Assembly: GCF_003668555.1 (NCBI RefSeq)
Contig: NZ_RCWN01000002.1
Coordinates: 1 to 64,000, forward strand
Length of the DNA stretch: 64,000 nucleotides
Reading direction: 5' to 3'
From: Notoacmeibacter ruber
GTDB lineage: Bacteria > Pseudomonadota > Alphaproteobacteria > Rhizobiales > Rhizobiaceae
Within the stretch, counting starts at the first letter, position 1; each line of letters begins with the position of its first letter. Made by a program: the position numbers and the translations under genes. Below the pieces are notes generated by a model. It ran no database searches, was not told the origin of the DNA, and saw only the letters and a program-made list of their open reading frames with translations. This document shows positions 1 through 64,000 of this stretch, one piece after another.

Positions 1-2
1 TC

Positions 3-1784
3 CTCGATGAACGGACGGACCGGCGCTGGACGCTGCAATATTACACCGGCTCGCTTGTCTCCAGCCTGATCTCGGCTTTCGAGACACTCGCGGAAGAGCG
101 CGGCGTTCCTGTTCTGCGAGGGCCGAGTGAGCATTCTCTGGCCTGCGGCGCGATGGCCAACTGGCAGCTCTACGAGATGCCCTCCGTCACCATCATCACA
201 TCGGGCATGATCGATGAGTTTCGCGGCACATTGGCCAATTTGTGCGAAGCGCGCGCCCGCGGCTTCGTGATCTGCGCAGAGCAGAAGCCGGCGCAGTGGT
301 ACGCCTTTCAGTCGACCATCACGCCGGAGAACGACAGCCGAGAAATGTTGCGCGCCCGGCGCATCCCTTACGTCTATCTCGACGATCCCGCCGACCTGCA
401 ACGTGGGGTCGAACGCGCGCTGCGCCTCTATGACGAGAGCCTCGGCCCGGTCTTCATTCTGGCGACGCAGCAGGTGCTCAACGTCAAGGCGGCGGAGAAG
501 ACAACGGCCGAGGCACCCTCCATACCTGCGCCTGCCCCGCCGAAGCCTGACGAGAGCGCGCTTGTCCCGCTCCTCGAACTCATCAATTCGGGGCCGTCCC
601 GGCTACTTCTCCAGCCTGGCAGGTTGCGGCCGGAGACGATGCGCCTGCTGGTCTCAATCGCAGACCGGGCGGGGATCGCGCTGGTCGACAGCATCATCCA
701 TCCCGGCACGGTGCCGACCCATCTGGATGGCGCGCCCTGCCCCAACCATCTCGGAACACTCAGCGTCTATGGTTTCAGCGACGCGGTGTACCGCTTCCTG
801 CATTGCGACGGCCGTATCGCGCCGCGCGACAGCCAGGCGCTGATCTTTCTGGGCGACAAGATTTCCCAGGTCGTCACACCCTTCACCGAGGCCAAACTAC
901 ACCGGCAATTTCAGATCGCGCAGGTGATCGACGAGCCGGGCCTGATCGCTCCCTTCGCGGACATCGCGCTGGTCGCCGATCCGCATGATGCGCTTCTGGC
1001 GCTGGAAAGCCGGCTTGAAGTGCCGCCCGATCTGCGGGCCAAAAGGCTGACCGCCATCGCCGCGGCGCGTGACGGACATGAGGATCTTTCGAGCTGCCTG
1101 CCCTCGCTGCCGATGACGCCGAACTACTTCTTCGGCGCGCTCGGGCGCCTGCTGACCGATATGATCGAGCGCGAGGGCTATGATTTCACCGGGCTCTACG
1201 ATGTCGGCCGCTGCGGCGTCTCGGCGATCCGAAATCTGCCGAAAACGCGCACCGGCTTTTCGGGCTGGTACGGGCGCGCGCTTATGGGCGATGCCTATAT
1301 GGCGACGCTCGCATTGGCGCGGACCTGCCCGACCGATCTGCTGACCTTTGCGGGAGACGGCGCACGCGCCCTGGTGCCCGACATTCTTCCGAGCCTTCTG
1401 GAAAACGCCCTGTCGAGCGGGCCGCGACGCGACCGGACAATCTCGATCTTCGTGCTGTCCAATAGCGGCCTGTCGGCGATCAACTCCTATCAGGAGCGCA
1501 TCCTGTTCAATCGAACGTCGCGGCAGATGCGCGTCCTCAACATCGCCACGCCGGAATCGGACCGGGACATGTGCGGCTATCGCGTCGTGACCCGTACCAT
1601 CGACCTGTTCGACCGCGAAGCCATGCATCGCGCCCTTCGAACACGCGGACGCATCAATCTGTTCACTGTCAATCTGGCTCATAACAATGAAGGAGATGGG
1701 ATGTCGCTCGCCCATGTGAATGGCTGGCAGCAGCACCAGCAGGCGCGGCCAAAGCCGATGCGCGTTGCGCGAGAGGGCATCTGA
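3..1784 (+). CDS. pigD: PigD-like thiamine-diphosphate enzyme of prodigiosin synthesis (5' end outside window)
   Basis: The open frame is already running at base 3, so the true start lies to the left; about 593 residues are visible against roughly 860 in Serratia PigD. In the MAP branch, PigD is the ThDP enzyme that adds a pyruvate-derived acetyl group to an enal, giving 3-acetyloctanal in Serratia. The C-terminal part shows a ThDP-binding GDG (FAGDGARA), followed after the usual spacing by the Asn of LSNSG. It ends one base before pigE. Identity rests on this motif and on the collinear pigE-F-G-H-I-J-K-L-M that follow; alone it would be called acetolactate-synthase-like. Confidence 0.88.
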   Translation, partial: LDERTDRRWTLQYYTGSLVSSLISAFETLAEERGVPVLRGPSEHSLACGAMANWQLYEMPSVTIITSGMIDEFRGTLANLCEARARGFVICAEQKPAQWYAFQSTITPENDSREMLRARRIPYVYLDDPADLQRGVERALRLYDESLGPVFILATQQVLNVKAAEKTTAEAPSIPAPAPPKPDESALVPLLELINSGPSRLLLQPGRLRPETMRLLVSIADRAGIALVDSIIHPGTVPTHLDGAPCPNHLGTLSVYGFSDAVYRFLHCDGRIAPRDSQALIFLGDKISQVVTPFTEAKLHRQFQIAQVIDEPGLIAPFADIALVADPHDALLALESRLEVPPDLRAKRLTAIAAARDGHEDLSSCLPSLPMTPNYFFGALGRLLTDMIEREGYDFTGLYDVGRCGVSAIRNLPKTRTGFSGWYGRALMGDAYMATLALARTCPTDLLTFAGDGARALVPDILPSLLENALSSGPRRDRTISIFVLSNSGLSAINSYQERILFNRTSRQMRVLNIATPESDRDMCGYRVVTRTIDLFDREAMHRALRTRGRINLFTVNLAHNNEGDGMSLAHVNGWQQHQQARPKPMRVAREGI

Positions 1785-1785
1785 C

Positions 1786-4323
1786 ATGCGCTTTGGCTTC
1801 ATCGCCCATCCCACCTCGCCGCCCCTTAAGCGGTACGTGAAGATGCTCGACCTCGTGCAGCGCAGTTCGCACGATTTCCAGTCCGGCTATTCGCGCGATC
1901 TATGGTCACGCAGCAATCTCGTTCCCTTCATGAATTTCGACAGGGTCGTCAGCGCAAACGGCTCCGAGGCGAAGGGCGAGGTCCGCTATCTGCCGCTCAC
2001 CGCCGAGGAGATGCTGAAAGACCCTTCCGGCAGCCTGCGCAGGGTGATCGAGGGCGCGGAGATCTATGCCAGCGAAGGTGTCGATATTGTCGGGCTCGGC
2101 GGCTTTACCTCCATCGTCGGACGCCGCGGCGCCGATGTCGCAGCGGCCAGCCCCGTGCCGGTGACGAGCGGCAACTCGCTGACCGCTTATGCCGGCTATC
2201 GCGCACTTTGCCAGATCCTCGACTGGATGGAGCTTCGGCCGAACGACCACCGCGTCGCGATCGTAGGCTATCCCGGCTCCATCGCATTGGTCATCGCGCG
2301 GCTGCTGCTTGAGGAAGGCCTCGAACTGGACCTTGTCCACCGCCCCGGCGCCAGCGCTGAGGACATGCTCGAGCATCTGCCGGAGCGCTGGCATAACAGG
2401 GTGCGGCTCAGCGGCGATATCGGGGATTTCTACAGCGAAGACCGGCTGTTCATCGCGGCCACTTCAGCGGGCGGCATCATCGACCCCAGCCGTCTTCTGC
2501 CGGGTTCGATCGTGATCGATGTCGCGCTGCCCCGCGACGTTTCCGAGCACGATGCGGCGACGCGCGACGACATTCTCATTGTCGATGGTGGCTGCGTCAC
2601 CGCCTCGGACAAGGTGCGGATGGGCGGGGAGTCGCTGAACCTCTCCATCAAGCAGCAGCTCAATGCCTGCCTTGCCGAGACGATGATCCTGGCGCTCGAA
2701 CAGCGCGCCGAAATCTATTCAATCGGTCGTACGCTCGAAACCGAGAAAGTATTGGCCATCGGCGAGATCGCACAGCGCCATGGCTTTGCGCCTGACCCCC
2801 TTGCCTCCTACGGCAGACGGATCGAGCCGGCACACGTCGCCAGCCTTCGACGCTATCACTGCAACGGCCATCGGTTGAACGGCGGCGCGCCGACGCCGTC
2901 CCCTTCGGCTGGCGATCTGCGCTCGCGCGAACATCACGATACGGCGCTCCGTTTCCGCCGCCATATCAATCCCTATCTGGCGGATTTCCTCCAGATGCTC
3001 CATTGCGACCGGGTTTTCGAAAAGGCCAAGGGCGCCGTGCTGACCGATACGGAAGGGCGCGACTATCTCGATTTCGTGGCCGGCTATGGCTGCCTCAATC
3101 TCGGCCACAACCCGCCCGCCATCACCGGCGCACTTCAAGATTTCCTGTCGGGCGACAACCCCAATTTCGTGCAATATGTCTCCTTCCCGAAGCAGACCTC
3201 GCTTCTGGCCGAGAGACTAAGCGCGCGGGTCGGCGGCGGTCTGGAACGGGTTTTCTTCTCCAATTCCGGCACCGAGGCCGTCGAAGCGGCGCTGAAGCTC
3301 GCACGCGCCGCTTCGCCGCACGACCGCATCGTGCACGTCCAAAACAGCTATCATGGCAAGACGCTCGGCGCGCTCTCCGTGACCGGGCGGGAGAAGCACC
3401 AGCGCTTTTTCCGACCGCTCGTGCCGGGCGTGGAGGCTGTGCCTTTCGACGATCTGGATGCCATTGAGAATGCGCTGCGTGGCGGCGATGTCGCCGCACT
3501 TATCCTGGAGCCGATCCTCGGCGAAGGCGGCGTTCTTGTTCCCTCAGACGGCTATCTGAAAAGTGCGCGCACTCTTTGCGACCGCTACGGCGCATTCCTT
3601 ATTCTCGATGAGATACAGACGGGCATGGGCAGGACAGGCCGCTTCCTTGCCAGCGAATGGGAGGAGGTGCAGGCCGATATATTGTGCCTTTCGAAATCGC
3701 TGTCCGGGGGCCTGATGCCGATCGGCGCGACGCTGACGCGGGCCGATATCTGGGATCGCGCCTATGGCACTAGCGACCGCTTTCTGGCCCACAGCTCCAC
3801 CTTCGGCGGCGGAAACATGGCCGCGACGGCGGCACTCGCAACGCTCGACGCGTTCGAGGACGGCGCGATTATCGCCAATGCGCTCGATGTCGGCGAATCC
3901 CTTCGCACACGGCTTCGCGAGGTCGCCGTCAATTTCCCCTTCATCGGCGAAATACGCGGCAAGGGCATGATGCTGGCGGTGGCGTTCGAAAGCGATTTCA
4001 GCGGCGCTGTGGCTGCCGGCGCGCATGAATTCGCAACGCGACTGCCGGGCGACTGGCACATGACGTGGAAGTTCCTGCCGGACCAGATCCGCCAGAACCT
4101 GCTGGACGCCATGCGCCACTTCGAAGGCACGCTCGGCGAAATGTTCTGTATGCGGTTCGTGACGAAGCTGGCGCAGGATCACGCGATCCTCACCTTCCTG
4201 ACCGCCAACAGTTCGACCGTCATCCGCCTTCAGCCGCCGCTGATCCTCACACACGAACAGGCCGGACGCTTCGCCACGGCCTTCGAAGAAACATGCCGCG
4301 ATATGTCAACGTTCCTGAATTGA
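1786..4323 (+). CDS. pigE: PigE-like thioester reductase/aminotransferase fusion
   Basis: 845 residues. Residues 1 to about 370 resemble cyanobacterial-type long-chain acyl-ACP reductase (RFGFIAHPTS start, GLGGFTSIVG, then the nucleotide-binding loop VAIVGYPGS). Residues from about 385 to the end are a class III PLP aminotransferase with FSNSGTEAVEAALK, DEIQTGMGRTG and the PLP lysine at about K637 (CLSKSLSGGL). In Serratia, PigE transaminates the PigD product, which cyclises and is oxidised by PigB to 2-methyl-3-amylpyrrole; the reductase half is thought to supply the aldehyde. The ATG at 1786 is chosen because it follows the pigD stop by one base and begins the reductase homology. Confidence 0.9.
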   Translation: MRFGFIAHPTSPPLKRYVKMLDLVQRSSHDFQSGYSRDLWSRSNLVPFMNFDRVVSANGSEAKGEVRYLPLTAEEMLKDPSGSLRRVIEGAEIYASEGVDIVGLGGFTSIVGRRGADVAAASPVPVTSGNSLTAYAGYRALCQILDWMELRPNDHRVAIVGYPGSIALVIARLLLEEGLELDLVHRPGASAEDMLEHLPERWHNRVRLSGDIGDFYSEDRLFIAATSAGGIIDPSRLLPGSIVIDVALPRDVSEHDAATRDDILIVDGGCVTASDKVRMGGESLNLSIKQQLNACLAETMILALEQRAEIYSIGRTLETEKVLAIGEIAQRHGFAPDPLASYGRRIEPAHVASLRRYHCNGHRLNGGAPTPSPSAGDLRSREHHDTALRFRRHINPYLADFLQMLHCDRVFEKAKGAVLTDTEGRDYLDFVAGYGCLNLGHNPPAITGALQDFLSGDNPNFVQYVSFPKQTSLLAERLSARVGGGLERVFFSNSGTEAVEAALKLARAASPHDRIVHVQNSYHGKTLGALSVTGREKHQRFFRPLVPGVEAVPFDDLDAIENALRGGDVAALILEPILGEGGVLVPSDGYLKSARTLCDRYGAFLILDEIQTGMGRTGRFLASEWEEVQADILCLSKSLSGGLMPIGATLTRADIWDRAYGTSDRFLAHSSTFGGGNMAATAALATLDAFEDGAIIANALDVGESLRTRLREVAVNFPFIGEIRGKGMMLAVAFESDFSGAVAAGAHEFATRLPGDWHMTWKFLPDQIRQNLLDAMRHFEGTLGEMFCMRFVTKLAQDHAILTFLTANSSTVIRLQPPLILTHEQAGRFATAFEETCRDMSTFLN

Positions 4324-4331
4324 GATTACCC

Positions 4332-5351
4332 ATGGAAAACAACCTCGCGCGGGTTGGCGAGACCATCCTGTCCTTCTTCAACGCCCAGGCGCTCATCGCT
4401 GCCTTCGAACTCGGCATCTTTGACGCCATCGGCGATGGTGGAGCGAGCGAAGCGGAGATATACGAGCGCTGCGGACTGGCCGAGAAATCCGGGCGGCAAA
4501 TGCTGATCGCGCTCAGCGCACTCGGCTTCGTCATTCGCGACGGCGAGCGCTATCGTCTGGCGCCGGGCATGGAAGCCTGTCTGCGTCGGGACGGATCGCA
4601 ATATCTCGGCACGCTCGCGCGCCACGCCAACAAATTCCTCTATCCGCTATGGAGCCGATGCGCCGATGCGGTGCGGCAGGACAGTAACCAGCGCGCGGCG
4701 GTGTTTAACGACAGCCGTGACTGGTTCGAGATCCTCTATTCCGACCCCGAGGACGTGGCGGACTTTCACGCTTTTCTCAGCGTGTTGGCCGACCCTTTCG
4801 TCGAAAATTTCGTCAAGGGTTACGACTTCAGCCGTCACAAAGGCTTTCTGGATATCGGATCGGGCCGCGCCGCGCTGCCGGCCAAGGTCATCGCAGCGCA
4901 TCCGCACCTGACCGCCGCCGTTTGCGATCTGCTGGAAGCCGCGCGCCATATGCGACAGGAACTGTCCGCCGCCGGACAACTCGACCGGATAGCCGTCTAT
5001 GAGGGCGACGTGATCGCCGGCGACCTGCCCGAAATTCATGAAGACCTCGTCCATATGGGCTGGATGCTGCACGATTACGGCGTCGAGACCCAAAAGCGCA
5101 TCCTGTCCAACATCTTCGCCGCGCTGCCATCCGGCGCCACCTTCATCGCCAGCGAGACGCCGCTTCTCGATGACCAGGCTGGCCCGGCCTTCGTCGCGCT
5201 TCTGTCTCTGAACATGCTCGTTTCGTCCGACGGCGGCATCGAAAGCACCTGCGCCGAATATCTTGAACGCTTCCGCCAGGCAGGCTTCGCAAATGTGCGC
5301 GCCATGCCGCTGGAAGGACCGCGCACCTTGCTCATTGGCGAGAAACCCTGA
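4332..5351 (+). CDS. pigF: PigF-like SAM-dependent O-methyltransferase
   Basis: 339 residues. It has an N-terminal winged-helix dimerisation region of plant-type O-methyltransferases, then a Rossmann SAM-binding core starting at FLDIGSGRAALP and a later HMGWMLHDYG segment typical of the family's catalytic region. In Serratia, PigF methylates the hydroxyl of 4-hydroxy-bipyrrole carbaldehyde to make MBC, helped by PigN. It begins 8 bases after the pigE stop. Function is inferred from family and position. Confidence 0.88.
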   Translation: MENNLARVGETILSFFNAQALIAAFELGIFDAIGDGGASEAEIYERCGLAEKSGRQMLIALSALGFVIRDGERYRLAPGMEACLRRDGSQYLGTLARHANKFLYPLWSRCADAVRQDSNQRAAVFNDSRDWFEILYSDPEDVADFHAFLSVLADPFVENFVKGYDFSRHKGFLDIGSGRAALPAKVIAAHPHLTAAVCDLLEAARHMRQELSAAGQLDRIAVYEGDVIAGDLPEIHEDLVHMGWMLHDYGVETQKRILSNIFAALPSGATFIASETPLLDDQAGPAFVALLSLNMLVSSDGGIESTCAEYLERFRQAGFANVRAMPLEGPRTLLIGEKP

Positions 5352-5369
5352 CCAGGAGACCGACAAGCC

Positions 5370-5621
5370 ATGGAAAAGAAAATTCTTTCGCTTCTCAACG
5401 AGAACTACGCGCTAGGCCTTGAGGAACAGCTCTCGCTCGACACGCCCCTGCTGGAACTCAACATTCTGGATTCCAGTACGTTTTTCGACCTCATCGAAAT
5501 CATTCAGGCCGAGTTCGGCGTCACCGTGCCGCTGACCGAGATCAAGCCCGACAATTTCGCCAGCGCCCACGCCATCGTGCGGATGACGAACGATCTTCTG
5601 GCCTCCAGCGCCGCTGCCTGA
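5370..5621 (+). CDS. pigG: PigG-like peptidyl carrier protein
   Basis: 83 residues, a free-standing carrier protein. The phosphopantetheine attachment serine is Ser35 in LLELNILDSS. In Serratia, PigG carries L-proline loaded by PigI and oxidised by PigA to the pyrrole-2-carboxyl thioester. It sits between pigF and pigH, 18 bases after pigF, with AGGAGA upstream of the ATG. The phosphopantetheinyl transferase expected to activate it is pigL in the same operon. Confidence 0.9.
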   Translation: MEKKILSLLNENYALGLEEQLSLDTPLLELNILDSSTFFDLIEIIQAEFGVTVPLTEIKPDNFASAHAIVRMTNDLLASSAAA

Positions 5622-5645
5622 ACCACCGCACACGGAGACAAAGAG

Positions 5646-7295
5646 ATGACCGATACTCAGACGACGCTCCAGGACACGCAGTTCGAGGACGCCCTAGCCC
5701 TGACGCTTTACGTCGTACAACAGCAGACCGGCTATCCGCTGGATCAGCTTGCGGCCGACGCCGAATTCGAGACCGATCTCGGCATCGACAGCATTGTCCA
5801 ACTGGAAATCACCGCCGATCTTCTGGCCCGGTGCGGATTGTCCGCCGATAGCGGCAAGCTTTCCGGCACCGTCTCGATCAGCGAGTTGGCGCGCAAACTC
5901 GTCCTCGCGCTCGATGGCCGCCCCGTCCCCGCGCCGCCTACGGCAAAGGACAAGACGGCTGCGGATGGCGAGCTTCTCGACATGCTTCTGAAGACGCCGC
6001 ACAACGCGCCGAAGGAGACGCCGACATTTCCTGCGCCGACGACTGAAACGCGCACCATGCGCGACTTCGCCGACGTGCCTCACCGCGACCTGTTCCATAA
6101 GGTCGAGGCATTTGACTCATTTTACAAAACCCAGCGCGACGCCGGTTTCTACTGGTACGGCATGCCGCTCGAAAGCCCGTGCCAGAACCGCGCGGTGATC
6201 CATGACGAGGTCAGCGGCCAACGCAACGAATTTCTGATGTTCGCGTCCAATAACTATCTCGGTCTGGCGAACGATCCGCGCGTGATCGAGGCGATACGCG
6301 ATGCGGCCAGCCTCTATGGCGCGACCAATACGGGCTGCCGCCTGATCGGCGGCTCGAATGTGCTGCACAAGGAGTTGGAACGTAAACTTGCCGAGTTGAA
6401 GGGCACCGAGGATTCGATCGTCTTTCCGTCCGGCTATTCAGCCAATGTCGGAACGATCTCAGCCTTGATGGGAAGCCGGGACATCGTCTTCACCGACGCC
6501 CTCAACCATATGAGCATTCAGGACGGCTGCAAACTTTCCGGCGCGTCAAGGCGCATCTATCAGCACACCACGGGCGCACTTGAACGGGCGCTGGAGCGCA
6601 GCGCCGACGCCGATGGGGGGCGGCTGATCGTCACCGATGGCGTCTTCTCCATGCATGGCGACATCGTCGATCTGCCCCGCGTGGTGGAACTGGCGCGCAG
6701 ATACGATGCCAAGGTGCTTGTCGACGATGCGCATTCGACCGGCGTCCTCGGCAAGACCGGCTCCGGCACCAGCGAGCATTTCGGCATGAAGGGTCAGATC
6801 GATCTGGAACTCGGCACCTTTTCCAAAACCCTCGCCGGTGTGGGCGGGTTCGTCGCTGCGCGCGCCGATGTGGTCGAATATCTGCGGTTCTACGCCAATT
6901 CCTACGTCTTCGCCGCGACCATTCCGGCCCATGTTGCCGCAGGGCTGATCGCTTCCATCGACATCATGAAGTCCGAGCCGCAACGCATCGAAACGCTGTG
7001 GCGCAATATCGGTCATCTGAAGAGTAAGCTGCTCAAGGCCGGCTTCGATCTGGGAGAAACCCAAAGCGCGATCCTGCCTATCGTGATCGGCGACGACCGC
7101 AAGACACTGGAAATGGGCCGTGCGGTGCGGGCGCGCGGCATGTTCTGCCAGACCGTCGTATTTCCAGGCGTGTCGGTAGGCGATGCGCGGCTGCGGATTT
7201 CCGTGACCTCAGAGCATACGCTGGAAGATCTGGATTTGGCCGCGCAGATCGTCATCGACAGCGCCGAAGAAGTCGGAGTGCAAACCCATGTCTGA
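5646..7295 (+). CDS. pigH: PigH-like carrier-protein/alpha-oxoamine synthase fusion
   Basis: 549 residues. One acyl carrier domain (about residues 10-90; attachment serine about S49 in LGIDSIVQ), a Pro/Thr-rich linker, then a PLP alpha-oxoamine synthase related to ALA synthase (about residues 150-545) with VDDAHSTGVLG and PLP lysine about K394 in FSKTLAGVGG. Serratia PigH condenses a malonyl-derived chain with serine to give HBM after cyclisation. Serratia PigH is about 100 residues longer and has two tandem carrier domains; only one is visible here. The 3' end overlaps pigI by 8 bases. Confidence 0.9.
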   Translation: MTDTQTTLQDTQFEDALALTLYVVQQQTGYPLDQLAADAEFETDLGIDSIVQLEITADLLARCGLSADSGKLSGTVSISELARKLVLALDGRPVPAPPTAKDKTAADGELLDMLLKTPHNAPKETPTFPAPTTETRTMRDFADVPHRDLFHKVEAFDSFYKTQRDAGFYWYGMPLESPCQNRAVIHDEVSGQRNEFLMFASNNYLGLANDPRVIEAIRDAASLYGATNTGCRLIGGSNVLHKELERKLAELKGTEDSIVFPSGYSANVGTISALMGSRDIVFTDALNHMSIQDGCKLSGASRRIYQHTTGALERALERSADADGGRLIVTDGVFSMHGDIVDLPRVVELARRYDAKVLVDDAHSTGVLGKTGSGTSEHFGMKGQIDLELGTFSKTLAGVGGFVAARADVVEYLRFYANSYVFAATIPAHVAAGLIASIDIMKSEPQRIETLWRNIGHLKSKLLKAGFDLGETQSAILPIVIGDDRKTLEMGRAVRARGMFCQTVVFPGVSVGDARLRISVTSEHTLEDLDLAAQIVIDSAEEVGVQTHV

Positions 7296-8898
7296 CCTCT
7301 CTTATTTCGCCGTGATCGACGGCCTGCGGGAGAGCGCCGCGCGCTTTCCCAACGCCCCCGCCCTCCTTGGCCCGGAGACGGTAACCTATGGCTCGCTCCA
7401 TCAGCAGGCGTGCCGGATCGCGGCGCGCATCCAGCAAGCGGGCGTCAAACCCGGCGCCCGTATGGCGATCTGGACGTTGAAGGGGAACGACTTCATTACG
7501 GCGATATGGGGCGCGCTGGAAGCGGGGCTGGCCTATGTCCCGCTCGACCCTTGTCAGCCGAGCGCGCGGGCGGCTCAAATCCTCCGGGAGGCCGATCCGG
7601 AGGTCATGGTGGCGCACCCCGATCTCCTTTCCCACCTGCCTGGCGCGCTGCCGGACAGCCTTCGCCTTGTGCTGTTTGCCGATGGCGACACGACCCAACC
7701 GACGCCTGGGCTGCCTGTGTCTTCCAGCCGCCTCGGCGCACTTCCAGATGCCCCGCACGAGCCGTTCTCGCCGCTTCCCGACACGGTGGCGACGGTTCTC
7801 TTCACTTCTGGCTCGACCGGCGTGCCGAAAGGCGTTCAGCTCTCTTATCGCAATCTCCATGCCTTTGTCGGCTGGGCCGTCAGCGAGTTCGACCTGAAAG
7901 CCGATGACGTGATCGCCAATCACGCCAGCTTCCATTTCGATCTATCGACCTTCGACCTTTTTGCCGCCGCGAGAGTGCGGGCCGCCGTCTGGCCGATCCC
8001 AACGCCTCAGCAATCCAACATCGCCGCGATCTCCGAAGGCATCGGCCGATATGGCGTGACGACGATCTACGCCGTTCCGTCCATCCTGACGATGCTGACC
8101 CGCGCAAGACTCCTCGGTCCAGATGTCGCACCGACTCTCCGCCGGGTATTGTTCGCCGGCGAGGTGTTTCCGATCTTCGATCTGCAGGCATTGGCGGCGC
8201 AACTGCCAGAGGGCTGCACCCTCTACAATCTCTTCGGCCCGACAGAGACAAATGTCTGCACCGCCCATCGCGTGACCGAAGCGGATCTTGCGGGGGACCA
8301 ACCGGTGCCGATCGGCAAGCCGCTGCCGGGCCAGATCGCCCATATTCTCGACCCCGAAACCCGGCTACCGGTGGCAGAGGGGGCTAAAGGCGAACTGGTC
8401 GTGGAGGGATCGCTGGTCACGCCCGGCTATCTCAACGTTGCCGACGAAACCATCAGGGCCAGCCATCGCGCCGGGCGGCACGCCACCGGAGATATCGTCT
8501 CGTCTCGCGATGGCGTTCTGCACTATCACGGGCGCATCGACCGCATCGTCAAGATGCAGGGCAACCGGGTGGAACTCGGTGAAATCGAGGCGGCGATCGT
8601 GCGTCACCCATCTGTCCGCCAGGCTGCAACCATTCACATAAGCGGGCCGCGCGGCAGCGATCTCGTCGCTTTCGTTTCCTGCGAAGCCGGCAGGTCGCCG
8701 CCGAACGCGATCGACCTCCTCAACCACCTCCGCACGCTTCTGCCCCGGTATATGCTGCCGCGCCATTTCAAGATCATGTCCACCCTGCCGCTCAATCCCA
8801 ACGGCAAGATCGACATGCGGCAGCTGACCCACATCGCCGAGGATCAGTTCCTTCGTGCCCCGGAGCAGCGCAGGATGGAGGAGGCGGAAGACGCATGA
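7288..8898 (+). CDS. pigI: PigI-like L-prolyl-AMP ligase
   Basis: 536 residues, an adenylation enzyme of the ANL superfamily. Core motifs in order are VLFTSGSTGVPKG (phosphate-binding loop), YNLFGPTETN, ATGDIV, GRIDRIVKMQGNRVE and a C-terminal NPNGKID with the catalytic lysine. In the pathway it activates L-proline and transfers it to PigG. The start overlaps the pigH stop and the stop overlaps pigJ (ATGA), which indicates tight translational coupling. Confidence 0.9.
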   Translation: MSDLSYFAVIDGLRESAARFPNAPALLGPETVTYGSLHQQACRIAARIQQAGVKPGARMAIWTLKGNDFITAIWGALEAGLAYVPLDPCQPSARAAQILREADPEVMVAHPDLLSHLPGALPDSLRLVLFADGDTTQPTPGLPVSSSRLGALPDAPHEPFSPLPDTVATVLFTSGSTGVPKGVQLSYRNLHAFVGWAVSEFDLKADDVIANHASFHFDLSTFDLFAAARVRAAVWPIPTPQQSNIAAISEGIGRYGVTTIYAVPSILTMLTRARLLGPDVAPTLRRVLFAGEVFPIFDLQALAAQLPEGCTLYNLFGPTETNVCTAHRVTEADLAGDQPVPIGKPLPGQIAHILDPETRLPVAEGAKGELVVEGSLVTPGYLNVADETIRASHRAGRHATGDIVSSRDGVLHYHGRIDRIVKMQGNRVELGEIEAAIVRHPSVRQAATIHISGPRGSDLVAFVSCEAGRSPPNAIDLLNHLRTLLPRYMLPRHFKIMSTLPLNPNGKIDMRQLTHIAEDQFLRAPEQRRMEEAEDA

Positions 8899-11381
8899 AC
8901 GCCATGCCTCTGGAGCCTCTTGCCATCGTCGCGGCCGCGCATCATCGCCCGGCGGAGATGGCGCCATTTCCGCCGCATCGGCTGGCCAAATGTGCGCCAG
9001 GGGTGGCTCGAAGGGCGGCCAATATGCAGGCGCGGCTGCTCGAACCGTCCCCTGTCCCTGCTTCGGCTTTTCGCATTCCACCGATCTTCGAGCGGGCTGT
9101 CTCCGCGCTGACCTTGAACCTTCTGTCGCTGACGCGCGAGGCGATGTGCGGGAACGCCGAGGAAGCGGCGTTCCGGTACGATCCGGACCGCACGGATGTC
9201 ATTGTCGGCGTATGCGGCGGTTTCGACGCGACATTGCGCAATGCGCTGAAGGTCGCCGGCGTCTCCGCGCTCAGCGTGTCCGACGCCGAAACCATCGTTC
9301 GCAAGAAGCGGCTGCTTCAGGCGCATTTCGGATCGACCACCCACGACAAGGTCGGCGAGATGGCCAGCATCATTGCCGCGCGGATCGGGCTGGAGATCGG
9401 CGCGCATGGCCGCATCCTTGCGCTGGAAAGCGCCGAGGCAACGACATTCGCAGCGTTCGAAACGGCAGCGCTCGGCCTCCATTCGGGTGCGTCGGACACG
9501 GTATTCGTCGCGGTCGGCCAGCGCTTCGAGGGTGCTCATATGGCGCTGGCTCTGGCCGATGCGATTGGCGCAGGCATCCCGCTGATCGAAGGCGCAAGCG
9601 TCTTCGTCCTGAGGAGGCTCGATGACGTGCGCCGCGACAAGGACCCAATCCTCGCGGTGATCGATGGTTTCGCGAGCCGGCAGTCCGACCCATCCGGCCC
9701 GGATGCGGAGAACCGCAGGGCCGATTTGCAGACGCTCGTCGAGGCGCTTCCCGCCGACCGGGTGCAAGCCGCCTGCCCCGCCAGCGCCGAAGCGCTGAAC
9801 CTGCCATCGCCTGAAGGTTTCGGACTGGCGCATGCCGGTGCCGGGGCCCTGGCAAACGCCCTGCCATCCCTCGCTGACGGCCAGTCGGCCACGATTGTCG
9901 GTCGCAGCCTTTACGGGCGGAGTTGGGCATTTCGCTTCCGCGGTCCCGCACCCTGGCAAGAAAGTGCGCCTGTCAGCGCCGACTTGGCTGCTTCGGTTAT
10001 TCGGGAGCCCGTCGCCATTGTCGGGCTGGGCGCCAGCTACGGCCCGTTCATCGGACGTGAAGCGGTGTTGGATGCCTTCAAGGCGGGCCGTGACGGCATC
10101 GGTCTCCTGAGCGAAAAGGCGTTGCCGCGCCAAACGTGTTTCGACCAGAACAAAGCCATCCCCCTCTCCAGCTATGCAGAGATCGGTGGCGAATTGCGTC
10201 CGGCTGAACAAAGCGGCACGCCGGGTTCGCACGACGCACAAGAGGGCGGGACCGGTGCGGACCCTTGCCAAAGCCTTGCCTTCGCGGTCGCGAGCGAAGC
10301 CCTTAATCAGAACGGCGTGGCAGCAGGGTCGAAATCGCCATACCCGCTACGCTGGCTTGTCGTTGTGGCGGCACAATTATGCACCGGCGCGGAGCGGCAA
10401 TATTCCAATATCTGCCATCAGGCGGAACTCGCCTCAGTTCTTCATCTTTCCGAAAGCGACACGCCCTCCCCCACAATCCCGCTTGCCGACCTCCTGCCCG
10501 CCGAAACGGCCAGGCGGCTTTCCGCCGAATTTGGACTGAATGCGCCCGGCATCGCCGTTGAAAGCGCCTGCGCCTCGTCACTCGCCGCGCTCGACATTGC
10601 CATGCGGCAATTGCAACTCGGCCTTTGCGACGCGGCGCTTGTCGTGGCCGCCGAGCTTCCCAACAATCCGCGCGATCTGACGCTGTGCTCGGCGCAGCGC
10701 ATGTTGTCGAGTGAACGTATCTCCCCCTTCACCGAAGAGGCCGACGGTTTTTCGCCCGGAGACGGCGCGGGCGCGGTGGTGTTGCGGCGGCTTTCGGATG
10801 CGCAGACCGGACAGGCCAACATTCTGGGTGTGATACGCGGCATCGGCGGCTCGTCAGACGCCATTTCCTTCACCGCGCCCGATCCGCGTGGCCAAATCTC
10901 GGCGATGCGCAGGGCGCTGGAGGATGCCGGCATTGAACCGTCCACCATCGCCTATGTCGAGGCCCACGGCACCGGCACGGTCCGCGGCGACCGGATCGAG
11001 ATCGAGGCCCTCAACGCCGTCTACGGCGAGCCGGTCAGACATTGCGCGCTCGATCATCAAAACAGGGCCGGCACCGGCCTCGGCTCGGTGAAATCGATGA
11101 TCGGCCACAGTTTCGCCGCTGCCGGTATGGCGGGGATGATCCGTGCACTCTGCATGGTGGAAACGGGCCAAATCCCACCGACCATCCTGCGCGGCCCGGT
11201 CCACCCCGATCTCGGCCTCGAACGTGGACCCTGGCGGCTCTCGGACAAGCCTCAGCCTTGGGCCGACGGCCCGGCGCCGCGCCGCGCCGCGGTCAACACA
11301 CTCGGCACAGGCGGCACCAATTTTCACGCCATCGTCGAAGCGCCCCCGACGCAACAGTTTTCGGAGACACAATGCAACTGA
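8895..11381 (+). CDS. pigJ: PigJ-like ketosynthase (inactive plus active KS)
   Basis: 828 residues. The N-terminal half (about residues 45-300) looks like a degenerate ketosynthase in which the nucleophile region reads ALESAEATTF, with no cysteine. The second half (from about residue 370, VAIVGLGAS) is an intact KS: nucleophile about C559 (VESACASSLAALD), then VEAHGTGTVRGD and KSMIGHSFAAAG supplying the two histidines. In Serratia, PigJ condenses pyrrolyl with malonyl and delivers the chain to PigH. The ATG overlaps the pigI stop; the 3' end overlaps pigK by 10 bases. Confidence 0.88.
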   Translation: MNAMPLEPLAIVAAAHHRPAEMAPFPPHRLAKCAPGVARRAANMQARLLEPSPVPASAFRIPPIFERAVSALTLNLLSLTREAMCGNAEEAAFRYDPDRTDVIVGVCGGFDATLRNALKVAGVSALSVSDAETIVRKKRLLQAHFGSTTHDKVGEMASIIAARIGLEIGAHGRILALESAEATTFAAFETAALGLHSGASDTVFVAVGQRFEGAHMALALADAIGAGIPLIEGASVFVLRRLDDVRRDKDPILAVIDGFASRQSDPSGPDAENRRADLQTLVEALPADRVQAACPASAEALNLPSPEGFGLAHAGAGALANALPSLADGQSATIVGRSLYGRSWAFRFRGPAPWQESAPVSADLAASVIREPVAIVGLGASYGPFIGREAVLDAFKAGRDGIGLLSEKALPRQTCFDQNKAIPLSSYAEIGGELRPAEQSGTPGSHDAQEGGTGADPCQSLAFAVASEALNQNGVAAGSKSPYPLRWLVVVAAQLCTGAERQYSNICHQAELASVLHLSESDTPSPTIPLADLLPAETARRLSAEFGLNAPGIAVESACASSLAALDIAMRQLQLGLCDAALVVAAELPNNPRDLTLCSAQRMLSSERISPFTEEADGFSPGDGAGAVVLRRLSDAQTGQANILGVIRGIGGSSDAISFTAPDPRGQISAMRRALEDAGIEPSTIAYVEAHGTGTVRGDRIEIEALNAVYGEPVRHCALDHQNRAGTGLGSVKSMIGHSFAAAGMAGMIRALCMVETGQIPPTILRGPVHPDLGLERGPWRLSDKPQPWADGPAPRRAAVNTLGTGGTNFHAIVEAPPTQQFSETQCN

Positions 11382-11686
11382 TCGTCCACAAGATCCGACT
11401 TCTCGCCCAATCCTACGCCGAGCGTTTCGAAGACTGGGTGCAGACAAGCGACTACGCCGCATGCCCACAATTGCCGAGCCTCGTCGCTTTCTCCGTACAG
11501 CGCGCGGAGCCGGGTGCCGATTTCGACTATTTCGAAGTGATCACCGTGACATCGCTTGAAGCCTTCGAGAAAGACATGCGGACCGATGTTTTCGATAGCC
11601 TGGTCGCGGCCTTTTCCGGCATGGCCGAGGTCCAGGAGGAGATCATCGGCACACGGCTCGGCGAAGGCTACGTACGGTCGCCCTGA
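11372..11686 (+). CDS. pigK: PigK-like small protein of the bipyrrole branch
   Basis: 104 residues, no recognisable catalytic motif. Size and position between pigJ and pigL match PigK of Serratia (RedY in the streptomycete red cluster), whose exact role is unsettled and often described as helping another enzyme of bipyrrole (MBC) synthesis. The ATG lies inside the 3' end of pigJ and the stop is two bases before pigL. Assigned mainly by collinearity. Confidence 0.8.
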   Translation: MQLIVHKIRLLAQSYAERFEDWVQTSDYAACPQLPSLVAFSVQRAEPGADFDYFEVITVTSLEAFEKDMRTDVFDSLVAAFSGMAEVQEEIIGTRLGEGYVRSP

Positions 11687-11688
11687 CA

Positions 11689-12390
11689 ATGCCAACCGCG
11701 CCCGTCCTCTCACAAATCCGGCTCGGCGGCCGAACCGTCTTCCTGCTGAACTTCGCCGATGAGACGGCAGGAGCGCTTGAGACGCACGCCTGCGACGTTC
11801 TTTCGCGCGACGAACTGACGTTGTGGCGGGGTTTTCCGCTCGCCCGAAAGCGTCGTGAATGGCTGGCAGGGCGGATGGCCGCAAAGGCCGCTCTTCAGGC
11901 CGACCGGCTGGAGAGAGGATTGGAGCCGCTACCATTTCGGACATTGCCGGTCTTGCCGGACGATGGACGCAGCGGGCCAGTCCAGTCCCCGCTGGATGGC
12001 TGTCTGACCATTTCGCACTCCGGTACGATGGCGGCGGCTGCCCATTCGGATACGCCCATCGGCATCGACATTGAGCGGCTGCGGGCTTTCACTCCTGCCG
12101 TAATCCAACAGTTTGTTTCACCTACTGAATCTCGCCTGCTTGGCCCCTGCCCTGACGATGATCCCCGGCTGACGCTGCTCTGGAGCGCCAAGGAGGCCGT
12201 GCTGAAAGCGCGGCGGGCGCGAAACCTGACCAAAATCCGCCAGATCGAATGGCGGGGTTGGAACTGTAGTGGCGCGATGGAAATGCGCGAGCACGGCCTT
12301 CCGGTTTCCGGTGTCTTCGCCGGCTTTTGGCGCGGCCATGCCGTCGCGGTCGCCTCCGCTCGTCGATTGCCCGAAGCGAGGGCGGCATGA
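11689..12390 (+). CDS. pigL: PigL-like 4'-phosphopantetheinyl transferase
   Basis: 233 residues, Sfp-type phosphopantetheinyl transferase. The magnesium-binding signatures are visible: PIGIDIERL in the middle and WSAKEAVLKA about 45 residues later. It should convert the apo carrier domains of PigG and PigH to their holo forms. The stop codon overlaps the start of pigM (ATGA). Confidence 0.92.
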   Translation: MPTAPVLSQIRLGGRTVFLLNFADETAGALETHACDVLSRDELTLWRGFPLARKRREWLAGRMAAKAALQADRLERGLEPLPFRTLPVLPDDGRSGPVQSPLDGCLTISHSGTMAAAAHSDTPIGIDIERLRAFTPAVIQQFVSPTESRLLGPCPDDDPRLTLLWSAKEAVLKARRARNLTKIRQIEWRGWNCSGAMEMREHGLPVSGVFAGFWRGHAVAVASARRLPEARAA

Positions 12391-13457
12391 CCGATCCGAT
12401 AGCCGCTATCAGGAACGCTGCCGCGACCGCCCGCTGGGCGCCCTCCTCTCACAATTCCCAGCCCTGGCAGGTCGAAATCGAGCCGCTGAACAGCATGGAG
12501 ATGCGGCATGTCCATATCCGTCTCGACGAGACGGCGCGTCTGCGCGCTCTCGATGCGCTGGATGACGAAATGGCGATCAGTCTCGGCCTTTTCGCCGGAA
12601 CTTTCTGTCGAGAGCTGGGTTCGGCGGGCGTGCCATATCGCGTCAGCGCCGATCCCCCCACCGCGCTGACGATAAGGGTTGGTCCGGCCCCATCGCGAAA
12701 GCCGGAGAAGGTCCAGGAACGAACGGACGAGATCAGGGCACGCCGGACCAGCCGCGGCGCTTTCTCCCCGCGTCTGCTGACCGTATCGGATCGCAAGGCT
12801 TTGCAGACCCGTCAATGGACCGGTCTGGGCATCGGCACGGCGGCCTCGGTCCAATTGCTTGAGGATGCCGTCCTGCGTCAGAGCGTCGCCGGGTTGCTCG
12901 AACGGTATGGTGCACAGGACTTTTCCCATTTCGCCGCCTGGTCGGAGACATACGCTCACATCAAATTCGTACCAGCTTCAGCACTGCACGAAGGGCGCGG
13001 CTTCTCCATCGAGTCGATCCTTGGCCCGCTCTCTCCCATGCGTCGATCACTGATGAGAATCGTGCTGCACCCTGTCACGATGCAGTTCTTGCGCCCGTTC
13101 GGGCTTCCCCGCGCCATGGCGCGGAGCCTGGCGGAGCTGGCCTTCGGCTCCCCGGCGCTCGTCGTGCTCGTGGCAGAGGACACGCGGCCCGAATTTTTCG
13201 ATCTGGTCGAAACGGGAAACAGACTGGCCGAGATATGGCTCACCGCCGAGCGGCAGGGATTGTGCCTGCATCCGCTCAGCGTCCTGCTGCAGCATCCAGA
13301 CGCCCGGCAGGCGTTGCGACAGGCGCTCGGACTTTCCGGCCAGCCCGTCTTCATCGCGCGGGTGGGCGAAGCGCTTCAGCCAGCTCCGCCATCGCCTCGC
13401 ATCCCGACCGATGCACTCGTCACCTACCGTCCGCCCGCCGCAACGGCGGCCAGCTAG
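12387..13457 (+). CDS. pigM: PigM-like nitroreductase-fold oxidoreductase
   Basis: 356 residues. The start (ARWAPSSHNSQPWQ) and the internal ARRTSRGAF segment are typical of nitroreductase-fold FMN proteins. In Serratia, PigM is assigned to oxidation of HBM to the aldehyde HBC before methylation by PigF and PigN. The ATG overlaps the pigL stop. The assignment combines family, length and position. Confidence 0.85.
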   Translation: MTDPIAAIRNAAATARWAPSSHNSQPWQVEIEPLNSMEMRHVHIRLDETARLRALDALDDEMAISLGLFAGTFCRELGSAGVPYRVSADPPTALTIRVGPAPSRKPEKVQERTDEIRARRTSRGAFSPRLLTVSDRKALQTRQWTGLGIGTAASVQLLEDAVLRQSVAGLLERYGAQDFSHFAAWSETYAHIKFVPASALHEGRGFSIESILGPLSPMRRSLMRIVLHPVTMQFLRPFGLPRAMARSLAELAFGSPALVVLVAEDTRPEFFDLVETGNRLAEIWLTAERQGLCLHPLSVLLQHPDARQALRQALGLSGQPVFIARVGEALQPAPPSPRIPTDALVTYRPPAATAAS

Positions 13458-13466
13458 AGAGAGATC

Positions 13467-14606
13467 ATGGATTTCGCCCCTCAACCCGATCAGATGCAGC
13501 GTAACGCCCATCTCGAGCGCTTCGCCCAGGATTTCGCCCGCACCACCCATCAGCGAGCGCCTGATTTCGACCGCGCTCTCTGGGACAGGCTGGCAGCGAT
13601 GGGTCTTGCCGGACTGCCGCTGCCAAACGAGTTCGGCGGCTCCGGCCTCAGCGCTCTGGACACCGTGCAGAGCTTTGAAACCGTGGCGCGACATATCCCC
13701 GATCTCGGCCTGCTGTTTTCGCTCTGCGCGCACCTCTTCGCCTGCGTCGTGCCGCTCTGGCGCGGGGGATCGGCGGACCAGAAGGCGCGCTGGCTCGAGC
13801 CGCTCGCAACGGGCCGGTTGATCGCAGCCAACGCGATCTCCGAGGAAGGCTCGGGATCGGATGTCTTCGCCATGGCGACGCGGGCCGAACGCGATGGCGA
13901 CAGCTACATCCTCAACGGCACGAAGCGGTTCATCACCAATGCGCCGGTCGCAGACGTTCTCGTCACCTATGCCCGAACCGATCCGGCGTCCTCCTTTTTC
14001 GGCATCAGCTGTTTCGTCATCCCGACCGACACACCCGGCGTAACGATCACGCCGGAGGAGACCAAATCCGGCCTCGCTTCGAGCCCGTGGGGTAGCGTAC
14101 ATTTCGACGATTGCCGCATCGGCGGTGATATGCGCATCGGGCCGGAAGGTGCGGGAGCGTCCCTTTTTCACGACAGCATGGTGTGGGAACGCAGTTGCCT
14201 GTTCTCCATCTATCTCGGTGCGATGGACCGTATCTATTCCCTCTGTCTGGATCACGCGCGTAACCGCTCGCAATTCGGCCGCGCCATCGGCGCCAATCAG
14301 GCGATCTCCGACCGCCTCGTCGACATGCGGCTGCGGGTAGAGACCGCGCGGCTGCTGCTCTACAAAGCGGTCTGGCTTTACGATCAGGGGAAGCCTTGCG
14401 AGCAAACCGTCGCCCTCGGCAAGATCTGGATTTCGGAATCGGCGGTGCAGATCGGCAAGGACGCCATGCAGATCTTCGGCGGCGAAGCGATGACCGCCAG
14501 CCACCCCGTCAACCGCTTTCTCAACGATGCGATGCCCTCGCGGATATTTTCCGGCAGTTCGGAGATCCAGCGCGAAATCGTCGCCCAAGGCATGAAACTA
14601 CGCTGA
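13467..14606 (+). CDS. pigA: PigA-like L-prolyl-PCP dehydrogenase
   Basis: 379 residues, acyl-CoA dehydrogenase family flavoprotein. Visible signatures are AISEEGSGSD in the middle domain, RSQFGRAIGANQAI and the C-terminal FSGSSEIQREIVA. In prodigiosin synthesis PigA oxidises prolyl-S-PigG to pyrrolyl-S-PigG. In Serratia pigA is the first gene of the operon; here it lies between pigM and pigN, so the gene has moved within an otherwise conserved order. The ATG at 13467 is 9 bases after the pigM stop, with AGAGAGA upstream. Confidence 0.87.
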   Translation: MDFAPQPDQMQRNAHLERFAQDFARTTHQRAPDFDRALWDRLAAMGLAGLPLPNEFGGSGLSALDTVQSFETVARHIPDLGLLFSLCAHLFACVVPLWRGGSADQKARWLEPLATGRLIAANAISEEGSGSDVFAMATRAERDGDSYILNGTKRFITNAPVADVLVTYARTDPASSFFGISCFVIPTDTPGVTITPEETKSGLASSPWGSVHFDDCRIGGDMRIGPEGAGASLFHDSMVWERSCLFSIYLGAMDRIYSLCLDHARNRSQFGRAIGANQAISDRLVDMRLRVETARLLLYKAVWLYDQGKPCEQTVALGKIWISESAVQIGKDAMQIFGGEAMTASHPVNRFLNDAMPSRIFSGSSEIQREIVAQGMKLR

Positions 14607-14654
14607 CGCTGGAGACTGAAGCGCCGGCCCCAATCAATTTCAGGAGATGACACA

Positions 14655-15413
14655 ATGCCTACCCTATCGGAGCCCATCTGGCTTCTTATCGCCAACACCA
14701 TTCTCTTCATCGTGCTGGGCGTTATCGCCGCCATCCGGACGGGCGATACGAAGTGGCCGTTCGCCTTTGGCTTCTTTTCGCTTTTGCCCGCCACGCTGAT
14801 CCTCGCCTGGTATGGAGCGGGAGCGGAGTGGCGGCGGATCGGGATCTGCCTGCTCGTCGCCATCTATGTCGCACGAATGCTCTACACGCTGCTGGTCTGG
14901 TTTAACGCCACCGGCGCGGCGAAACTGAAGGATCAAAGCCCGCGCAGTGCGCTGATTGGTCTGCCCTTCGTATTGGTCCCCGTCTTCTGCTGGCTCTATC
15001 CCCTGCCCTTCTTTGCCGCGATGGACAGGACGGAGGGGTTTGGCTGGTTCGATGGCGCGGCGCTCCTTTGCTATGGGCTCGGAACCGTCTTCCATATGGG
15101 CGCCGACCTGCAGAAATGGCGCTTCAAGCAGGAAGAGGCGAACCAGGGCAAATTGCTGCGGCGCGGCTTTTGGGGGATGTCGCGCCATCCCAACTATTTC
15201 GGCGATTTTCTGATCTACTGCTCGTTCGCCATCGTTTCGGTTTGGCCATGGGGCCTGATCTCGCCATTGGTCAATCTGGCGCAGTATTTCGCCGATGCGA
15301 TACCGAAAAACGAGAAACAGTCGAAAGCGCGGCACAATGGAGCGTGGGACGCCTATGTGCGCGAAACGCCGATCTTCCTGCCGCTCGGCCGCCCAACTGC
15401 GAAGGCTGGCTGA
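14655..15413 (+). CDS. pigN: PigN-like DUF1295 membrane protein
   Basis: 252 residues with several hydrophobic segments starting at the N-terminus (WLLIANTILFIVLGVIAA) and a C-terminal GFWGMSRHPNYFGDF signature of the DUF1295/steroid-5-alpha-reductase-like family. In Serratia, PigN works with PigF in methylating the bipyrrole aldehyde to MBC. It is the last gene of the operon, 48 bases after pigA, with AGGAGATG in front of the ATG. No clear terminator hairpin was seen after it. Confidence 0.87.
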   Translation: MPTLSEPIWLLIANTILFIVLGVIAAIRTGDTKWPFAFGFFSLLPATLILAWYGAGAEWRRIGICLLVAIYVARMLYTLLVWFNATGAAKLKDQSPRSALIGLPFVLVPVFCWLYPLPFFAAMDRTEGFGWFDGAALLCYGLGTVFHMGADLQKWRFKQEEANQGKLLRRGFWGMSRHPNYFGDFLIYCSFAIVSVWPWGLISPLVNLAQYFADAIPKNEKQSKARHNGAWDAYVRETPIFLPLGRPTAKAG

Positions 15414-15463
15414 CATTGATTGGATAGCGTCCGCGAGCGGTCAGGCAGGCAAACCGAAGAGGT

Positions 15464-15550
15464 GTCGAAGGACGACGGACACGGCGCCGCTTCTCTGCCG
15501 AGGGCAAGATCCGCATCGTACTGGAAGATATGCGTGGCGATACAAAGATG
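15464..15550 (+). pseudogene. Remnant of a transposase N-terminus, in an otherwise gene-free stretch
   Basis: Within 15414-15903 no intact gene is seen. Read from 15464, one frame gives TRRRFSAEGKIRIVLEDMRG, the characteristic opening of many IS transposase first ORFs (helix-turn-helix part). After about 25 codons the similarity is lost and there is no start codon. It is a decayed insertion-sequence end sitting just after the pigment operon, marking a junction between modules. Confidence 0.6.
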
Positions 15551-15815
15551 AAATCAGCCTGCCTCTTCTTCCAGTCGGACAGATGCGCGAGACCTCTGGC
15601 GGACGGGACGCCACATCGAATGGTTCGAGAGCGTGTCCCGGGTGTCCTTCGTGGCGATCAAGGCGGCTATGACGTTCCGAACAAGGTGGCGAGGTCAGTC
15701 AAGACCGTCGTAATATGATGATTGATCGAGACATCCTTCCAGCGCGATAGATTGCTCGAACGTTCCGCATTTACTGCGCGACCGGCGCCAAGCGTCAGGG
15801 AAGGGCTATATAAGT

Positions 15816-15874
15816 TTTTAGAATAGGGCATCCAAAAAATCGACTTTGACAGCTATACATTCGACTTCTTTGAT
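15816..15874 (+). promoter_or_regulatory. Promoter and conserved upstream block of the solute-binding gene
   Basis: A TTGACA box (15846-15851) is followed after 17 bases by TTTGAT. The preceding block, TTTAGAATAGGGCA then an A-run and CGACTTTGAC, recurs in front of the dehydrogenase operon at 18452-18488. The shared block is a candidate site for the LysR regulator at 17539-18441. Confidence 0.5.
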
Positions 15875-15903
15875 GGAGGCGGCTGATCAAACAGGAGGTC
15901 AAG

Positions 15904-17466
15904 TTGAACAATATTCCGCTTCGAAACACCCTTGCCGCACTAGGTCTATCCCTTATGGCTGGCGTCGCTACGCCGCACGCCGCCCTCGCAGAAACACTAC
16001 ACGTTGGCATTAACGCGGCCGATATAACCAACCTTGATCCCATCAGAGCATCTGCGACCGCCGATCTGGCGCTGGTCTCATGGATGTATAACGGGCTGGT
16101 TCGATTTGCGCCGGGTAGCGCCGATCCGTCATCGATCGAACCGGACCTTGCTGAGAGCTGGGAAAGCTCCGACGATGGCTTGGAATGGACGTTCAAATTG
16201 CGCGACGGCGTAAAGTTCCATGGCGATTACGGTACGCTGAGCGCAGAGGATGTCGTCTTTTCCCTCAATCGGGCTGCCGACACGGAAGCCTCATCCTTTG
16301 CGAGCGATTTCTCCAGTGTGGAGTCGATCGAAGCGATCGATCCTCTTACTGTCAGAATTACTCTGAACGAACCTGTGCCGGGCTTCCTCGGACTTATCGC
16401 CGACTATCACGGCGGAAACATCGTGAGCAAAAAAGCTGTCGAGGAAAAGGGGAGCGACTTCAACAGCAACCCGATCGGCACCGGGCCATTCATGTTTGAC
16501 CGTGCCGTGACGCAGCAAGCTGTCTATCTCAAGGCCTTTCCCGATTATTTTCGTGGCGCGCCGAAGATCGACGACATTCAGTTTGATCTGATCCCATCAG
16601 ATTCCAGCAGGGAACTCGCGTTCCGCTCCGGCGAACTGGATCTGATCTACGGTAAGCGAGAGCAGATGTGGGTCGACCAAGCCGAACAGTGGGACAACAC
16701 GGTGGTCGATATCTTCGATCCCGGCGAATATCGTACGCTCTTCCTCAACATGACGCACGAGCCGCTCGATAACCTCAAGGTTCGCCAGGCCATCGCGCAC
16801 GCTGTCGACCTCGACCAGATCGTGGAATTTGTCGGTTCGGACGTTGGCCCCAAAGGATGTTCCTCTGTGCCGACTGGATATATGGGAGAGAGCTGCGATC
16901 AGCCCTACGAATTCGATCCGGAAAAGTCGAAGCAATTGCTCAAGGAAGGAGGCTTCGAAGATGGTTTGACGTTGAATTCGATTTCCTCGTCCAGCTCTTC
17001 GCAGCTGCCGATCATGGAAGTCATTCAAGCGCAGTTGAGCAATGTCGGAATCGACCTCCAGCTCAAAGTCGTCGACCACCCGACATACCACGAACAAATC
17101 CGTCAGGATCTGAGCGACGTGGTCTTCTACGGCGCAGCACGCTATCCCGTAGCGGATAGCTATCTCAGCCAGTTTTATCATTCCGATGCGGCGATCGGAA
17201 AGCCGACGGCGGTGACCAACTTTGCTCACTGCGACGCGGGCGACGACGATATCACCGCCGCGCGTAATGCGACAACTGATGACGAACGAATGGCGTACTG
17301 GGCGGATGCACAGAAGAAGATTCGTGACCAGGTCTGCTCGGTCCCCCTCTTCAGCCTCAAGCAGGTATGGGTCAGGAACGCTGCACTCGACTACGGTTAC
17401 GAACTGAAAGGCGCTCTCAATCTGGCTCCCCTGATTACAGAGGAGACGACGCTGACGCGTCAATAG
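15904..17466 (+). CDS. ABC transporter solute-binding protein, peptide/opine family 5
   Basis: 520 residues. It starts at TTG 15904, five bases after a perfect AGGAGG (15893-15898). A signal peptide ends near HAALAE (about residue 30). The body is a family 5 (DppA/OppA-like) binding protein: NLDPIRAS, LAESWESSDDGLEWTFKLRDGVKFH, NPIGTGPF and LRQAIAHAVD-type segments. It should deliver a peptide-like or opine-like solute to the permeases at 21447-23263. It is transcribed separately from them, with the LysR gene and three dehydrogenase genes in between. Confidence 0.88.
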   Translation: MNNIPLRNTLAALGLSLMAGVATPHAALAETLHVGINAADITNLDPIRASATADLALVSWMYNGLVRFAPGSADPSSIEPDLAESWESSDDGLEWTFKLRDGVKFHGDYGTLSAEDVVFSLNRAADTEASSFASDFSSVESIEAIDPLTVRITLNEPVPGFLGLIADYHGGNIVSKKAVEEKGSDFNSNPIGTGPFMFDRAVTQQAVYLKAFPDYFRGAPKIDDIQFDLIPSDSSRELAFRSGELDLIYGKREQMWVDQAEQWDNTVVDIFDPGEYRTLFLNMTHEPLDNLKVRQAIAHAVDLDQIVEFVGSDVGPKGCSSVPTGYMGESCDQPYEFDPEKSKQLLKEGGFEDGLTLNSISSSSSSQLPIMEVIQAQLSNVGIDLQLKVVDHPTYHEQIRQDLSDVVFYGAARYPVADSYLSQFYHSDAAIGKPTAVTNFAHCDAGDDDITAARNATTDDERMAYWADAQKKIRDQVCSVPLFSLKQVWVRNAALDYGYELKGALNLAPLITEETTLTRQ

Positions 17467-17481
17467 CAGGCTCCCAAGACG

Positions 17482-17539
17482 CCGGTCGAAGCCAAATCTT
17501 CCAAATCGGGATTGGAGGCTTCGACCGGTATCTGTTTTT
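17482..17539 (+). terminator. Rho-independent terminator after the solute-binding gene
   Basis: A perfect 12-base inverted repeat, CCGGTCGAAGCC (17482-17493) with GGCTTCGACCGG (17517-17528), has an inner TCCAA/TTGGA pair in the loop and is followed by TATCTGTTTTT. It separates the convergent solute-binding and LysR genes. Confidence 0.8.
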
Positions 17540-18441
17540 CACGCCAGAACTTTTGTATCGGCAGCAGCCGCTTGCACGTGTCTCACAAAATCTTCGACCA
17601 GAACGCTGTTTCGCGCCCTCACCGGGCGCATGAGGCTATATTCGAAGCTCACCTCGGGCAGAAAAGGGCGAACCACGACCCGGCCTGCTACAATCTCCAT
17701 CGCTAGCGGGTCCGCGACAGTAACGCCCATACCACCGGCAACCAACTCGGCGACGTTTGGGGCCGTATTTGCTTCCATAACGATATTGCAGTTCAGACCG
17801 GCTTCTTCGAACGCCGCGTCTACCTTTCTCCGCATCATGCTTGTCGGCGAAAATGCGACAAAGGGCGTGTCTTCGAAATCGGCAGGCCGAAGGACCGACT
17901 TTGCCATCAGCGGATGACCTTCTGGCAGAACGGCTACGGCTGGCGGGCTTTTCAATGTGTCGACGCTTATAGAGGGGTGTTCGATACTGCTGATGACCAA
18001 AGCAATATCGAGCCGGCGCAACAGAACCGCATCGGTCAAGAACTGCGAGCTTCTGGACTCGATGGTGATAAACACATCGGGGTGGTTTTTCTGAAAAGCC
18101 GCGAGTGCTCTTGTGACAAAGGCTCCCGATAAAGCGGGCATGACGCCCACAAAAATATGCCCGCGTTCCTCCCGCCTGATCGCCTCGACGGCGCGTGCCA
18201 ATTGCCGCACGCCTCCAAAAATCCGCTCGACTTCTTCGTAGAGGCGCATGCCGCGGCCGGTCGGTATCAGCCGTCCGCTTTCTCTTTCAAAGAGCTCCAA
18301 AGCCGTATTGGCCTCAAGATCCTGAAGCAGCTTGCTCGCAGCGGGCTGTGAAATGCGTAGGAGGTCTGCCGCTTGGCTCACCGTTCCTGTCTCTACCACA
18401 GCCATAAGTGCTTCGAGTTGGCGCAGAGTGGGATCTCGCAA
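17539..18441 (-). CDS. LysR-family transcriptional regulator
   Basis: About 300 residues from a TTG start at 18441; longer upstream frames exist, but the family's N-terminus (LRDPTLRQLEALMAVVETGT) begins here, preceded by AAAGG. The winged HTH (SQAADLLRISQPAASKLLQDLE) is followed by a substrate-binding domain. It is divergent from the dehydrogenase/ABC operon and convergent with the solute-binding gene, so it very probably controls both. A conserved sequence block is found in front of both targets. Confidence 0.88.
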   Translation of the reverse strand: MRDPTLRQLEALMAVVETGTVSQAADLLRISQPAASKLLQDLEANTALELFERESGRLIPTGRGMRLYEEVERIFGGVRQLARAVEAIRREERGHIFVGVMPALSGAFVTRALAAFQKNHPDVFITIESRSSQFLTDAVLLRRLDIALVISSIEHPSISVDTLKSPPAVAVLPEGHPLMAKSVLRPADFEDTPFVAFSPTSMMRRKVDAAFEEAGLNCNIVMEANTAPNVAELVAGGMGVTVADPLAMEIVAGRVVVRPFLPEVSFEYSLMRPVRARNSVLVEDFVRHVQAAAADTKVLA

Positions 18442-18451
18442 TGGCCATAAC

Positions 18452-18511
18452 CTTTCAGAATACGAGTGGCAAATAAACGACTTTGACTTTCTATCTCCTA
18501 AACATACGGTA
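18452..18511 (+). promoter_or_regulatory. Promoter and conserved block of the dehydrogenase/ABC operon
   Basis: TTGACT (18483-18488) and TACGGT (18505-18510) form a possible promoter. The upstream TTCAGAATACGAGTGGCA, A-rich run and CGACTTTGAC (18478-18487) match the block in front of the solute-binding gene, including ten identical bases in CGACTTTGAC. Confidence 0.5.
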
Positions 18512-18535
18512 TTCAACGATATCAAGGGGGTTAGT

Positions 18536-19645
18536 TTGTCGACAGACGTTCTGGTCATTGGAGGTGGTATCGTAGGCGCGGCATTGGCCTACGGTGCAAT
18601 CAAATCCGGACGCTCGGTGGTGGTTCTTGATGGGGCCGACAGCGACTTTCGTGCTGCGCGTGCAAATTTCGGATTGGTCTGGACCCAGGGCAAGGGCGCA
18701 GACGTCCCCGCCTATAATCGTCTCACCCTGCAAAGCTCGGAGCTTTGGCCAGACTTCCTTGCCGATGTGACGGCGCAAAGCCGGGTCCCTGTCGACTATG
18801 CGCGACCTGGCGGACTGACCATCTGCCTGGGTGACGACGAGTTTGAGGAGCGCAAGGCGCTTCTACAGCGCATGCACAATCAGGGCGCGGTGACCGAGAC
18901 CGTCATGCTTTCGCGATCCGAACTCGAGAAAATGATGCCGGACGTCAAACTTGGCCCGGAGGTTACGGGCGCGAGTTATTGCAAGTTTGATGGGCACGTT
19001 AATCCGCTTCAGCTGCTCGCTGCTTTGCATCGCGCTATCTCCAATCTGGGCGGTAAGATCCTTTATCGCCATCGCGCTGAAGGGATAGAGCCGGCCTCGG
19101 AAAATTTCACTGTCAGAACGGAGAATGAAACCTTCACGGCCAAACGCGTCATAGTCGCTGCGGGCCTCGGAACGTCTGCTCTCGTGGCGCCGCTCGGTTT
19201 CTCGGTGCCGATCCATTCAAGCCGCGGGCAAATTCTCGTGACCGAGCGGATGCAACCCTTGCTTCCCTATCCTGCAAGCGGTTTGCGACAGACCGCCGAC
19301 GGCACCGTCATGATAGGTGCGACCAAGGAAGCCACCGAGGACAGAGGCGTGACCGTCGCCTCGGCCCGGCAACTTGCAAACCGCGCGTTGAAGATTGTCC
19401 CTGCGCTCTCGAGAGTGAGGCTTGTCCGACACTGGAGCGGCTTGCGGATATTGTCCCCGGACGGGGCCCCAATCTATGCGGAGTCGAAGCGTTTTCCTGG
19501 CCTTTTCGCTGCTGTCTGCCATTCGGGCGTCACTCTTGCAGCCGCTCATGCCGACATTGTCGCTCCGGCGATGCTCTCGGGGCGGCTCTCTTCGGACCTT
19601 CCAGATTTTTCCAATGAGAGGTTCGATGTTCAGGAATTTGCTTGA
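18536..19645 (+). CDS. FAD-dependent amino-acid/opine oxidase subunit (DAO family)
   Basis: 369 residues from TTG 18536, five bases after AAGGGGG. The N-terminus is a dinucleotide-binding fold (DVLVIGGGIVGAALAYGA), and ANFGLVWTQGKG and HSSRGQILVTE are typical of the catalytic FAD subunit of multi-subunit opine oxidases, D-hydroxyproline dehydrogenases and HcnC. It is the first gene of an operon with a small ferredoxin-like subunit and a second FAD subunit, and it overlaps the ferredoxin gene by 20 bases. The substrate is not evident from sequence. Confidence 0.82.
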   Translation: MSTDVLVIGGGIVGAALAYGAIKSGRSVVVLDGADSDFRAARANFGLVWTQGKGADVPAYNRLTLQSSELWPDFLADVTAQSRVPVDYARPGGLTICLGDDEFEERKALLQRMHNQGAVTETVMLSRSELEKMMPDVKLGPEVTGASYCKFDGHVNPLQLLAALHRAISNLGGKILYRHRAEGIEPASENFTVRTENETFTAKRVIVAAGLGTSALVAPLGFSVPIHSSRGQILVTERMQPLLPYPASGLRQTADGTVMIGATKEATEDRGVTVASARQLANRALKIVPALSRVRLVRHWSGLRILSPDGAPIYAESKRFPGLFAAVCHSGVTLAAAHADIVAPAMLSGRLSSDLPDFSNERFDVQEFA

Positions 19646-19925
19646 GGGGCCGGGGCAGCCTTCTGACATGACGGTTCTGGTCAACGGGATTGAGACGCCA
19701 GCTTGGAACGGCGAAACGGTGGCCAGTGTACTTCTGAGGGTGCCGGGTGCCGCCCGTCTGTCCACGGTCGGCCATGAACCGCGCATGCCCTATTGTCAGA
19801 TGGGGGTTTGTTTCGAGTGCCTGGTTATAGTGGACGGGATTGCATCTGTGCAGGGATGCATGATCCCGGTTCAGCCGGGCATGCGGATCGAGAGTCAAAA
19901 CGGCCCGCGGGGCACTGGCCAATGA
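19626..19925 (+). CDS. (2Fe-2S)-binding subunit of the three-subunit dehydrogenase
   Basis: 99 residues from ATG 19626, four bases after GAGAGG. The ferredoxin-like signature has Cys residues in MPYCQMGVCFECLV and a later QGC, as in OoxA/HcnA-type small subunits. It overlaps the upstream FAD subunit and shares ATGA with the next gene, so the three subunits are translationally coupled. An alternative in-frame ATG lies at 19614. Confidence 0.85.
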   Translation: MFRNLLEGPGQPSDMTVLVNGIETPAWNGETVASVLLRVPGAARLSTVGHEPRMPYCQMGVCFECLVIVDGIASVQGCMIPVQPGMRIESQNGPRGTGQ

Positions 19926-21301
19926 CTTACGATGTCGCGATCATTGGCGCTGGCCCATCCGGCATGGCTGCGGCGGTCACACTGAGCGCCCTTAGTCTAT
20001 CGGTGATTGTCATTGACGAGCAGCCGGCTCCCGGCGGACAGATATGGCGGAGCATCGAGCGAAATCAGACCAGTTCGGTCTGGAGCGCTCTCGGAGCAGA
20101 CTATAGCAAGGGCTCGCAACTCGTAGAGTCGTTCAGAAACGCCCGAATTGACTATCTGCCGATGACGCAACTCTGGCAGATTGAGGACGGCTGGACGCTT
20201 TTCCTGACGGCTGACCATAAGGCGTGGTCGATCAACGCGAAGGTCCTGCTACTGGCGAACGGTGCACAGGAGCGTCCGGTGCCCTTTCCGGGCTGGACGC
20301 TGCCGGGCGTAATGGGCGTAGGCGCGGCCCAAATACTTCTCAAGTCGGGAAACATGCTGCCGAAGGGCAAGCTCTGGATAGCCGGGGCCGGTCCTCTGCC
20401 ACTTCTTTACGCAAAGCAGTTGATGGACCTTAACGTGGCGGTCGAGGGCTTTCTTGACACATCCGGACGGCCAGCCCTGTCCGCGCTGTCACATCTGCCT
20501 CGCGCTCTCAAGGACGTGAAGAGTCTCGCAAAGGGCCTGCGCTGGCGCCGTGAGGTCGCTGGAAAGACCAGGCTTGTCGGCCGCGTTGAGAATTTTCACG
20601 CCTCGGGCGAGCGGCGTCTGGAATTCGTCAATTGGACGACATGTTCGGGCGCGCAGCAGGCCGAGGCAGACATACTTCTTGTTCATGAAGGCGTGGTGCC
20701 GCGCATTCACGAAACACTCGCGCTCGGTTGCATTCACGACTGGGACAATCAACAGATGTGCATGACGCCGCGCCTTGATGAATGGCGGCAGACCAGCCGT
20801 GCAAATCTCTACGTGGCAGGAGATGCAGGCGGAATTGGTGGATGGCTGGCGGCCACCATAACAGGCGAGATCGCGGCGCTGGGTGCGGCGCGTCGTCTCG
20901 GCGTCACCGGCGATGCGCAGGCCATGGGTCGTCGCAAAAGGCTCGACGAGAGACTGCGGAAGGCACTTGCAATCCGCCCCTTTCTGGACGCGCTTTTTCT
21001 GCCACCTGCGCACAGAATTCCTGACAACGTGATCGTCTGCCGTTGCGAGGAAGTGACTGCGGGGACCGTCCGGGCCGCGGCACGAAACAGTGCGCCGGAT
21101 CCAAACGCAGTCAAGGCGGCGACGCGTTGCGGGATGGGACCCTGCCAAGGCCGGCAATGCGGCTACAGCGTTCAGAGGATCATCGCCGACGTGCACGAAG
21201 TGCCCGTTGAAGAGGTCGGCTTTTACAATATCCGCCCACCGCTCAAGCCTGTCACCCTCGGAGAAATCGCGTCGCTCGAGACTATGGAGAAGGCCGGATG
21301 A
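19922..21301 (+). CDS. FAD/NAD(P)-dependent oxidoreductase subunit with C-terminal 2Fe-2S domain
   Basis: 459 residues. The start overlaps the ferredoxin stop (ATGA). The N-terminus YDVAIIGAGPSGMAAAV binds FAD and a second nucleotide-binding segment follows (GKLWIAGAGPLPLLYA). The C-terminus carries a BFD-like Cys cluster, VCRCEEVT then RCGMGPCQGRQCG. This is the pattern of opine oxidase subunit A, HcnB and the matching hydroxyproline dehydrogenase subunit, in which electrons pass from an amino-acid-oxidising flavin through iron-sulphur centres to the respiratory chain. Confidence 0.85.
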   Translation: MTYDVAIIGAGPSGMAAAVTLSALSLSVIVIDEQPAPGGQIWRSIERNQTSSVWSALGADYSKGSQLVESFRNARIDYLPMTQLWQIEDGWTLFLTADHKAWSINAKVLLLANGAQERPVPFPGWTLPGVMGVGAAQILLKSGNMLPKGKLWIAGAGPLPLLYAKQLMDLNVAVEGFLDTSGRPALSALSHLPRALKDVKSLAKGLRWRREVAGKTRLVGRVENFHASGERRLEFVNWTTCSGAQQAEADILLVHEGVVPRIHETLALGCIHDWDNQQMCMTPRLDEWRQTSRANLYVAGDAGGIGGWLAATITGEIAALGAARRLGVTGDAQAMGRRKRLDERLRKALAIRPFLDALFLPPAHRIPDNVIVCRCEEVTAGTVRAAARNSAPDPNAVKAATRCGMGPCQGRQCGYSVQRIIADVHEVPVEEVGFYNIRPPLKPVTLGEIASLETMEKAG

Positions 21302-21450
21302 GACCCGCATTCCTTGCAATCATAGGCAGGCGCCGCCGATTGCTGTCGGCACATGAACTAGCGGATCGCGGCTCCGTACCGGGGCGTGACCGAAAAGCTG
21401 CTCAGAGAGTCGATCTCGCCCGCCCCAGCTTCAGAAGGCCCGCGCCATGA
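21298..21450 (+). CDS. Possible 50-residue coupled ORF of unknown function
   Basis: A 50-codon frame begins in the ATGA that ends the oxidoreductase and ends in the ATGA that starts the first permease, so it bridges the two genes exactly. The product is Arg-rich with no recognisable motif. Either it is a small coupled protein or it is chance. The double overlap is the only evidence. Confidence 0.25.
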   Translation: MRPAFLAIIGRRRRLLSAHELADRGSVPGRDRKAAQRVDLARPSFRRPAP

Positions 21451-22388
21451 TTGGTTATATTCTTCGACGGATCCTGCTGGCGATCCCAACGCTTCTGGCA
21501 ATGCTCAGCGTCGTCTTCGTGCTCGTTCGCCTTGTACCTGGCGACCCCGCCGTCGCCATGTTGGGCGATCGTGCAAATGAGGCAACGCTGGCAGCAATGC
21601 GAGCCGAACTCGGCCTCGATCAACCTCTCGCTGTTCAGTACGTCTCCTTCATCACAAACATGGCGAGTGGCGATTTCGGCCGATCCATGGTGAGCGGACG
21701 CACGGTGTTGGAGGAAGTGGCCATTGTGCTGCCCTATACACTCGAATTGGCTGCTTCTGCCCTGGTGATCGGAACGCTTTTCGGTGTCCCACTAGGTGTC
21801 GTAGCTGCCATGCGCCGCAATCGATGGCCCGATTACGTCAGCCGCGTTCTGTCGCTGCTGGGCCTTTCCTTCCCGGGCTTCGTATCGGCGATCCTCTTGC
21901 TTCTGGCCTTCGGCGTATGGCTGCAATGGCTGCCGGTTATGAGCCGTGCCTCCAGCGATCCGCTGACGCATATGCGCAACCTGTTGCTGCCCGCGCTTAA
22001 TCTTGGCCTCATAATGACCGCTTACATCACTCGCGTTTCCCGTTCGGCCATGCTGGACGTGATGGGTGAGGATTACGTTCGAACAGCCCGCGCCAAGGGT
22101 GTGCATTCCCGAACGGTCATTCTGCGGCACGCGCTCGGCAATGCCTGGATCCCCATCGTCACCGTGGTCGGACTATATTTCGGCACGCTCATCGGAAATT
22201 CGGTGCTGACTGAAATCGTCTTTTCTCGGCCGGGCCTTGGAAAGCTGATCCTCGGCGCATTGCAATCACGTGATTACACCTTGCTGCAAGGCCTCATGGT
22301 CGTGTTCGCGGCCTTCGTCATCCTCGTCAATACAATCACGGACCTGATCTACGGCCTCGTTGATCCAAGAGTGAGCTACGCAAAATGA
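21447..22388 (+). CDS. ABC transporter permease, DppB-like
   Basis: 313 residues with six predicted membrane segments and the N-terminal YILRRILLAIPTLLAML typical of DppB/OppB permeases. The cytoplasmic coupling loop is visible as RTARAKGVHSRTVILRHALG. It overlaps the following permease by four bases (ATGA). It should form the membrane channel with the gene at 22385, energised by the fused ATPase and fed by the binding protein at 15904. Confidence 0.92.
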   Translation: MIGYILRRILLAIPTLLAMLSVVFVLVRLVPGDPAVAMLGDRANEATLAAMRAELGLDQPLAVQYVSFITNMASGDFGRSMVSGRTVLEEVAIVLPYTLELAASALVIGTLFGVPLGVVAAMRRNRWPDYVSRVLSLLGLSFPGFVSAILLLLAFGVWLQWLPVMSRASSDPLTHMRNLLLPALNLGLIMTAYITRVSRSAMLDVMGEDYVRTARAKGVHSRTVILRHALGNAWIPIVTVVGLYFGTLIGNSVLTEIVFSRPGLGKLILGALQSRDYTLLQGLMVVFAAFVILVNTITDLIYGLVDPRVSYAK

Positions 22389-23263
22389 CCGATGCCACTG
22401 CTGACACTTCGCCGCCACGCAGGCAAAAAAATCCCGTTCTCGATGCACTCTATCGCAACAAGTTCTCTTGGATCGGCATCGGTCTAATCGTGACTATCGT
22501 TCTGCTTGCGATTTTCGCGCCGCTCGTCGCCCCGTATGATCCGTTGCAGCAGAGTATTCTGAGCCGCTTGCAACCACCATCCGTGGACCACTGGTTCGGC
22601 ACCGACAGTTACGGCCGAGACGTCCTATCGCGATTGCTGTATGGGGCGCGCATATCCCTCGCGATCGGCTTTCTGTCGGTATTGGCGGCGATGATCGTGG
22701 GCTCCACGCTTGGTATTCTCGCCGGATATATTGGCGGCGTCTTCGATCAACTCGTCATGGGGCTGGTCGACGTCATGCTTTCCTTCCCGACGCTTTTGCT
22801 GGGCCTCATGGTGGCGGCGATGCTCGGTGCCAGTTTTGAAAATCTCATCATCGCTATCGCCATTACGGAAACCGCGCCATTCGCCCGCGTGGCAAGGGCA
22901 CCTACCATTGCCGTCAAGCGGCGCGAATATATCGAAGCGGGACGGTCCCTGGGCTTCACGCCATTTCGCATAATGGGTGTCCATATCCTTCCAAATATTC
23001 TGTCCGACATAGTCGTTGTCGGTTCGCTCTGGATGGCGTCCGCTATTCGCACGGAGGCAGCCCTTGCATTTATCGGACTCGGAGTCCGCCCGCCTACCCC
23101 GACATGGGGCGGCATGATCCGCGAGGGGTTCGACAATATTCTGAACGGCTGGTGGCTCATCGTGTTTCCGTCGCTCTCCATCCTATTCACCGTTCTGGCA
23201 CTCAACATTCTCGGCGATGCGCTGCGCGATGCGATCGACCCCAAAACCAGAAGCGAGGGTTAA
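22385..23263 (+). CDS. ABC transporter permease, DppC-like
   Basis: 292 residues of the DppC/OppC type: an N-terminal cytoplasmic tail, first membrane segment about residue 30, the [19 protein letters not shown] motif and the coupling segment [21 protein letters not shown]. The start overlaps the previous permease stop. Codons for GYIGG in this gene happen to resemble a T-DNA border core (see rejected items). Confidence 0.93.
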
Positions 23264-23267
23264 GCCG

Positions 23268-25139
23268 ATGGAGAACCTCACCTTATCGAAGATGGGCACT
23301 GGCTCGACAGCGCAAGGAACAGTCGCTTCCCCTGTGCTCTCGGTAAGAAATCTCAGCACCTCTTTCAGGGCCCGCGATAAATGGAAGACGGTTGTCCGCA
23401 ATGTCAGTTTCGACATTGGTTCGCAGGAGACGGTCGCAATCGTGGGTGAATCCGGTTCCGGAAAGAGCGTCACCTCCCTGTCGATCATGCGCCTGCTCTC
23501 GGAGCAGGCGAGCCGGATCGAAGGAGAGGTGAAACTCAACGGTCGCGATCTTCTCTCCCTGAGTGCAGAAGAAATGCGCAAGGTGCGCGGCAATGACATT
23601 GCCATGATCTTTCAGGAGCCGATGACCTCACTCAATCCCATCTTCCCGGTCGGCTTCCAGATCGCTGAGGCTTTGCGGGTGCATCAGGACATCTCAAAGG
23701 CCAACGCCAAAGCCGAAGTCATCCGGTTGCTCGAAAAGGTTCGGATTCCCAACGCCGATAAAAGGTTCGACGAATACCCGCATCAATTTTCCGGCGGGAT
23801 GCGTCAGCGAGTGATGATCGCGATGGCGCTTGCCTCCAAACCCAAGCTCCTGATTGCCGACGAACCGACGACTGCGCTGGACGTCACGATCCAAAGCGAA
23901 ATTCTCGACTTGATTAAGACACTGCAGGAAGAAGAAGGAATGTCGGTCCTGTTCATTACGCACGATATGGGCGTGGTGGCAGAAGTGGCGGACCGGACGA
24001 TTGTGATGTTCCGGGGCGATGCCGTCGAAATTGGTCAAACCGCGGATATCTTCAGAAACGGCCAGCACCCTTATACGCGCGGCTTGTTGGCCGCAGTGCC
24101 AGTGCTCGGTTCGATGAAGGGCAGCGATCTTCCGCGCCGGTTTCCCATGGTCGATTTGGAAACGGGTGAGAAAAAAGACCCGCCAAGAATTGCCGACACA
24201 GTGATCCGCGATGGAGCGCCCATTCTTGAAGTCAGGGACCTTACCACTCGCTTTCCTATACGCGGTGGTGCCTTCGGTCGCACAAGGGGCGTCGTTCATG
24301 CCGTCGAGAGTGTCTCCTTCGATCTTTATCCAGGCGAGACGCTTTCGATCGTCGGAGAATCCGGCTGCGGCAAATCGACCACGGGCCGATCCTTGACCCG
24401 TCTCATCACCCCACAACGCGGCGAGGTGACGCTCAATGGCTTTGAGGTGATGGAACTGAGCGGCTCGAAACTGCGGAAGATGCGTCAATCCATACAGATG
24501 ATCTTTCAGGATCCTTACGCTTCTCTCAATCCCAGGATGAGCATCGGCTCGGCGGTAATGGAACCCTTCATTCAACATCGGTTCGGCACAAAATCCGAGG
24601 CGCGCGATAAGGCAGCGGCCCTTTTGGACAAGGTGGGACTGTCGGCCGACATGATGCAGCGGTATCCGCATGAATTTTCCGGCGGCCAGCGGCAGAGGAT
24701 CGCGATCGCTCGAGCTCTGATGCTTGATCCGAAGGTGATCGTCGCGGATGAAGCCGTCTCCGCACTTGATGTCTCGATCCAGGCACAGGTGTGCAATCTT
24801 CTGCTGGAACTGCAGCAGAGCCTTAATCTCTCTTATCTGTTCATCTCCCATGACATGGCAGTGGTCGAACGGGTGAGCCATCGCGTGGCGGTCATGTACC
24901 TTGGTGAAATCGTCGAAATCGGCCCACGGGCGTCAGTGTTCAACAACCCTCAGCACCCTTATACCAAGAAGCTGATTTCTGCAGTTCCCGTCCCGGACCC
25001 GGGCCGTCGAAAGATCAAGCATGAAGTTGACGCTGGCGAATTGAAAAGTCCGATCCGACCGACTGATTACGTGCCACCCAAACGGGACTACGTCGAAGTT
25101 AAGCCTGGACATAAGGTCATGGTAGGCGAAGAATTTTGA
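23268..25139 (+). CDS. Fused double ABC ATPase, DppD-DppF type
   Basis: 623 residues holding two complete nucleotide-binding domains: Walker A GESGSGKS with signature FSGGMRQR in the first half, and GESGCGKS with FSGGQRQR in the second. Such fusions replace separate DppD and DppF subunits. ATG 23268 is four bases after the permease stop, with GCGAGGG upstream. It is the last gene of the uptake/oxidation operon. Confidence 0.92.
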
Positions 25140-25242
25140 GAGACGAACGCGCATCGCGTATGGACGCCCAGCGCGCGCGACACGCCGAACACCATTCCTG
25201 ATAACCTCCTGGATCGGTTCCCTCCCGCCGAAAGCCCGGCTC

Positions 25243-26013
25243 TCAGCTGAAGGCGGACCTGAAAGCCTCCAATGCCGCCTCCGGAGTGTCGGATGCCCAC
25301 GATTCCAAGCCGACCGGTCCTTCGTAGCCCATAGCGGTCAGCGCGCGGGCGACGCCGGCGTAATTGATTTCGCCCGTCCCCGGCTCGCACCGGCCAGGAA
25401 CGTCCGCGACCTGAATTTCGCCGATCCACTTTCGGCAAGCTCGGCAGAGTTCGATCAGGTTCCCTTCGCCGATCTGCGCGTGATAGAGATCGAGGTTCAG
25501 GCGCAGCTCCGGCCGGTCCACCGCCGCCACAAGCGCCAGCGTCTCTTCAGCCCGTGCGAACGGCACGCCTGCATGGTCGACTGGCAGATTCAGGTTCTCC
25601 AGCGTGAAGACGACTTCGAGCTCCTGGGCCAGGTCGCAGATCCGCATGAGTGTGTCCCGCGCCTTCACCCATTTCAGCGGCGTCGCGACCTCGGCCACTT
25701 TCGGGCGACCGCCATCGCTCAGACCGGTGCCGTGCAGGTTCAGCCGCGCCACCCCCAACCGCTTGCCAATCGCCGCGGTTTCGCGTGCGGAAGCCAGCAA
25801 CATCTCGGCGCCATCATCATCCCCAAGCCGCCCTTCGAGGTAGCCATTCATGATCGAGAAGGTCGCGCCGGACGCCTGAAGCCTGTCCAGATCGTGGTCG
25901 GGCCAATTCCAGAGCCCGACCTGAAATCCCATCTCGTGAAGGCGCGCGCAGCGCCATTCGATGGGCTTGTCGAGCCAGAGCATTTCGGCGCAGGCGGCAA
26001 GGGCGAAGGCCAT
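25243..26013 (-). CDS. Sugar isomerase/epimerase, hydroxypyruvate isomerase-like TIM barrel
   Basis: 256 residues of the AP-endonuclease-2-like TIM-barrel family (Hyi, IolI/IolE relatives). ENLNLPVDHAGVPF and LYHAQIGEGNLIEL are characteristic, with the metal ligands expected on Glu and His of these segments. It is the last gene of the three-gene operon transcribed leftwards from the iolR intergenic region, so a role in interconverting inositol-derived ketoses is likely, but the exact reaction cannot be read from sequence. Confidence 0.78.
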   Translation of the reverse strand: MAFALAACAEMLWLDKPIEWRCARLHEMGFQVGLWNWPDHDLDRLQASGATFSIMNGYLEGRLGDDDGAEMLLASARETAAIGKRLGVARLNLHGTGLSDGGRPKVAEVATPLKWVKARDTLMRICDLAQELEVVFTLENLNLPVDHAGVPFARAEETLALVAAVDRPELRLNLDLYHAQIGEGNLIELCRACRKWIGEIQVADVPGRCEPGTGEINYAGVARALTAMGYEGPVGLESWASDTPEAALEAFRSAFS

Positions 26014-26017
26014 CGGC

Positions 26018-27019
26018 TCAGGCTCCGGTCATCTCGGGCGTCACCGTGACCGGTCGCCCCTCGGCCAGCGACCGGTTCGCAGCCTCGGCAAGTGCAAGCG
26101 CATTGACGCCGTCCTGGATGGTTGCGGGCACCGCCTTGCCATCGACACAGGCGTCGACGAAGGCCGACCATTCGACAGCATAGGCGCGCATGTAACGCTC
26201 GAGGAAGAAATAGACGGGTTTGGCGGAGATGCGGCCTGCCTCGGTCGTGGCGATGACGGTGTTCTCGATCTCGTTCTGTGCCTCGATCGTCCCCTTGGCA
26301 CCCAGCACTTCGACCCGCTGATCGTAGCCGTAGGGCGCGCGGCGCGAGTTTCGGATCGTAGCGATCCGCCCGTCGTCGTAGGTCAGGACGACCACGGCGG
26401 TATCGACATCGCCGGCCTCACCAATCTCGGGATCGACGAGGCACGATCCGTGGGCCATGACCGTCCGAGGCATGCCGAAAAGGAAGGCGCACATGTCGAA
26501 ATCGTGGATCATCATGTCGCGGTAGAGTCCGCCCGATACCTTGATGTAGCTGACCGGCGGCGGCGCCGGGTCGTAGGAAGTGACGGACAGCAGTTCTCCC
26601 TTGCCGACATCGCCCGCGTCGAGGGCGGCCTTTAGCGCGGCGAAATTCGGATCGAAGCGGCGGTTGAACCCCATCATCATCGGCTTGTCGTGGTCGGCCG
26701 CGATCTTGCGGACCCCCAGCGCCCGGTCGAGCGACAGATCGATGGGCTTTTCACAGAAGATGGCTTTGTCGGCCTTCACGCCCGCATCGATCAGGTCGGC
26801 GTGGGTGTTGGTGGACGAGGCGATGAGGATCGCGTCGATGCTGTCATCTGCGAGAATCGCCTCTGCCGAGCGGGCGGCGATGTTGTATTCTTTGGCCAGT
26901 GCCTCGGCCGCGTCGGTCATCACGTCGGTGACGGCGACAAGCTCGGACCGGGGGTCCATGCGGATCGAAGCGGCGTGGACCTTGCCGATGCGGCCAGCGC
27001 CGAAAAGAGCGACTTTCAT
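26018..27019 (-). CDS. iolG: Inositol 2-dehydrogenase
   Basis: 333 residues, Gfo/Idh/MocA family. The N-terminal Rossmann loop VALFGAGRIGKVHAASI and the catalytic EKPIDLSLDRA segment, plus DMMIHDFDM later, match bacterial inositol 2-dehydrogenases (IdhA/IolG), which oxidise myo-inositol to scyllo-inosose with NAD. It lies between a second Gfo/Idh gene and a TIM-barrel isomerase, facing away from iolR. The inosose would be processed by iolE, D, B, C and A on the other strand. Confidence 0.88.
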   Translation of the reverse strand: MKVALFGAGRIGKVHAASIRMDPRSELVAVTDVMTDAAEALAKEYNIAARSAEAILADDSIDAILIASSTNTHADLIDAGVKADKAIFCEKPIDLSLDRALGVRKIAADHDKPMMMGFNRRFDPNFAALKAALDAGDVGKGELLSVTSYDPAPPPVSYIKVSGGLYRDMMIHDFDMCAFLFGMPRTVMAHGSCLVDPEIGEAGDVDTAVVVLTYDDGRIATIRNSRRAPYGYDQRVEVLGAKGTIEAQNEIENTVIATTEAGRISAKPVYFFLERYMRAYAVEWSAFVDACVDGKAVPATIQDGVNALALAEAANRSLAEGRPVTVTPEMTGA

Positions 27020-27041
27020 GAGGAAACTCCGATATCAGATT

Positions 27042-28157
27042 TCAAAGGGTAACGCGCCGTTCTTCGCGGGCGGATGTGTCGATGGCGTGGATCGCCGCCT
27101 CGAAGGCCAGCGCGTCGGTGAAATTCGGGAAGACGTCTTCGTCCGAGGCAATGGCCCGCAGGAAGGTCGCAACCTCGATGGTCTTGAGATCGCCGAAGCC
27201 AAGCTGGTGTCCGGGCGCGGGGCAAAAAGCGGCGTAGGGCGGATGCTCCGGCCCCGCAAGGATCGTCCGGAAGCCCTGCCGGTCTCTCGGACCACACGCC
27301 TCGTAGATCTGCAGCTCGTTCAAACGCTCCTGGCTGAAGGCGATCATGCCGCGCGTGCCGTGGACCTCCCAGTCGAGCTTGTTCTTGCGCCCCCAGGCCG
27401 ACCGCGACGTGCAGAGCGTACCCTGTGCACCGCTTGCGTAGCGCACGATGGCCGACGCCGTGTCCTCGTTCTCGACCGGGGCGCGGCCGTTGCCGTCGGG
27501 AAGCGGGCGGGTCTCATGAATGATCTGATTATCCGCGATCAGGCTCTCCATCGGGCCCATCAGGATGTGGCTCATCGAGACCAGATGGCAGCCGAGGTCT
27601 CCAAGTGCACCAAGCCCCGCATCCGCTCGCCGCGCGCGCCAGGTCCATGGCAGGTCGGGGTCGGCCTGGTAATCCTCGTCGACCCAACCACGGAAATGGA
27701 CCGGCCGCCCGATCGCGCCTTCCTCGATCAGCCGACGCGCATGGCGCACTATGGGGTTGTGAATGTAATTGTAGCCGACGATCGTTCGGCCCTTCGCACG
27801 CCGGGCCGCGGCTTCCATCTCCTGCGCGTCCGCGCAGGTAAGGGCGAGCGGTTTCTCGCAATGGACGTGTTTGCCCGCAGCCAGCGCGGCCAGCGCGATG
27901 GTCTTGTGAAGCGTGTTGGGAACGGTGATCGAGACGATGTCGATCTCCGGATCTTCGACCAGCGCTTGCCAGCTGTCGGTTGCTCTGTCGAAGCCGAACT
28001 GGCCGGAGAGGCTTTCGGCCCGCGTCAGGTGAACGTCACAGAACGCCGCCATCCGAACGTGAGGCACGTCGCCGAAGACCGCACCCGCTGCCCGGTAGGC
28101 CAGCGCGTGGGCCTTGCCCATGAAACCCCCGCCGATTAGTCCAAGTGACAGTGCCAC
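27042..28157 (-). CDS. Gfo/Idh/MocA-family dehydrogenase of the inositol island
   Basis: 371 residues from GTG 28157, preceded by TTGGAGCGG; longer frames upstream run into the regulatory region. SLGLIGGGFMGKAHALAY binds NAD(P), and HCEKPLALTC carries the family lysine. Similar paralogues in inositol clusters act on inositol isomers or derived sugars; the specific substrate is not resolved here. It is the first gene of the leftward operon. Confidence 0.83.
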   Translation of the reverse strand: MALSLGLIGGGFMGKAHALAYRAAGAVFGDVPHVRMAAFCDVHLTRAESLSGQFGFDRATDSWQALVEDPEIDIVSITVPNTLHKTIALAALAAGKHVHCEKPLALTCADAQEMEAAARRAKGRTIVGYNYIHNPIVRHARRLIEEGAIGRPVHFRGWVDEDYQADPDLPWTWRARRADAGLGALGDLGCHLVSMSHILMGPMESLIADNQIIHETRPLPDGNGRAPVENEDTASAIVRYASGAQGTLCTSRSAWGRKNKLDWEVHGTRGMIAFSQERLNELQIYEACGPRDRQGFRTILAGPEHPPYAAFCPAPGHQLGFGDLKTIEVATFLRAIASDEDVFPNFTDALAFEAAIHAIDTSAREERRVTL

Positions 28158-28170
28158 GACCGCTCCAAGT

Positions 28171-28204
28171 GAAATTTTTGTTCCATTTCTGGAATGAGCA
28201 GTTA
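28171..28204. promoter_or_regulatory. IolR-type operator cluster between divergent inositol operons
   Basis: TTCC and GGAA half-sites with six-base spacing form TTCCATTTCTGGAA at 28181-28194, flanked at the same spacing by weaker half-sites GAAA (28171-28174) and GTTA (28201-28204). Sinorhizobium IolR recognises GGAA-N6-TTCC, so the motif spacing fits, although the order is inverted. Confidence 0.5.
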
Positions 28205-28233
28205 CCCTGAGCTTGTCAAGAAGGATATCGTAC

Positions 28234-29067
28234 ATGGAGAACTCGGCAGCCGAGCCAGCGAGCGCCCCCACGACCGTCACAGAAGCGATGTCGCGGATGG
28301 ATGCGTTGATCGAAAGCGCGCCGAAACGGCTTCGCCAGTCGGCGACCTTCACCCGTCGCCATCTGCATCTGATTGCCGTCTCGACGGTCTCGGACATGGC
28401 GAAGGCGGCCGGGGTCGCGCCATCGGCGTATATGCGATTTTGCCAGGCGCTCGGCTTTTCTGGCTACTCCGACCTTCAGACACTTTTCCGCGCCCAGTTC
28501 ACGGCCTTCCGTCCGGATTACGACACGCGGCTGGCGCAGTTGCGGACCGACTTGGCCGAGGATGCCGGAACGCTTCTGGCGGACTTCGCCGAGTCGGGGC
28601 ATAAATCTTTGCTATCCCTTGGAAATTCTGTCCCGACTTCGGATCTGACGCGCGCGGCGACACTACTCTCTTCAGCGCGGACGATCCATGTCGTGGGGTT
28701 GCGGCGCGCCTATGCGGTGGCGGCGAACGTGGTCTATCTGCTGAACAAGCTCGACCTGCCCGCGGCCCTTCATTCGGTCGTCGGGCAGCAAGACGAGTCA
28801 CTGACGATCACCGACGACGACGTGGTGTTCGCCATCACGTTCGCCCCTTTTTCGGACGAAACGGTTGCGCTGGCGCGACGCGGAGCAGAGCGGGGCGCGC
28901 GTGTGCTGGGCCTGTCCGACTCAGACACCTGTCCGATCAAGGATTTCGCCGACCCCCTGCTCATAGCGCGGGAAAACGAGATCGGCGGCTTTCGGGCGCT
29001 GAATGCTGCGATCACCTTGAGCACGGCACTGGCGGTTGCGGCCGCGGCGGCGCGACAGCAGGATTGA
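28234..29067 (+). CDS. iolR: RpiR-family regulator of inositol genes
   Basis: 277 residues from ATG 28234, with AAGGA nine bases upstream. The N-terminal HTH (TVSDMAKAAGVAPSAYMRFCQALG) is followed by a SIS sugar-isomerase-like domain (TIHVVGLRRAYAVAANVVYLL), the standard RpiR architecture. In Sinorhizobium the homologous IolR represses inositol genes by binding GGAA-N6-TTCC. It sits between divergent inositol operons and next to two such motifs, so the same role is inferred. Confidence 0.82.
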   Translation: MENSAAEPASAPTTVTEAMSRMDALIESAPKRLRQSATFTRRHLHLIAVSTVSDMAKAAGVAPSAYMRFCQALGFSGYSDLQTLFRAQFTAFRPDYDTRLAQLRTDLAEDAGTLLADFAESGHKSLLSLGNSVPTSDLTRAATLLSSARTIHVVGLRRAYAVAANVVYLLNKLDLPAALHSVVGQQDESLTITDDDVVFAITFAPFSDETVALARRGAERGARVLGLSDSDTCPIKDFADPLLIARENEIGGFRALNAAITLSTALAVAAAAARQQD

Positions 29068-29092
29068 CAGTAACCCTCGGAGTCTCCTAAAT

Positions 29093-29106
29093 GGAATAAA
29101 TGTTCC
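29093..29106. promoter_or_regulatory. IolR-type operator GGAA-N6-TTCC before the inositol ABC importer
   Basis: GGAATAAATGTTCC lies 75 bases upstream of the sugar-binding protein start and matches the Sinorhizobium IolR motif exactly in half-sites and spacing. Confidence 0.65.
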
Positions 29107-29180
29107 AAAATTATTCACGGGGCATTTTGAAGCCGGTCTGCGTATCCGGATCGGCAAGCCAGGGATCCAGGGAGGAAACC

Positions 29181-30107
29181 ATGAAAAAACTCTTGAAGAC
29201 GGCGGCCGTGCTCGCCGGTATGACCGTTGCCGTGCCCGCCTTTGCGCAGGACATCATCGTCGTGGCCCATGGTCAGGCGAACGACCCGTTCTGGTCGGTC
29301 GTCAAGAACGGTGCCGACATGGCTGCCGAGCACACGGGCGCCAATGTCGATTTCCGCTCGCCCGAGACCTTTGACATGGTCCAGATGAGCCAGTTGATCG
29401 ATGCCGCCGTGAACCAGGAGCCCGACGGTCTTGTCGTGTCAATTCCCGATGCCGACGCGCTCGGGCCGTCCATCGAGCGTGCGGTGCAGGCCGGGATCCC
29501 GGTGATCTCGATGAATTCGGGCTCTGACGTGGCGTCCGATCTGGGGGCGCTTTTGCATGTCGGTCAGGACGAATTCACAGCCGGTCGCGCCGCTGGTGAG
29601 AAGCTTGCCGAGATGGGCGGCACCACCGGCATCTGCGTCAATCAGGAAGTCGGCAACGTCGCGCTCGATCTGCGCTGCGAAGGCTTCGCGGAAGGCTTTG
29701 GCGGCAATGTCGAGGTGATCCCGACACAGAACGATCCCGCCGAGGTGCAGGCGAAGGTGCAGGCCGCGCTAGAAAGCAATCCCGACATCGACACTGTCAT
29801 GGGTCTTGGCGCCAGCCTCGTGGGCGAGCCCGCGCTGGCCGCCGTCGAGGCCGTCGGTCGCACTGGCGAAGTGATGGTCGCGACCTTCGACCTCTCCGCC
29901 GGGTTCCTCGAGGCTGTCGCCGCGGGCGATGCCGCCTTCGCCATCGACCAGCAGCAGTTCCTGCAGGGTTACCTGCCGGTCGTTTTCCTGGCGATGAACG
30001 CGAATTACGGCCTGGTTCCGGGCGGCGATGTGCCGTCGGGCCCGAACCTGGTGACGCAGGACAAGGCCGCTCAGGCCGTCGACCTGTCGGCGCAGGGGAT
30101 TCGCTAA
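29181..30107 (+). CDS. Periplasmic sugar-binding protein of the inositol importer
   Basis: 308 residues from ATG 29181, five bases after GGAGG. The signal peptide ends at VPAFAQD (about residue 23). The mature part is a family 1 (ribose/inositol type) periplasmic binding protein: HGQANDPFWSVVKNGADMA, DGLVVSIPDADAL, GIPVISMNSG and DQQQFLQGY. It is the first gene of the importer operon, followed by a strong hairpin and then permease and ATPase genes. The inositol specificity is inferred from the operon. Confidence 0.87.
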   Translation: MKKLLKTAAVLAGMTVAVPAFAQDIIVVAHGQANDPFWSVVKNGADMAAEHTGANVDFRSPETFDMVQMSQLIDAAVNQEPDGLVVSIPDADALGPSIERAVQAGIPVISMNSGSDVASDLGALLHVGQDEFTAGRAAGEKLAEMGGTTGICVNQEVGNVALDLRCEGFAEGFGGNVEVIPTQNDPAEVQAKVQAALESNPDIDTVMGLGASLVGEPALAAVEAVGRTGEVMVATFDLSAGFLEAVAAGDAAFAIDQQQFLQGYLPVVFLAMNANYGLVPGGDVPSGPNLVTQDKAAQAVDLSAQGIR

Positions 30108-30135
30108 GCCAGGGCTTCAGCGCATCACTAAGTGA

Positions 30136-30170
30136 AAGGTCCGTGGCGCGTCTGCCGCGCCACGGACCTT
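30136..30170 (+). terminator. 15-bp perfect hairpin inside the importer operon
   Basis: AAGGTCCGTGGCGCG (30136-30150), loop TCTGC, then the exact complement (30156-30170). No T-run follows, so it is more likely a processing or stabilising stem that keeps binding-protein mRNA in excess, or a partial terminator, than a full stop. Confidence 0.7.
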
Positions 30171-30194
30171 CCGAGTTCACGGGAGGGAACCGAG

Positions 30195-31301
30195 ATGTCC
30201 GACACGCCGCAGATCGTCACCGACGAAAGGATGAAGAAAGAACGGACCGGTGCCAGGCTTCTGCGCCGCCCGGAACTGGGGGCCATCGCGGGCGTCATCC
30301 TGGTCACGCTGTTCTTCCTGGCCACCGCCGACAGCGCGATGTTCACGCTGTCGGGTATCATGAACTTCATGACCCCTGCCGCTCAGTTGGGCATCCTCGC
30401 CATCGGCGCCGCGATGCTGATGATCGGCGGTGAATTCGATCTCTCCATCGGGTCGATGGTCGCCTTTGCCGGTTTGATCTTCGGTGCCTGCGCCGTGACT
30501 TTGGGCCTACCGCTGATCGTGGCGATCCCGCTGACATTACTCGTCGCGGCCTGCATCGGCGCGGTGAACGGCACGATCGTGCTCAAGACCGGTCTACCCT
30601 CCTTCATCGTGACGCTTGCCTTCCTGTTCATCCTGCGCGGCGCGTCTCTCGTCGGCCTCAAGCTGGCCTCGAACGGATCGACCCAACTGCGCGGTGTGCG
30701 CGACGCGGTCGAGAACGACTGGCTGGCCCCACTGTTTTCCGGCGACGCATTCGGCGGGCTGTTTCTGTGGCTTGCCGATGCCGGACTGGTCGAGACCTTC
30801 AATAACGGCACGCCGAAAGTGCCTGGCATCCCGGTCGAGATCCTCTGGTTCATCGTCCTGACGGTGGTCGCGACCTTCATCCTGCTGCGCACGCCCTACG
30901 GCAACTGGATCTTCGCCAGCGGCGGCGACCGCAATGCGGCCTCGAACTCAGGCGTGCCGGTCCGCAAGGTAAAGACAAGCCTGTTCATGTTCGCCGCCTG
31001 CTGCGGTGCGCTGGTTGCCATCATCACGGTTATGGACTCCGGCTCGACCGACGCACGGCGTGGCTTCATGAAGGAATTCGAGGCGATCATCGCCGCAGTG
31101 ATCGGTGGCTGCCTGCTGACGGGCGGCTACGGCTCGGCCATCGGCGCGTTTTTCGGGGCAATCATCTTCGGCATGGTCACCATTGGCCTGACCTATACCG
31201 ATTTTGATCAGGACTGGTTCCAGGTGTTCCTTGGCGGGATGCTTCTGATCGCCGTTCTCTTCAACAACTACATCCGCAAGCGTGTCACGGGGGAGCGGTA
31301 G
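30195..31301 (+). CDS. Sugar ABC transporter permease (ribose/inositol type)
   Basis: 368 residues, BPD_transp_2 family with about ten hydrophobic segments. It has [38 protein letters not shown] and [15 protein letters not shown], which are standard for ribose-type permeases. ATG 30195 follows GGGAGGGAAC. It is the channel of the inositol-type importer, paired with the ATPase that begins two bases after its stop. Confidence 0.9.
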
Positions 31302-31302
31302 A

Positions 31303-32124
31303 ATGGAGCAGGAAACCAAGTTTCACCACGGTGCGCCCGACGCGGATGCCAAGCCCATCATCGAGATGCGCGACATCGAAAAGCACTTCGGCAACATCAT
31401 CGCACTGGCCGGTGTCAGCTTCGACGTCCGCCCCGGTGAATGTCACTGCCTGCTGGGCGACAATGGCGCGGGAAAATCGACCTTCATCAAGACGATGTCG
31501 GGCGTTTACGAACCCACAAAGGGCACGATCAACATCGACGGCAAGCCGATGGATTTCTCCAACCCTCGCGAGGCGATGGAGGCCGGGATCGCCACGGTGT
31601 TCCAGGATCTCGCAATGATTCCGCTGATGAGCGTCACGCGCAACTTCTTCATGGGGCGGGAACCGACGAAGGGCGCTGGTCCCTTCAAGCGGCTCGACAT
31701 CGAAAAGATGAACGAGATCACCATGAGCCACATGCGGGACATGGGCATCAACCTGCGCGCGCCGGATCAGGCCGTCGGCACCCTATCGGGCGGCGAGCGT
31801 CAGACGGTCGCTATCGCCCGCGCTGTCTATTTTGGCGCGCGCGTTCTTATCTTGGACGAACCGACATCGGCTCTGGGCGTGCGACAGACCTCGAACGTGC
31901 TGGCGACCATCGACCGGGTGCGCAAGCAGGGTATCGGCGTGGTCTTCATCAGTCACAACGTGCGCCACGCGCTGGCCGTGGGCGACCGTTTCACTGTGCT
32001 GAACCGCGGCAAGACGCTGGGCACCGCAACGCGGGGCGAGATCACGCCCGAAGAGTTGCAGGACATGATGGCCGGCGGCCAGGAGATGGCGCAGCTCGAA
32101 GGCTCGCTCGGGGGCACGGTCTGA
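31303..32124 (+). CDS. Sugar ABC transporter ATP-binding protein (single domain)
   Basis: 273 residues with Walker A GDNGAGKS, signature LSGGERQT and Walker [13 protein letters not shown]. Ribose-type transporters often use a double-length ATPase; this is the short, single-domain form known from FrcA-type importers of rhizobia. The start is two bases after the permease stop and the end overlaps iolC (TGATG). Confidence 0.9.
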
Positions 32125-34040
32125 TGGCGGCGTCTCTCGATGTCATTACCATCGGGCGATCCTCGGTCGACCTCTACGGCAGCCAGGTGGGTGGCCGGCT
32201 CGAGGATATGGGGTCCTTCGACAAGTATATCGGCGGCTCTCCCACCAATATCGCCTGCGGCACTGCGCGGCTGGGGCTGAAATCGGCGGTCATCACCGGC
32301 GTCGGCGATGAGCATATGGGCCGCTTCATCCGCGAGCAGCTTCTGCGCGAAGGCGTCGACATCTCCGGCGTCAAGACCGATCCGGACCGGCTGACCGCTC
32401 TGGTGATCCTGGGCATCCGCGACCGTGATAGCTTCCCGCTGATCTTTTACCGCGAGAACTGTGCCGACATGGGCCTGACCGAGGACGACATCGACCCCGC
32501 CTTCATCGCGAAGGCCCGCGCGGTGGTCGCGACAGGCACGCACCTTAGCCATCCCAATGTCGAGGCCGCGACGCTGAAGGCGCTACGGCTGGCGCGCGAG
32601 AATGGCCAGCGCACGGCGCTCGACATCGACTATCGCCCGAACCTCTGGGGCGTTGCGGGCCATGGCGAGGGCGAGAGCCGCTTTGTCGAAAGCGTCGAAG
32701 TGACGCGCAAGCTGCAGTCGACACTGTCTCTCTTCGATCTGATCGTCGGCACCGAGGAAGAATTCCACATCGCGGGCGGCTCCACCGACACGCTGGAGGC
32801 CTTGCGTGCCGTTCGCGCCATATCCGACGCCGTGCTTGTCTGCAAGCGCGGCCCGATGGGCGCGAGCGCCTTCGACGGCGAGATTCCGGAGAGCCTGGAC
32901 GAGGGCCAGACCGGGCCCGGTTTCCCGATCGAGGTCTTCAACGTGCTGGGCGCGGGCGATGGCTTCATGTCTGGCCTGCTGAAGGGCTGGATGACCGATA
33001 CCGACTGGCCGACCGCACTGACCTACGCCAACGCGTGTGGCGCGCTGGCCGTCAGCCGACACGGCTGCACCCCGGCCTACCCGAGTTGGGAGGAGTTGCA
33101 ATTCTTCCTCGACCGCGGCGTGCAGCGTCCGGACCTGCGCAACGACACCGCGCTGGAGCATGTGCATTGGGCCACGAACCGGACCGGCGATTGGCCCGAC
33201 ATCCGTGTGTTCGCCTTCGACCACCGCTCTCAGATGGAAGAGATGGAGGGCGCTACGCCTGAAAAGATCGGCGCGTTCAAGGAACTCTGCCTCGACGCGG
33301 CGCTGGCCCATGCGGACGGACGGGCCGGTCATGGCATCCTGTGCGACGGCCGTCTCGGCACCGACGCGCTGTATCGCGCGGCGGGCACAGGGCTTTGGAT
33401 CGGACGTCCCGTGGAATGGCCCGGCTCACGTCCGCTGCGGCTGGAGCCACAAGTCGGCCCAGACTGCGGGGGGCTGGCCGAATGGCCGCACACACAAGTG
33501 GTGAAATGTCTGTGCTTCCCTCACCCGCAGGACGACGCGGCCATGTGGGCGGATCAACTGGGGACGATCGAACGGCTCTACACGTCCTGCCGCCGGAATG
33601 GGCTGGAGTTCCTGTTGGAGGTCATACCCTCGAAAGTCGCCCCTATGGACGACGAGACGACCCCGTCGGTGATCCAGCGGATCTACAATGTAGGAGTCTA
33701 CCCCGATTGGTGGAAGCTTGAGCCGTTCCGCAGCGAACGGGCTTGGGCCGCCGCCTGCGGCACCATCGAGCGGAACGATCCGCGCACGCGGGGGATCATG
33801 GTGCTGGGTCTCGACGCGCCCGAGGAGGAATTGCGCGAAAGCTTGGCGCTGGCCGCCGGGTTCCCGCTGGTCAAGGGCTTCGCGGTCGGGCGCACGATCT
33901 TCGGGCAGGCCGCGCGCGACTGGTTCACGGGGCAGTGCTCGGATGCCGAGGCCGTCGAGACGATGAAAGACAATTATGCGAGGCTTTGCGACATATGGGA
34001 AATGGCGAAACGGGACGCCGGAAAGGACAGCGCGGCATGA
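32124..34040 (+). CDS. iolC: 5-dehydro-2-deoxygluconokinase with C-terminal DUF2090 domain
   Basis: 638 residues. Residues 1 to about 330 are a PfkB-family kinase (IGRSSVDLYGSQVGG, IGGSPTNIACG and the catalytic NVLGAGDGFMSGLL). The rest is a DUF2090 aldolase-like domain (VFAFDHRSQMEEM, GILCDGRLGTDAL). This fusion is common in Proteobacteria: the kinase phosphorylates 5-dehydro-2-deoxygluconate, and the second half is thought to replace the IolJ aldolase. It is coupled to the ATPase gene before it and overlaps iolD by four bases. Confidence 0.92.
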   Translation: MAASLDVITIGRSSVDLYGSQVGGRLEDMGSFDKYIGGSPTNIACGTARLGLKSAVITGVGDEHMGRFIREQLLREGVDISGVKTDPDRLTALVILGIRDRDSFPLIFYRENCADMGLTEDDIDPAFIAKARAVVATGTHLSHPNVEAATLKALRLARENGQRTALDIDYRPNLWGVAGHGEGESRFVESVEVTRKLQSTLSLFDLIVGTEEEFHIAGGSTDTLEALRAVRAISDAVLVCKRGPMGASAFDGEIPESLDEGQTGPGFPIEVFNVLGAGDGFMSGLLKGWMTDTDWPTALTYANACGALAVSRHGCTPAYPSWEELQFFLDRGVQRPDLRNDTALEHVHWATNRTGDWPDIRVFAFDHRSQMEEMEGATPEKIGAFKELCLDAALAHADGRAGHGILCDGRLGTDALYRAAGTGLWIGRPVEWPGSRPLRLEPQVGPDCGGLAEWPHTQVVKCLCFPHPQDDAAMWADQLGTIERLYTSCRRNGLEFLLEVIPSKVAPMDDETTPSVIQRIYNVGVYPDWWKLEPFRSERAWAAACGTIERNDPRTRGIMVLGLDAPEEELRESLALAAGFPLVKGFAVGRTIFGQAARDWFTGQCSDAEAVETMKDNYARLCDIWEMAKRDAGKDSAA

Positions 34041-35863
34041 GCGACACGATCCGTTTGACCGCCGCCCAGGCGATGGTGCGCTGGCTGGCTGTCCAGTCGA
34101 ACGCCGAAAACGAGCGGTTCATCGATGGCGTCTGGGCGATCTTCGGCCATGGCAACGTGGCGGGGATTGGCGAGGCGCTGCATGCGGCGGGCGACGACCT
34201 GCCCACCTGGCGCGGCCAGAACGAGCAGACAATGGCTCATGCCGCCATCGCCTATGCCAAGGCCAGCAAGCGCAACCGGGCGATGGCTGTCACGTCCTCC
34301 ATCGGGCCGGGCGCCACGAACTTGGTGACAGCGGCGGCGCTCGCGCACGTGAACCGTCTGCCGGTCCTTCTGATCCCCGGCGACGTCTTCGCAAACCGCG
34401 GCCCGGATCCCGTCCTACAGCAGATCGAGGATTTCGAGGACGGCACGGTCAGCGTGAACGACTGCCTTCGGCCCGTCAGCCGCTATTTCGACCGGATCGA
34501 GCGGCCCGAGCAATTGCTGACCGCTTTGCCGCGCGCGATGCAGGTCCTGACCGATCCGGCGGTCTGCGGCCCGGTCACACTGTCCTTCTGCCAGGACGTT
34601 CAGGCCGAGGCATATGATTACCCTGCGAGCTTCTTCGCGCCGCAAACCTGGCGCAAACGCCGTCCGCGCGCGGATTTGGCCGAGCTCGAAGCCGCGGCCG
34701 ACCTGATCCGGAAGGCTGATCGGCCTGTGATCGTCGGCGGCGGCGGAGTCATCTATTCGGAGGCAGAAGACGCGCTGGCAGATTTCGCGACGCGGCACGG
34801 GATCCCGGTGGTCGAGACGCAGGCGGGTAAGTCCGCGTTGGCCTGGGATCACCCGATGAATCTGGGCGCCGTAGGCGTGACCGGCACAGACGCCGCGAAC
34901 GAAACCGTGTCGGAAGCGGACGTGGTGATCGGCGTCGGCACGCGGTTCCAGGACTTCACCACCGGCTCGTGGGCGCTCTTCGGGGCCGAAGGGCAACAGC
35001 TGATCTCGCTCAACGTCGCGGCCTATGACGCGCACAAGCGGGGCGCGGTCCCGGTGCAGGGCGATGCCTTGGAAAGCTTGTGTGCACTCTCGGACCTGCT
35101 GGGCGACGACGCCGCGCAGCGGGCTCCGAAAAAGGTGAAGGGCGATTGGATCAGCGCTTCCGATGCGGTGATGGCGGCACCCAACGGCGACGGGCTGCCG
35201 ACCGACGCGCAGGTAATCGGCGCGGTGCAGCGGCAGGCAGGACCGGACACGGTCGTCATGTGCGCGGCTGGCACTATGCCTGGCGCGCTGCACACGCTCT
35301 GGCGGCCCGCGCAAGGCGGCTATCACATGGAATACGGCTTTTCCTGCATGGGCTACGAGATCGCGGGGGCCATGGGCATCAAGCTCGCCCGGCCAAAGGC
35401 GGACGTGATCTGCTTCATCGGCGATGGCAGTTACATGATGGCGAATTCCGAACTTGCGACGGCGGTGATGCGCCGCGTTCCCTTCACGATCGTCCTTAGC
35501 GATAACCGCGGCTACGCCTGCATCAACCGCTTGCAAAAAGGCACCGGCGGCGCGCCGTTCAACAACATGTATGAGCATTCCCGCGTCGAGACGCAGCCGC
35601 AGATCGATTTCGTGGCCCATGCCGCCTCGATGGGCGCGCACGCGGAAAAAGCGACGGGAGTGGCAGATCTCGAGCAGAAGCTGGCCGAGGCCCGCGCACG
35701 CGATATCCCATCGGTCATCGTGCTCGACACCGATCCCCACGCCGGAACCGGGGCGGGCGGATATTGGTGGGACGTAGCGGTGCCTGAAGTTTCTATTCGC
35801 GAAGAGGTCCGCGCCGCTCGCGCGACCTACGAGCAGAACCGCGACCGTCAAAGAAAGGTCTGA
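34037..35863 (+). CDS. iolD: 3D-(3,5/4)-trihydroxycyclohexane-1,2-dione hydrolase
   Basis: 608 residues, ThDP-dependent. AMAVTSSIGPGATNLVTAAA near the N-terminus and the ThDP-binding FIGDGSYMMANSE with downstream SDNRGYACINRLQ identify IolD, which opens the cyclohexanedione ring to 5-deoxyglucuronate. The ATG overlaps the iolC stop and iolE begins three bases after its stop. Confidence 0.94.
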   Translation: MSDTIRLTAAQAMVRWLAVQSNAENERFIDGVWAIFGHGNVAGIGEALHAAGDDLPTWRGQNEQTMAHAAIAYAKASKRNRAMAVTSSIGPGATNLVTAAALAHVNRLPVLLIPGDVFANRGPDPVLQQIEDFEDGTVSVNDCLRPVSRYFDRIERPEQLLTALPRAMQVLTDPAVCGPVTLSFCQDVQAEAYDYPASFFAPQTWRKRRPRADLAELEAAADLIRKADRPVIVGGGGVIYSEAEDALADFATRHGIPVVETQAGKSALAWDHPMNLGAVGVTGTDAANETVSEADVVIGVGTRFQDFTTGSWALFGAEGQQLISLNVAAYDAHKRGAVPVQGDALESLCALSDLLGDDAAQRAPKKVKGDWISASDAVMAAPNGDGLPTDAQVIGAVQRQAGPDTVVMCAAGTMPGALHTLWRPAQGGYHMEYGFSCMGYEIAGAMGIKLARPKADVICFIGDGSYMMANSELATAVMRRVPFTIVLSDNRGYACINRLQKGTGGAPFNNMYEHSRVETQPQIDFVAHAASMGAHAEKATGVADLEQKLAEARARDIPSVIVLDTDPHAGTGAGGYWWDVAVPEVSIREEVRAARATYEQNRDRQRKV

Positions 35864-35866
35864 CCC

Positions 35867-36778
35867 ATGTCCGTCAAGATCGGCATCTCCCCCGTGGCCT
35901 GGCAGAACGACGACCTGCCCGAGCTGACAAGCGATTTCACCATGGACGACGCGATGCGCGATGCCGCCGAGATCGGCTATACCGGCATCGAACGGGGCCG
36001 CCGTATGCCCGCCGACACCGAAGGCTTGCGTGCCTACCTCGATCGTTACGGTCTCGCGCTCTGTGGAGGATGGTATTCGGGATCGTTGCTGGCCAACGAC
36101 GTGCAGACCGAGATCGACCAGATCCGCGCACAGGTCGAACAGTTTGCCGCACTGGACGCCCCCTGCATCGTCTACGCCGAGTGCTCGAACACCGTCCAGG
36201 GCAGCCGTCTGACGCCCGTCTCACGACGTCCGAAACTGACGCGCGACGAAATCGTAGCCTACGGCGCCAAGCTGGGCGAGGTCGCCAAGTGGTCCGCCGA
36301 TCAGGGCTTGCCCGTGGTCTATCACCATCACATGGGCGCCATCGTCGAGGATGGTGAGGATATCGACTGGCTGATGGAAGGCGCGCCCGAGGCGCTGCAA
36401 CTGCTCTACGACACCGGCCATCTCGACATGGCAGGCGGTGACATCATGGCGGTCCTGCGCAAGTGGGGCGGGCGGATCGGGCACGTGCATTACAAGAATA
36501 TCCGCGCCGATGTGGTCGCGGCGAACCGATCGAAGGATGGCTCGTTCCTCGACGCGGTCGTAGCGGGCGCGTTCACCGTTCCGGGCGACCCCGAAGGTTC
36601 CATCGACTTCCGCGCTGTCACGGACGCCCTCGCGAAAATGGATTACGATGGCTGGATCGTGGTCGAGGCCGAACAGGATCCTGCGAAGGTTGCGCCCCTT
36701 GATGCGTCGAAGCGAGGCTACGCGCATATCCTCGACTGCTGCGAGGCATCCGGCCTGAGCGTGGAGGAGAAAGGCTAA
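35867..36778 (+). CDS. iolE: Myo-inosose-2 dehydratase
   Basis: 303 residues, TIM-barrel sugar isomerase-like fold. The opening IGISPVAWQNDDLPEL and central VVYHHHMGAIVEDGEDI, YDTGHLDMAGGD and IGHVHYKNIR are diagnostic of IolE, which dehydrates scyllo-inosose to the diketone used by IolD. The stop overlaps the iolB start (TAATG). Confidence 0.95.
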   Translation: MSVKIGISPVAWQNDDLPELTSDFTMDDAMRDAAEIGYTGIERGRRMPADTEGLRAYLDRYGLALCGGWYSGSLLANDVQTEIDQIRAQVEQFAALDAPCIVYAECSNTVQGSRLTPVSRRPKLTRDEIVAYGAKLGEVAKWSADQGLPVVYHHHMGAIVEDGEDIDWLMEGAPEALQLLYDTGHLDMAGGDIMAVLRKWGGRIGHVHYKNIRADVVAANRSKDGSFLDAVVAGAFTVPGDPEGSIDFRAVTDALAKMDYDGWIVVEAEQDPAKVAPLDASKRGYAHILDCCEASGLSVEEKG

Positions 36779-37584
36779 TGCCCAACCTTCTGAAAAAGCC
36801 GTTCGGCACCCGCGGCAAGGTGCATCAGATCACGCCCGAAAGCGCCGGTTGGCGCTATGTGGGCTTCTCACTCTACCGCCTGAAAGCGGGTGATGCGGCA
36901 GCCGAGGCGACCGGCGACCGGGAGATCATCCTTGTAATGGTCGAGGGTAAGGCGGCGATTACCGGCGCAGGCCAGGACTGGGGCACGCTGGGCGAACGGA
37001 TGGACGTGTTCGAGCGGACGCCGCCCCATTGCCTCTACCTGCCCAATGGCACCGAGTGGGAGGCGAAAGCCGAGACCGACTGTGTCATCGCTATCTGCAC
37101 CGCGCCGGGGAAAAGCGGGCACGAACCGCGCCGGATCGGACCCGATGGCATTACCCTGACCGAGCGCGGCAGGGGCACCAATACTCGCTACATTAACAAC
37201 ATCGCGATGGAGAACGAGGATTACTGCGACAGCCTGCTTGTTACAGAAGTCTTCACCCCTGCGGGCCACTGGTCGTCCTTCCCAAGCCACCGCCACGACG
37301 AAGACGACTTCCCGCGCATCACCTACCTGGAAGAGACCTACTACCACCGCCTTAACCCGGCGTCGGGCTTCGGCGTGCAGCGCGTCTACACGGATGACGG
37401 ACAGCTGGACGAAACGATGGCCATATCCGATGGGGACGTGGTCTGCGTGCCGCGCGGCCATCATCCCTGCGGCGCACCCTATGGATTCGAGATGTATTAC
37501 CTCAACGTCATGGCGGGCCCCTTGCGAAAATGGCGTTTCGTACCCGCACCAGAGGTAGAATGGATCATGGAACGCGACGGCTAA
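36778..37584 (+). CDS. iolB: 5-deoxy-glucuronate isomerase
   Basis: 268 residues, bicupin fold. SHRHDEDDFPRITYLEETYYHRL and the late PRGHHPCGAPYGFEMYYLN supply the metal-binding histidines characteristic of IolB, which makes 5-dehydro-2-deoxygluconate for IolC. It is the last gene of the importer-iolCDEB operon and ends four bases before a convergent LysR gene. Confidence 0.95.
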   Translation: MPNLLKKPFGTRGKVHQITPESAGWRYVGFSLYRLKAGDAAAEATGDREIILVMVEGKAAITGAGQDWGTLGERMDVFERTPPHCLYLPNGTEWEAKAETDCVIAICTAPGKSGHEPRRIGPDGITLTERGRGTNTRYINNIAMENEDYCDSLLVTEVFTPAGHWSSFPSHRHDEDDFPRITYLEETYYHRLNPASGFGVQRVYTDDGQLDETMAISDGDVVCVPRGHHPCGAPYGFEMYYLNVMAGPLRKWRFVPAPEVEWIMERDG

Positions 37585-37587
37585 GGA

Positions 37588-38472
37588 TCAGTCCGCCGCA
37601 AAGAGGTGCCGCTCCTCGCGCACTATCGTATCGAGCAGATCGGCCGCGGCCTGCACCCGGCGTGCGACCCGCAAGTTCTCGTGCCAGACCAGCCAGTAGC
37701 TGCGGCGGGCCTCCAGCTCCGGCAAAAGCCGCACCAGGTCTGCATCTCCCCTGGCCATGAAGTCGTGGCAGATGCCGATGCCCGCGCCGGCCTGCACCGC
37801 GGCGAACTGCCCGATGGCCGTCGCGACCGCAATGTCCGACTGCCAGTCACGATGGAACTCGCGCGCGTAATTCAGCTCGGGCGTATAGACGAGATCGTCG
37901 ACGTAGCCGATGCGGGTATGGTGTCGCAAATCGTCCGGCGTCGTGGGCAAGCCCGCCCGGTCGAGATAGGCGCGCGACGCGTAAAGCCCCAGCGAATACG
38001 GGACCAGTTTGCGTACGCGCAGGCGTCCCTTGTCGGGTCGGCCCACCATGATCGCGAGGTCGGCCTCGCGTTCCGAAAGCGAAAAGCTGCGCGGAACGGG
38101 CACCAATTGGATGCGCAGATCGGGATAGGCCGAGCGGAAGCGGCCCAGCCGTGGCGCGAGAAATGCGCTGCCGAAACCGTCAGGTGCGCCGATCCGCACG
38201 GTGCCCGCGACCGCATCGTGTCCGCCGATCCGCGCCGCGCCCGCCAAGATTTCCGCCTCCACACGTTCAGCAGTGACGAAGAGCGCGGCGCCGTCCTCGG
38301 TCAGGGTCGATCCACGCGTCGTGCGATCGAACAGACGTGTGCCGCTAGCCTCTTCCAGCGCCGCGATGTGGCGGCTCAGCCGGGACTGGCTGATACCGAG
38401 CCGGGCTGCGGCACTCAACATCTGTCCGTCTCGCGCCACCGCCAGAAAATATCGAAAGTCGTCCCAGTTCAT
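37588..38472 (-). CDS. LysR-family transcriptional regulator
   Basis: 294 residues. The N-terminal HTH is [24 protein letters not shown], and the rest is a LysR substrate domain. It is divergent from iolA across about 90 bases, which lack the GGAA/TTCC motif seen elsewhere in the island, so iolA may be under this regulator instead of IolR. Confidence 0.88.
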
Positions 38473-38563
38473 ATCATCGTTTCTGCATAACGGTTCACTG
38501 TCTGCGTCTGTTTATATGCGAAATCAGATGGACGATACAGGGCGCCGAAGAGGAGTATCATCC

Positions 38564-40063
<1,500 letters not shown>

Positions 40064-40131
40064 GGTGACAGCGATAAAGGCGGCGCTGATCTCCGAAGAG
40101 TTTGGCACCGCCTCCTTCGATACGACATGGC

Positions 40132-40153
40132 CGGCGCGGCGCGGCGCGGCGCG
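40132..40153. repeat. Short tandem CGGCG repeat at a module junction
   Basis: Four CGGCG units plus a partial fifth lie in the gap after iolA. Just before it, a GTG at 40067 opens a short frame (TAIKAALISEEFGTASFDTT) that looks like the truncated start of a gene. Confidence 0.6.
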
Positions 40154-40236
40154 TGGTAGATTATCGGCGATCTATCTTTCTAGCGGTCATTGAACGAGAA
40201 AACGTAACGCTCTTTCAGGTCGGCGATAGAACGGGT

Positions 40237-41055
40237 TCATCCCCGAACGTTTCCGTCCATTGCAGATAATTCTAAGCAGTCTGAGCCGCCAGTCTGGAGG
40301 GCGACTTTCCTGGCGTGTGCGAAAAGGGTAGCGGCGTCGTTTGCACTGCGGTTCTGGCCGAGGTCCGTGACGGTCGTCATAACACAGACGATCTCGTTCT
40401 GAGCGTCGAAGACCGGAACGGCCAGGCCGGTTATCGTCGGCAGAAGATGGCCGGTGAGTTCGGCCCAGCATTCATGTCGGATTTTTTCCAGATCGCCGGC
40501 ACGCACTTTGCGGCCACGAAAATGCGGCGGCTGCAGGCGGCGCGCGCTCTCGATCCGCTCCGGCGGCAGGAAGGCCTGGAAACAGAGCCCGCAGGCGCTG
40601 TTGTCGATGGGCAGGATGTCGCCGAGGCCGAGCGAGGAAATCGAGAAATAGGCGTTCCGATACCAACGAACGAGGGTCGGTCCACGTTCGGTCCAGATCG
40701 CAACGCCGCCGCTCGACATGGTTTCGCTCACGAGGGTCTTCATGTGGCGCGAGGCGATCTCCACGCCATCGATCCGACGGATCGCGGCGATGCCGATACT
40801 GAGAGCCATCGGACCGAGATCGTAAAGGCCGGTCGTCGGATCCTGAACCGCAAGTCCCTCTTTTATCAGGCTCTGCATGTAGCGGTGGGCAGTCGAACTG
40901 CCTGATTCCGTCTGTTCTGCGATGGCGCCGAGCGGCAGCGGTTTGGGCGCGTTTGCCAGACAATGAAGGAAGCGAGCCGCGACCGAAACGGAATTGATGG
41001 TTCCGGACCGCTTTCCGGAGGCCGGTCGATCGTCCAAATCATCCTTTTCATCCAT
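40237..41055 (-). CDS. IclR-family transcriptional regulator
   Basis: 272 residues. Winged HTH near residues 20-75 (LGAIAEQTESGSSTAHRYMQSL) and the IclR effector domain with DNSACGLCFQAF and ITGLAVPVFDAQNEIV. It is divergent from the TonB receptor across about 225 bases, so it may regulate that receptor. The start is uncertain between Met residues near the N-terminus. Confidence 0.85.
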   Translation of the reverse strand: MDEKDDLDDRPASGKRSGTINSVSVAARFLHCLANAPKPLPLGAIAEQTESGSSTAHRYMQSLIKEGLAVQDPTTGLYDLGPMALSIGIAAIRRIDGVEIASRHMKTLVSETMSSGGVAIWTERGPTLVRWYRNAYFSISSLGLGDILPIDNSACGLCFQAFLPPERIESARRLQPPHFRGRKVRAGDLEKIRHECWAELTGHLLPTITGLAVPVFDAQNEIVCVMTTVTDLGQNRSANDAATLFAHARKVALQTGGSDCLELSAMDGNVRG

Positions 41056-41281
41056 TCTACGACGCTGCTCCTTCGCATGAAGACTGAGTGCCGCCCCTTA
41101 TACCGAAGACGTCGGCAGCGAATAGAGCCGCTAAATGTTGCCTTTTTGACACAAGTTTTCCGCGTCGGCCTTTCTTTCCGCATCGCGGTTACGATTCTGC
41201 ATGGCGGAGAAATTGTCTTCGGTTATCGATCGCCGGCGAACACGCCTCATTGCAAACTCGATCCGTTGAGGAAGGCAGGAA

Positions 41282-43384
41282 ATGAAGTCCAACTCGCTAT
41301 ACAATCATCTGACCGGCGGTTGCGCTGTGCTGGCTCTCGCGGTCTCCGCGGGCAGCGCCTCGGCTCAGGAGAACGTCACCGTCCTCGAGACGATCACCGT
41401 CTCCGGTGAAAATCTGGAGCGCAGCGTCCGGCAGACCGCTTCTTCCATCGCGGTCATGACCGATGACGATATTCAACGCCGTTTCGGCGATGAATCGGTC
41501 CTGGAGGCGGTAAGTCGCGTACCGAACGTCACGGTGCCGGCGGAAGGCGGCTTGTTGAGTGCGCCGACCATTCGCGGGCAGGCCAGCGAAGGCCCGAATA
41601 GCGGCGCGACCGCGTTCTTTTCCGGCACGACACCGCGGACGGCTGTTGAGGTCGATGGACGGACGCTCAACTTCAACGAACTCATCTTCGGCTTCTCCTC
41701 GCTTTGGGACGTGGAATCCATCGAGGTCTATCGCGGTCCGCAGACGATCAGCCAGGGTGCCAACAGCATCGCAGGCGCGGTCATCATCGACACCAAGGAC
41801 CCGACGTTCGAGCCGGAGTTCCGGGCACAAACGCAATATGGCAGCTACGACCGGTTCGGTGCGGCAATGGTGGCGTCCGGTCCGCTTTCTGACCAGGTCG
41901 CAGGCCGCGTCGCGATCGACTACAACCGGCGCGATACATTCATCGATTACGTCGCTCCGGGTTTCCAGTCCGATGGCGACCTCGATCTCGACAGCTTCAA
42001 CGGCCGGGGCAAGCTGCTCTTCGTCCCGGATGCGCTTCCGGGCTTCGAGGCCAAGATCACGGGCTTCTACAGCTACAACAACCGGCCGACCTTCGAAGCG
42101 GCATCGCCGCCCTATGATGATCTCGACAACATCACGCCGTCCAATCCGACCTACGAGAACAATGTCGGCGGCGGCATGATCGACATCTCCTACCTCTTCG
42201 ACAACGGCATGAAGTTCTATAACGAATTGCAGTACAACCGTGCCGAAACCGACCGTACGGCGACACCGGCGGAGAATGGGTCCGCCAGCATCGAGGCCGA
42301 CAATGTCTCCAACGAAACGCGCCTGATCTTCGGCGATCCGGATGTAAACGGCGCAAGCGGGGTCGTCGGCGCCTATCTGGGTTATACCGCGAGCGCGGAC
42401 GAGTTGTCCCTTACCGATCGACTGGGCAACGCCTTCGTTTCGAACTTCGACGACGACAAGCAGAATATGAGCATCTTCGGCGAAGTGAACTACCGGTTCC
42501 TCGATCGGTGGGTCGCTTCCGGCAGCCTTCGCTACCAGCACGATCGCATCCAGCGGGAGGGTCTTGCGACGTTCGGCCGGGGAGAGCGGCCCCTCGATTA
42601 CGACGAGACGTTCGATGCTCTTCTGCCAAAGCTTTCGCTTGCTTATGATCTGACTGAGGATGTCACGGTCGGCGCTCTTGTCAGCCGTGGCTACAATCCT
42701 GGTGGCGTCTCGCTCGATTTAGTCGGCAACCAGTACTATCTCTACGATGAAGAGACCGTATGGAATTACGAGCTGTTTGCACGAACGAGCCTTCTAGACG
42801 ACCGCCTGCGCATCAACGCCAATGTTTTCTACAGCGATTTCGAAGATGCCCAGCGCTATGTCGAAGTCGGACAGGTCGGCCCCTTCTTCCAGTCCTATAC
42901 GGTGAATGTGGAGGATGCCCGGTCCTACGGCCTCGAAGTTGGCGCGGAATACGATGTCCGAAGCGATCTGCGCGTTCAAGCAGGTCTCGGCCTTCTATCG
43001 ACCGAGATCAAAGAGATCGGCGCCGCCGCTGCGGGCATCTCGGAAGGCAATGATTTCAGCCGCGCCCCGAACTATACGCTTTCCTTCGGCTTCGATTGGG
43101 ACATACGGGAGAATCTCAGCTTCGGTGCCAGCCTTCGCCATTCGGATGGATATTTCTCCGATGATGCGAACAGCGACGATCTGGCTGTCGGAAGCTACAC
43201 CGTCGTCGACCTTCGCGCGGCTTTCAGCCCGCAGGACAACTTCAAGGCTTTCGCTTACGTGAACAATCTGTTCGACGACCGTTCGGCGACCCTGAAGCGC
43301 CAGAACCGGGCAAGCGGTGGTTTTGTGGAAGCATCCATCGTTCAGCCGCGCGAGATCGGCGCGGGGCTTCAGGTGAGTTTCTGA
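41282..43384 (+). CDS. TonB-dependent outer-membrane receptor
   Basis: 700 residues. The signal peptide ends at GSASAQE (about residue 29). A TonB-box-like ETITVSG follows, then the plug domain (ASSIAVMTDDDIQRRFG, VEVYRGPQTISQGANSIAG) and a beta-barrel ending in GAGLQVSF, with the terminal Phe of outer-membrane proteins. A possible -35 TTGACA lies at 41146. It faces a ferric-siderophore ABC transporter and probably imports an iron chelate. Confidence 0.92.
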   Translation: MKSNSLYNHLTGGCAVLALAVSAGSASAQENVTVLETITVSGENLERSVRQTASSIAVMTDDDIQRRFGDESVLEAVSRVPNVTVPAEGGLLSAPTIRGQASEGPNSGATAFFSGTTPRTAVEVDGRTLNFNELIFGFSSLWDVESIEVYRGPQTISQGANSIAGAVIIDTKDPTFEPEFRAQTQYGSYDRFGAAMVASGPLSDQVAGRVAIDYNRRDTFIDYVAPGFQSDGDLDLDSFNGRGKLLFVPDALPGFEAKITGFYSYNNRPTFEAASPPYDDLDNITPSNPTYENNVGGGMIDISYLFDNGMKFYNELQYNRAETDRTATPAENGSASIEADNVSNETRLIFGDPDVNGASGVVGAYLGYTASADELSLTDRLGNAFVSNFDDDKQNMSIFGEVNYRFLDRWVASGSLRYQHDRIQREGLATFGRGERPLDYDETFDALLPKLSLAYDLTEDVTVGALVSRGYNPGGVSLDLVGNQYYLYDEETVWNYELFARTSLLDDRLRINANVFYSDFEDAQRYVEVGQVGPFFQSYTVNVEDARSYGLEVGAEYDVRSDLRVQAGLGLLSTEIKEIGAAAAGISEGNDFSRAPNYTLSFGFDWDIRENLSFGASLRHSDGYFSDDANSDDLAVGSYTVVDLRAAFSPQDNFKAFAYVNNLFDDRSATLKRQNRASGGFVEASIVQPREIGAGLQVSF

Positions 43385-43438
43385 CGACGGCGTGTCGCGG
43401 TCGGTGGGCCGTTCGCGACAGCTCAAGACGGATCGGAA

Positions 43439-43483
43439 TGATGCGCGAAACGGCTGAGACCGGTTCGCGCATCATCTCTTTTT
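43439..43483 (+). terminator. Rho-independent terminator after the TonB receptor
   Basis: Perfect 11-base arms, TGATGCGCGAA (43439-43449) and its complement (43464-43474), followed by TCTCTTTTT. It lies between convergent genes. Confidence 0.85.
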
Positions 43484-43499
43484 AGCGTCTAGTTCCGCT

Positions 43500-44462
43500 C
43501 TAGCGGCCTGCCAGCCAGTCTTCATAGGCATCGAGCGTGTTCTCCGCGCTCGCGATGGAGGGCGTCACCACCTTCGCGGAATCGAGATAGAGGATGCGGC
43601 CATCGATGGCCGGTTTAAGGAAGCGGCTCCAGCCCGGTACGATCCGGTCGAGCGACGAGCGGACGGCATCCTCGTCCCGCCCACCGGCGTAAGTGTTCAT
43701 GGCGAGTAGAATATCCGGGTCGAGGCGACCGACAATTTCTGTGCTTAGCGGAACGAAAAGCGACGAGCCCATGCCGCTCCCGCCGTCGGTGGGCGCCAGG
43801 GCAAGGCGCGAATAGCCAAGGTCGCTCATGGCCTGCGCAACGCCGGTCACATCGCCGATAGCGTTGAGCTGGTCGGTGAGGAAGAGACCGAGATAGTCGC
43901 GGCGACCGCTGGTCGAGCCTTCTGTCGCTCTTAATTCCCGCGCGCGTTCGAGATAGGCGTCTCGGCGCTGTTCAAAAATCGCCTGCCGACCGAGAAGTTC
44001 GGCAAGCTCGGCCTGTGTTTGAAAACCGGATACGCGCCCCGCGCTCGCATTCTGGATATAAACCGGAGCGATCGTCGACAGCCTTTCGATCTTGCTGCCG
44101 TCGCGGTCCGTTCCGATGATGAGATCGGGCTCAAGTGCGCCGAGACGTTCCAGATCGATCTCGCCAATCGGCCCGATACCCCTGGGCGTGGTGGACGGCG
44201 CGCGCACCCCGAGAACGTCCCGGTAGAAATCGACCGCCATCAGGCTCTGTCCGTCGTCGCCACGGCCATAGCTGCCCACCGGAACGAGGCCAAGATCGGC
44301 AAGCGGCACACCAAGAAGCGCTTCGTGAAGGACGACGATGCGCTCCGGCTCGTCGGGGATCGTAATCTGGCGACCCGCATCGTCTGTGACAGTCCGTTCG
44401 GCCGCGAGCGAAGCACTCGAGGTCACAAAAATGGTTGTGAGAACGAAAAGAATACCGCGCAA
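43500..44462 (-). CDS. Ferric-siderophore ABC transporter substrate-binding protein
   Basis: 320 residues. The signal peptide ends at SASLAAE (about residue 21). Family 8 (FepB/FecB-like) helical-backbone binding protein, with ERIVVLHEALLGVPLADLGLVPVG, DLERLGALEPDLIIGTD and RIVPGWSRFLKPAIDGRILY. It is the last gene of the leftward operon behind two permeases and an ATPase, and converges on the TonB receptor. Confidence 0.9.
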   Translation of the reverse strand: MRGILFVLTTIFVTSSASLAAERTVTDDAGRQITIPDEPERIVVLHEALLGVPLADLGLVPVGSYGRGDDGQSLMAVDFYRDVLGVRAPSTTPRGIGPIGEIDLERLGALEPDLIIGTDRDGSKIERLSTIAPVYIQNASAGRVSGFQTQAELAELLGRQAIFEQRRDAYLERARELRATEGSTSGRRDYLGLFLTDQLNAIGDVTGVAQAMSDLGYSRLALAPTDGGSGMGSSLFVPLSTEIVGRLDPDILLAMNTYAGGRDEDAVRSSLDRIVPGWSRFLKPAIDGRILYLDSAKVVTPSIASAENTLDAYEDWLAGR

Positions 44463-44474
44463 AATGGCTCTCCC

Positions 44475-45527
44475 TTAATGAATATGGTTTTCGCGCATCG
44501 TTCGCAGACGAAGCGTCAGGATAAAAAGCGGCACGCCGACCAGCGTCAGACCAAGGCCGATGGGAAGGCCGATCGTGCCGGGCAAGGCCCGCGTCAGAAT
44601 ATCGGCCGCGATGACGAGAAGCCCGCCTGTAAGGCCGGAGAGGACAAGCCGTGCGCGACCGGTCGCCGGCGAGATGAAGTTGGAGAGATGCGGCGCCATC
44701 ACGCCAAGAAAGATAAGCGGCCCGACAGCCGTCACCGCTGCGGAACTGATGAGAACGGCGCCAAGAAGCGCAAGAGGCTGAGTGCGTCCGGTCGGCTCGC
44801 CGAGCGACAGCGCGAGCGAAGGGCCGAGTTCGATGACGCGGAGTTTTGGACCGATCAGAAGGGTGCAGACGATGCTTGCGGCGAACCAGGGCAGATAGCT
44901 AATTGCCGCACCGAGACTTGCGAGAGATAGCGAGCCGGCTAGCCAGTCGGCCATCGCGTAGGAAAGATCAGGCGGCAGATAGAGAAGAAGGATCGAGAGG
45001 ATCGAGGACAACGACGTCTCGATCGCGATCCCCATCAGGAGAACGGCAAGCCCGCTGGCGGCCTGCCGCCCGGTCAAAAGAATGAGCGCGAGCGCGACAG
45101 CCAGTCCGCCGATGAGCGCGGCAATGGGGATGAAGGTGGGATTGATCGTCGGCAGGAAGACGAGCAGCAACATGATCGTCACCATCGATCCTTGGCTGAT
45201 ACCGAGAAGGCCCGGATCGGCCAGCGGGTTGCGGGCGAGCGATTGCAGGACAGCGCCCGCTATGGCGACTGACCAGCCGGCCATGAAGCCAAGAAGGATC
45301 CGCGGCAGACGAACGTCGAATAGGGCATAGCGTTCGGAGGCCGAAAGCTCGCCGGTGACGAGATTGGCGAGCGCGACGCGGGTGACGCCGAGATTGATCG
45401 AGATGGCGGAGAGCACGAGACCGATCACGATGAGAAGAGCCGCCGCCGCCAGATCATGCAGCGGGATTTGCAGCCCTGCGGGACCCGAGAGGATGGGCCT
45501 GCCATCGGTCGAGCGAAGCCGCTTCAT
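44475..45527 (-). CDS. Iron-siderophore ABC transporter permease (FecD type)
   Basis: 350 residues, FecCD family with nine to ten membrane segments. RYALFDVRLPRILLGFMAG and GAVLQSLARNPLADPGLLGISQG are diagnostic, as is GPLIFLGVMAPHLSNFI. ATG 45527 overlaps the stop of the upstream permease by four bases. A much longer upstream frame exists but lies inside the neighbouring permease and is not used. Confidence 0.92.
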   Translation of the reverse strand: MKRLRSTDGRPILSGPAGLQIPLHDLAAAALLIVIGLVLSAISINLGVTRVALANLVTGELSASERYALFDVRLPRILLGFMAGWSVAIAGAVLQSLARNPLADPGLLGISQGSMVTIMLLLVFLPTINPTFIPIAALIGGLAVALALILLTGRQAASGLAVLLMGIAIETSLSSILSILLLYLPPDLSYAMADWLAGSLSLASLGAAISYLPWFAASIVCTLLIGPKLRVIELGPSLALSLGEPTGRTQPLALLGAVLISSAAVTAVGPLIFLGVMAPHLSNFISPATGRARLVLSGLTGGLLVIAADILTRALPGTIGLPIGLGLTLVGVPLFILTLRLRTMRENHIH

Positions 45528-46534
45528 GCCGTGCTCCGGCCTGGCGAGGCGATATAATGCCGACGGACGAGAAGCGCGAAGGCGATGCCGCCGATCGCAT
45601 CCATGAGGACGCCGGTGCTGACCGTGTAGGGCTGGAAGGCGAGACGTCCGATAAGATCGGCTGCGAGGCAGATGGACGCCCCGGCCACGGCAGCCGCCGG
45701 CATGAGCCGCGAAAGGCCAAGTCCGGTGAGCGGCCGAACCATATGCGGCACGACGAGGCCGACAAAGGCGACCGGCCCACAGATGGCAACGGCGGATGCC
45801 GTGCCGAGGCAGACGGCAAGAAGAGCGGCTCCGGAGACCCTTCCGACATCGACACCCGCCGCTGCGGCGCGGTCGGCTCCGATCGCGATCATGGTGATCG
45901 AACGGGAAAGCAAAGCGAGGACGACGAGCGCGGCTGCGCCGACCCACCAGAACAGTGCAAGACGATCAATATAGACATGGTTGATGTTGCCGCTCAGCCA
46001 GCCGAGGAAACTGGTCCGGCGGGAGGGATCGGAGAGGAGTACGGCGTTCGCCGCGCCGGTCAGGAGAAGACCGGTCAATGCGCCGGAGAGGATGAGGGCA
46101 AGGCCGCGTGGATCATTTCCCCGCCCCGTTGCGCGAGCGACGAGAACGGCGACGGCGAACCCCGCAACGCCGCCTACAAGTCCGGCAACGCCTTGCCATT
46201 GAAGGCCGAGATCGAACAGGAAGGCGGCCGTGACGACGAAAAAGGTCGCGCCGCCGGTGATGCCGAGCGTTGACGGCGCGGCGAGCGGATTGCGCGTCAG
46301 GGACTGAAGAACCGCGCCGCCGCAGGCCGTGACCGTTCCGACATAGAGGGCGATCAGAACGCGCGGCAGCCGTTGATGGAAGATGATGGCGTGATCGTAG
46401 TTTTGCGGATCGAATGCGGTCAATGCCGCGATCACCAGGCCCGGCGTCACTCCCTCCGGACCGATCGACAATTCGCCTGCGATCAACAGGATCAAGGTGG
46501 CAGCGAGTGCGAGGAAGCCGAGCTGCTTTCTCAT
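45524..46534 (-). CDS. Iron-siderophore ABC transporter permease (FecC type)
   Basis: 336 residues from ATG 46534. FecCD family: LPRVLIALYVG, GGAVLQSLTRNPLAAPSTLGITGG and GPVAFVGLVVPHMVR. It forms the heterodimeric channel with the permease at 44475. Its start lies ten bases after the ATPase stop. The Val codon two residues upstream (GTG) is an alternative start. Confidence 0.92.
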   Translation of the reverse strand: MRKQLGFLALAATLILLIAGELSIGPEGVTPGLVIAALTAFDPQNYDHAIIFHQRLPRVLIALYVGTVTACGGAVLQSLTRNPLAAPSTLGITGGATFFVVTAAFLFDLGLQWQGVAGLVGGVAGFAVAVLVARATGRGNDPRGLALILSGALTGLLLTGAANAVLLSDPSRRTSFLGWLSGNINHVYIDRLALFWWVGAAALVVLALLSRSITMIAIGADRAAAAGVDVGRVSGAALLAVCLGTASAVAICGPVAFVGLVVPHMVRPLTGLGLSRLMPAAAVAGASICLAADLIGRLAFQPYTVSTGVLMDAIGGIAFALLVRRHYIASPGRSTA

Positions 46535-46544
46535 GGCCACGCTC

Positions 46545-47351
46545 TCATGGGTGAAACGATAAATGGCGAGAGGGTGTGCGTTCGGCCCGTTGCGGCAGAC
46601 AGACGAGCCGCCCGCCGCGTTCGAACACATCGGCATCGACGCCGAAGACGCGGCGGATATTGCCCTCATCAAGCGTCTCGCGAACCGGTCCGACGCTGAC
46701 GATCCGCCCCTCCGCCATCATGACGACATCGTCGGCAAAGGCGGCTGCGAGGTTGAGATCGTGCAGCACGGCGACAACGGTCTTTCCATGGGTCTCGATC
46801 AGGTCGCGGATCAGTTCGAGGACCGAATATTGATAGGTGACGTCGAGATGGTTGACCGGCTCGTCCATCAGGATGATGTCGGCGTTCTGGGCAAGTACCA
46901 TGGCGATCCATGCCCGCTGGCGCTGACCGCCGGAAAGCGTGTTCATCTGACGATGCGCCATCTTCTCCAGGCCGACGATCCGAAGCGCATCGGCAAAGAG
47001 GCGGCGATCCTCATCCGACGGCCCGCCCAGCAGCATGCGGCGGGCATGGCCGCCAAGTTCCACCAGTTCGCCGAGCGTCATATAATCCGGGCAGGCGCTT
47101 TCCTGCGGTAGGTAGGCGACCCTGCGTGCCAGATCGCGGCGACCGAGCGTTTCGATATCCTGGCCGTCGAGCGTGACCTTTCCGTTCGAGACATCGACGA
47201 GCCGTAATATCGCCTTCAGAAGCGTGGATTTGCCGCACCCGTTGGGTCCTATCAGCGCTGTGAGAACGCCCCGCCGAAAGGTGACGCTGAGATCGGACAG
47301 AACCGGCCGCTTTCCGTAAGATGCATCAATGTCGCGAACGGCCAGAACCAA
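46545..47351 (-). CDS. Iron-siderophore ABC transporter ATPase (FepC type)
   Basis: 268 residues. Walker A GPNGCGKS, signature LSGGQRQRAWIAM and Walker B IILMDEPVNHLD, followed by VLHDLNLAAAFADDVVMM, match FepC/FecE ATPases. It is the first gene of the leftward iron operon, divergent from the flavin monooxygenase gene. Confidence 0.92.
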   Translation of the reverse strand: MVLAVRDIDASYGKRPVLSDLSVTFRRGVLTALIGPNGCGKSTLLKAILRLVDVSNGKVTLDGQDIETLGRRDLARRVAYLPQESACPDYMTLGELVELGGHARRMLLGGPSDEDRRLFADALRIVGLEKMAHRQMNTLSGGQRQRAWIAMVLAQNADIILMDEPVNHLDVTYQYSVLELIRDLIETHGKTVVAVLHDLNLAAAFADDVVMMAEGRIVSVGPVRETLDEGNIRRVFGVDADVFERGGRLVCLPQRAERTPSRHLSFHP

Positions 47352-47433
47352 GGTATCGATGCCTTTCCGGTGTTTCCTTCTTCGGTCTTGATCGCGTCTT
47401 AAACAGGAGTAGATTACTCCGCAAATCCTAATG

Positions 47434-47471
47434 CTCTCCGCAGAGAAGAATTAATTTCGCCATGCGGAGAG
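47434..47471. promoter_or_regulatory. Inverted repeat in the divergent iron/monooxygenase promoter region
   Basis: CTCTCCGCA (47434-47442) and its exact complement TGCGGAGAG (47463-47471) are separated by 20 bases, and a further CTCCGCAAA copy lies at 47417. They sit between the ATPase and monooxygenase starts and may be an operator coordinating both. Confidence 0.4.
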
Positions 47472-47487
47472 AAGAAAGTGCGATCGC

Positions 47488-48795
47488 TTGCCCAAATCCC
47501 AGCTGCATATCGGCCTTTCACTCTCGGCGACCTGGCTTGGCGGCGAGGCGTGGCGGCGAGAGGACAGTGCGGCCGGGGACGTGTTCGACCTCTCCTTCTA
47601 TCGCGACATTGCGCGCCGCGCCGAGGCGGCCAAACTCGATTTTCTTTTCCGCGCCGATTCCCTTTTCTGCGATCCATCGCTCATCGAAAAAAGTCCGGGC
47701 GGCTTGGGCGGTCTCGATCCGACTTTACTGTTCGCGGCGCTTGCCACCGAAACACGTTCCATCGGCCTTCTGACGACGCTCTCCACCCAATTCTATCCAC
47801 CCTACATCGCAGCCCGGCAGCTCCAGTCCCTCAACCGGCTGAGCAAGGGGCGCGCGGGCTGGAACATCGTGACAGGCCTCGACGGGCACCAGAATTTCGG
47901 ACGGGAAAAGGCGTCCTCGTCCGCCGAACGCTACCGCCAGGCCGGGGAATTCGAGAGGGTCGTCCAGGAACTGTGGCGAAGTTTTCCGGCGGAGGCGATT
48001 ACGCTCGATCGCTCCACGGGCCGTTTCGCCGATGCCACACGGATCCGACCGATCGATCATCGCGGTGAGGACTTTGCGGTGGCCGGCCCTCTCAATCTTC
48101 CCGCGCTTCCCAATGCGCCGATCCCTATTGCACAGGCCGGCGCGTCGCCGGACGGTCGTGATTTCGCCGCCGCTATTGCCGATCTCGTCTTCGCGGCAAC
48201 GCCGGACCGCGACGCCGCGATCGAATTACGCGCCGATCTGAACAGCCGTGCCGCGAAGGCGGGCAGGCGCTCGGGCGCGATCCGTGTCCTTCCGGGTCTC
48301 AATCTCTATCTCGCCGAGACCGATAAGGAGGCGGAAGACCTTTTCGCGTTCACGCACCGGAACGCCGACAGGGGCCGAAAATTGGAACTCATCAAGAGGC
48401 AGATTGGTCTCGACCTGTCGGAGTGGCGCGGCGGGCGGGCGGTCCGCATCACTGACCTGCCGCCGCTGACGACGGCTCCCCGAAGCGCCACCCATGCGGA
48501 GCTTCTCCGCCGACTGATCGAGCGCGAAACCCCTACCGTCGACGATTTGCTGCGCCGCCCCGAGGTGTCCGCCTCGGCGCACTGGCAGATCGTCGGAACA
48601 CCAGAAAGCGCGGCCGAGACGATCGACGATTGGGTCCGGCACGGCGCGATCGACGGTTTCATCGCGCTACCCGGCGGTTCAATCGGCTCGCTTCATCTCG
48701 TCCTCGAGCGACTTGTTCCGCTCCTCGTGGAAGAGGGTCTGTTCAGGCGCGACTATGAAAGCGATATATTCGCCGGACACTTGAATATGGTGTGA
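47488..48795 (+). CDS. Bacterial luciferase-like FMN monooxygenase, NtaA/SnaA/DszA family
   Basis: 435 residues from TTG 47488. HIGLSLSATWLGGEAWR opens the protein, then LDFLFRADSLF, TTLSTQFYPPYIAARQLQSL and GRAGWNIVTGLDGHQNFG, the hallmark order of the NtaA/SnaA/DszA class of two-component flavin monooxygenases. Members oxidise chelators such as NTA and EDTA, sulfones and other compounds. Being divergent from a siderophore transporter, it may open an imported iron chelate to release the metal; this is inference. The partner flavin reductase is not in the neighbourhood. Confidence 0.87.
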   Translation: MPKSQLHIGLSLSATWLGGEAWRREDSAAGDVFDLSFYRDIARRAEAAKLDFLFRADSLFCDPSLIEKSPGGLGGLDPTLLFAALATETRSIGLLTTLSTQFYPPYIAARQLQSLNRLSKGRAGWNIVTGLDGHQNFGREKASSSAERYRQAGEFERVVQELWRSFPAEAITLDRSTGRFADATRIRPIDHRGEDFAVAGPLNLPALPNAPIPIAQAGASPDGRDFAAAIADLVFAATPDRDAAIELRADLNSRAAKAGRRSGAIRVLPGLNLYLAETDKEAEDLFAFTHRNADRGRKLELIKRQIGLDLSEWRGGRAVRITDLPPLTTAPRSATHAELLRRLIERETPTVDDLLRRPEVSASAHWQIVGTPESAAETIDDWVRHGAIDGFIALPGGSIGSLHLVLERLVPLLVEEGLFRRDYESDIFAGHLNMV

Positions 48796-48854
48796 CCGGC
48801 CAGCCCTCTGCGGCCGCAAGCAATACCCCTCACCGAAGAGAGAAGAGAACTGTC

Positions 48855-49178
48855 ATGACCTCGACCAACGTCAACGATAATTCGCAATCCAGCCGCTCGC
48901 GCGGAACGTTTGAAACGGCAAAGGCCGCCGACTACGAAATCCGCCTTTCCAAACATTTCGGCCACAAGATCGAGGCCCGCGAGGTCGATGGCGGCACGCT
49001 TCTCGTCTTCGAAGACGGCACCGCACATCTTTCGGCGGAGGAAGACCAACTCGTCGTCGCGGTCGAAGCGCCCTCGGCGGAAGGACGAGATAAGGTGGCC
49101 CACATCATCGAATCCCATCTCGAACGCTTCGCCTTCCGCGAACCGGATACGAAGATGGTCTGGGGAACGGTGGCATGA
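48855..49178 (+). CDS. DUF2218 domain protein
   Basis: 107 residues. LSKHFGHKIEAREVDGGTL and the C-terminal SHLERFAFREPDTKMVW match DUF2218, a small family often found beside iron-uptake genes; no enzymatic role is established. The ATG lies 59 bases after the monooxygenase stop and it is probably cotranscribed with it. From 49179 to 49395 nothing was recognised. Confidence 0.83.
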   Translation: MTSTNVNDNSQSSRSRGTFETAKAADYEIRLSKHFGHKIEAREVDGGTLLVFEDGTAHLSAEEDQLVVAVEAPSAEGRDKVAHIIESHLERFAFREPDTKMVWGTVA

Positions 49179-49395
49179 CCGCGGCGTCGAATGATCATGC
49201 CCATCGAGAACGCCGTATACATGCCCTTCGGAGCGGTCGTTACAGCGTCTGCATCGTAGCCTGCAGAATTTGCTAAGAATGGCAGCTATTCGCTGCGTTT
49301 GTGACCGGACGGTCTGCTAAGGGCCCCTTTGCCGCCATCAGCAAGAAGCGTCGGCGGGTAAAAATTTCGCTATTGAGTTTGCCTGGTGCAGGCCT

Positions 49396-49960
49396 TCAAA
49401 TCGATAGCGCGCGTTCGACTTCGAAGTGCTCGAAGGCACCCGCGTAGCCATGCACATCCGCGGTGAAACAACTTTCATCGCGCAAGGCTTGCTTCCAGTT
49501 GCTCGCGATCGTCTCGGCCGTCCGAAATGCCTGCTGCCTGGCGTCGGTGGGCGTCAGGTCGAAGAATTCACAGGCCTCCAGCGCGATATCGAGGGACGCG
49601 TCGAACGAGCCCCCTCGCATGATGCCGGTCTCCAGCACTCGGTGCCGTGACGGCGAGGGGTTGATGTCGAAGGCCGGTGACAGCCGCCACCGATCTCCGC
49701 CGGCATAGATGAAACCATGGTTCTTCAGATGGTCGTCCTTGTTGGAGACGAGGATCGTGAAGACGATCCGCCGCCAGAGTTCATGCAGATCGTCGACCGG
49801 CTTGCTCGCAATCTGGCGGATCACGTCACCGATGTCGGTGTATAACCCGCCTTCGTCGCTGTCCCAATCGAGCGCGGTACGCGCCGAAATAAACGGGATC
49901 CGCGTGTTGCCGCGGCGACTGTCCGGTTTTCTAAGACCACTTCAAGGGTTGGCTCGAGCC
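49396..49960 (-). pseudogene. Truncated, frameshifted hipA-like kinase fragment
   Basis: Only the C-terminal domain of a HipA-type serine kinase remains: RIPFISARTALDW, then ILVSNKDDHLKNHGF and RLSPAFDINPSP. Read upstream, the frame reaches RKPDSRRGNTRI and then hits a stop at 49942-49944, while the preceding residues LEPTLEVVL continue in another frame, as expected after loss of one A near 49930. The N-terminal half and any hipB partner are absent. It lies just outside the T-DNA-like unit. Confidence 0.75.
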
Positions 49961-50040
49961 GACGCACGAGCAGACCTACCTACAAATAACGATCTGGAGA
50001 TATCGACAAAGATATTCACCAACTCACGATTCAAGGATCA

Positions 50041-50060
50041 AACTTACAAACACACGCTTA
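50041..50060 (-). promoter_or_regulatory. Second T/G-rich overdrive-like stretch
   Basis: The minus strand reads TGTGTTTGTAAGTTTG, resembling the 3' part of the overdrive consensus, about 30 bases farther out than the better match at 50089-50112. It could be chance in an A/C-rich region. Confidence 0.3.
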
Positions 50061-50088
50061 AACACGCAGTGAGAAGAAGCCTTACGGT

Positions 50089-50112
50089 CGGACGAACAAA
50101 TACAGAAATGAA
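50089..50112 (-). promoter_or_regulatory. Overdrive-like T-DNA transfer enhancer
   Basis: On the minus strand this reads TTCATTTCTGTATTTG then TTCGTCCG. It agrees with 19 of 24 positions of the Ti overdrive consensus, whose core is CTGTPuTNTGTTTG (two agreeing positions are unspecified bases). It directly abuts the border-like repeat on the outer side and in the same orientation as in Ti plasmids. VirC1 and VirC2, which bind overdrive in Agrobacterium, are encoded at 60351-61669. Confidence 0.65.
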
Positions 50113-50137
50113 GGTGACGTCATCATATATCCTGACC
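50113..50137 (-). repeat. T-DNA border-like repeat (putative right border)
   Basis: The minus strand begins GGTCAGGATATATGATGA. The ten-base core CAGGATATAT is identical to Ti borders and to the second repeat at 52386-52410; overall 16 of 25 positions match the second repeat. A VirD2 nick would fall between 50134 and 50135 of the plus strand, putting the epimerase gene on the transferred strand. The overdrive next to it marks it as the right border. Confidence 0.7.
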
Positions 50138-50242
50138 GAGGAGGTCACGTGAAGGCATCATATGATGTCGTGGTCTTGGCCCCGGTGGCGCCAAATCGAA
50201 AGTCACATGATCGACCGGGGTGTCTTGGCAAAGGTCACATGA

Positions 50243-50284
50243 CCGGACCTCGGCCCGCATGGTTTTCGTGGATCACCGATCGTC
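50243..50284 (+). repeat. Dispersed repeat copy A
   Basis: CCGGACCTCGGCCCG (50243-50257) is identical to 52950-52964, followed by the diverged GTGGATCACCGATC at 50268-50281. Confidence 0.6.
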
Positions 50285-50408
50285 CTGCACAGCCCCTTTC
50301 GGCCACGTCATCCCGGAGACAAAATCAGGCAAATTTTGCGAATACGAGACAGCCCTTATCTCGCTTGCGAAGCGATGCAACATACCCCTCCCGCCAAGGA
50401 AGGCGCAG

Positions 50409-50447
50409 CCCGAAAAAGTAACCTCGCCTGTCTGGTGATCGCCGATC
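50409..50447 (+). repeat. Dispersed repeat copy B
   Basis: CCCGAAAAA and, farther on, GGTGATCGCCGATC (50434-50447) match copy C at 52961-52998. Confidence 0.6.
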
Positions 50448-50604
50448 ATCCCTTTCGGCCTCGCCGAAAACCTGCTCAAATTCGCTCATGGCATCATGAC
50501 AGCGTCAGCTGAAACCGGCGGCTGATCCTTCGGGGCTTGGCCAGGCGAATACGAGCTTTTTGGCCCCACTCCATACTGCACGAGAAATTCCCTCAGATCG
50601 GCGC

Positions 50605-50830
50605 AAGCTGATTGGCCGGCGCTGTCCGACCCGCGGAGACATAATTGCTCCGTCGTCCGCTCTCGTTCGAAGATAAAAGGCTGGTCTCCCCTCCTCCTTC
50701 TCGTCTTTCACTCCTCACCCTCATCCTCGCTCTTCTCCCACCTCACCATCTTCATTTCAAATCGAACTGCATCCCAACCCAACCCAACACCAACATCGCC
50801 ATCGCCATCGCCGCTTCGATCATTGGCAAG
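50605..50830 (+). promoter_or_regulatory. Eukaryote-style promoter and leader of the neuC-like gene
   Basis: In order: an inverted CCAAT box (ATTGG, 50611-50615); a TATA-like ATAAAAG (50673-50679); a long pyrimidine tract (about 50686-50760, e.g. CCCCTCCTCCTTCTCG); an A/C-rich leader (ATCCCAACCCAACCCAACAC); and a start context GCAAGATGG with A at -3 and G at +4. There is no purine-rich ribosome-binding site. This arrangement is typical of filamentous-fungal genes and not of the bacterial genes around it. Confidence 0.6.
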
Positions 50831-51985
50831 ATGGCATCCGACAATCTCCGCACCCTTGTGGTCACCGGCACCCGAGCCGATTGGAGCAAACTTCAACCCG
50901 TCTGCCGCGCATTCATTCGAGTTCTCGGTAAGATCGATGTCTTCATCACTGGAATGCATTTGGAGGAAGCATACGGCTACACGGCAAATCTTGTCCGACA
51001 ACTCGAAGGCGTCGATCAATTCCACATGCACAAGAACCAAACTCTTGGCCCCCACCAAACTGAGGTCATGGAAGAAACCATCAAGGGTCTCGCAAAGGTT
51101 TTGAGAGACAGGAAGATCACCGATGTTGTTGTCCACGGCGACCGTGTGGAGGCCTGCACCGCTGCCATGGTAGCGAGGCAGCATGGCATCCGCCTTCACC
51201 ATATCGAAGGCGGTGAACTTTCGGGCTCAATCGACGAGAGTTACCGTCACGCCGTCACTGCGTTCACGACCTACAGCTACGTCTGCTCTGCGTCTGCCAA
51301 AGACTTGGTTGTAAAGAACCTTGGGCAGCACCCACAGACAGTTTTTAACATCGGCTCTCCCGAAATGGATGCGCATGCTCGCGACTACGGCGTCAGCCTC
51401 AATGACGTGAAGCGAAAGTATGGAATTCCGTTTGCGGGAGAGTATGGCATCGTCTCGTTTCACTCTGTCACGTCCGAGCTTGACGGGATGCATGAGCAAG
51501 CTGCCTATCTCTTCGCGACTCTCGAGGAGTATGGGAAGAATTTCATCGTTATCATGCCAAACAACGACCCCGGTACCGACGCCATCCGCGACATCATCGG
51601 CAAAATTTTGGAGGGCAAGCGAAGTGACAGGTTCTTTCAGTCCGCCAACATCGATTTTGAGCACTTTTCCGTGCTTCAGAAGAACGCGAGTGTCTTCATC
51701 GGAAATAGCAGCGCAGGCGTTCGCGAAATGCCATTCCACGGCGTTGGCAGCATCAACGTTGGGTCGCGCCAGAACAATCGAGTGCCCGACATTCCGGCGA
51801 TTATCAACGCTCCGGCAAATGACGCTGCTGCACTGCTGAGGGCACTCAAGTCGTTTTGGGGGAAGAAATTTGCTCGAGACAAAACTTTTGGCGATGGAAC
51901 TGCAGAGGAAAAACTTGTTGGGGCTCTCAAGACCCCGGGACACTTTGATCGCTCGGTCCAGAAGAGCTTCTATCTTCCGGGATAA
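50831..51985 (+). CDS. NeuC-like UDP-N-acetylglucosamine 2-epimerase (hydrolysing) in the T-DNA-like region
   Basis: 384 residues. TLVVTGTRADWSKLQPV, VVHGDRVEACTAAMVA, HHIEGGELSGSIDESYRHAV, FNIGSPEMDAH and the late FIGNSSAGVREMPF match the NeuC branch, which hydrolyses UDP-GlcNAc to ManNAc plus UDP for sialic- or legionaminic-type sugars. No neuB or neuA homologue is nearby, so it stands alone. It has no Shine-Dalgarno sequence, an ideal Kozak context, and G+C and codon use unlike its neighbours. Expression in a eukaryotic recipient is therefore more plausible than in the bacterium. The start is fixed by the family N-terminus; an in-frame extension upstream is leader sequence. Confidence 0.85.
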   Translation: MASDNLRTLVVTGTRADWSKLQPVCRAFIRVLGKIDVFITGMHLEEAYGYTANLVRQLEGVDQFHMHKNQTLGPHQTEVMEETIKGLAKVLRDRKITDVVVHGDRVEACTAAMVARQHGIRLHHIEGGELSGSIDESYRHAVTAFTTYSYVCSASAKDLVVKNLGQHPQTVFNIGSPEMDAHARDYGVSLNDVKRKYGIPFAGEYGIVSFHSVTSELDGMHEQAAYLFATLEEYGKNFIVIMPNNDPGTDAIRDIIGKILEGKRSDRFFQSANIDFEHFSVLQKNASVFIGNSSAGVREMPFHGVGSINVGSRQNNRVPDIPAIINAPANDAAALLRALKSFWGKKFARDKTFGDGTAEEKLVGALKTPGHFDRSVQKSFYLPG

Positions 51986-52323
51986 GGACAGTTTCTATTT
52001 GTTCAGATGATGGTTTGATCCTTCTGTTTTCCCAATGCCGCCGGCCATCTCGCGGGCCAGAGGCATCACACTCGTTTGATTTGGATTTAGTTTTGCTGTT
52101 TTTGATTTTTGCTTTTATGCGACCTGCCGCGCTGGACGCAGCGTGGCACCACACTCTTTTAGCTTAGCTCAGAGCCTTCGGCCCGACATGATAGCAACCA
52201 ATCAACTATGTTCCTCCAATCCACTTTTGTGCATGTGGTCACGTGACTGTAAGCGCCCTTGGCGCCAAGAGCGGCGCGCAGCGCACCCATGAAGCGCAAT
52301 CAATTCTATCGAAAAATAAAAAT
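51986..52323. other. 3' flank of the neuC-like gene
   Basis: No gene. T-rich DNA follows the stop (about 51990-52120), a CACGTG palindrome lies at 52240-52245, and AATAAA at 52315-52320 could act as a polyadenylation signal just inside the second border. Confidence 0.45.
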
Positions 52324-52406
52324 AGGATATTGGGGTGTCGGCGCGGTTCGGGGGACCCCCCGCAGCGTAGCGGAGGGAGGGGAGCGACGACACCCCAATA
52401 TATCCT
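52324..52406. repeat. Inverted repeat containing a second, partial border-like copy
   Basis: AGGATATTGGGGTGTCG (52324-52340) is the complement of CGACACCCCAATATATCCT (52388-52406) apart from a two-base deletion. The left arm therefore reads as a border-like copy in the opposite orientation. The G/C-rich loop contains GGGGGACCCCC. Confidence 0.7.
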
Positions 52407-52410
52407 GCCA
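52386..52410 (-). repeat. T-DNA border-like repeat (putative left border)
   Basis: The minus strand reads TGGCAGGATATATTGGGGTG then TCGTC. It agrees with the Ti left border at 21 of 25 positions, including the first fifteen (TGGCAGGATATATTG). The predicted nick falls between 52407 and 52408. It is in the same orientation as the repeat at 50113-50137. Confidence 0.75.
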
Positions 52411-52481
52411 CCGCCACCGACGCTCCCTGCCCGTTTCATCGATGGTCTGAATTGCTGATTGCTTCAGAGCAAAACCGCCGA

Positions 52482-52940
52482 TCACGACGAACCTGCCGAT
52501 TTCGACCGGCTCACTTCGGTCTCCAGCTTCTTCTCGTCCTTAGTGGACGTCACCTTCTCGGTCTGGGTCCCTTCATCTCGGTAGATCACCGGCTTTGGCT
52601 TCCCCGAGGTGTTGATGTGCACCGTGTTGTTCTGACAGTTCGAGAGGGTAATGTTGGCAGCAGGACCAGGTTTGTCGGATGGCTCTTCGGCACCAACGGA
52701 AGTCACGGCTTCGTCGCGCTCTGCCTCCATCGTCGGCTCTCTTTCGGAGTAGATCGTGCTGGGAACGCCAACCGGCCGGTATCGTGGACAGATGCCGTTC
52801 GTATGATAGTCATGGCACAATTGACAGTAAGTCGCAGCGAGCACAGGGGCGGAAGGTCCTAAGTGCGAACGGGGGCACACATAGCCCGGCGCGAATGGAT
52901 TGTCTTGTCGATGGCGTTGCTTAAGACCAAGTGAGGCCAT
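52482..52940 (-). CDS. Hypothetical Cys-containing protein in the foreign-looking segment
   Basis: 152 residues from ATG 52940 (the frame extends to 53015, but that part lies in repeat C). A Cys/His-rich stretch (CPRSHL, YCQLCHDYHTNGICPRYRP) is followed by a Ser/Thr/Lys-rich tail. No family was recognised. Like the neuC-like gene it lacks a bacterial ribosome-binding site. It could be a second eukaryote-style gene, or non-coding. Confidence 0.3.
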   Translation of the reverse strand: MASLGLKQRHRQDNPFAPGYVCPRSHLGPSAPVLAATYCQLCHDYHTNGICPRYRPVGVPSTIYSEREPTMEAERDEAVTSVGAEEPSDKPGPAANITLSNCQNNTVHINTSGKPKPVIYRDEGTQTEKVTSTKDEKKLETEVSRSKSAGSS

Positions 52941-52949
52941 CCATCCTGC

Positions 52950-52998
52950 CCGGACCTCGGCCCGAAAAATGGCCTCACCGGTCAGGTGATCGCCGATC
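52950..52998 (+). repeat. Dispersed repeat copy C
   Basis: It contains both CCGGACCTCGGCCCG (52950-52964, identical to copy A) and GGTGATCGCCGATC (52985-52998, identical to copy B). It lies outside the second border, so the foreign DNA extends at least to about 53000. Confidence 0.65.
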
Positions 52999-53238
52999 GC
53001 TTTGCACGGCCCCAAAGATCAGCGGCTACGTCAGCATTGAGGCAGCACTGTTACGAGCGTCAGGACGGGGCGGAAATCCGCCATTCCGTTCGGCTCTCTC
53101 GCGTGATTGAGATTGCCAGCCAACAAGGAATACGTTCTTCATAAAACCGATCCGTCGTTGCCGAATGGTAAGGTTTCCATTCCATCATCCTTTCAACACG
53201 TTCAAATCGGTCTTTTATCCACCAGCGGACTATCGACA

Positions 53239-54390
53239 ATGCCTTTCCTCACCGAAGCCACCGTCTTCAAGGGACGATACGACCTCGGCGGCTACAAGCT
53301 CTCCTACGGCGAGCAGAACGACGTCTATCCCATCATCGTGAAGCTGGTCGGCGGAGGCCACGAAGGGTGGGGAGAGGCCAACCCGTGGCAACCCTTTACC
53401 AGCCAGGGGCCCGACGACGACTTCGACGCTCTGGAGAAGGTCCTGCTGCCAATCGTCAGAGAGCTCGACTCTGTCGATCCCTGGGACGTTCAATCAGCGC
53501 TCGACGAGCGCTTCCCTGACCGTCATTTGATGGCCAAGGGGGCGATCAATATGGCCCTCATGGATCTGGAGGCGAAGAAGCGCGGCGTTCGCGTCGCCGA
53601 TCTGCTCGGCAACGTCAAGCGCATGGCCATCGAGGTCTCCCGCCCGACCAATAACGGCACCGCCGAGGACGTCCTGCCCACCATAGAGGGAGCCATGGCG
53701 GAAGGCTACCGCCAGTTCATGCTGAAGGCCGGCGATGCGAACTATCCCGCCATGGACGAGATCGAGCGTCTGCGGGTCCTCAAGGAGAGATGCGGCGAGC
53801 GCGCTGTCTTCAAGATCGACGCCAATACGGGTTGGTCGCGCGATGATGCGCGCGCCCTGCTCGCGGCCATGCCCCAGCACCTCGCCGACTATCTCGCCTA
53901 TCTCGAGCAGCCGATCGCGGCGGACGATATCGATGGACTGGCCGAGTTGCAGGCCATGACCTCCATCCCGATCTCGGTCGATGAAAGCCTGACGGATCTG
54001 GAAAGCGCCCGCCGCATTATCGAGAAGAAGGCGGCAAGGGTCTTCAGCGTCAAGATCTCCAAGAATGGCGGCCTGCTCACCGCGCAGAAGATCGCACGCC
54101 TCGCCGCCGAGCACGGCATCGCGGTCTATCCGAATTCGATGGCCGAAGGCGGCATCACGCAGGTCGCCTCGCTGCACCTCGCGGCGACCCTCGACAATCT
54201 GGCCGACGCCGGCGGCTCGTACAGATCGGTGCTCCGCCTCGGTGGCCTCGATGTCACGAACCTCCATACCTTCATCAAAAGAGACGACGACGGACTGGTC
54301 CGCATCCATCTTCCCGACGGTCCGGGCTTCGGCCTCGACGTCGACGAGGCGAAACTTCGCGCCAATGCTTTAAGGATAGCCAGCGTCTAA
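53239..54390 (+). CDS. Enolase-superfamily enzyme (mandelate racemase/muconate lactonising type)
   Basis: 383 residues. Metal ligands of the superfamily are visible in order: KIDANTGW, LEQP and SVDES, with lysines in FMLKAGD and VKISKNGG. Members abstract an alpha-proton from a carboxylate (sugar-acid dehydratases, racemases, dipeptide epimerases); the substrate here is unknown. Codon use is bacterial and G+C-rich, yet no Shine-Dalgarno sequence precedes ATG 53239, and the roughly 300 bases upstream hold only repeat C and pyrimidine-rich leader-like DNA. Confidence 0.85.
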   Translation: MPFLTEATVFKGRYDLGGYKLSYGEQNDVYPIIVKLVGGGHEGWGEANPWQPFTSQGPDDDFDALEKVLLPIVRELDSVDPWDVQSALDERFPDRHLMAKGAINMALMDLEAKKRGVRVADLLGNVKRMAIEVSRPTNNGTAEDVLPTIEGAMAEGYRQFMLKAGDANYPAMDEIERLRVLKERCGERAVFKIDANTGWSRDDARALLAAMPQHLADYLAYLEQPIAADDIDGLAELQAMTSIPISVDESLTDLESARRIIEKKAARVFSVKISKNGGLLTAQKIARLAAEHGIAVYPNSMAEGGITQVASLHLAATLDNLADAGGSYRSVLRLGGLDVTNLHTFIKRDDDGLVRIHLPDGPGFGLDVDEAKLRANALRIASV

Positions 54391-54591
54391 CCGATGGACC
54401 GCCGATCTTTACGTGGCCCAATCAGGCTGGAGCAGGGGAAGCAAGATGCTGTGATCGGATGAAAACGGTTGGCGAGTAATAGTCACCATATGCGTAATCT
54501 ATGCAGTTCGATAGTCTATCATATCTCTCTTCCCAATAAACATTGATCCGTGAGGACACGCAATTTCAATCACACTGCGTCAAAACACCGC

Positions 54592-54813
54592 ATGAAGCCG
54601 CTTGATGCGACCTTTCAATACGGCCGTGAACGGAGTATCGTCTGCTTTTGGCCGTCGTCCAACGCCATGCTAAGCCACCAATATTTGGTTCTGTGGATCG
54701 CCGACGATGAATACTGGAATGATGGCCGCCGCCAAGTCTTGGCGTTTGATGATGCGCTGGATGTGATTGTTCTCAGTGGAGGGTTGCGCTTCACAGACGA
54801 ACTGAAACGATGA
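54592..54813 (+). CDS. Small hypothetical protein
   Basis: 73 residues from ATG 54592 (a GTG at 54550 would add 14). The stretch LVLWIADDEYWNDGRRQVLAF looks protein-like, but no family is recognised. It stands alone between the enolase-superfamily gene and the toxin-antitoxin pair. From 54391 to 54549 nothing was identified. Confidence 0.35.
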   Translation: MKPLDATFQYGRERSIVCFWPSSNAMLSHQYLVLWIADDEYWNDGRRQVLAFDDALDVIVLSGGLRFTDELKR

Positions 54814-54857
54814 AATCGGCTTGCGTCGCTTCAGCCGGCATCACGATGAACATCACC

Positions 54858-55319
54858 TCACAGAAGACGCGGATCGAAACGGAAGGGCGTAACGCTTTCG
54901 ATCGTGATGTCCCCTGCCCTTTCATGGCTGTGATTGACCACGAAATTCCGGTCCTCAGCCCCCGCTACGGCGATTATGGCGGAGGGCACGCTCAGAAGCG
55001 GGCTCTGCCGTGCTTCGTGCCATTCATCGCCGATGCTCTGCGTCAGCGCCTCGTCTTCCGTCCAGGCAGGTGGCAGATCATCCGGTTCGATCCGCGTGAT
55101 GGACCAGTCGTCGGGAACGTCATAAACGATGATATCGAGATCGGGCAGAAGCACCGGATCCTCAACATGGACCAGCTTTTCCAGCAGACAGAGCGATGGC
55201 ACGCTCGCCATATAGGTCACGGCATGACCAGCCGTGTTCCAGCGTCCGTCGAACAGCAGGCCATAGCCGCCATCGAGCGCGCGTGAATGGGCGGCTATGG
55301 ATAAGCGATAGAGCTTCAC
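54858..55319 (-). CDS. RES-domain toxin
   Basis: 153 residues from GTG 55319 (KLYRLS, the usual opening of the family). The RES fold shows the conserved Arg and Glu in FDGRWNTAG and LLEKLVHV, with a later Ser in HEARQSPLLSVPSAI. RES toxins degrade NAD in the cell. It follows its antitoxin by about 30 bases, the normal order for Xre-RES pairs, and lies directly downstream of repC, where it should help keep the plasmid. Confidence 0.88.
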   Translation of the reverse strand: MKLYRLSIAAHSRALDGGYGLLFDGRWNTAGHAVTYMASVPSLCLLEKLVHVEDPVLLPDLDIIVYDVPDDWSITRIEPDDLPPAWTEDEALTQSIGDEWHEARQSPLLSVPSAIIAVAGAEDRNFVVNHSHERAGDITIESVTPFRFDPRLL

Positions 55320-55348
55320 GAGATGGTCGCTATCGATCCGCTCATCGA

Positions 55349-55780
55349 TCAGGCGGCCGCGCCGTAAGCGAGTTTGGCCAGAAGCGTTTCGACGAGGCGC
55401 GCGCCGGTTTCCGTCCGCACCAGCGTCAGCGGCGCCTTGTCGGACAATTGGCGCAGAGGGCGGCGCAGCCAGGCGCTCGCCCTGGCCTCGTCACCAAAGG
55501 TCTCGATGGCCTGCGCCTGCACACGCGCAAGCCGCACGGCACGATCGCTTTCTTCCACGGTCAGTCGCTCGGCCTTGGCGGCGCGATGGCGCCGGGTCCG
55601 CGCCGGAATAACCAGAACATCGATCTCGCGCTCGGAAAACCCCGCTCGGCTGATACCCGTCAAGCTTTCCAGCGGCAGACGGCCCAGCACCGCTATTGCC
55701 AGATCGGCCTGCGAGCGAAGCGGCCGGCCCAGGACGGATTGCCCACCCAATGTCTCTGTCACACGTTCAAGAACGCTCAT
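55349..55780 (-). CDS. Xre/MbcA/ParS-type antitoxin (DUF2384)
   Basis: 143 residues from ATG 55780. An N-terminal helical DNA-binding region (GISRAGFSEREIDVLV) is followed by the toxin-binding DUF2384 part (AQAIETFGDEARASAWLRRPL, GARLVETLLAKLAYG). It neutralises the RES toxin encoded next and usually represses their shared promoter. It sits between repC and the toxin gene on the same strand. Confidence 0.88.
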   Translation of the reverse strand: MSVLERVTETLGGQSVLGRPLRSQADLAIAVLGRLPLESLTGISRAGFSEREIDVLVIPARTRRHRAAKAERLTVEESDRAVRLARVQAQAIETFGDEARASAWLRRPLRQLSDKAPLTLVRTETGARLVETLLAKLAYGAAA

Positions 55781-55888
55781 CGTTTCCGCTCCAATTCGAT
55801 CGCGCCAGTCATTATCGGACGCCTGACAATATGCCGACAATATAGGCGGCAACATGCCAAAACACAAGAAGAGCTGGCTCGAAGCCAT

Positions 55889-57175
55889 CTAGCTATGCCG
55901 GTTCCGCAGGGCTTCCAGCATCGGCATTACGGAAAACTGGCCTTGTTCGGCCTTGCGGGTCAATTCGCGCAGATAGCCGCCAGCACTGCGAATCTCGTCG
56001 GCCCGTTCCAGAATGGCGGCCAAGACAATGGCCGCGTGCTTTTCGCCCATCACCGACCGGGCCTGGCGCCATGCATCCGGTGAGATGCCCAGGAAACCAC
56101 GCACCAGCGCCGCGGTCCGGATGAACTCGGTCCAGTCTGTCATGGGGCTCGCTGCATAATCGCCAATCGACGGGCAGCGCGACAAGACGGCCGAAAGCGG
56201 CAGCGCTTGTATCTGATGGAGATCAGGGGTCGGCACTGTCACTCTATCCGATCCACCGTCCGTGCCAGACGAATAGGTTGAACCCTTCTGGACAGCCGCT
56301 GGAGCCATTACTTTTTCACGGCCGCTTTTTTCAAATAGGGATTCGGTTTTTGAATTATGATAGTGGCGCTCATTATGCTGTTCATTGGCGCTCATTTCTT
56401 TTTCTGTAAGACCATCCAGCCACGTTTGCTCCACTTCGGCCATAAGGCTTGCGAGCGCGCGCCGACGTGTTTCCACCTGATCAAAATCGGCGCGGCGCGG
56501 CAATGGCGCCGATAGCTTGGCGAAAGCCTCGGCAAGCCGGCTCCAGGGCCCTGCCCTGCCCTCCGACAACGCCAGAGTGATCAGGCTCGAGCAGTCACGA
56601 AGCATCAGGCTGACAGCCTCACGAGCGGCGCGAACCGCCAGAACCTGAGCGGTCGCTGCCTCGGCAGCCTCATATATGAGCCCTGCCCTTGCGGCGAATG
56701 GCGCCAGATCGAAACCGAAAGCATCCGAGCCGCCTTCCATTTTTCGCCGACGATAGCGTTTACCGTTCGGCGAATCCTTACGCAGGATCATTCCTGCACC
56801 GATCAGGCCGGCGAGGTGCCGCCGTAGCGTCGCTGGCGCCATGCCACCGCAACGCAATGACAATTCCCTGTTGGAAGGAAAGACGATCGTCGGCGCATCG
56901 CCATCGATCGTACGATCCGGGTGGAACGAGAGCAGCGCCGACAGCACTGTCAGTGTGCGATCGGACAATCCGAAGGCGCCTCTGGCTTCGGTGAGTGCCC
57001 GAAGCAGCGCAAATTTGTCGGCCCGCGACGGGTCATTACCGCTGGCGCCATCCTCCGAATGATCGTTTTGGGGCCTGGTCTTGCGTCTTGCGCGGTCGGC
57101 TGCGGCAGCATTGATCTGGGCAAGCGCCGCCGGTCCGCCGACACCAAACGGCGTCAGAGGTTCATAATTCGGCAT
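55889..57175 (-). CDS. repC: Plasmid replication initiator RepC
   Basis: 428 residues, close to the family's usual length. The N-terminus PLTPFGVGG, the winged-helix region FPSNRELSLRCGGMAPATLRR and the C-terminal LSRCPSIGDYA segment are typical of RepC in repABC replicons. RepC opens the origin, which in this family lies within repC. It is preceded by about 270 non-coding bases that hold the antisense RNA regulating it. Confidence 0.93.
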   Translation of the reverse strand: MPNYEPLTPFGVGGPAALAQINAAAADRARRKTRPQNDHSEDGASGNDPSRADKFALLRALTEARGAFGLSDRTLTVLSALLSFHPDRTIDGDAPTIVFPSNRELSLRCGGMAPATLRRHLAGLIGAGMILRKDSPNGKRYRRRKMEGGSDAFGFDLAPFAARAGLIYEAAEAATAQVLAVRAAREAVSLMLRDCSSLITLALSEGRAGPWSRLAEAFAKLSAPLPRRADFDQVETRRRALASLMAEVEQTWLDGLTEKEMSANEQHNERHYHNSKTESLFEKSGREKVMAPAAVQKGSTYSSGTDGGSDRVTVPTPDLHQIQALPLSAVLSRCPSIGDYAASPMTDWTEFIRTAALVRGFLGISPDAWRQARSVMGEKHAAIVLAAILERADEIRSAGGYLRELTRKAEQGQFSVMPMLEALRNRHS

Positions 57176-57271
57176 CGTATTTCATGCGCCCGGCAATCGG
57201 CACAAGCTGCCCTGCCCCACAGATTGTCATCTATGGGTTGACAGGAACGGCCGAACCTGATTCTTTCAGAA

Positions 57272-57325
57272 TGCTACTTCGAAGGTCCTCTGGAGCGGTT
57301 TCCGTTCCGGGGGGCTTTTGTTTTT
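57272..57325 (+). ncRNA. Counter-transcribed RNA of the repB-repC gap (incompatibility RNA)
   Basis: On the strand opposite repABC there is a TTGACA (57238-57243), a start near 57272, and a terminator formed by CCTCTGGA (57287-57294) pairing with TCCGGGGG (57306-57313), followed by GCTTTTGTTTTT. Length about 55 nt and location match the ctRNA of rhizobial repABC plasmids, which represses repC and sets incompatibility. The -10 box is poor. Confidence 0.6.
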
Positions 57326-57447
57326 GCCCCTGGCAATAGCGTTACCTTATGCGTTCGCGCATCCTTCCCTTTGTCCTGTGTCCCATCATCATCGTTCACT
57401 CGACACTGCCGCCAGACGCAAACACTTGGCGGCTTAAGAAAACGTCG

Positions 57448-58518
57448 TTACCGCCCTTCCCTCTCCTCACGGAACCGTGCCGCGAGCTCCGGCAGGCAGT
57501 CCGCCAGATAATCGGCGAAACCGCTGGCCGCCGCGCCCGGCAAGGCAAGGCGCGCGCTGTCGCCCTGCACAGAAAGCGTGCCGATCGCTACGCCATCAGA
57601 TCCGGCAATACGCCGCGTTTCGCTTTTTCGCCTGGATGCGTTGCCGCTGATCCGATCGGACAAAAGCGAAAAGCGCGCATCGCTATCGGCGGCAAGAAAG
57701 CGATCCCGGCCTATCTCGTCCTCGGCTTTCTCGACCGCGCCCTTTTTCTGGAGCAGCTCACCAAGTGCCAACCAGCGCGGCCGACCGACCTTCGGCGCGG
57801 GACCGATGGCTACCGCGAAGCGACGCGGCACCGTATTGGCCACGGAGAGAAGGCGGCTGATCTCGGTCTTATCGATTCCGAGCGCCTGCATCGCCGTGGC
57901 GCGGTCGAAACCGGCAGCGATGATCGCCTCCGCGAAAAAGGCCCTCTCGATGAAGGAGAGGTCGCGCCGTTCGGCATTTTCCTTGCCTTGCGCCAAAATG
58001 AGTTCCGCATCGGCCAACGGCTTGACCACGGCACGCACCGAAAGGCCGTGGCGCTGCGCGGCATGAACCCGGCGATGGCCGAAGGCGACCTGGTAACGGG
58101 ACGGCTTTTCGGGATGGGGTCGCAGAAGAACCGGAACCTGCTGGCCAACGCTCGCGATGGACGCGGCGAGGGCGTCGAAATCGGGATCGCCATCCTCTGC
58201 ATCGCTCATCCGGTCTCGCCAGGGCGAGGGATCGATCAATCCCGGATCGATTTCGTGAACCCGCTCGGCGCGCGCCAGCTCCTTTTCCAGCTCGTCCGCG
58301 CGCCGTGAAGCATCGGACAAACCGCCGAGCGATAGCCCCATGGCACGCACGGCCCCCGATGGAGCGCGCACTGGGCTGTTTCTCGCCTCAGGCTCTTCAG
58401 ACGATCGCGCCTTTGCCGGTTCCGCTGGCGTCGCGGCCGCCGAACCGCCAGTCTGATCATTCTGGTCCGGTCCTACCGTGCCGAACAGATGGGCCAGTTC
58501 CTTGCGCCGCTTGCTCAT
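57448..58518 (-). CDS. repB: Plasmid partition protein RepB (ParB family)
   Basis: 356 residues. The ParB/Spo0J nuclease-like domain shows YQVAFGHRRVHAAQRHGL and ILAQGKENAERRDLSFIERA, followed by the HTH (ATAMQALGIDKTEISRLL). RepB binds the parS palindromes at 58676 and 59944 and works with RepA in segregation. It starts 82 bases after the repA stop. Confidence 0.95.
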   Translation of the reverse strand: MSKRRKELAHLFGTVGPDQNDQTGGSAAATPAEPAKARSSEEPEARNSPVRAPSGAVRAMGLSLGGLSDASRRADELEKELARAERVHEIDPGLIDPSPWRDRMSDAEDGDPDFDALAASIASVGQQVPVLLRPHPEKPSRYQVAFGHRRVHAAQRHGLSVRAVVKPLADAELILAQGKENAERRDLSFIERAFFAEAIIAAGFDRATAMQALGIDKTEISRLLSVANTVPRRFAVAIGPAPKVGRPRWLALGELLQKKGAVEKAEDEIGRDRFLAADSDARFSLLSDRISGNASRRKSETRRIAGSDGVAIGTLSVQGDSARLALPGAAASGFADYLADCLPELAARFREEREGR

Positions 58519-58600
58519 GAGGAAAAGCTCCCGGATCTTTCATGGTGAATGAAGCCATGAGTCGGGCAGAGCGGGGACAGGCGTTTTTGCCTCGTCGCGT

Positions 58601-59884
58601 TCATCGGCTGGCGCCTCCGTCGCGAGACCGTTCAGTGCGGCCCCAGCCGGCGCGGATCAGTCCCTCGATCTCGCTGTTGACAGCTGTCAACGCCTCCATT
58701 GCCCGGTCGTATGTGGCGCGATTGAAGTTTTCCCGACCGACTTCGTAAAGTGTCTGCTTGGTCAGACCCGCATCGGAGATCGCCGTTGATTTGACCATTG
58801 GCGCAGTCAAGACACGCTCTCCCAGCTGGCTTCGCAGAAAGGCGGTGATCTGTGTCTGCGGCCCGTCATTGGGTTCATAACGGGTGACCAGATAGCGCAT
58901 GAAAGAGAAGTCCAGTCGCGCGCCAGCTTCCCGAACCACGGCCAACAGGTCGGAAGTCATCAGCAGGAACTGGCTCATCGAGGCAATGTCCAGCATTTGC
59001 GGATGAACGGTAACCATGACGCTGGTCGCCGCGCACAGCGCGCTCAGCGTCAGATAGCCGAGCTGCGGGGGGCAATCGAGGACGACCACGTCGTAATCAT
59101 CGGCCACCGTTTCCAGCGCCGATTGCAGACGCGCGAAGAAAAGCGGACCGCCTTCGCGCTCGCGCCCGCTGCTCAGATGGCGGGGCGTCGTGTGCTCAAA
59201 CTCCTGAAGTTCAAGATTGCCCGGCACCAGATCCAGCCCGTCGAAATAGGTTGGCCGGATGATATCCCGAAGCGGTCGACGCTCCTCGTCGTAACGGATT
59301 GCCCCGTAGAGCGTATCATTGCCCGAAAGATCGATCTCCGGCTGATAGCCGAACAGTGCACTCATCGACGCTTGCGGGTCGAGATCGACGGCAAGAACGC
59401 GATAGCCCTCCAGTGCCAGATATTGCGCCAGATGGGTCGATGTGGTCGTTTTCCCGGACCCGCCTTTGAAATTCGTAAGGGCGATCACCTGGAGTGGCTC
59501 ACCCGCCGCCGGATCGCGCCAGGGCAGATAGGTTCGCGCTTTCGGCCCGCCGCCCTCCGCCAGAAAACGGCGCATCGCATTGATGTCCGTCAGAGTATAG
59601 AGCCGGCGTCCACCAGGACCGGTTTCCGGCTGTGGTCCTTCGCCATTGATGGATAGTTGCCGCAGATAGGAATCGGATACGCCGATCAGACGCGCCGCTT
59701 CGCCGCTTGTGAACGCGCGCAGCGTCTTCTGACTTGTCGGCGGAAAAAGGCGATGACGCATCATCGATAGCTGCTCCGAAAGCAGAGCCGCATCTGCCGC
59801 GATCTGCTCATCGGCCGGGGGCAGGGGAGAGGCCTTATCGATCTCCCCATCGCCCTCGAAAGCGGTTTGCGCGGTCTGCGCCAT
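58601..59884 (-). CDS. repA: Plasmid partition ATPase RepA (ParA family)
   Basis: 427 residues. An N-terminal HTH (TSGEAARLIGVSDSYLRQLS) is followed by the deviant Walker A FKGGSGKTT and VVVLDCPPQLGYL. RepA segregates the plasmid with RepB and autoregulates the operon. GAGGGAAG precedes the ATG at 59884. One parS palindrome lies inside its 3' part and another just upstream. Confidence 0.96.
   Translation of the reverse strand: MAQTAQTAFEGDGEIDKASPLPPADEQIAADAALLSEQLSMMRHRLFPPTSQKTLRAFTSGEAARLIGVSDSYLRQLSINGEGPQPETGPGGRRLYTLTDINAMRRFLAEGGGPKARTYLPWRDPAAGEPLQVIALTNFKGGSGKTTTSTHLAQYLALEGYRVLAVDLDPQASMSALFGYQPEIDLSGNDTLYGAIRYDEERRPLRDIIRPTYFDGLDLVPGNLELQEFEHTTPRHLSSGREREGGPLFFARLQSALETVADDYDVVVLDCPPQLGYLTLSALCAATSVMVTVHPQMLDIASMSQFLLMTSDLLAVVREAGARLDFSFMRYLVTRYEPNDGPQTQITAFLRSQLGERVLTAPMVKSTAISDAGLTKQTLYEVGRENFNRATYDRAMEALTAVNSEIEGLIRAGWGRTERSRDGGASR
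58676..58691. promoter_or_regulatory. parS centromere palindrome inside repA
   Basis: GTTGACAGCTGTCAAC, a perfect 16-base palindrome fitting the repABC parS consensus. Confidence 0.88.
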
Positions 59885-59943
59885 CTAAATCTTCCCTCTG
59901 ACCAGAATACGTCCCAGCTCGTCCATCGTCGTCCTTGCAAGCA

Positions 59944-59959
59944 GTTGACAGCTGCCAAC
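59944..59959. promoter_or_regulatory. parS centromere palindrome upstream of repA
   Basis: GTTGACAGCTGCCAAC fits the repABC parS consensus with one mismatch from perfect symmetry. It lies 60 bases before the repA start, within its promoter region; the rest of the gap to 60350 holds no recognisable gene. Confidence 0.82.
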
Positions 59960-60350
59960 TCCTCTCGCCATCAATCAATTCAGGGTGATCATGACGATAG
60001 AAGCGATCAACGGCTCGCGGCAGCAATTCCGATTTGCCTTGCCAGTTTCGCCTGATTTCACGACTAACGCCTACGCGATCACTACACGATAAAAACCGTT
60101 AATGAGTGTCGGTGCGCTACCGAGTCGTGTCAAGCGAAATAGGGTTAACGCGATTTTACCACTCTGGAACTGCACGACTACGCGGGAGACAGCCGCTCAA
60201 CCGACGAGATCTCGCAACGATCCGTAGCACAGCCCGACAAGGAACGGCCCATCTCTATACCCGGCCTGGGTCACCGTCGTCTGTCGCGCCACACGTCCAC
60301 ACTTAGCGCACGAGAATAGGGGAGGGGAGGCGCCGCGATGCCATTGCCCC

Positions 60351-60974
60351 TCAAGGCAATTGTTTCGCTCGCTTGGCTTCCGCCCGAAAAAAAGCGGCGA
60401 GAGCCGTGCTTGCCAATTTTCGGCCGAAGGCGCGGGTGCTTTCCAGCCCGAGTGGATCGAAATGCGCGCGCGCGACCGATACCAGCGCAACGGGCATCAT
60501 CCGCGATGTCTGGATGAGCGCGCCCTGATCGCTCAGTCGCACGGTCTCGTAGCTGGAAGGGCATTTTTTATAGCCACCGCTTTGCAGCAGGGCCTCGTAA
60601 TCGTCGAGAGCCCTGCGCAGGATCATTTGAAGCGCTTTCGACGGCCGATACTGACGGCACAGCATATCGAAGCTCGGCGAGACACCCTTGGCTGGCAATA
60701 CCGCCGACACGAAAACCTGCACCTTGGGTTCGGGCTCGGCATCCTCGATCGGTCGCAGCATTGCGGGCGCCGGCACGGCGGCTTGCAGGGGAGGGGGCGT
60801 TGGAGCGTCTGTCGGCGGCGTTTCAACCCTTTGCCGTCCCGGCTCACCTTGCTGCCTGGCGGAGGGGGTGGAGCTATGGCGCGGCGGGAGCGAGTTGGCC
60901 GACTGCGAATCGTTGGCGGTGGCCTTGGTGCGGGCTTCGGTCACTGAAAGGCGGGGTTTTCGAATCGCCATCAT
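60351..60974 (-). CDS. virC2: VirC2-like overdrive-binding protein
   Basis: 207 residues. The first 90 are Pro/Ser/Gln-rich and disordered; the C-terminal 110 resemble the ribbon-helix-helix fold of VirC2 (FVSAVLPAKGVSPSFDMLCRQ, YRPSKALQMILRRALDDYE). In Agrobacterium, VirC2 binds overdrive with VirC1 and boosts T-strand formation. Its ATG overlaps the virC1 stop by one base (TAATG), so the two are cotranslated. Confidence 0.85.
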   Translation of the reverse strand: MMAIRKPRLSVTEARTKATANDSQSANSLPPRHSSTPSARQQGEPGRQRVETPPTDAPTPPPLQAAVPAPAMLRPIEDAEPEPKVQVFVSAVLPAKGVSPSFDMLCRQYRPSKALQMILRRALDDYEALLQSGGYKKCPSSYETVRLSDQGALIQTSRMMPVALVSVARAHFDPLGLESTRAFGRKLASTALAAFFRAEAKRAKQLP

Positions 60975-61669
60975 TATCCCTCCAGCGCGTGCTCAACGAA
61001 GTTGCGCATCTGGCCAAGTTCTTCCATCGCCGCCTGGTGATTACGCTGGTGCAGCCGCATCGCCGGATTGGCGAGCATGTGCTGCAGGGTCATATGCAAC
61101 ATGCCGCGCTCCTTCATCGCAGCGTATGCGTCGCGCTCATGCATGGAGGGATCGAAGAGCGGCAGTGCGCTCAGCATGTCCATGACGGATTTCTGCGAGA
61201 CGGTCATCCGCCCGACCGGCACACGCTGGCGAAGGACCGCCGTCGGCACCGACAGATTTTCACCCATCAGCAATTCGATAATGTAGCGATATGTGGCCAG
61301 CGCCTCGTCCATATCGAGCGGCGTCAGCATGGTTGGTACGATCAGAAAATCCGACGAAGCTATGATCGTGTTGTTCAGTTCGCTGGAGCCGCCATGGGTA
61401 TCGGCGAGCGCATAGTCAAAGCCGCGCGACTCCGCCTCCTCATAGGCCTGCTCCAGAAGCTCCATCTCGTCGGCGACGAAAACGTCGCACTGTTCGTCCC
61501 AGCTCTCATTCGCCAGCGCGTTTTCGCGCCAGCGGATAAGCGGGCGGTTTTCGTCGGCTTCGAGAAGGGCAACGGTCTTCGCTCCGGCAGCGAGGGCGGA
61601 ACACAGACCCATCAGGGCTGTGGTCTTGCCCGCACCGCCCTTGAAGGAGCAGCAGGTCACAAGTTTCAC
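60974..61669 (-). CDS. virC1: VirC1-like ParA-family ATPase
   Basis: 231 residues, the same length as Agrobacterium VirC1. Deviant Walker A is [16 protein letters not shown] (K15), then [49 protein letters not shown] and [17 protein letters not shown], all hallmark VirC1 segments. VirC1 binds overdrive and brings relaxosomes to the cell pole and type IV secretion channel. It is divergent from virD1 across about 300 A+T-rich bases. Confidence 0.93.
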
Positions 61670-61971
61670 GACGCAATTCCTTTATGGCAATCATCAGGAT
61701 AAAAAGGCTTTTGTAAAAAAGTACGTTTGTAATACTGTTTTGATTTATGATGAAAACATGGCAGACGAAGCAGAAATAGGTTCAATATTTCGATACGGAC
61801 CCTTACGTTTTGTGATCGACGATCCAGGCGAATTCTCTTGCGCCGCCCGGAAAACGGATCAATATAGCTTTGTATTCATAAGCCAAGCCGGCGTTTTTTT
61901 GCTGGTTTACGACTATTATTTATTTTACAGCGCGCACGTTTTTCTCGTTTTTTGACCGCGCCCTTTATTTG
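61670..61971. promoter_or_regulatory. virC-virD divergent promoter and possible oriT
   Basis: A+T-rich, no convincing gene. CAGGATA at 61695-61701 (complement TATCCTG) equals the nick core of T-borders and related relaxase sites, and could be the conjugative nic site of this plasmid. TTTGTAATACTG at about 61727 recalls part of the Ros repressor box of the Agrobacterium virC-virD promoter, but is weak evidence. Confidence 0.4.
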
Positions 61972-62469
61972 ATGAGTTTTGCCATGAACGCCAACGGGCA
62001 CGACGTTTCCACCGATCTTTTGTTCTCAACACCGGCCTCCACCGGCAACGCCGCGCCGAAAGTCGCCGGCTCCGGAACCGACCCCAACGCCTATAAGGTT
62101 GTGAGCGTGCGACTGCGCGCGGCCGAATATGAATGTCTGTCGCTTCAGGCAAAGGCACTCGGCCTGTCGAACAATATGGCGATGCGCGTTGCCGCAAGGC
62201 GGATCGGCGGCTTTCTCGAAACGGACGAACAGACACGCCAATTGCTGCAGGATATCACCGACCAGATCGGCGACATCGCCCGCGCTCTGAATGACATCGA
62301 CAATGTTTGTCGCAAACACGGCAAAACTGATCTGAACCGCCTGGCGACGCTTAGGGCCGCTTTCGGCCACGAATTCGTGCAGCTCGATGCGCTGCTCCGC
62401 TCAATTCTGAACCTGTCGCGCCGCCGCGTGGATGGCCGATTGATGCTGCAAAAGGCGATGCTCGGATGA
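61972..62469 (+). CDS. virD1: VirD1-like relaxase accessory protein
   Basis: 165 residues from ATG 61972 (ATG 61984 is an alternative; neither has a strong ribosome-binding site). The segment YKVVSVRLRAAEYECLSLQ then NNMAMRVAARRIGGFLE and the C-terminal ILNLSRRRVDGRLMLQ match VirD1, the small DNA-binding partner that lets VirD2 nick supercoiled border DNA. It begins the virD1-virD2 operon. Confidence 0.9.
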   Translation: MSFAMNANGHDVSTDLLFSTPASTGNAAPKVAGSGTDPNAYKVVSVRLRAAEYECLSLQAKALGLSNNMAMRVAARRIGGFLETDEQTRQLLQDITDQIGDIARALNDIDNVCRKHGKTDLNRLATLRAAFGHEFVQLDALLRSILNLSRRRVDGRLMLQKAMLG

Positions 62470-62519
62470 ACCGGCATGCCCTCATATCTCAGGCCATAGA
62501 ACCGGGAGGCTAAATCCCA

Positions 62520-64000
62520 ATGCCGCAAGCGATCGTAAGGGTCGTGCCCAATGGAGGGGCGAAGACGGCAGGGCAAATCAAAGACCAATGGAACTATCTG
62601 ACGCAGTATGGCGCAGTCGATCTACAGTGCTCGGATCGCCATCAGGGCGTGACCGTTCCGCGCAACCGCTTTGCCGCTGACGCGGCGAGCTGGGAAGCGC
62701 AGACAGGCAACGAGCATGATCCGCATCGCGCGGGGCAGGATCTGACGACCCATCTTGTCGTCAGTTTCGCCCCACCCGATGACCCGGACGATCCGGTTCA
62801 GATGGAAATCTATCGCCAGCGCGCATTCGCCGCGGCGAGGGGCTGGGCGAACCGTATGTTCGGTCCCCAGCAGGACAGCCACGCCAATGAATACGACTAT
62901 CGGACCGCCTTTCACACAAACAAGCCACACCCGCACCTTCATATAACCGTCAATAGGCGCTCGACCCACGGCGACTGGCTGAAGATCTCGAAGCGGGATG
63001 CATGGTTCAATTACGATAACATGCGGAAGGTTCTGGTCGACGCGGCCTTTGATTGCGGGATCGAGTTGGAAGCGACCTCGCGGGCCGAACGCGGCATCCA
63101 TGAACGGCCGATGACTTATGCCGAATATCGCCGTCAGGAGCGGACGATCATGCAGCGGCCTATTACGTTGGAAGAGCACAACCGCCTCGAAGCCGAACGC
63201 CGGGCAGCCCAAGGGGATGCCCGCAACAGGGTCGGCATGGATCCGGGTGACGAAGACACACTCGAGGACGCCATGCAGGATGCCGGCGCCTACACACCCC
63301 TCCCAGACGTGAACGAGAATGGTGGAGAAGGGCCTGCCAATGCGCCGCCACGACGCGGCCGGACCGACGAACGCACCGCCGAGGATCTCCAGCGCGGTTG
63401 TACACCTCCTCCAGCCCATGAAGCAGACCAGGATGACGGCGGCGGACTTCCGCCTGGCGACGATCACGATGACGGCCATAACGCTGGAGGTGGCGGGTCC
63501 GACGGCAGCAGCGACAATGACGATCACGGCAATCCGCCACCGCCCCGTCCGCGGCGGCGCAGACGCCCCAGCTTCGACAGCCTCTACAACGTCACCGACG
63601 AGGAAGATGGCAATGATGATCTCGACGTCGGCGGTTCCGAGATGTCGCAGCAAAGAGAGAGCGTAAACGACGGCGACCGCAGACAGCAGGAGCGTTCTGT
63701 GAGCCGGAATGCAGAGCCAGCAACCGGTCCATCCTGGCAGTTTCGAGACACCGAAGCCCGTCGCAAGCGCCGGGCGGCAGAGAATGAAGATAAAAATCAG
63801 CCTAAAGCCAAGCGCGTGCGCACTGGCGGCCGGGTCGAAGCGGCCGAGGCTGGCCCCAGCAACGCACCGGTCAGTGATCCGCCCGCACCGGATAGTCATT
63901 CCGTCCCGCAGACGGAAACCGGCGGCGCGCAACGGAAGCGTGGCAAAGGAATTGGCGACGGCAACGCGTCAGGCCATCCCGTAGAGATGAGCGCTGCAGA
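62520..64000 (+). CDS. virD2: VirD2-like relaxase with bipartite nuclear localisation signal (3' end outside window)
   Basis: At least 493 residues from ATG 62520 (GGGAGG 62504-62509). The relaxase domain, about residues 1-210, has the catalytic tyrosine Y26 (QWNYLTQYG), THLVVSFAPP and the metal histidines PHPHLHITVNRR (H137, H139, H141), then the VirD2 signature ATSRAERGIHERPMTYAEY. The tail is acidic and Gly/Asp-rich, then basic: RPRRRRR near residue 343 and a bipartite RRKRR-x10-KAKRVR at residues 414-434. Agrobacterium VirD2 uses such a C-terminal signal to guide the T-strand into the nucleus. The frame is still open at 64000. Confidence 0.93.
   Translation, partial: MPQAIVRVVPNGGAKTAGQIKDQWNYLTQYGAVDLQCSDRHQGVTVPRNRFAADAASWEAQTGNEHDPHRAGQDLTTHLVVSFAPPDDPDDPVQMEIYRQRAFAAARGWANRMFGPQQDSHANEYDYRTAFHTNKPHPHLHITVNRRSTHGDWLKISKRDAWFNYDNMRKVLVDAAFDCGIELEATSRAERGIHERPMTYAEYRRQERTIMQRPITLEEHNRLEAERRAAQGDARNRVGMDPGDEDTLEDAMQDAGAYTPLPDVNENGGEGPANAPPRRGRTDERTAEDLQRGCTPPPAHEADQDDGGGLPPGDDHDDGHNAGGGGSDGSSDNDDHGNPPPPRPRRRRRPSFDSLYNVTDEEDGNDDLDVGGSEMSQQRESVNDGDRRQQERSVSRNAEPATGPSWQFRDTEARRKRRAAENEDKNQPKAKRVRTGGRVEAAEAGPSNAPVSDPPAPDSHSVPQTETGGAQRKRGKGIGDGNASGHPVEMSAA
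63759..63821 (+). other. Coding segment for the bipartite nuclear localisation signal of VirD2
   Basis: It encodes two basic clusters, RRKRR and KAKRVR, separated by exactly ten residues, the classical bipartite import-signal spacing. Confidence 0.65.

Follow-up and report, generated by a model that had tools for sequence, protein, structure and literature searches.

The window analysed here (the whole 64,000-nt stretch) lies on plasmid contig C2 (154,122 bp) of Notoacmeibacter ruber. It contains two border-like repeats in the same orientation flanking a NeuC-like gene, together with plasmid replication genes and vir genes. The names of the borders, RB and LB, and the polarity of the T-strand follow the Ti convention. 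The features are the following:

50113..50137, minus strand: right border (RB), with the core CAGGATATAT on the minus strand; predicted nick in the plus strand at 50134/50135
50135..52407, plus strand: predicted T-strand of 2,273 nt, the span between the two predicted nicks
50145..50242, no strand assigned: TCACRTGA (E-box-like) sites, three in this stretch (50145, 50203, 50235) and a fourth further on at 52239
50670..50680, plus strand: TATA-like AAGATAAAAGG; the same motif is read in the sister plasmid
50683..50826, plus strand: pyrimidine-rich, eukaryotic-type 5' leader
50831..51985, plus strand: NeuC-like payload gene of 384 aa, a predicted hydrolysing UDP-GlcNAc 2-epimerase
52315..52320, plus strand: AATAAA, poly(A)-signal-like
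52324..52407, plus strand: LB hairpin, formed between the LB and an inverted copy of the border end
52386..52410, minus strand: left border (LB); predicted nick in the plus strand at 52407/52408
55889..59884, minus strand: repC, repB and repA, plasmid replication and partition (Pfam)
60351..60974, minus strand: virC2 (PF07181, 148.8 bits)
60974..61669, minus strand: virC1 (PF07015, 391.4 bits)
61969..62469, plus strand: virD1 (PF07328, 126.2 bits)
62520..64000, plus strand, running on to C2:64298: virD2 relaxase (PF03432, 44.1 bits)

Are these repeats T-DNA borders? The sequence-only reading had described a repeat pair with a shared core, one member matching the Ti left border at 21 of 25 positions, around a single-gene segment of about 2.27 kb. 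This description holds: ATATATCCTG is common to both repeats in one orientation (50125-50134 and 52398-52407), the nick-to-nick distance is 2,273 bp and the borders enclose one recognised gene. Both are about 25 bp long, share an orientation and carry the CAGGATATAT core, as T-DNA borders do. Scored against Ti border 25-mers, the LB matches at 21 of 25 positions and the RB at 17 of 25, and these are the only two sites on the contig at 17/25 or above. The sequence KNCAGGATATAT has two sites only in the 3.25-Mb genome, one in each border (reversed control, 0). Of 200 plasmid sequences simulated with a first-order Markov model, not one scored as high as 21/25 (the maximum was 19) or had two exact cores less than 5 kb apart on the same strand. 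The idea that the borders exceed chance thus stands for the pair, but not for the RB score, as 17/25 taken singly is at chance level (a mean of 1.3 such sites per simulation). The RB is credible because of its exact core, its pairing and its conservation. A gapless scan for the overdrive consensus did not pick out the RB flank, although this flank is GT-rich.

The conservation comes from a sister-species assembly (G141) with the same border pair, in which 24 of 25 LB positions and 22 of 25 RB positions are identical. As that assembly is independent, the recurrence of the same segment ends argues against an assembly chimera, a danger raised by the sequence-only reading and now rejected. A transposon was also considered and rejected: profiling of the segment covered the epimerase gene only, and no transposase was noticed. 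Elsewhere, genome G048 has two border-like cores, one of them, by reading, inside an acyl-CoA dehydrogenase-like gene, and the LB-end DNA is absent from it. A near-match in G141 at C11:203969 lies, also by reading, inside an ABC-permease-like gene.

How would such a segment be mobilised? The claim that the plasmid carries virC1, virC2, virD1 and virD2 was borne out by Pfam: the first three exceed their family cut-offs and virD2 matches the relaxase family; a pattern match places a bipartite NLS-like motif in it at 63759. The search that the earlier reading proposed for virB, virD4 and virE had a mixed outcome. The same plasmid encodes VirD4 (460 bits, family profile), ten VirB proteins by family profile (B1-B6 and B8-B11, with B1 as transglycosylase) and a VirE3-like protein (28.4 bits, cut-off 20.3), but its VirE2-like protein stays below the Pfam cut-off (20.4-20.6 versus 27 bits). 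VirB7 was not identified on the plasmid with family profiles, and no virA or virG gene came to notice there. Three of four relatives of the VirE2-like protein match the VirE2 family (best E 7e-6), and it matches 21 PLSDB records, Agrobacterium or Rhizobium throughout; its structure model was discarded at a pLDDT of 36.6 and a PDB profile search returned nothing at E 1. No SSU rRNA match was found in the genome, in a search whose control gave a signal in no more than 9 of the 14 genomes.

What does the segment carry? The payload protein, for which we judge the ATG at 50831 to be the best start, matches PF02350 (158.8 bits) and human GNE epimerase (4zht, E 7e-40), to which it aligns over 379 residues including the VHGDR and HIEGGE motifs. 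It shares this family and these motifs with NeuC/GNE epimerases, yet in the epimerase tree its clade otherwise holds one protein from A. rhizogenes and three from metagenomes. A branch supported at 100/100 sets this clade apart from 50 other relatives, and four fungal proteins fall outside it. Among the best 80 relatives listed from genome contigs none exceeds 46% identity, and none from viral contigs exceeds 38%. The A. rhizogenes epimerase (P0002) is absent from PLSDB and from 16 genomes of one genus.

The payload appears, from predicted signals, to be built for eukaryotic expression, with its leader, TATA-like motif and codons, and with introns in the sister unit. Of all 90-nt windows on the plasmid, the richest in pyrimidines (0.81) falls in the region ahead of the payload ATG, and positions 50303-50803 are 80% identical in G141; the promoter DNA (50081-50840) has no PLSDB match. 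Four of the six TCACRTGA sites of the plasmid lie inside the T-DNA (4 of 10 for G141). Leucine CTG codons make up 5/58 in three T-DNA genes versus 491/1,118 in 29 plasmid genes of our own choosing (Fisher p 1e-8). The epimerase gene itself has no intron. Fungal genes usually have CT-rich leaders and short GTAAGT introns in which CTGAC precedes the 3' site. Judged by style, the leader, the introns and the codons seem to be of a fungal kind. The LB hairpin has a DNA fold z of -4.8 (-5.0 for its G141 counterpart); by DNA folding it is not present at the RB, nor is it significant in A. vitis or pTiL51_94.

The sister plasmid is informative in what it keeps and what it exchanges. Its vir region is syntenic with this one at 82-89% nucleotide identity, and the T-DNA ends, promoter and 3' end are conserved, whereas the epimerase coding region has no match there. 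Instead, the G141 payload consists of two genes, one of them for a HAD phosphatase, with one predicted intron each (43 and 46 nt) joining exons in different frames; once these are spliced, both frames would be open. The other gene (gene 2) has no significant similarity to the divergent protein encoded in the pTi mini T-DNA.

HAD genes related to that of G141 also occur on type VIII Ti plasmids, inside mini T-DNAs of 2.6-4.7 kb. In pTi6.2, pTiL51_94 and pTiB230_85 the gene is enclosed by a border pair of its own (2,641-4,736 bp) and has a DhaK operon next to it. The promoter and intron of pTiB230_85 are plant-type and AT-rich (GC 0.38 and 0.26), differing in this from the unit described here. 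According to its published description (PMC10410297), pTi6.2 has a single T-DNA; the HAD mini T-DNAs have apparently gone unrecognised on these described plasmids. A third setting is found in the Allorhizobium/Agrobacterium vitis vir plasmids pRvVAR0630c and pAvF25e (96-98 kb), where the HAD gene, in place of the epimerase found here, adjoins one border. pRvVAR0630c has repABC, virB, virC1/C2/D1/D2/D4 and a DhaK operon, and its HAD gene has a CT-rich leader, a 52-nt intron and one LB-like border (19/25, core 8/10); no clear RB was found (best core 7/10). On its own plasmid the A. vitis leader does not stand out as the extreme, since 95 other-strand windows reach the same value. The 52-nt intron and one of 68 nt in pTiB230_85 occupy the same HAD site as the intron of G141. 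The HAD protein P0127 had no match in 39 genomes of the genus of G017.

Why would a plasmid export a sugar enzyme? By family, this plasmid carries a ManNAc-catabolic cluster of ABC transport, NanK-like kinase (260 bits, below the curated cut-off of 283), NanE, NagA and NagB-like genes, 77 kb from the T-DNA or, should C2 be circular, 61 kb in the opposite direction. Among three Notoacmeibacter genomes NanE is found in this one only and Dak1 in G141 only. The HAD gene is accompanied by a dihydroxyacetone-kinase operon on all seven plasmids examined, G141 included; in the six PLSDB records, all with both, HAD and DhaK are about 0.6-2.7 kb apart (five read), while the G141 operon is not adjacent to the G141 T-DNA. 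Co-occurrence of payload and catabolism alone is weak, because NanE exceeds its cut-off in 21 of 199 family genomes, this one included, and DhaK relatives occur on 665 PLSDB records. Going by predicted functions, what the T-DNA enzyme makes would be used by plasmid genes. The sister plasmid fits the same rule with its HAD phosphatase and dihydroxyacetone-kinase operon, so the T-DNA seems to hold an exchangeable cassette for making a sugar, each version matched by a catabolic operon. The T-DNA likely follows an opine logic in which the products are plain sugars, N-acetylmannosamine and a triose.

The proposal of the sequence-only reading, a T-DNA-like unit able to send a NeuC-like gene into eukaryotic cells, is supported by these predicted features. 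In the mechanism proposed here, VirD1 and VirD2 would nick the T-DNA at both borders and the plasmid VirB/VirD4 system would export the T-strand into a eukaryotic cell, likely fungal. Nuclear entry and expression in the host would follow, with splicing for the sister payload. The epimerase would turn host UDP-GlcNAc, the chitin precursor, into UDP and ManNAc, which would reach the bacterium and act as an opine, consumed through genes of the same plasmid. We regard this course, from nicking to ManNAc for the plasmid genes of the donor, as quite probable on the genomic evidence.

Could the T-DNA be real but serve another end? It may be aimed at another eukaryote (a microalga, an oomycete or a sponge cell), or carry a non-nutritional payload that drains UDP-GlcNAc or changes the host surface. 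The fungal signs are stylistic, no less than 61 kb separates the ManNAc cluster from the T-DNA, and NanE is found in 21 of 199 genomes of the family; yet two payloads match two catabolic operons in the genus, HAD and DhaK occur together in all six PLSDB records, and the intron and leader features are those usual in fungi. We consider this alternative unlikely, although it is the strongest of those weighed. Much less probable is a bacterial mobilisation unit, with the repeats as oriT-like relaxase sites and the segment moving only between bacteria. VirD2 is a relaxase, the LB is at the base of a hairpin, resembling a relaxase termination site, and in G082, G162, G224 and G247 a single exact border-like core occurs on plasmid stretches close to virC1/virD1-like genes, in oriT fashion. 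On this plasmid, however, no border-like site lies between virC1 and virD1 (best 14/25), where an oriT would be looked for; the gene between the paired sites has a leader of eukaryotic type, and splicing would be needed in the sister unit. Least probable of all is a relic or a product of chance, a eukaryotic-style gene caught between fortuitous repeats and its function lost: the RB alone is at chance level, but G141 keeps ends and promoter while its coding region is exchanged, both its frames are open after predicted splicing, and Ti and A. vitis plasmids have a similar design.

The preferred reading, a T-DNA feeding its donor from a likely fungal cell, is thus close to Agrobacterium Ti/Ri T-DNA as generally understood, in its borders, its VirC1/C2, VirD1/D2, VirB/D4 and VirE3-like proteins, the eukaryotic signals of its payload and the matching catabolic genes on the plasmid. 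It differs in its Notoacmeibacter (Notoacmeibacteraceae) host, a 2.3-kb single-enzyme payload without oncogenes, a predicted plain-sugar product in place of a classical opine, a fungal rather than plant style, the introns of the sister payload and the hairpin at the LB. Natural T-DNA transfer is known from agrobacteria and plants, with the transformation of fungi as a laboratory use (PMC4958254 and general background). We lean, with less assurance than for the mechanism itself, towards a broader view: bacteria may engineer fungi with single-enzyme, intron-ready cassettes that lead to a secreted plain sugar (ManNAc or a triose) eaten by the donor, and plant Ti plasmids may carry a plant-style version of the same cassette as an unrecognised second mini T-DNA. 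If true, the presence in a marine genus of a T-DNA whose genes are fungal in style and come with a matched nutrient operon would imply that fungi are naturally engineered by bacteria, and would offer a directly testable route for gene transfer from bacterium to fungus. The opine concept would extend to plain sugars, and described Ti plasmids would gain an apparently unrecognised extra T-DNA.

Are the repeats around the NeuC-like epimerase gene on C2, the 154,122-bp vir plasmid contig of the four-contig, 3.25 Mb Notoacmeibacter ruber genome, better than chance? The window spans C2:1-64000. The border scan covered C2, C3 (62,661 bp) and C4 (14,467 bp), with the Ti border sequences as queries. 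The features of the unit are as follows:

50113-50137, core on the minus strand: right border (RB), 17/25 against Ti borders
52386-52410, core on the minus strand: left border (LB), 21/25 against Ti borders
50135-52407, plus strand: predicted T-strand, with RB at left by the Ti convention
50670: TATA-like AAGATAAAAGG, upstream of the payload gene
52324-52407: LB hairpin, conserved at L134:754-852

The KNCAGGATATAT pattern has two sites genome-wide, which are the two borders, and its reversed control has none. C3 has two 17/25 sites, both missing the core, and C4 has zero strong border sites. C2 was simulated 200 times with a first-order Markov model: the top score was 19, short of 21/25, and no simulation held two exact cores on one strand at most 5 kb apart, exact cores averaging 0.05 per simulation. 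Sites of at least 17/25 averaged 1.3, so the weaker border, RB, is not significant by score alone. The sequence-only reading had claimed two direct border repeats, one at 21/25; this is borne out for the pair and for LB against chance, but not for the RB score by itself. Judged from its sequence, the T-DNA-like unit of C2 is real, in a new genus (placed by NCBI in Notoacmeibacteraceae, Hyphomicrobiales).

The sister genome G141 has a 214,548-bp vir plasmid contig, C11, with the vir region in common with C2 (large blocks at 82-89% nucleotide identity) and with borders of its own:

G141:C11 20756-20780: 24/25 identical to the C2 border
G141:C11 23455-23479: 22/25 identical to the C2 border

Nucleotide identity to C11 is 80% across the promoter block C2:50303-50803 and 75-76% at the T-DNA ends; for the epimerase coding region the DNA comparison finds no counterpart there. 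The third Notoacmeibacter genome, G048, is without the T-DNA end. The G141 borders enclose two divergent genes. One encodes a HAD hydrolase (PF08282, 43 bits), its exons 1 and 2 separated by a 43-nt intron, GTAAGT...CTGAC...TAG; the second has a 46-nt intron, GTAAGT...CTGAC...AAAG. As neither length is a multiple of 3, the frames are predicted to join only via splicing. The payload of the unit appears swappable and is probably sugar-making. Outside the unit, C2:1-15476 and 146440-154122 are 93-94% identical between the two plasmids, far above the T-DNA, which suggests recent exchange of DNA.

A single gene was recognised between the C2 borders. Its automatic ORF start is TTG 50645; ATG 50831, in the context CAAGATGG, is a better-fitting start and gives 384 aa. 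By family, the product is a hydrolysing UDP-GlcNAc 2-epimerase (PF02350, 158.8 bits); among PDB entries the epimerase domain of human GNE ranks first (E 7e-40), followed by two hydrolysing NeuC-type entries. A midpoint-rooted tree with long branches, built from 55 of the 120 relatives listed, places it in a clade with three metagenome proteins and one from A. rhizogenes; a 100/100 branch separates this clade from 50 others, among which are four proteins from fungi and NeuC-like proteins from bacteria. The DNA upstream looks eukaryotic in style, the TATA-like element being followed by a pyrimidine-rich leader that holds the plasmid's most pyrimidine-rich 90-nt window (0.81; 2 of 154,033 windows on the plus strand, 0 on the minus strand). 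Four of the plasmid's six TCACRTGA sites lie inside the T-DNA, and CTG serves 2/26 leucines of the payload versus 491/1,118 in 29 other plasmid genes chosen by the analyst (p 9e-5).

What could move such a unit? Profile matches on C2 confirm VirC1 (391 bits), VirC2 (149), VirD1 (126) and the VirD2 relaxase, as the sequence-only reading had it, and the rest of the plasmid yielded VirD4 (460 bits), VirB11, VirB10, VirB9, VirB8, VirB6, VirB5, VirB4, VirB3, VirB2 and a transglycosylase; VirB7 was not identified. For virE the outcome is divided, one protein passing its cut-off and one falling below:

C2:66599-69088: VirE3-like, 28.4 bits (cut-off 20.3)
C2:69638-72046: VirE2-like, 20.4 bits (cut-off 27)

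With three relatives, the VirE2-like protein forms a set of four, of which three match the VirE2 family (best E 7e-6). A protein search gave four matches including itself (7,988 candidates scored of about 5.8 billion proteins), one from Notoacmeibacter sp. MSK16QG-6; in PLSDB it matches 21 records, all Agrobacterium or Rhizobium, the rows shown having 26-31% identity over at most one-third of the length and many being annotated 'virA/G regulated protein'. Its profile occurs in 1/397 order genomes, that of N. ruber; G141 is missing from the matches and was therefore probably not drawn. Part of the VirE3-like ORF, C2:68255-68665, matches the C-terminal part of this profile (E 4e-12), so the two proteins may be related. 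P0123, which is related to the VirE2-like protein at 51%, lies on another large contig (135374 bp, ENA), perhaps a further plasmid of C2 type. VirD2 carries two bipartite NLS-like motifs, and several proteins downstream of it have R/S-rich terminal tails (e.g. RSRSRQSS), features whose meaning we infer. Vir-region proteins at C2:64900-66477, 69106-69708 and 74214-75995 combine R/S-rich C-termini with no Pfam match and are candidate exported helpers. Besides the VirB4 gene of C2, the genome has a second one of VirB4-like type for type IV secretion, on contig C3 (G000:C3:7011-7580).

In both Notoacmeibacter units the end of the border recurs as an inverted copy that pairs with LB; the DNA folds score z -4.8 and -5.0, and RB of neither unit forms such a hairpin. 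No significant fold is seen for the LB stretches of pTiL51_94 and A. vitis, and the strong hairpin (z -7.3) in the LB stretch of pTiB230_85 does not engage the border as in Notoacmeibacter. By analogy with conjugative termination, the LB hairpin may help VirD2 to end the T-strand.

Of 877 candidates drawn from about 5.8 billion proteins, nine match the HAD protein, itself counted, and three of these are named Agrobacterium or Rhizobium. Its family occurs in 1/394 genomes drawn of the GTDB family, namely G141, and on six PLSDB plasmids: the type VIII Ti plasmids pTi6.2, pTiL51_94 and pTiB230_85, and three A. vitis plasmids (five of the six by annotation, NZ_CP081839 from search rows alone; the A. 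deltaense plasmid of relative P0126 is outside the set). On all three Ti plasmids the gene sits between its own borders, in a mini T-DNA adjoining a dihydroxyacetone kinase (DhaK) operon:

pTiL51_94, L154:6381-9021: 2,641 bp
pTiB230_85, L148:8383-11077: 2,695 bp, intron shown
pTi6.2, L150:8396-13131: 4,736 bp, including annotated IS transposases

The published account of pTi6.2 gives it just one T-DNA, made up of les, 4', 6b and c, and its main text lacks the words 'haloacid', 'dihydroxyacetone' and 'intron' (PMC10410297), so the HAD unit appears unrecognised there; a second T-DNA on type VIII Ti plasmids has apparently gone unrecognised so far. The HAD intron has an identical position in the three genes compared, its length being 43 nt in G141, 52 nt in A. 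vitis and 68 nt in pTiB230_85. GC of the Ti version is plant-like and AT-rich (intron 0.26, promoter 0.38); intron GC is 0.40-0.46 in G141 and A. vitis, and promoter GC 0.57 in the window and 0.53 in A. vitis. The A. vitis plasmid pRvVAR0630c (NZ_AP023276.1; L151/L152; 96 kb) joins a full-looking vir set (annotated virB, virC1, virC2, virD1, relaxase, virD4) to a HAD gene of fungal style; the border scan found one LB-like border, at 39859, and no clear RB. Its host, VAR06-30, is termed nonpathogenic in one account (PMC10811719). pAvF25e (L155; strain F2/5; 98 kb) shares its HAD/DhaK/virD4 stretch.

VirC1 reaches at least 240 bits in 11/297 family genomes. Among the stretches fetched, four other family members (G082, G162, G224, G247) have a single exact border-like core each (L122:1669, L123:18900, L125:2428, L128:18874; TGGCAGGATATATGCAAAGGTA type in three), beside VirC1/VirD1-like genes; these are possibly oriT sites. 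In the PMC open-licence literature, no T-DNA in Notoacmeibacter or with these payloads is described among the matches listed, by titles and abstract starts, and no paper was found joining T-DNA, dihydroxyacetone and opine, or N-acetylmannosamine (ManNAc) and opine. A review mentions fungi among the cells transformed by Agrobacterium, and a functional vir set on R. etli p42a (PMC4958254).

What would the bacterium gain from such payloads? At 129-143 kb, C2 has a cluster of a MurR/RpiR-type regulator, sugar ABC transporters, NagA (253 bits, cut-off 225.65), NanE (271 bits, cut-off 189), a NagB-like deaminase (C2:136473-137276) and a kinase whose best match is ManNAc kinase (260 bits, under the cut-off of 283). 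By prediction, these enzymes would take ManNAc to fructose-6-phosphate. NanE passes its cut-off in 21/199 family genomes, N. ruber counted, and among the three Notoacmeibacter it occurs in N. ruber alone, on C2; Dak1 occurs in G141 only, where C11 has a homologous DhaK operon at 165.6-173.0 kb (proteins 73-85% identical to A. vitis). A DhaK gene lies about 0.6-2.7 kb from HAD in all six PLSDB records, and sugar ABC genes adjoin it in the five annotated plasmids. Many plasmids carry a relative of DhaK (665 PLSDB records, 39 at ≥60% identity), a caution for the pairing, and it is from linkage alone that we infer a triose as the HAD payload's product. Two payloads with two matching operons we take as an opine-type pairing, in which the predicted products would be plain sugars.
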